Made by a program: the position numbers and the translations under genes. A stretch of DNA of 8,525 nucleotides, taken from positions 1-8,525 of the forward strand of contig JAJPHF010000114.1 of the NCBI GenBank assembly GCA_021325365.1. Reading direction: 5' to 3'. This DNA comes from Pseudomonadota bacterium. GTDB lineage: Bacteria; Chloroflexota; UBA6077; JAJPHF01. Every line of letters begins with the position of its first letter. The stretch's first letter is position 1. The notes below the pieces were generated by a model. It saw only the letters and a list, made by a program, of their open reading frames with translations, did no database searches and was not told the DNA's origin. Shown here in pieces: positions 1-8,525 of this stretch.

Positions 1-117
1 CGGGTCTCGTACTATACTGACGCCTACGCCCGGTGGGAGCTTGAGAACCTCGGCCAGGTGAAGATCAGCCTGGAAGGCATCCCCCTGCAGGAGCCGGCGC
101 CGGCGGCAGCGGGATAG
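1..117 (+). CDS. C-terminal end of an unrecognised protein (5'-truncated by window)
   Basis: Frame 1 is open from the first base to TAG at 115-117 and gives 38 residues, starting RVSYYTDAYARWEL and ending in an Ala/Pro-rich tail (EPAPAAAG). The codons are GC-rich at third positions, as in the replication genes further right. A strong stem-loop terminator begins 23 bases after the stop, which supports this being the real end of a gene and of its transcription unit. There is too little sequence to assign a family. The charged, Tyr-rich stretch followed by a low-complexity tail suggests a soluble protein. No function is claimed. Confidence 0.55.
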   Translation, partial: RVSYYTDAYARWELENLGQVKISLEGIPLQEPAPAAAG

Positions 118-140
118 GCCGAGCATTCTGCGGCGTGCGG

Positions 141-177
141 AGAGCCCCAGCGACTCGCTGGGGCTCTTGCTGTTGTT
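141..177 (+). terminator. Rho-independent terminator-like stem-loop
   Basis: AGAGCCCCAGCG (141-152) pairs perfectly over 12 bp with CGCTGGGGCTCT (156-167) around a 3-base loop, ACT. It is followed by the T-rich run TTGCTGTTGTT. It lies 23 bases after the stop of the left-edge gene and in the same direction, so it most likely ends that unit and insulates the cassette that starts at 500. Confidence 0.8.
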
Positions 178-499
178 CCGCACTGCTTTTTCTTGCTGGT
201 GCCACCCGCTAGGTGCGCAGCAACACCACGCATAGGTGCCCAATCCGCTCCAAGCAGCTTCGCCCGCGGATAGTCCAGGCATGACAGCCTGACCTGATGA
301 GCTCTTCACTAAGCCTGAACCTGTCTACAAGACGTTGGCACACCACCGCAGGTTATCAAATTAGGCCGGCGTCTTTCCCGGTCGCACCAGGCCCGTGTGA
401 TAGCCCCGGCGCACCCGGACGTAGATTACGAAACATTAGCTCTATAGAGTAGAGGCAACCATCTCCTCGCAGCGCTTCGACAGCAGCGCCGCCTAGAAC
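178..499. other. Gene-free leader upstream of the QueC-like cassette
   Basis: No convincing coding frame, tRNA or rRNA is visible here. Open frames on the minus strand lack ribosome binding sites and typical codon use. The stretch from about 300 to 460 is visibly richer in A and T than the flanks, as expected of a promoter region. However, I find no well-spaced -35/-10 pair. Candidates such as TTGGCA at 335-340 have no good -10 element at 16-18 bases, and TATAGA at 443-448 lacks a -35. Weak inverted repeats occur (CAGGC/GCCTG at 276-291, AACCTG/CAGGTT at 318-354). The promoter of the 500-3378 operon is expected here. Confidence 0.4.
440..449. promoter_or_regulatory. 10-bp palindrome CTCTATAGAG, possible operator or -10 overlap
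   Basis: CTCTATAGAG is a perfect palindrome in an AT-richer patch 50-60 bases before the first gene of the cassette. It contains TATAGA (443-448), which could serve as a -10 element, so a regulator bound here would block the promoter. A 10-bp palindrome can also arise by chance, and no -35 element is evident. Confidence 0.25.
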
Positions 500-1291
500 A
501 TGGGGGTAAGGATGGGCCACGTTCGTCTTGGTCGGCTGCCCAAGACCAGCCGTTGGCGTAGCGTCGTGGGACTCTTGTCCATTGCCCCGGGCGACGTGCG
601 CGCGGTTGCGGAAGCCACCGCCGAAGCCGCCGAGATGCGCCTGCGGCTGCTGGCGCTCGATACGACGTTAGTCTATTCATTCTGGCTCTTGACCCGCGTC
701 ACCTGGGCCTCCCGTAGCCCGGCGTTCGCAACCGTGCTTGCCGATCTGGGCCTGGAGCCGGTCGACACCCCCTCGCCGCTCACGTTGATCGCCCAGCTTG
801 GGGAGCGCGTGCGCGCGTGGTCCCGCGAGCATCCGGAGTCGGGCCCCTTTGCCGAGCTGGCGCTGCTCGCCCTCCGCCGGGCGCTCTCGGAGACCGTGGG
901 GCAGGAGAACCTATCGCTATTCGGTAGCTCGCTGGAGGATCTGCGGCGGGTGCTACGCCCGTACTCGACGGCGGCCCGATTCGGCACCCTCGCCAAACGC
1001 TTTTTCGGCGACCTGCTCGCGCGCACTTTGCGGTTCTTCGTCGACCGCGAGCTGTCCAATCGCGTCGGCGGCCCAAACACCTTACAGACGATTACGGACA
1101 GCGTGAAGTTCACTGAGGCGCTGGAGCTGTACGCGCGCCAGACGGCCGTCATCATGGAGCAGTATGGTGCCGACTGGTACAGCAAGTACAACTGGCAAGC
1201 GCGCGGAGAGATACCTCAGGAGGAGGCGCGTCGGTTCGTCGCCTACTCACTGGCCAAGCTGCGTTCTGAGCTCCGGCAGCCCGAGCCGTGA
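500..1291 (+). CDS. Helical protein of unknown function, partner of a QueC-like enzyme
   Basis: The product is 263 aa and appears soluble and alpha-helical; it has no signal peptide or clear membrane segment. A stop in frame at 494-496 fixes the start at ATG 500 or ATG 512. The second has GGGGG at 502-506 as a weak ribosome site, and both choices give an N-terminal Met-Gly. Recognisable blocks are LPKTSRWRSVVGLL near residues 14-27, an aromatic helix around LVYSFWLLTRV, a central helical region ending in FVDRELSNRVG, and WYSKYNW at 226-232 followed by a basic C-terminal helix (LAKLRSELR). The pattern resembles unnamed proteins that I recall beside QueC-like genes, but I cannot name a domain. 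The stop overlaps the next start by 4 bases (GTGA), so the two are translated together and probably act together. I infer it is the partner or substrate of the QueC-like enzyme. Confidence 0.85.
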   Translation: MGVRMGHVRLGRLPKTSRWRSVVGLLSIAPGDVRAVAEATAEAAEMRLRLLALDTTLVYSFWLLTRVTWASRSPAFATVLADLGLEPVDTPSPLTLIAQLGERVRAWSREHPESGPFAELALLALRRALSETVGQENLSLFGSSLEDLRRVLRPYSTAARFGTLAKRFFGDLLARTLRFFVDRELSNRVGGPNTLQTITDSVKFTEALELYARQTAVIMEQYGADWYSKYNWQARGEIPQEEARRFVAYSLAKLRSELRQPEP

Positions 1292-3378
1292 GCGAGACAC
1301 TCACCCGCGCGCTGATCGAGTGTGACGGAGCCACGGCGCCGCCAGCATTGGCGCGCGAGCCCTGGACGATTCGCCACGCGCTCCGGGCACATGGAACGTC
1401 GCCCGATCTCAATCTGCGCATCGATTCACTGAGCGATGTCGTCCAGACAATCGTGGTACCTGTCGCATCCGACCTGTTGCGCATCGCCGCCTATACCTAC
1501 GGAGCGGACCAGGAACTCTCGCGTGGCGGGGATCGAGACCCAACCGACGCTGGCTGGCGTCGGGAGATCGCGTTGTGCGTGCCCGTGGTGGCGCTTGACG
1601 TGTGGGCGCGTGACGACGTCCAAGACTTGCTAGGCGAGACACTCCACTTCGCGACCGACGACACGTGGCGCTTCGCGTTTAGTCACGGTGACGCCGAGGC
1701 GCATTCGCTGCCCATGTTCAACGAGCGCGAGCAGCTATATGACCCGGACTGCGTGCTGATGTTCTCCGGCGGCGCCGATAGCCTGTGCGCGGCGGTCCGG
1801 GCAGTGGCGGCGGACGACGCGCGGCCGTTGCTCCTAAGTCATCGATCAGCGACGTACTTCGACGCCTGGCAGCGGCAGCTCGTCGAGCAGTTGCGCCGCG
1901 CTCTGCCCCAATGGCGGTTCCCCCATCGTGGCTGCTGGGTCCAGCGCCGGGACGGTGAGGCCCGTGAGCGAACGCGCCGCTCACGGGCGTTTCTCGTCGC
2001 CAGTCTGGGCGCCGCGGTTGCCCTGCAGCTCGAGCTCACCCGCGTCCTGCTCGCGGACAACGGCGTGGTGAGCCTGAACGTATCACTCAATGGCAGCGTG
2101 GCGGGCGCCCAGGCCAGCCGGTCCACGCATCCACAGTTTCTACATCTATTCAACCGCCTGCTCCGCGCCATCTTCCCGGCGCCTGTACGGGTGACGAACC
2201 CTCAATGGGCGCAGACGCGGGCTGAGGTCTTAAGTACGCTCACGGCTCACCACTGTCCCGAACTGCTCCCGTACACCCGGTCGTGTAGCCGCGCGCATGG
2301 GCTGCCGCCAAGTCAGCCTCATTGCGGGACGTGCTCTCAGTGCATCGATCGCCGGTTCGGTGTGCTAGCCGCCGGGTTGGAGGCGCACGACCCGCCCTCC
2401 GGCTACGCCAAGGATGCGTTTAGAGAAGCGCTCCCGCCGGGGTATGATCGGACGATTGGTGAGTCCTATCTTCGTCTGGCGCAGCGAATCGACGAGACGC
2501 CTGAAGACCACCTCTTTGAGAAATTCGGGCAATTGTTCGACGCGGTGTTACCCAGTGAGGAGGGTATCGTCTCCCGCAGCCACGCCGTGCAGAAGCTGCT
2601 CAAGCGGCACGCGGCGAGTGTCGGCCAGGTGATGCAAAAGATGAATGCCCAGTTGAGTGGCGCTCTCTGGGCGGGCGCCATCGCGCGAACGAGTCTGCTG
2701 GGACTACTCCACAACCATATGGTGGCAGCCACTCCGTCATCCGTCGGCATGGAGGACGCCGCGATCTGGCAGCGGATGGGTAGTCAGTGGCGACTCGTAT
2801 TCCGGGGGCACGAGGCCTACGTACAAGATCGACTGGGCGTCCGCTATCTGGCGCATCTGCTGGGGGCACCAAACACGGAAATCTCGGTACTGGACCTTTT
2901 CAACCGGGAACGTGGGGGCCGGAAGCCCGCCGACGCGCTATCAGACATCGCGGTGCAGCAGGCGATGGCCGAGAAGCAGATGCGCAGCGGCGGCAGCGGT
3001 GAGCTGGATACCCCGAAAGAACGCGCGATCCGCCGTCTTCTGCGGCAGATCGATGCGCTCCGCACCGAGCACGAGACGGCGCTGGATCTGGGAGAGACCA
3101 ACTACGCGAGCACCCTCGCCGACCAACTCGAAACGCTCGATGCCCGACTAAGCGGCGCCTACGCCGATCTGCTGGGCAACAACCGGCTGAGCGACCAGTT
3201 TAAGCGCCAGCGACAAGCGGTAACGAAAGCGATCAGGAGCGCAATTCGCCTCATCGGCGAAGCCCATCCTCAACTTGGCCGGCATCTGCATGCCAGTGTC
3301 CGCGTGGCCCTGCTTTGTAGTTACTGGCCTGACCCCCCTGTGCACTGGGAGCTGCGGCTCTCCCCGTCCGCGGCGTAG
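1288..3378 (+). CDS. QatC/Cap9-like QueC-family PP-loop enzyme fused to a wHTH/coiled-coil signalling domain
   Basis: The product is 696 aa; household QueC is only about 220-230 aa. It starts at GTG 1288 inside the previous stop. Residues 1-155 form an N-terminal region seen in defence QueC-like proteins (LLRIAAYTYGAD, then WRREIALCVPV). The PP-loop SGGADS is at 160-165 and binds ATP in this family. SHRSA follows at 184-188, DNGVVSLN from 257 and STHP at 279-282. A zinc site comprises C333, C346, C349 and C352 (CGTCSQCIDRRF). From about residue 488 comes a different module: WQRMG, then LGVRYLAHLLG from 516 and ISVLDLF (winged-helix-like), a charged coiled coil at about 577-625, and CSYWPDPPVHWEL near 677-689. 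I know this module from the C-termini of large ATPase/TPR regulators. QueC normally makes preQ0 from CDG using ATP. No queD, queE or tgt is present, so I infer a defence role with the 263-aa partner, perhaps modifying it. Confidence 0.88.
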   Translation: MSETLTRALIECDGATAPPALAREPWTIRHALRAHGTSPDLNLRIDSLSDVVQTIVVPVASDLLRIAAYTYGADQELSRGGDRDPTDAGWRREIALCVPVVALDVWARDDVQDLLGETLHFATDDTWRFAFSHGDAEAHSLPMFNEREQLYDPDCVLMFSGGADSLCAAVRAVAADDARPLLLSHRSATYFDAWQRQLVEQLRRALPQWRFPHRGCWVQRRDGEARERTRRSRAFLVASLGAAVALQLELTRVLLADNGVVSLNVSLNGSVAGAQASRSTHPQFLHLFNRLLRAIFPAPVRVTNPQWAQTRAEVLSTLTAHHCPELLPYTRSCSRAHGLPPSQPHCGTCSQCIDRRFGVLAAGLEAHDPPSGYAKDAFREALPPGYDRTIGESYLRLAQRIDETPEDHLFEKFGQLFDAVLPSEEGIVSRSHAVQKLLKRHAASVGQVMQKMNAQLSGALWAGAIARTSLLGLLHNHMVAATPSSVGMEDAAIWQRMGSQWRLVFRGHEAYVQDRLGVRYLAHLLGAPNTEISVLDLFNRERGGRKPADALSDIAVQQAMAEKQMRSGGSGELDTPKERAIRRLLRQIDALRTEHETALDLGETNYASTLADQLETLDARLSGAYADLLGNNRLSDQFKRQRQAVTKAIRSAIRLIGEAHPQLGRHLHASVRVALLCSYWPDPPVHWELRLSPSAA

Positions 3379-3415
3379 GTCGCTAGAGCGATTTCCGAGG
3401 TCGCTCTAGCGACCT
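3377..3415. repeat. 14-bp perfect inverted repeat overlapping the stop of the QueC-like gene
   Basis: AGGTCGCTAGAGCG (3377-3390) pairs perfectly with CGCTCTAGCGACCT (3402-3415) around an 11-base loop. The left arm includes the last two bases of the stop codon. It could be a terminator for the cassette, although no T-run follows. The right part alone, 3398-3415, is an 18-bp palindrome (AGGTCGCT-CT-AGCGACCT), which fits a protein-binding site equally well. Confidence 0.7.
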
Positions 3416-3422
3416 CCTGTGG

Positions 3423-3478
3423 CGCTCTGATTGCCGTGTAGCTCTGTCCAGAGCGACCCTTGAGGTCGCTCCGGCGAC
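3423..3478. repeat. Further GGTCGCT/GAGCGACC inverted and direct repeats
   Basis: The spacer continues with CGCTCTG (3423-3429) pairing with CAGAGCG (3449-3455), and GAGCGACC (3451-3458) pairing with GGTCGCTC (3464-3471) around CTTGA. The 17 bases at 3462-3478 repeat those at 3397-3413 with two mismatches, so the same motif recurs in both directions through the spacer. It lies between the cassette and the replication operon. It may end the first unit, regulate the second, or both. No clear -35/-10 promoter was found among the repeats. Confidence 0.6.
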
Positions 3479-3553
3479 GCGCAAAGTCGCGCTGGTGAGT
3501 GAAAGGCTTCTCCCGTGGGGAGCATGGCCAGCACTCAGCAGGAGACGCGCGAC

Positions 3554-3778
3554 ATGGACCGGCAGTCGTATTCCTCTCGTCCTACAGCACCCTTCCAAAC
3601 CTCATTCACCACCGACCGCACTCCCGCTCCCGCACCGCTCGTGGAGCCCGAGCGGCAACTGCTCGCCCGCGTGTACGCGCTGCTACGCGCGGTCGCCCAC
3701 CGTGACGCCGAGGGCGCTACACCTGCTGCCGCCGTGGAAGACAACGGTGCCGTCCTGGGAGGCTCGGATGGACGGTGA
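3554..3778 (+). CDS. Small hypothetical protein, first gene of the replication operon
   Basis: I chose ATG 3554 (74 aa, starting MDRQSYSSRP) because CAGGAGA at 3539-3545 lies 8 bases upstream. The same frame also offers ATG 3524 and GTG 3515, but their ribosome sites are too close or absent. Residues 1-30 are Ser/Thr/Pro-rich and probably disordered. One clear amphipathic helix follows (EPERQLLARVYALLRAVAHR), then an acidic Ala/Gly-rich tail. No known domain is recognised. The gene overlaps the next one by 11 bases and precedes the zinc-finger and helicase-polymerase genes. A small accessory or adaptor role in replication is possible but is only inferred from position. The frame shows codon bias consistent with coding, whereas the competing frame over the same bases is Cys/Trp/Pro-rich and unlikely. 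Confidence 0.6.
   Translation: MDRQSYSSRPTAPFQTSFTTDRTPAPAPLVEPERQLLARVYALLRAVAHRDAEGATPAAAVEDNGAVLGGSDGR
3756..3762 (+). promoter_or_regulatory. Strong Shine-Dalgarno TGGGAGG that fixes the start at 3768
   Basis: TGGGAGG sits 5 bases before ATG 3768, inside the end of the preceding gene. It shows that the 63-residue reading starts here rather than at the far upstream start of the same open frame. Confidence 0.75.
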
Positions 3779-3959
3779 GGCGATGTTCCCGGCGATGAGG
3801 GACCATCCCGGCGATCCCGTCGCAGATACAGCGTGGCTGTCTAACGCCGATCTGGATGCAGAGTCACGGGCGTACTTGAGCGCATTCCTAACGGCCCGAC
3901 GCGGGATAGATGGCCAACTGTACTGGCCCGCCGACGAGTTGAGGCTTACCGATGCCTAG
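3768..3959 (+). CDS. Small acidic hypothetical protein
   Basis: The product is 63 aa, starting MDGEAMFPAMRDHPGD. Its strong ribosome site lies within the preceding gene, whose stop (3776-3778) it overlaps, so translation is coupled. The open frame extends further upstream, but that part reads as shadow sequence rich in Pro, Cys and Trp. The protein is acidic, with a predicted helix (DLDAESRAYLSAFLTARRG) followed by LYWPADELRL. No signal peptide, metal-binding cysteines or known domain is visible. It overlaps the zinc-finger gene by 8 bases, so it belongs to the same operon, and a replication accessory role is inferred from position alone. Such short genes before phage primase-helicase genes are common and usually uncharacterised. 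Confidence 0.65.
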   Translation: MDGEAMFPAMRDHPGDPVADTAWLSNADLDAESRAYLSAFLTARRGIDGQLYWPADELRLTDA

Positions 3960-4380
3960 CCTACAGCCGCGCTACACCGAGGCGGTGAGGTCGTGTGACC
4001 CGGTGCGCCGGGAAGTGGCGCGCCGGCAGCTTGCACGCCTGCAGACCCCGAGGCGTACCCACACGGACGCCGCGGCCAGCGTCTGGGGCCATGTGCCGCT
4101 CGCCGCGCTGTTCCAGGAGGCGGGCAACGTCCTGCGACCGCGGGCAGCCGGCCGCGTTGAAACCGGGCACGAGCCGTTCCACGGCAGCCGCAGTGGCCGC
4201 TGCGTCACCATTAGTCCCGAGACCGGCCTCTGGTGGTGCCGCGCCTGCCGGCAGGGCGGCGACGCGGTCACGTTTGTCCAGCAGTGGAAGGGCTGGCGGT
4301 ATTCAGCCGCCGCCGCCTGGCTGGTCGCCCGCTTCGGCCGCCCTGCCCATGGACGCGGGCCTCGCGGGAGGGTGCGCTAA
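3952..4380 (+). CDS. Stand-alone CHC2-like (DnaG-type) primase zinc-finger protein
   Basis: The product is 142 aa, starting at ATG 3952 with TTGAGG at 3938-3943 upstream. Residues 1-70 are basic and helical. Residues 73-110 resemble the DnaG zinc-binding domain: H73-E-P-F-H77, then C84, PETGLWW, C96-R-A-C99, and RQGGD followed by VTFVQQW. The next part, YSAAAAWLVARFG, matches the helix that closes this domain in primases. Canonical CHC2 fingers have C-x2-H then C-x2-C. Here the first Cys is Glu74, so H73 or C84 may replace it as ligand. The domain normally binds template DNA for primer start-site choice. No catalytic TOPRIM or AEP domain is attached. The stop overlaps the helicase-polymerase start (TAATG), so the two products are made together and probably work together at the fork. 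Confidence 0.82.
   Translation: MPSLQPRYTEAVRSCDPVRREVARRQLARLQTPRRTHTDAAASVWGHVPLAALFQEAGNVLRPRAAGRVETGHEPFHGSRSGRCVTISPETGLWWCRACRQGGDAVTFVQQWKGWRYSAAAAWLVARFGRPAHGRGPRGRVR
4366..4372 (+). promoter_or_regulatory. Shine-Dalgarno GGGAGGG fixing the helicase-polymerase start
   Basis: GGGAGGG lies 7 bases before ATG 4380, which itself overlaps the upstream TAA (TAATG). The open frame extends back to 4233, but those 49 codons overlap the zinc-finger region of the upstream gene and have no ribosome site. Confidence 0.8.
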
Positions 4381-7300
4381 TGCCGGCCCACCCCGAGCTG
4401 CAGCTCAAGCGCTGCTGGCGCACGGATCGGCGGCTGATGGCCGTTGTGGCGGTGACGCAGGCTGATGCGGCGATTTACTCAGACACCGTGAACCTGGAGA
4501 GCGCCGCCGCTCGCGCGAGCTTCGCTGCCCGGGCAGCAGAGCGGCTGGTGGAGCGCAACGGCTGTGGCGCGCCGGAGCTGGAGGGCGCACTGTTCAAGTT
4601 GGTCGCAGAGGCCGAGCAGGCGGCCAACGGGGCTGCGGCGGAGGCGGAGGCCGGTTGCAGGAGCGACGGAGAGCGGGCCTCGGCCGCGGAGCTGTTGGTG
4701 CAGATCGGCGCGCGGGGCCTGCTATTCCACGACCCGCTGGGCGACACGTACGCGCGGCTGAGCGTGGACGCGCATACGGAGGTCTGGCCGACGCGCTCGA
4801 AAGCGTTTCGCCGCTGGCTGGTGGGCACCTACTATCACCTGTTCGAGCAGGTGCCAGGCAGCGAGGCCGTCACTAACGCGCTGCAGGTGCTGGAGGCGCG
4901 CGCTCAATTCGACGGCCCGTGCGAGCGGGTGCATCTGCGCCTGGCGCCCGACGGCGTGGACGGCTTCTACCTGGACCTGGCCGATGCCAACTGGCAGGCG
5001 GTACACGTCACGCCGCGCGGCTGGGCGCTCGTCGGGGCCCCGCCCGTGCATTTCCGCCGGACGGCGGGCATGTCGCCGCTGCCCGTGCCTCAGAGTGGCG
5101 GGCACCTAGACGAGCTGCGCCAGTTCGTGAACGTGCCGGACCCCGCCGATTGGCCGCTGGTGAAGGCCTGGCTCGCGCAGGCGGCGTGTCCCACCGGACC
5201 GTATCCGGTGCTGGCGCTCTACGGAGAGCAGGGCTCGGCCAAGACCTCGCTGGCCCGCATGCTCCGGGCACTGATCGATCCGGCCGAGCCGGACCTGCGT
5301 TCGGACCCGCGCGAGCTGCGAGACCTCGCCATCGCGGCCCGCGCGACGTGGCTGGTCGCCTTCGACAACGTGAGTCACGTCCAGCCATGGCTGTCGGATG
5401 CTCTCTGTCGCCTGGCGACCGGCGGCGGCTGGGCCACCCGCGAGCTGTACACCGACTTTGACGAGGCGCTGTTCGCGGCGCAGCGGCCCGTCCTGCTCAC
5501 CGGTATCACCGAGTTCGTGACCCGCGGCGACCTGCTGGACCGCGCGCTCCAGCTCGTGCTGCCCCCGATCCCTGATCGCGCCCGGCGGGACGAGCGGCGG
5601 CTGTGGGCCGCCTTCGAGGCGGCCCGGCCGCGGCTACTCGGCGCGCTCCTCGATACCGCGGTGGGCGCGCTCCGCGAGCGGTGTGTCGTCCAGCTCCCAC
5701 GCCTGCCGCGTCTGGCCGACTTCGCCCTGTGGGCGGTCGCCGCCGAACGGGGGCGCGGCGAGGCCCCGGCGTTCCTCGCCGCGTATCAGGGCCAGCACGT
5801 TACGATGCACCAGCAGGCGCTCGACGGCAGCCTCGTCGGCGCGGCGCTCCAGGCGTTCCTGAGCGGGGAGGCGGCGCTCGGCCCCTGGTCGGGCACGGCC
5901 CACGAGCTTCTACACGGCGTGAACGGCCAGGCCAGCGAGGCGACGCGGAAGCTCAAGGGCTGGCCTCGCACCGCCCGCGGCATGGCCGGCGAGCTGCGGC
6001 GCCTCGCGCCTGCGCTTCGCGGGCTGGGATACGGCGTCCGCTTCGGAGACCGCGTCGGGCGCGAGGGGAAGCGGATCATCACGCTCACCCCGCCGGCCGC
6101 TGCCGCCACGACGGAGGATGCGGAGCACGGCGCGGAGCTGACCGACGAGGAGTCGCTGCGCGCCGCGCCGTTGGAGGGGACGGCGGAATCGTCAGCAGCG
6201 TCAGCACCGTCGGCACCTGGCGCAAGCCCGCTCCTCGCCTGGGAGTCCGCGCCCCCGACTGCTGACGATCCACAGCCCCCAATCGTCAGCAGCGAACCGG
6301 CAATCGTCAACAGGCGGGATGCTGACGACGCGATGTCCGGGCCCGGTGAGGCCGATGCCGCCGCTGCTGACGAGCCGACCGCGGCCACTGACGATCCACA
6401 TGAGGCCACCGTCAGCGGCTCCGCTCCCGAGAGTCCAATACCGGCGCCATGCGCCGCGGCTGCTGACGATGCTGACGCTGCTGACGGTCGTGTCGCCACT
6501 TCGCGACTGGCGGTTAGTCTAGACTCTTCGTACACGCTGCTCGCCGATGCGGCGGCCGTCACCGACGCCCTTCCGACCCTACACGCGGCGCCCATGCTCG
6601 GGCTCGACTGCGAGACCACGGGACTGGACCCGGTCAGCGATCGGCTGCGGCTCGTCCAGCTCGCGACGCCCGAGCGCGTCTACCTGGTGGACTGCTTCGC
6701 CTATGATCCGCGCGTGCTGGCTCCGCTGCTCGCGGCCGGCCCGCGGCTGATCGGCCACAACCTGAAGTTCGACCTGCGGTTCCTCGCCGCGGCCGGGCTG
6801 CCGGTCCCCGCTGGCGGGCGGCTGTTCGACACGCTCCTCGCGGCACAGCTCCTGGGCGCGGGCAGCGAGACAGGCTACCTTCAGCACTGCGGGCTGGCCG
6901 AGGTCACGGCGCGGACGCTTGGCATCGCCCTCGACAAGACCGAACAGCGGTCGGACTGGGCCGGGGCGCTGAGCGCGGCCCAGCTCACCTACGCCGCGCG
7001 CGACGCCGCGGTGCTGCTGCCGCTCGCGGACCGCCTGGAGGCCGAGCTGGCCGCCGCCGACCTGGGACGAGTGGCGGCGCTGGAGATGCGCGCCCTGCCG
7101 GCGCTCGTTTGGCTGGAGCAGTCCGGCGCGCCCTTCGACACCGACCGCTGGGCCGATCTGTCCGACGCGGCGGTGGCCGAGCAAATCCGGCTGGAGGCCG
7201 AGCTGGCCGCCGAGGCGGGCGCCCTGGACCTGTTCGGCGTCGGGGCGGTCAACTGGTCGAGCCCCGCCCAGGTGCTCCGCGTGCTGCGGGGCCGGGGGCA

Positions 7301-8249
7301 TACGCTCACGCACACGGACGAGGCAACGCTGCAGGCGCTCGCGGATCGCGAGCCTTTGGCGCGCACGCTCCTGGCGTACCGCGAGGCGAGCCGCAAGGCG
7401 ACGGCCTACGGCATCACCTTCGCGCAGGACCACGTCCACCCACGGACGGGGCGCATCCATCCCGACTACCTGCAGCTCGGCGCTGCCTCGGGCCGCATGT
7501 CCTGCCAGCGGCCGAACCTGCAGAACATTCCCCGCGACCCCGCCTACCGCGCGTGTTTCCGGCCGGGGGCCGGCCGCGTCCTGGTCAAGGCTGACTACAG
7601 CCAGATCGAGCTGCGGATCGCCGCCGAGCTGACCGGCGATACGCGTATGCTTCAGGTCTATGCGCACGGCGAGGACCTGCACACCGTGACGGCGGCCGCG
7701 GTGCTCGACCGCGCGGGCGGCGCGGTGACGCGCGCGGACCGTCAGGCCGCGAAGGCGCTGAACTTCGGCCTGCTCTACGGCATGGGTGCGGCGCGCCTGC
7801 GCGAGCACGCCGCGAGCCACTACGGCGTGGAGTTGACCCCCAGCGAGGCGGAGCGGTTCCGCGCCGGCTTCTTCATGACCTACCCCGGGCTGCGCGCGTG
7901 GCACCGAGGGCAGTCCGGGGGCACGGTCGACACGCGGACGTTGGCCGGTCGGCGACGGCTGGGTGTCACATCGTTCACGGAAAAGCTAAACACGCCCGTG
8001 CAGGGCAGCGGCGCGGATGGACTCAAGGCGGCGCTCGCCCTGCTGTGGGAGACGCGCGATCGCTGCCCGACCGCGGTGCCCGTGTTCTGCGTGCATGACG
8101 AGATCGTGGTCGAGTGCGACGCCGCCGAGGCGGAGGCCGCGCAAGTCTGGCTCGTGGACGCCATGCGCCGCGGAATGGCGAGCTTCCTCCGGCGGGTGCC
8201 GGTCGAGGTAGAGGCCAAGATCGGCGCCGACTGGAGCATGCAGGACTGA
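4380..8249 (+). CDS. Phage AAA+ helicase fused to DEDDy exonuclease and family A DNA polymerase
   Basis: The product is 1289 aa, a predicted replisome core in one chain. Residues 1-260 match the N-terminal part of phage D5/SF3-like helicase proteins (LLFHDPLGDTYARL, YLDLAD). The ATPase core has Walker A GEQGSAKTS at 282-290, Walker B-like WLVAFDN ending at D329-N330, LCRLATGGG at 342-350, RPVLLTG from 369 and a likely arginine finger R388. A winged-helix-like end stops near 570. Residues about 571-730 are a low-complexity Ala/Asp/Ser/Pro linker. The 3'-5' exonuclease shows D743-x-E745, H793-N794...D798 and Y871-x3-D875 (DEDDy). Polymerase motif A contains D1072-Y-S-Q-I-E. Motif B is R1121, K1125, F1129, Y1133, with the same spacing as Klenow R754, K758, F762, Y766. 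Motif C is H1239-D-E1241. There is no 5'-3' exonuclease domain. Phages usually encode these halves separately, so the fusion is notable. Confidence 0.92.
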   Translation: MPAHPELQLKRCWRTDRRLMAVVAVTQADAAIYSDTVNLESAAARASFAARAAERLVERNGCGAPELEGALFKLVAEAEQAANGAAAEAEAGCRSDGERASAAELLVQIGARGLLFHDPLGDTYARLSVDAHTEVWPTRSKAFRRWLVGTYYHLFEQVPGSEAVTNALQVLEARAQFDGPCERVHLRLAPDGVDGFYLDLADANWQAVHVTPRGWALVGAPPVHFRRTAGMSPLPVPQSGGHLDELRQFVNVPDPADWPLVKAWLAQAACPTGPYPVLALYGEQGSAKTSLARMLRALIDPAEPDLRSDPRELRDLAIAARATWLVAFDNVSHVQPWLSDALCRLATGGGWATRELYTDFDEALFAAQRPVLLTGITEFVTRGDLLDRALQLVLPPIPDRARRDERRLWAAFEAARPRLLGALLDTAVGALRERCVVQLPRLPRLADFALWAVAAERGRGEAPAFLAAYQGQHVTMHQQALDGSLVGAALQAFLSGEAALGPWSGTAHELLHGVNGQASEATRKLKGWPRTARGMAGELRRLAPALRGLGYGVRFGDRVGREGKRIITLTPPAAAATTEDAEHGAELTDEESLRAAPLEGTAESSAASAPSAPGASPLLAWESAPPTADDPQPPIVSSEPAIVNRRDADDAMSGPGEADAAAADEPTAATDDPHEATVSGSAPESPIPAPCAAAADDADAADGRVATSRLAVSLDSSYTLLADAAAVTDALPTLHAAPMLGLDCETTGLDPVSDRLRLVQLATPERVYLVDCFAYDPRVLAPLLAAGPRLIGHNLKFDLRFLAAAGLPVPAGGRLFDTLLAAQLLGAGSETGYLQHCGLAEVTARTLGIALDKTEQRSDWAGALSAAQLTYAARDAAVLLPLADRLEAELAAADLGRVAALEMRALPALVWLEQSGAPFDTDRWADLSDAAVAEQIRLEAELAAEAGALDLFGVGAVNWSSPAQVLRVLRGRGHTLTHTDEATLQALADREPLARTLLAYREASRKATAYGITFAQDHVHPRTGRIHPDYLQLGAASGRMSCQRPNLQNIPRDPAYRACFRPGAGRVLVKADYSQIELRIAAELTGDTRMLQVYAHGEDLHTVTAAAVLDRAGGAVTRADRQAAKALNFGLLYGMGAARLREHAASHYGVELTPSEAERFRAGFFMTYPGLRAWHRGQSGGTVDTRTLAGRRRLGVTSFTEKLNTPVQGSGADGLKAALALLWETRDRCPTAVPVFCVHDEIVVECDAAEAEAAQVWLVDAMRRGMASFLRRVPVEVEAKIGADWSMQD
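6190..6216. repeat. Left triple 9-bp tandem (reverse orientation) of the cluster
   Basis: Three 9-base units run in tandem: CGTCAGCAG, CGTCAGCAC, CGTCGGCAC. The first 17 bases (6190-6206) are the exact reverse complement of 6470-6486 at the far end of the cluster, so the cluster is bounded by inverted arms 263 bases apart. Confidence 0.7.
6259..6292. repeat. 11-bp perfect inverted repeat within the cluster
   Basis: CTGCTGACGAT (6259-6269) pairs perfectly with ATCGTCAGCAG (6282-6292) around a 12-base loop. It joins one forward and one reverse copy of the repeat. A 13-base piece of its left half, CTGACGATCCACA, recurs exactly at 6388-6400. Confidence 0.75.
6461..6487. repeat. Right triple 9-bp tandem (forward orientation) of the cluster
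   Basis: Three tandem units read TGCTGACGA, TGCTGACGC, TGCTGACGG. They mirror the left triple at 6190-6216; over 27 aligned positions 24 agree in inverted orientation. Confidence 0.75.
6516..6525. repeat. AGTCTAGACT palindrome just before the exonuclease domain
   Basis: This perfect 10-bp palindrome lies 29 bases after the last repeat of the cluster, in a short AT-richer patch that includes the uncommon codons TTA-containing GTT-AGT and CTA. It may be part of the same DNA element or may be chance. Confidence 0.3.
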
Positions 8250-8259
8250 AGCCTGCATG
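8237..8259. repeat. 8-bp hairpin across the polymerase stop codon
   Basis: CATGCAGG (8237-8244) pairs perfectly with CCTGCATG (8252-8259) around a 7-base loop that holds the TGA stop. It has no T-run, so it is unlikely to be a strong terminator. It could tune expression of the next gene, whose ribosome site begins just after it. Confidence 0.45.
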
Positions 8260-8277
8260 GAGAAAGGATTACCGCGA

Positions 8278-8525
8278 ATGAGACGCAAGACCGATCAACC
8301 CCTCGCCTGGCGCAACTGGATCGTGGGCTACGGCGCGGAGGCGCCCGACCAGCTCGTCGCCAACCCCCGCAACTGGCGCATCCATCCCACCGGCCAGCAA
8401 GAGGCGCTGGTCGGCGTGCTGCGGGAGGTGGGCATCGTGCAGGACGTACTCGTGAACCGTACCACCGGCTTCGTGGTAGATGGGCACCTGCGGGTCCTGC
8501 TGGCGCTACGCGACGGGCAGGCGAC
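8278..8525 (+). CDS. ParB-like N-terminal domain protein, possibly fused to a DNA methyltransferase (3'-truncated)
   Basis: 82 codons are visible from ATG 8278, chosen because AAGGA at 8264-8268 lies 9 bases upstream. An in-frame ATG at 8257 has no ribosome site and lies in a hairpin arm. After a basic start (MRRKTDQP), residues 27 onward match the ParB/Spo0J N-terminal fold: LVANPRNWRIHP, then a helix QQEALVGVLREVG, a strand VQDVLVN, and VDGHLRVLLAL, the G-H-x-R loop that binds nucleotide or metal in this family. In phages this domain often precedes a DNA methyltransferase, and the spelling NPRNWRIHP fits those fusions better than plasmid-partition ParB. That part lies outside the window, so the methylase is inference. 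It sits 28 bases after the polymerase gene and probably belongs to the same operon. Confidence 0.82.
   Translation, partial: MRRKTDQPLAWRNWIVGYGAEAPDQLVANPRNWRIHPTGQQEALVGVLREVGIVQDVLVNRTTGFVVDGHLRVLLALRDGQA

Follow-up and report, generated by a model that had tools for sequence, protein, structure and literature searches.

The window analyzed here, a stretch of DNA of 8,525 nucleotides, contains a compact pair of genes, one of them encoding a QueC-like enzyme. The question raised by this locus is whether the pair forms an anti-phage system of its own, as an earlier note on this DNA had proposed, and how such a system would be related to Qat and type IV CBASS, in which QueC-family enzymes also occur.

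Gene Pair and Its Annotation

An ORF at positions 500-1291, of 263 codons if counted from its first ATG, and one at 1288-3378, of 696 codons with a GTG start, are both intact in the window. They overlap by 4 bases, GTGA, in line with the overlap described in the earlier note. The first gene, herein referred to as B, likely encodes a protein of 259 aa with a Met-Gly-His start at position 512, because the fifth codon of the window ORF is the start in 105 of the 120 homologues among the matches listed. The in-frame upstream ATG at position 500 is probably not the start of B; thus, the 263-aa partner named in that note exists as an ORF, and the protein itself is likely shorter. It begins with MGHVRLGRLPKT, and the DNA just 5' of its start is GGGGGTAAGG. 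In the second gene, C, both the ATP-binding and the zinc-binding residues were found where the note had placed them (Table 1).

Family models (PADLOC, Pfam, PHROGs, and NCBIfam) were applied to six of the 61 listed ORFs of the window. Besides B and C, these were a short ORF, one ORF each for a primase zinc finger and a polymerase, and a partial one that is ParB/methyltransferase-like. Among the six, neither queD nor queE was recognized and no CD-NTase was matched, in agreement with the earlier note on both points.

Table 1. Features of the B-C locus (positions in the window)
Feature	Position	Strand	Description
Intrinsic-terminator-like hairpin	140..168	+	Upstream of the cassette; z -5.3
Gene B	512..1291	+	Probable remote QatB relative, likely acceptor protein
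B codons 1-15, MGHVRLGRLPKTSRW	512..556	+	Conserved N-terminal tail with Gly2
Gene C	1288..3378	+	696 aa, QatC/QueC-type ATP-dependent enzyme with long C-terminal extension; PADLOC, NCBIfam, and PDB QatC matches
C Asp62	1471..1473	+	Aligns with position 63 of PDB QatC 9vlk; invariant in 56 C and 8 QatC
C residues 160-165, SGGADS pyrophosphate-binding loop	1765..1782	+	All letters except the fourth are invariant across 56 C and 8 QatC
C residues 264-282, matching the QatB-binding loop of QatC	2077..2133	+	Ends in SRSTHP; gap-free against 9zee
C zinc site C333, C346, C349, C352	2284..2343	+	Invariant in 56 C and 8 QatC
C residues about 369-468, proximal domain	2392..2691	+	Common to C with different distal modules; hhalign probability 98.6-100% between six module groups
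C residues about 469-696, distal module type 0	2692..3375	+	Belongs to a set of several interchangeable modules (224 C tails clustered)
Strong hairpin, no T run	3377..3415	+	Directly after the C stop codon; z -6.7; not among terminator-like sites

Distribution and Genomic Context of the B-C Pair

The conserved pairing for which the earlier note had suggested looking is evident. C adjoins B in all 29 loci with a full-length B, and B lies upstream of C in 78 of the 80 loci on viral contigs, a set that was found by C patterns alone and comprises the best 80 among 150 relatives, near-copies included; the two exceptions start inside C at a contig edge. Two loci, L034 and L088, represent one contig. 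B and C form a conserved unit, with pairing far beyond chance. Intact pairs are present in many phyla, and one pair, found via C, is located on a plasmid of Leptospira noguchii. An apparent B-C fusion (982-aa protein P0067) was set aside, as its start may be misread. In the literature searched, no description of such a two-gene pair was found, consistent with its having been called undescribed.

The commonest neighbor of the pair is a large serine recombinase. Of 53 non-redundant loci, 29 carry it, 22 of them at a distance of up to about 1.04 kb, versus none of 13 control stretches, which are not random, their contigs having been taken from queC/queE match lists. For the host loci alone, the corresponding numbers are 11 of 27 versus 0 of 13 (Fisher p 0.007). 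One of the recombinases matches the TP901-1 integrase together with other resolvases, and in 23 of 76 viral loci, no more than about 1.3 kb of the available stretch follows C. The cassette is often carried on prophages and other mobile elements. All of these observations would also fit a prophage's own switch for lysogeny, integration, or superinfection exclusion, tied to the serine recombinase rather than to general host defense, with putative DNA-binding tails of C acting on phage or attachment-site DNA. However, no recombinase was found in the available flanks of 24 of the 53 loci, including the window, its distance, side, and strand vary among the loci that have it, and some pairs adjoin defense-type genes; moreover, defense genes near integrases are common in prophages. 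We consider such a switch unlikely. The variable placement of this neighbor, and its presence in 29 of the 53 loci, also led us to set aside a fixed third partner, the finding that the earlier note had named as contrary to a two-gene system.

A prophage switch would be compatible with the glycine chemistry discussed below.

For the defense-type genes, the seven nearest genes were compared for 13 host loci (90 proteins, L016 giving 6) and for the control stretches (84 proteins from 12 of the 13, L152 giving none). Near B-C, 189 PADLOC families were matched, versus 7 in the controls, counts that refer to families, not to proteins, with QueC being one of the 7 control families. When large neighbors of B-C were rescanned, 4 of 10 had a match at 1e-20. 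The defense-gene signal around B-C is modest.

Relation of B and C to QatB and QatC

C of the window matches the PADLOC QatC model (7.1e-51), the QatC chains 9vlk and 9zee in PDB, and the NCBIfam QatC model, with 189.7 bits, below the cut-off of 280. In C, the QatC residues for ATP and zinc, along with the other active-site positions tested, are nearly unchanged (56 C and 8 QatC sequences); in the SGGxDS loop, the fourth letter is variable and the remaining ones are invariant. Asp62 of C aligns with position 63 of the QatC chain 9vlk, and in E. coli QatC, D63 is named as catalytic (PMC13329287). C also retains the stretch that matches the QatB-binding loop, which is gap-free across 20 alignment rows of the C/QatC set; the roles of the loop and of Thr in QatC are taken from PMC13279940.

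The N-terminus of B is conserved. In 55 sequences, M1 and G2 are invariant and H3, L6, G7, L9, P10, and W15 are conserved in at least 90%; among the 25 columns with the highest conservation, 8 fall within residues 1-15. G2 was found in all 114 B (100 distinct) whose N-terminus could be read, and in all 73 B of the set found via C; the patterns used in the B scans included the N-terminal motif. B of the window matched no family model in PADLOC, Pfam, PHROGs, or NCBIfam, and there were no useful matches for four other B in Pfam or PHROGs or for B among PDB sequences (best E 2.4). Nucleotide databases likewise gave no useful match for P0122 (B or a relative) in PLSDB plasmids and INPHARED phages, for B of L065 in phages, or for B of L084 in plasmids (all tblastn), for the B-C DNA of L084 in E. 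coli genomes (blastn), or for the whole window in phages (megablast).

Profile-profile comparison of B with QatB (hhalign) gave a probability of 65-82% in five alignment versions and 27% in one, versus at most 12% for shuffled controls (n = 300). The scores were 40-45, versus at most 29.2 for the shuffles (n = 300) and 14.8-16.6 for reversed profiles, and the highest-scoring alignments span about 90 columns. B also carries the N-terminal glycine motif of the Qat partner, Met-Gly with Pro and Trp nearby. In precomputed annotation, Pfam PF28083 is assigned to 120 listed QatB relatives, and this column is empty for 120 listed B homologues. B is probably related to QatB, remotely, a relationship that is supported, not proven. 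The earlier note saw no resemblance between the partner and QatB, a view that is probably wrong. It had named a clear match to QatB as contrary evidence, and this applies only in part, the match found being remote rather than clear.

Comparison with the Complete Qat System

The order of qatB and qatC and their 4-base overlap are the same as for B-C in five of eight plasmid Qat loci. With HMMs built from eight plasmid systems, no match to QatA or QatD was found at 1e-5 in 118 B-C loci, which are partly redundant and total 1.48 Mb, with a median of 11.5 kb. The HMMs did match three Qat loci, though these were part of the training set. This is in line with the smaller, Qat-related system envisaged in the earlier note, and the cassette is a widespread, apparently unnamed relative of Qat without two of its four genes.

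The order, the overlap, and the QatC and QatB alignments could also be read as those of an ordinary qatABCD system, or of one that has lost qatA and qatD. In contrast to this reading, C forms its own group on the tree, separating 56 C from 8 QatC with 100/99 support, its swappable distal module is missing from the eight QatCs (417-465 aa), and the PADLOC and NCBIfam models miss B. B starts with MGH, whereas 119 of 125 QatB start with MGTS, and it has Pro10 and Trp15 in place of Pro16 and Trp18 of Pseudomonas aeruginosa QatB. Given the separate group of C, its distal module, the lack of a PADLOC or NCBIfam match for B, the absence of QatA and QatD from the 118 loci, and the spread of intact pairs across phyla, an ordinary or reduced Qat is quite improbable.

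Comparison with Cap9 and QueC

In type IV CBASS, the QueC-family enzyme Cap9 is likewise paired with a protein having an N-terminal glycine (PMC13279940). Unlike the partner in CBASS, B matches no CD-NTase model, and C has no Tyr-x-Asp, the motif that Cap9 keeps according to PMC13329287 and PMC13279940. Where QueC and Cap9 carry this CDG-reading motif, C of the window has Ser-x-Ser, and 54 of 56 C have Ser/Thr-x-Ser/Thr in these columns. With the canonical QueC (preQ0 synthase), C shares the ATP-pyrophosphatase fold, SGGxDS, and the four-cysteine zinc site, but it is much longer. Nine of 17 host genomes, mostly draft, have no convincing CDG synthase (QueE) and no canonical QueC; therefore, the donor used by B-C may not be CDG.

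An alternative in which C would produce a small 7-deazaguanine metabolite, or would modify DNA or tRNA, with B as an accessory protein, would fit the distant QueC fold, the PHROGs family matched by C-type proteins (labeled QueC-like queuosine biosynthesis), and the QueD-family match in 13 of the 17 host genomes, but is very improbable given the replaced Tyr-x-Asp, the lack of queD/queE in the six scanned ORFs, the host genomes without QueE and QueC, and the finding in PMC13329287 that queuosine is not restored when QatC is provided to a queC mutant.

C-Terminal Modules of C

C carries interchangeable C-terminal modules. On the tree of the C core, 10 changes of module label were counted, the least possible number being 5. 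Some C tails are DpnII-MboI-like nucleases. Module 1 is weakly suggested to be winged-helix-like (best PDB E 0.026; Pfam HTH_11 in 6 of 18), and modules 2, 4, and 5 may be winged-helix domains by our own reading of the letters alone. The distal module of the window has no convincing match in Pfam or PDB; its best PDB matches, designed and coiled-coil proteins, and its scattered Pfam matches were not accepted as an identity. Stretches similar to it end two Streptomyces proteins. The proximal domain of C has no profile match to the C-terminal extension by which QatC binds QatB (probability 2.6).

Proposed Function and Its Significance

As judged from sequence comparisons, we consider it fairly probable that B-C acts as a stand-alone anti-phage module of the QatBC type, with the N-terminal glycine of B being modified by C. 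In PMC13279940, QatB plus QatC sufficed for protection against lambda-vir, and defense was lost with QatB G2D and with active-site mutants of QatC. In the proposed mechanism, B and C would bind as a complex, Met1 of B would be removed, and the resulting glycine N-terminus would enter the active site of C. C would activate a carboxylate donor with ATP, using the SGGxDS loop and the zinc fold, and would couple it to the glycine amine of B, like Cap9 of type IV CBASS, a reaction that has also been proposed for QatC. The modified B, or the B-C complex, would then act on phage infection, and the swappable tail of C would probably provide the contact with DNA, or the damage to it, for which QatA and QatD may be responsible in full Qat systems.

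More tentatively, as a possibility that falls short of probable, we suggest a large, so far unnamed class of defense modules borne by prophages, with QueC-family enzymes that tag the N-terminal glycine of a partner with a non-CDG donor and whose DNA-binding or nuclease tails are swapped, changing the target or the output. If true, glycine tagging with a non-CDG donor would be a protein modification not yet known; the chemistry of QatC is an open question in PMC13279940. A two-gene version, present in many phyla and often in hosts seemingly unable to make CDG, would be a simpler system for finding the donor. According to the available portion of PMC13329287, qatA and qatD adjoin about a third of the QatC cluster, with qatB being similarly frequent (data not shown there); hence, stand-alone forms whose partner has gone unrecognized may be common. 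Through the exchange of tails, a single protein-modifying core would be linked to several modes of action on DNA.

Organization of the Cassette

The two overlapping ORFs proposed in an earlier note on this DNA were found at the claimed place, sharing the bases GTGA: the partner gene B and the gene for C, an enzyme of the QatC/QueC type. The ORF of B is present in full; its first ATG is probably not the start of the gene, since 105 of the 120 homologues among the matches listed begin at the position corresponding to 512. Among the same matches, 103 of the 120 have a length of 257–261 aa. The G+C content of the cassette (500–3400) is about 63–69%, below the approximately 70–76% of the downstream genes (4000–8250), as if the cassette had been acquired separately.

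Features of the window
Feature	Coordinates	Remarks
Hairpin before the cassette	140–168	z -5.3
ORF of B, from the first ATG	500–1291	probable start at 512
ORF of C	1288–3378	
Hairpin after the cassette	3377–3415	z -6.7
Polymerase ORF, 1338 codons	4233–8249	possible gene start at 4380
Beginning of a gene weakly matching ParB-like proteins and DNA methyltransferases	8257–8523	

Downstream of the cassette, the ORFs match a primase zinc finger, an exonuclease-containing family A DNA polymerase and, weakly, ParB and methyltransferases. The polymerase ORF combines the 3'-5' exonuclease and family A polymerase with an N-terminal part whose ABC-type match is below threshold; the best matches are phage polymerases (~32% identity) and cyanobacterial plasmid polymerases (~42%). 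Relatives of this polymerase are found in phages and plasmids, which points to a mobile element.

Pairing and Distribution of B and C

Scans with the B alignment yielded 39 loci (33 on genome contigs and 6 on viral contigs). B is full-length and in a single frame in 29 of them, L005 being counted although its B changes frame towards the end; C adjoins B in all 29. Of the remaining 10 loci, which are fragmentary, broken or cut by a contig edge, 6 lack C. A search of viral contigs by C patterns alone gave 150 relatives; B is present in 78 of the best 80, which were kept, and the other two loci start inside C at a contig edge. The conserved adjacency that the earlier note proposed to look for was observed from both genes. 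B and C overlap in 107 of the 109 tabulated pairs. At L014 they abut, and at L012 there is a called gap of 116 bases, with the C domain match beginning ahead of the called start.

According to organism titles, B–C loci occur in about a dozen phyla, some hosts being counted in the phyla to which we take them to belong. Among 400 sampled genomes of Chloroflexota, the phylum of locus L001, six have a B match, two of them already known. One pair, with both proteins annotated as hypothetical, lies on a Leptospira noguchii plasmid (L046:3120–5764), and the tail of its C groups with the nuclease-type module. In the 982-aa metagenome protein P0067, a single frame contains both a B-like and a C-like part, which may reflect a genuine fusion or a start that was misread.

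The Enzyme C and Its C-Terminal Modules

C matches the PADLOC QatC model (7.1e-51) and the QatC chains 9vlk and 9zee in the PDB, with a score below the NCBIfam QatC cut-off. The SGGADS loop and the four cysteines (333, 346, 349, and 352) seen in the earlier note were confirmed, and both sites are conserved when 56 C and 8 QatC proteins are aligned. Unvarying in this alignment are Asp62, the loop residues S-G-G-D-S, Arg231, Arg233, Asn258, Gly259, His281, and the four cysteines; Tyr373 is constant across C (n = 56) and variable in QatC (n = 8). In PMC13279940, QatC is described as having a QatB-binding loop that QueC and Cap9 lack, and the Tyr-x-Asp with which QueC and Cap9 read CDG is given as Thr-x-Thr in QatC. 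C aligns with QatC gap-free over this loop in the alignment rows inspected. Unlike in QueC and Cap9, Tyr-x-Asp is replaced by Ser/Thr-x-Ser/Thr in 54 of the 56 C proteins. QatC is split off with support 100/99 in a tree of the 56 C and 8 QatC proteins, built with no outgroup.

A domain of about 100 residues after the zinc site is common to C proteins, and the tails then diverge. With 231 C proteins, which represent 218 distinct sequences, clustering was possible for the 224 tails of sufficient length: 117 of type 0, including that of the window, 44 of type 1 (winged-helix-like by weak matches), 24 of type 2, 22 of type 3 (several members matching DpnII-MboI nucleases), 9 of type 4, 4 of type 5, and four single cases. 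On a tree of 55 cores, the module labels require 10 changes against a minimum of 5. With only the well-supported branches, fewer changes are required, for instance 3 in the case of type 0 and 2 in that of type 3. A type 0-like stretch also ends two Streptomyces proteins (L140:1341–4040 and L141:2529–4088), one of them annotated as an AAA family ATPase.

Probable Remote Kinship of B with QatB

The B of the window matches no PADLOC, Pfam, PHROGs, or NCBIfam model and has no useful match among PDB sequences. Only M1, G2, and K249 are invariant in 55 diverse B proteins. The first 15 residues account for 8 of the 25 positions conserved best (hypergeometric 1e-5), the pattern that a substrate tail would show, part of this set having been found by the N-terminal motif itself. 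Among B proteins found by C alone, G2 is present in 73/73 and H3 in 72/73. QatB likewise begins with Met-Gly (MGTS in 119 of 125 sequences) and has Pro-x-Trp at 18–20 in 118 of the 125, which are mostly relatives of one QatB.

In profile-profile comparison, B matched QatB with a probability of 65.2% (P 6e-5, 160 columns). Other profile versions gave 71–82%, three of them spanning about 90 columns; the value had been 27% (P 1.3e-4) with an earlier version. The scores were 40–45, versus 14.8 and 16.6 for reversed profiles and at most 29.2 for 300 block-shuffled ones. Counter to this kinship, single-sequence HMMs found no link between B and QatB, and PF28083, a Pfam family marked on QatB relatives, is not marked on the B homologues listed. 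In view of the remote profile match, the claim that the partner is unlike QatB is probably wrong, and we take B as a probable remote relative of QatB.

Genes for CDG as a Possible Donor in the Host Genomes

In 17 genomes with B, mostly drafts, canonical QueC scored over the cut-off in 5. For QueE, the CDG synthase, TIGR03365 was over the cut-off in none of the 17 and TIGR04508 in 2; at E 0.001 or better, the former matched in 13 (12/13 plus 1/4) and the latter in 7. We judge six TIGR03365 matches, which are partial, lie in longer frames and reach E 1e-5 at best, to be general radical-SAM proteins; QueE is plausible in 7 genomes. Once these six are discounted, nine genomes have neither plausible QueE nor canonical QueC, among them G020, a 1.5-Mb genome with the pair on a 1.52-Mb contig. 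As counter-evidence, a QueD-family match was found in 6 of these nine, two over the cut-off. The models also miss some cases: in genome G042, QueC has QueD adjoining it, but no QueE match is convincing. The nine genomes thus give a hint that the putative donor for C is not CDG.

Genomic Context

HMMs for QatA and QatD found no match in 118 B–C loci (1.48 Mb, partly redundant), in agreement with the earlier description of a system smaller than Qat. A large serine recombinase was found in 29 of 53 non-redundant loci (11/27 host, 18/26 viral); the 13 control stretches and the 8 Qat loci, the latter with shorter flanks, had none. For host loci versus controls, Fisher p is 0.007. One recombinase matches resolvases and the TP901-1 integrase in the PDB. 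A small protein of about 130–160 aa, possibly an accessory factor, was observed in 18 of the 53 loci, frequently close to the serine recombinase (e.g., L025:7323–7799 and L026:9466–9897).

At 13 host loci, the 90 nearest genes gave matches to 189 PADLOC families versus 7 for 84 control genes, many of the families coming from a few helicases and the controls being non-random. In a rescan at 1e-20, 4 of 10 large neighbours had a match; two are SNF2-type helicases, one is type III methyltransferase-like, and one matches PbeA in part. Support for a defence context is therefore limited to some of the loci.

Function and Novelty

In PMC13279940, QatB together with QatC suffices to protect E. coli against lambda-vir, defence is abolished by QatB G2D and by QatC active-site mutants, and the reaction of QatC is left unresolved. 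Given the anatomy shared with QatB–QatC, the best reading, which we hold with moderate confidence, is that C modifies the N-terminal glycine of B in an anti-phage role. The main rival, that B–C is a switch serving the prophage, is held with low confidence.

No account of the two-gene form was found among the open-licence papers listed on QatB/QatC and on QueC in connection with defence, nucleases or prophages. In the sections of PMC13329287 available, qatA and qatD stand beside about one third of the QatC cluster, and the rest is not set apart as a separate system.
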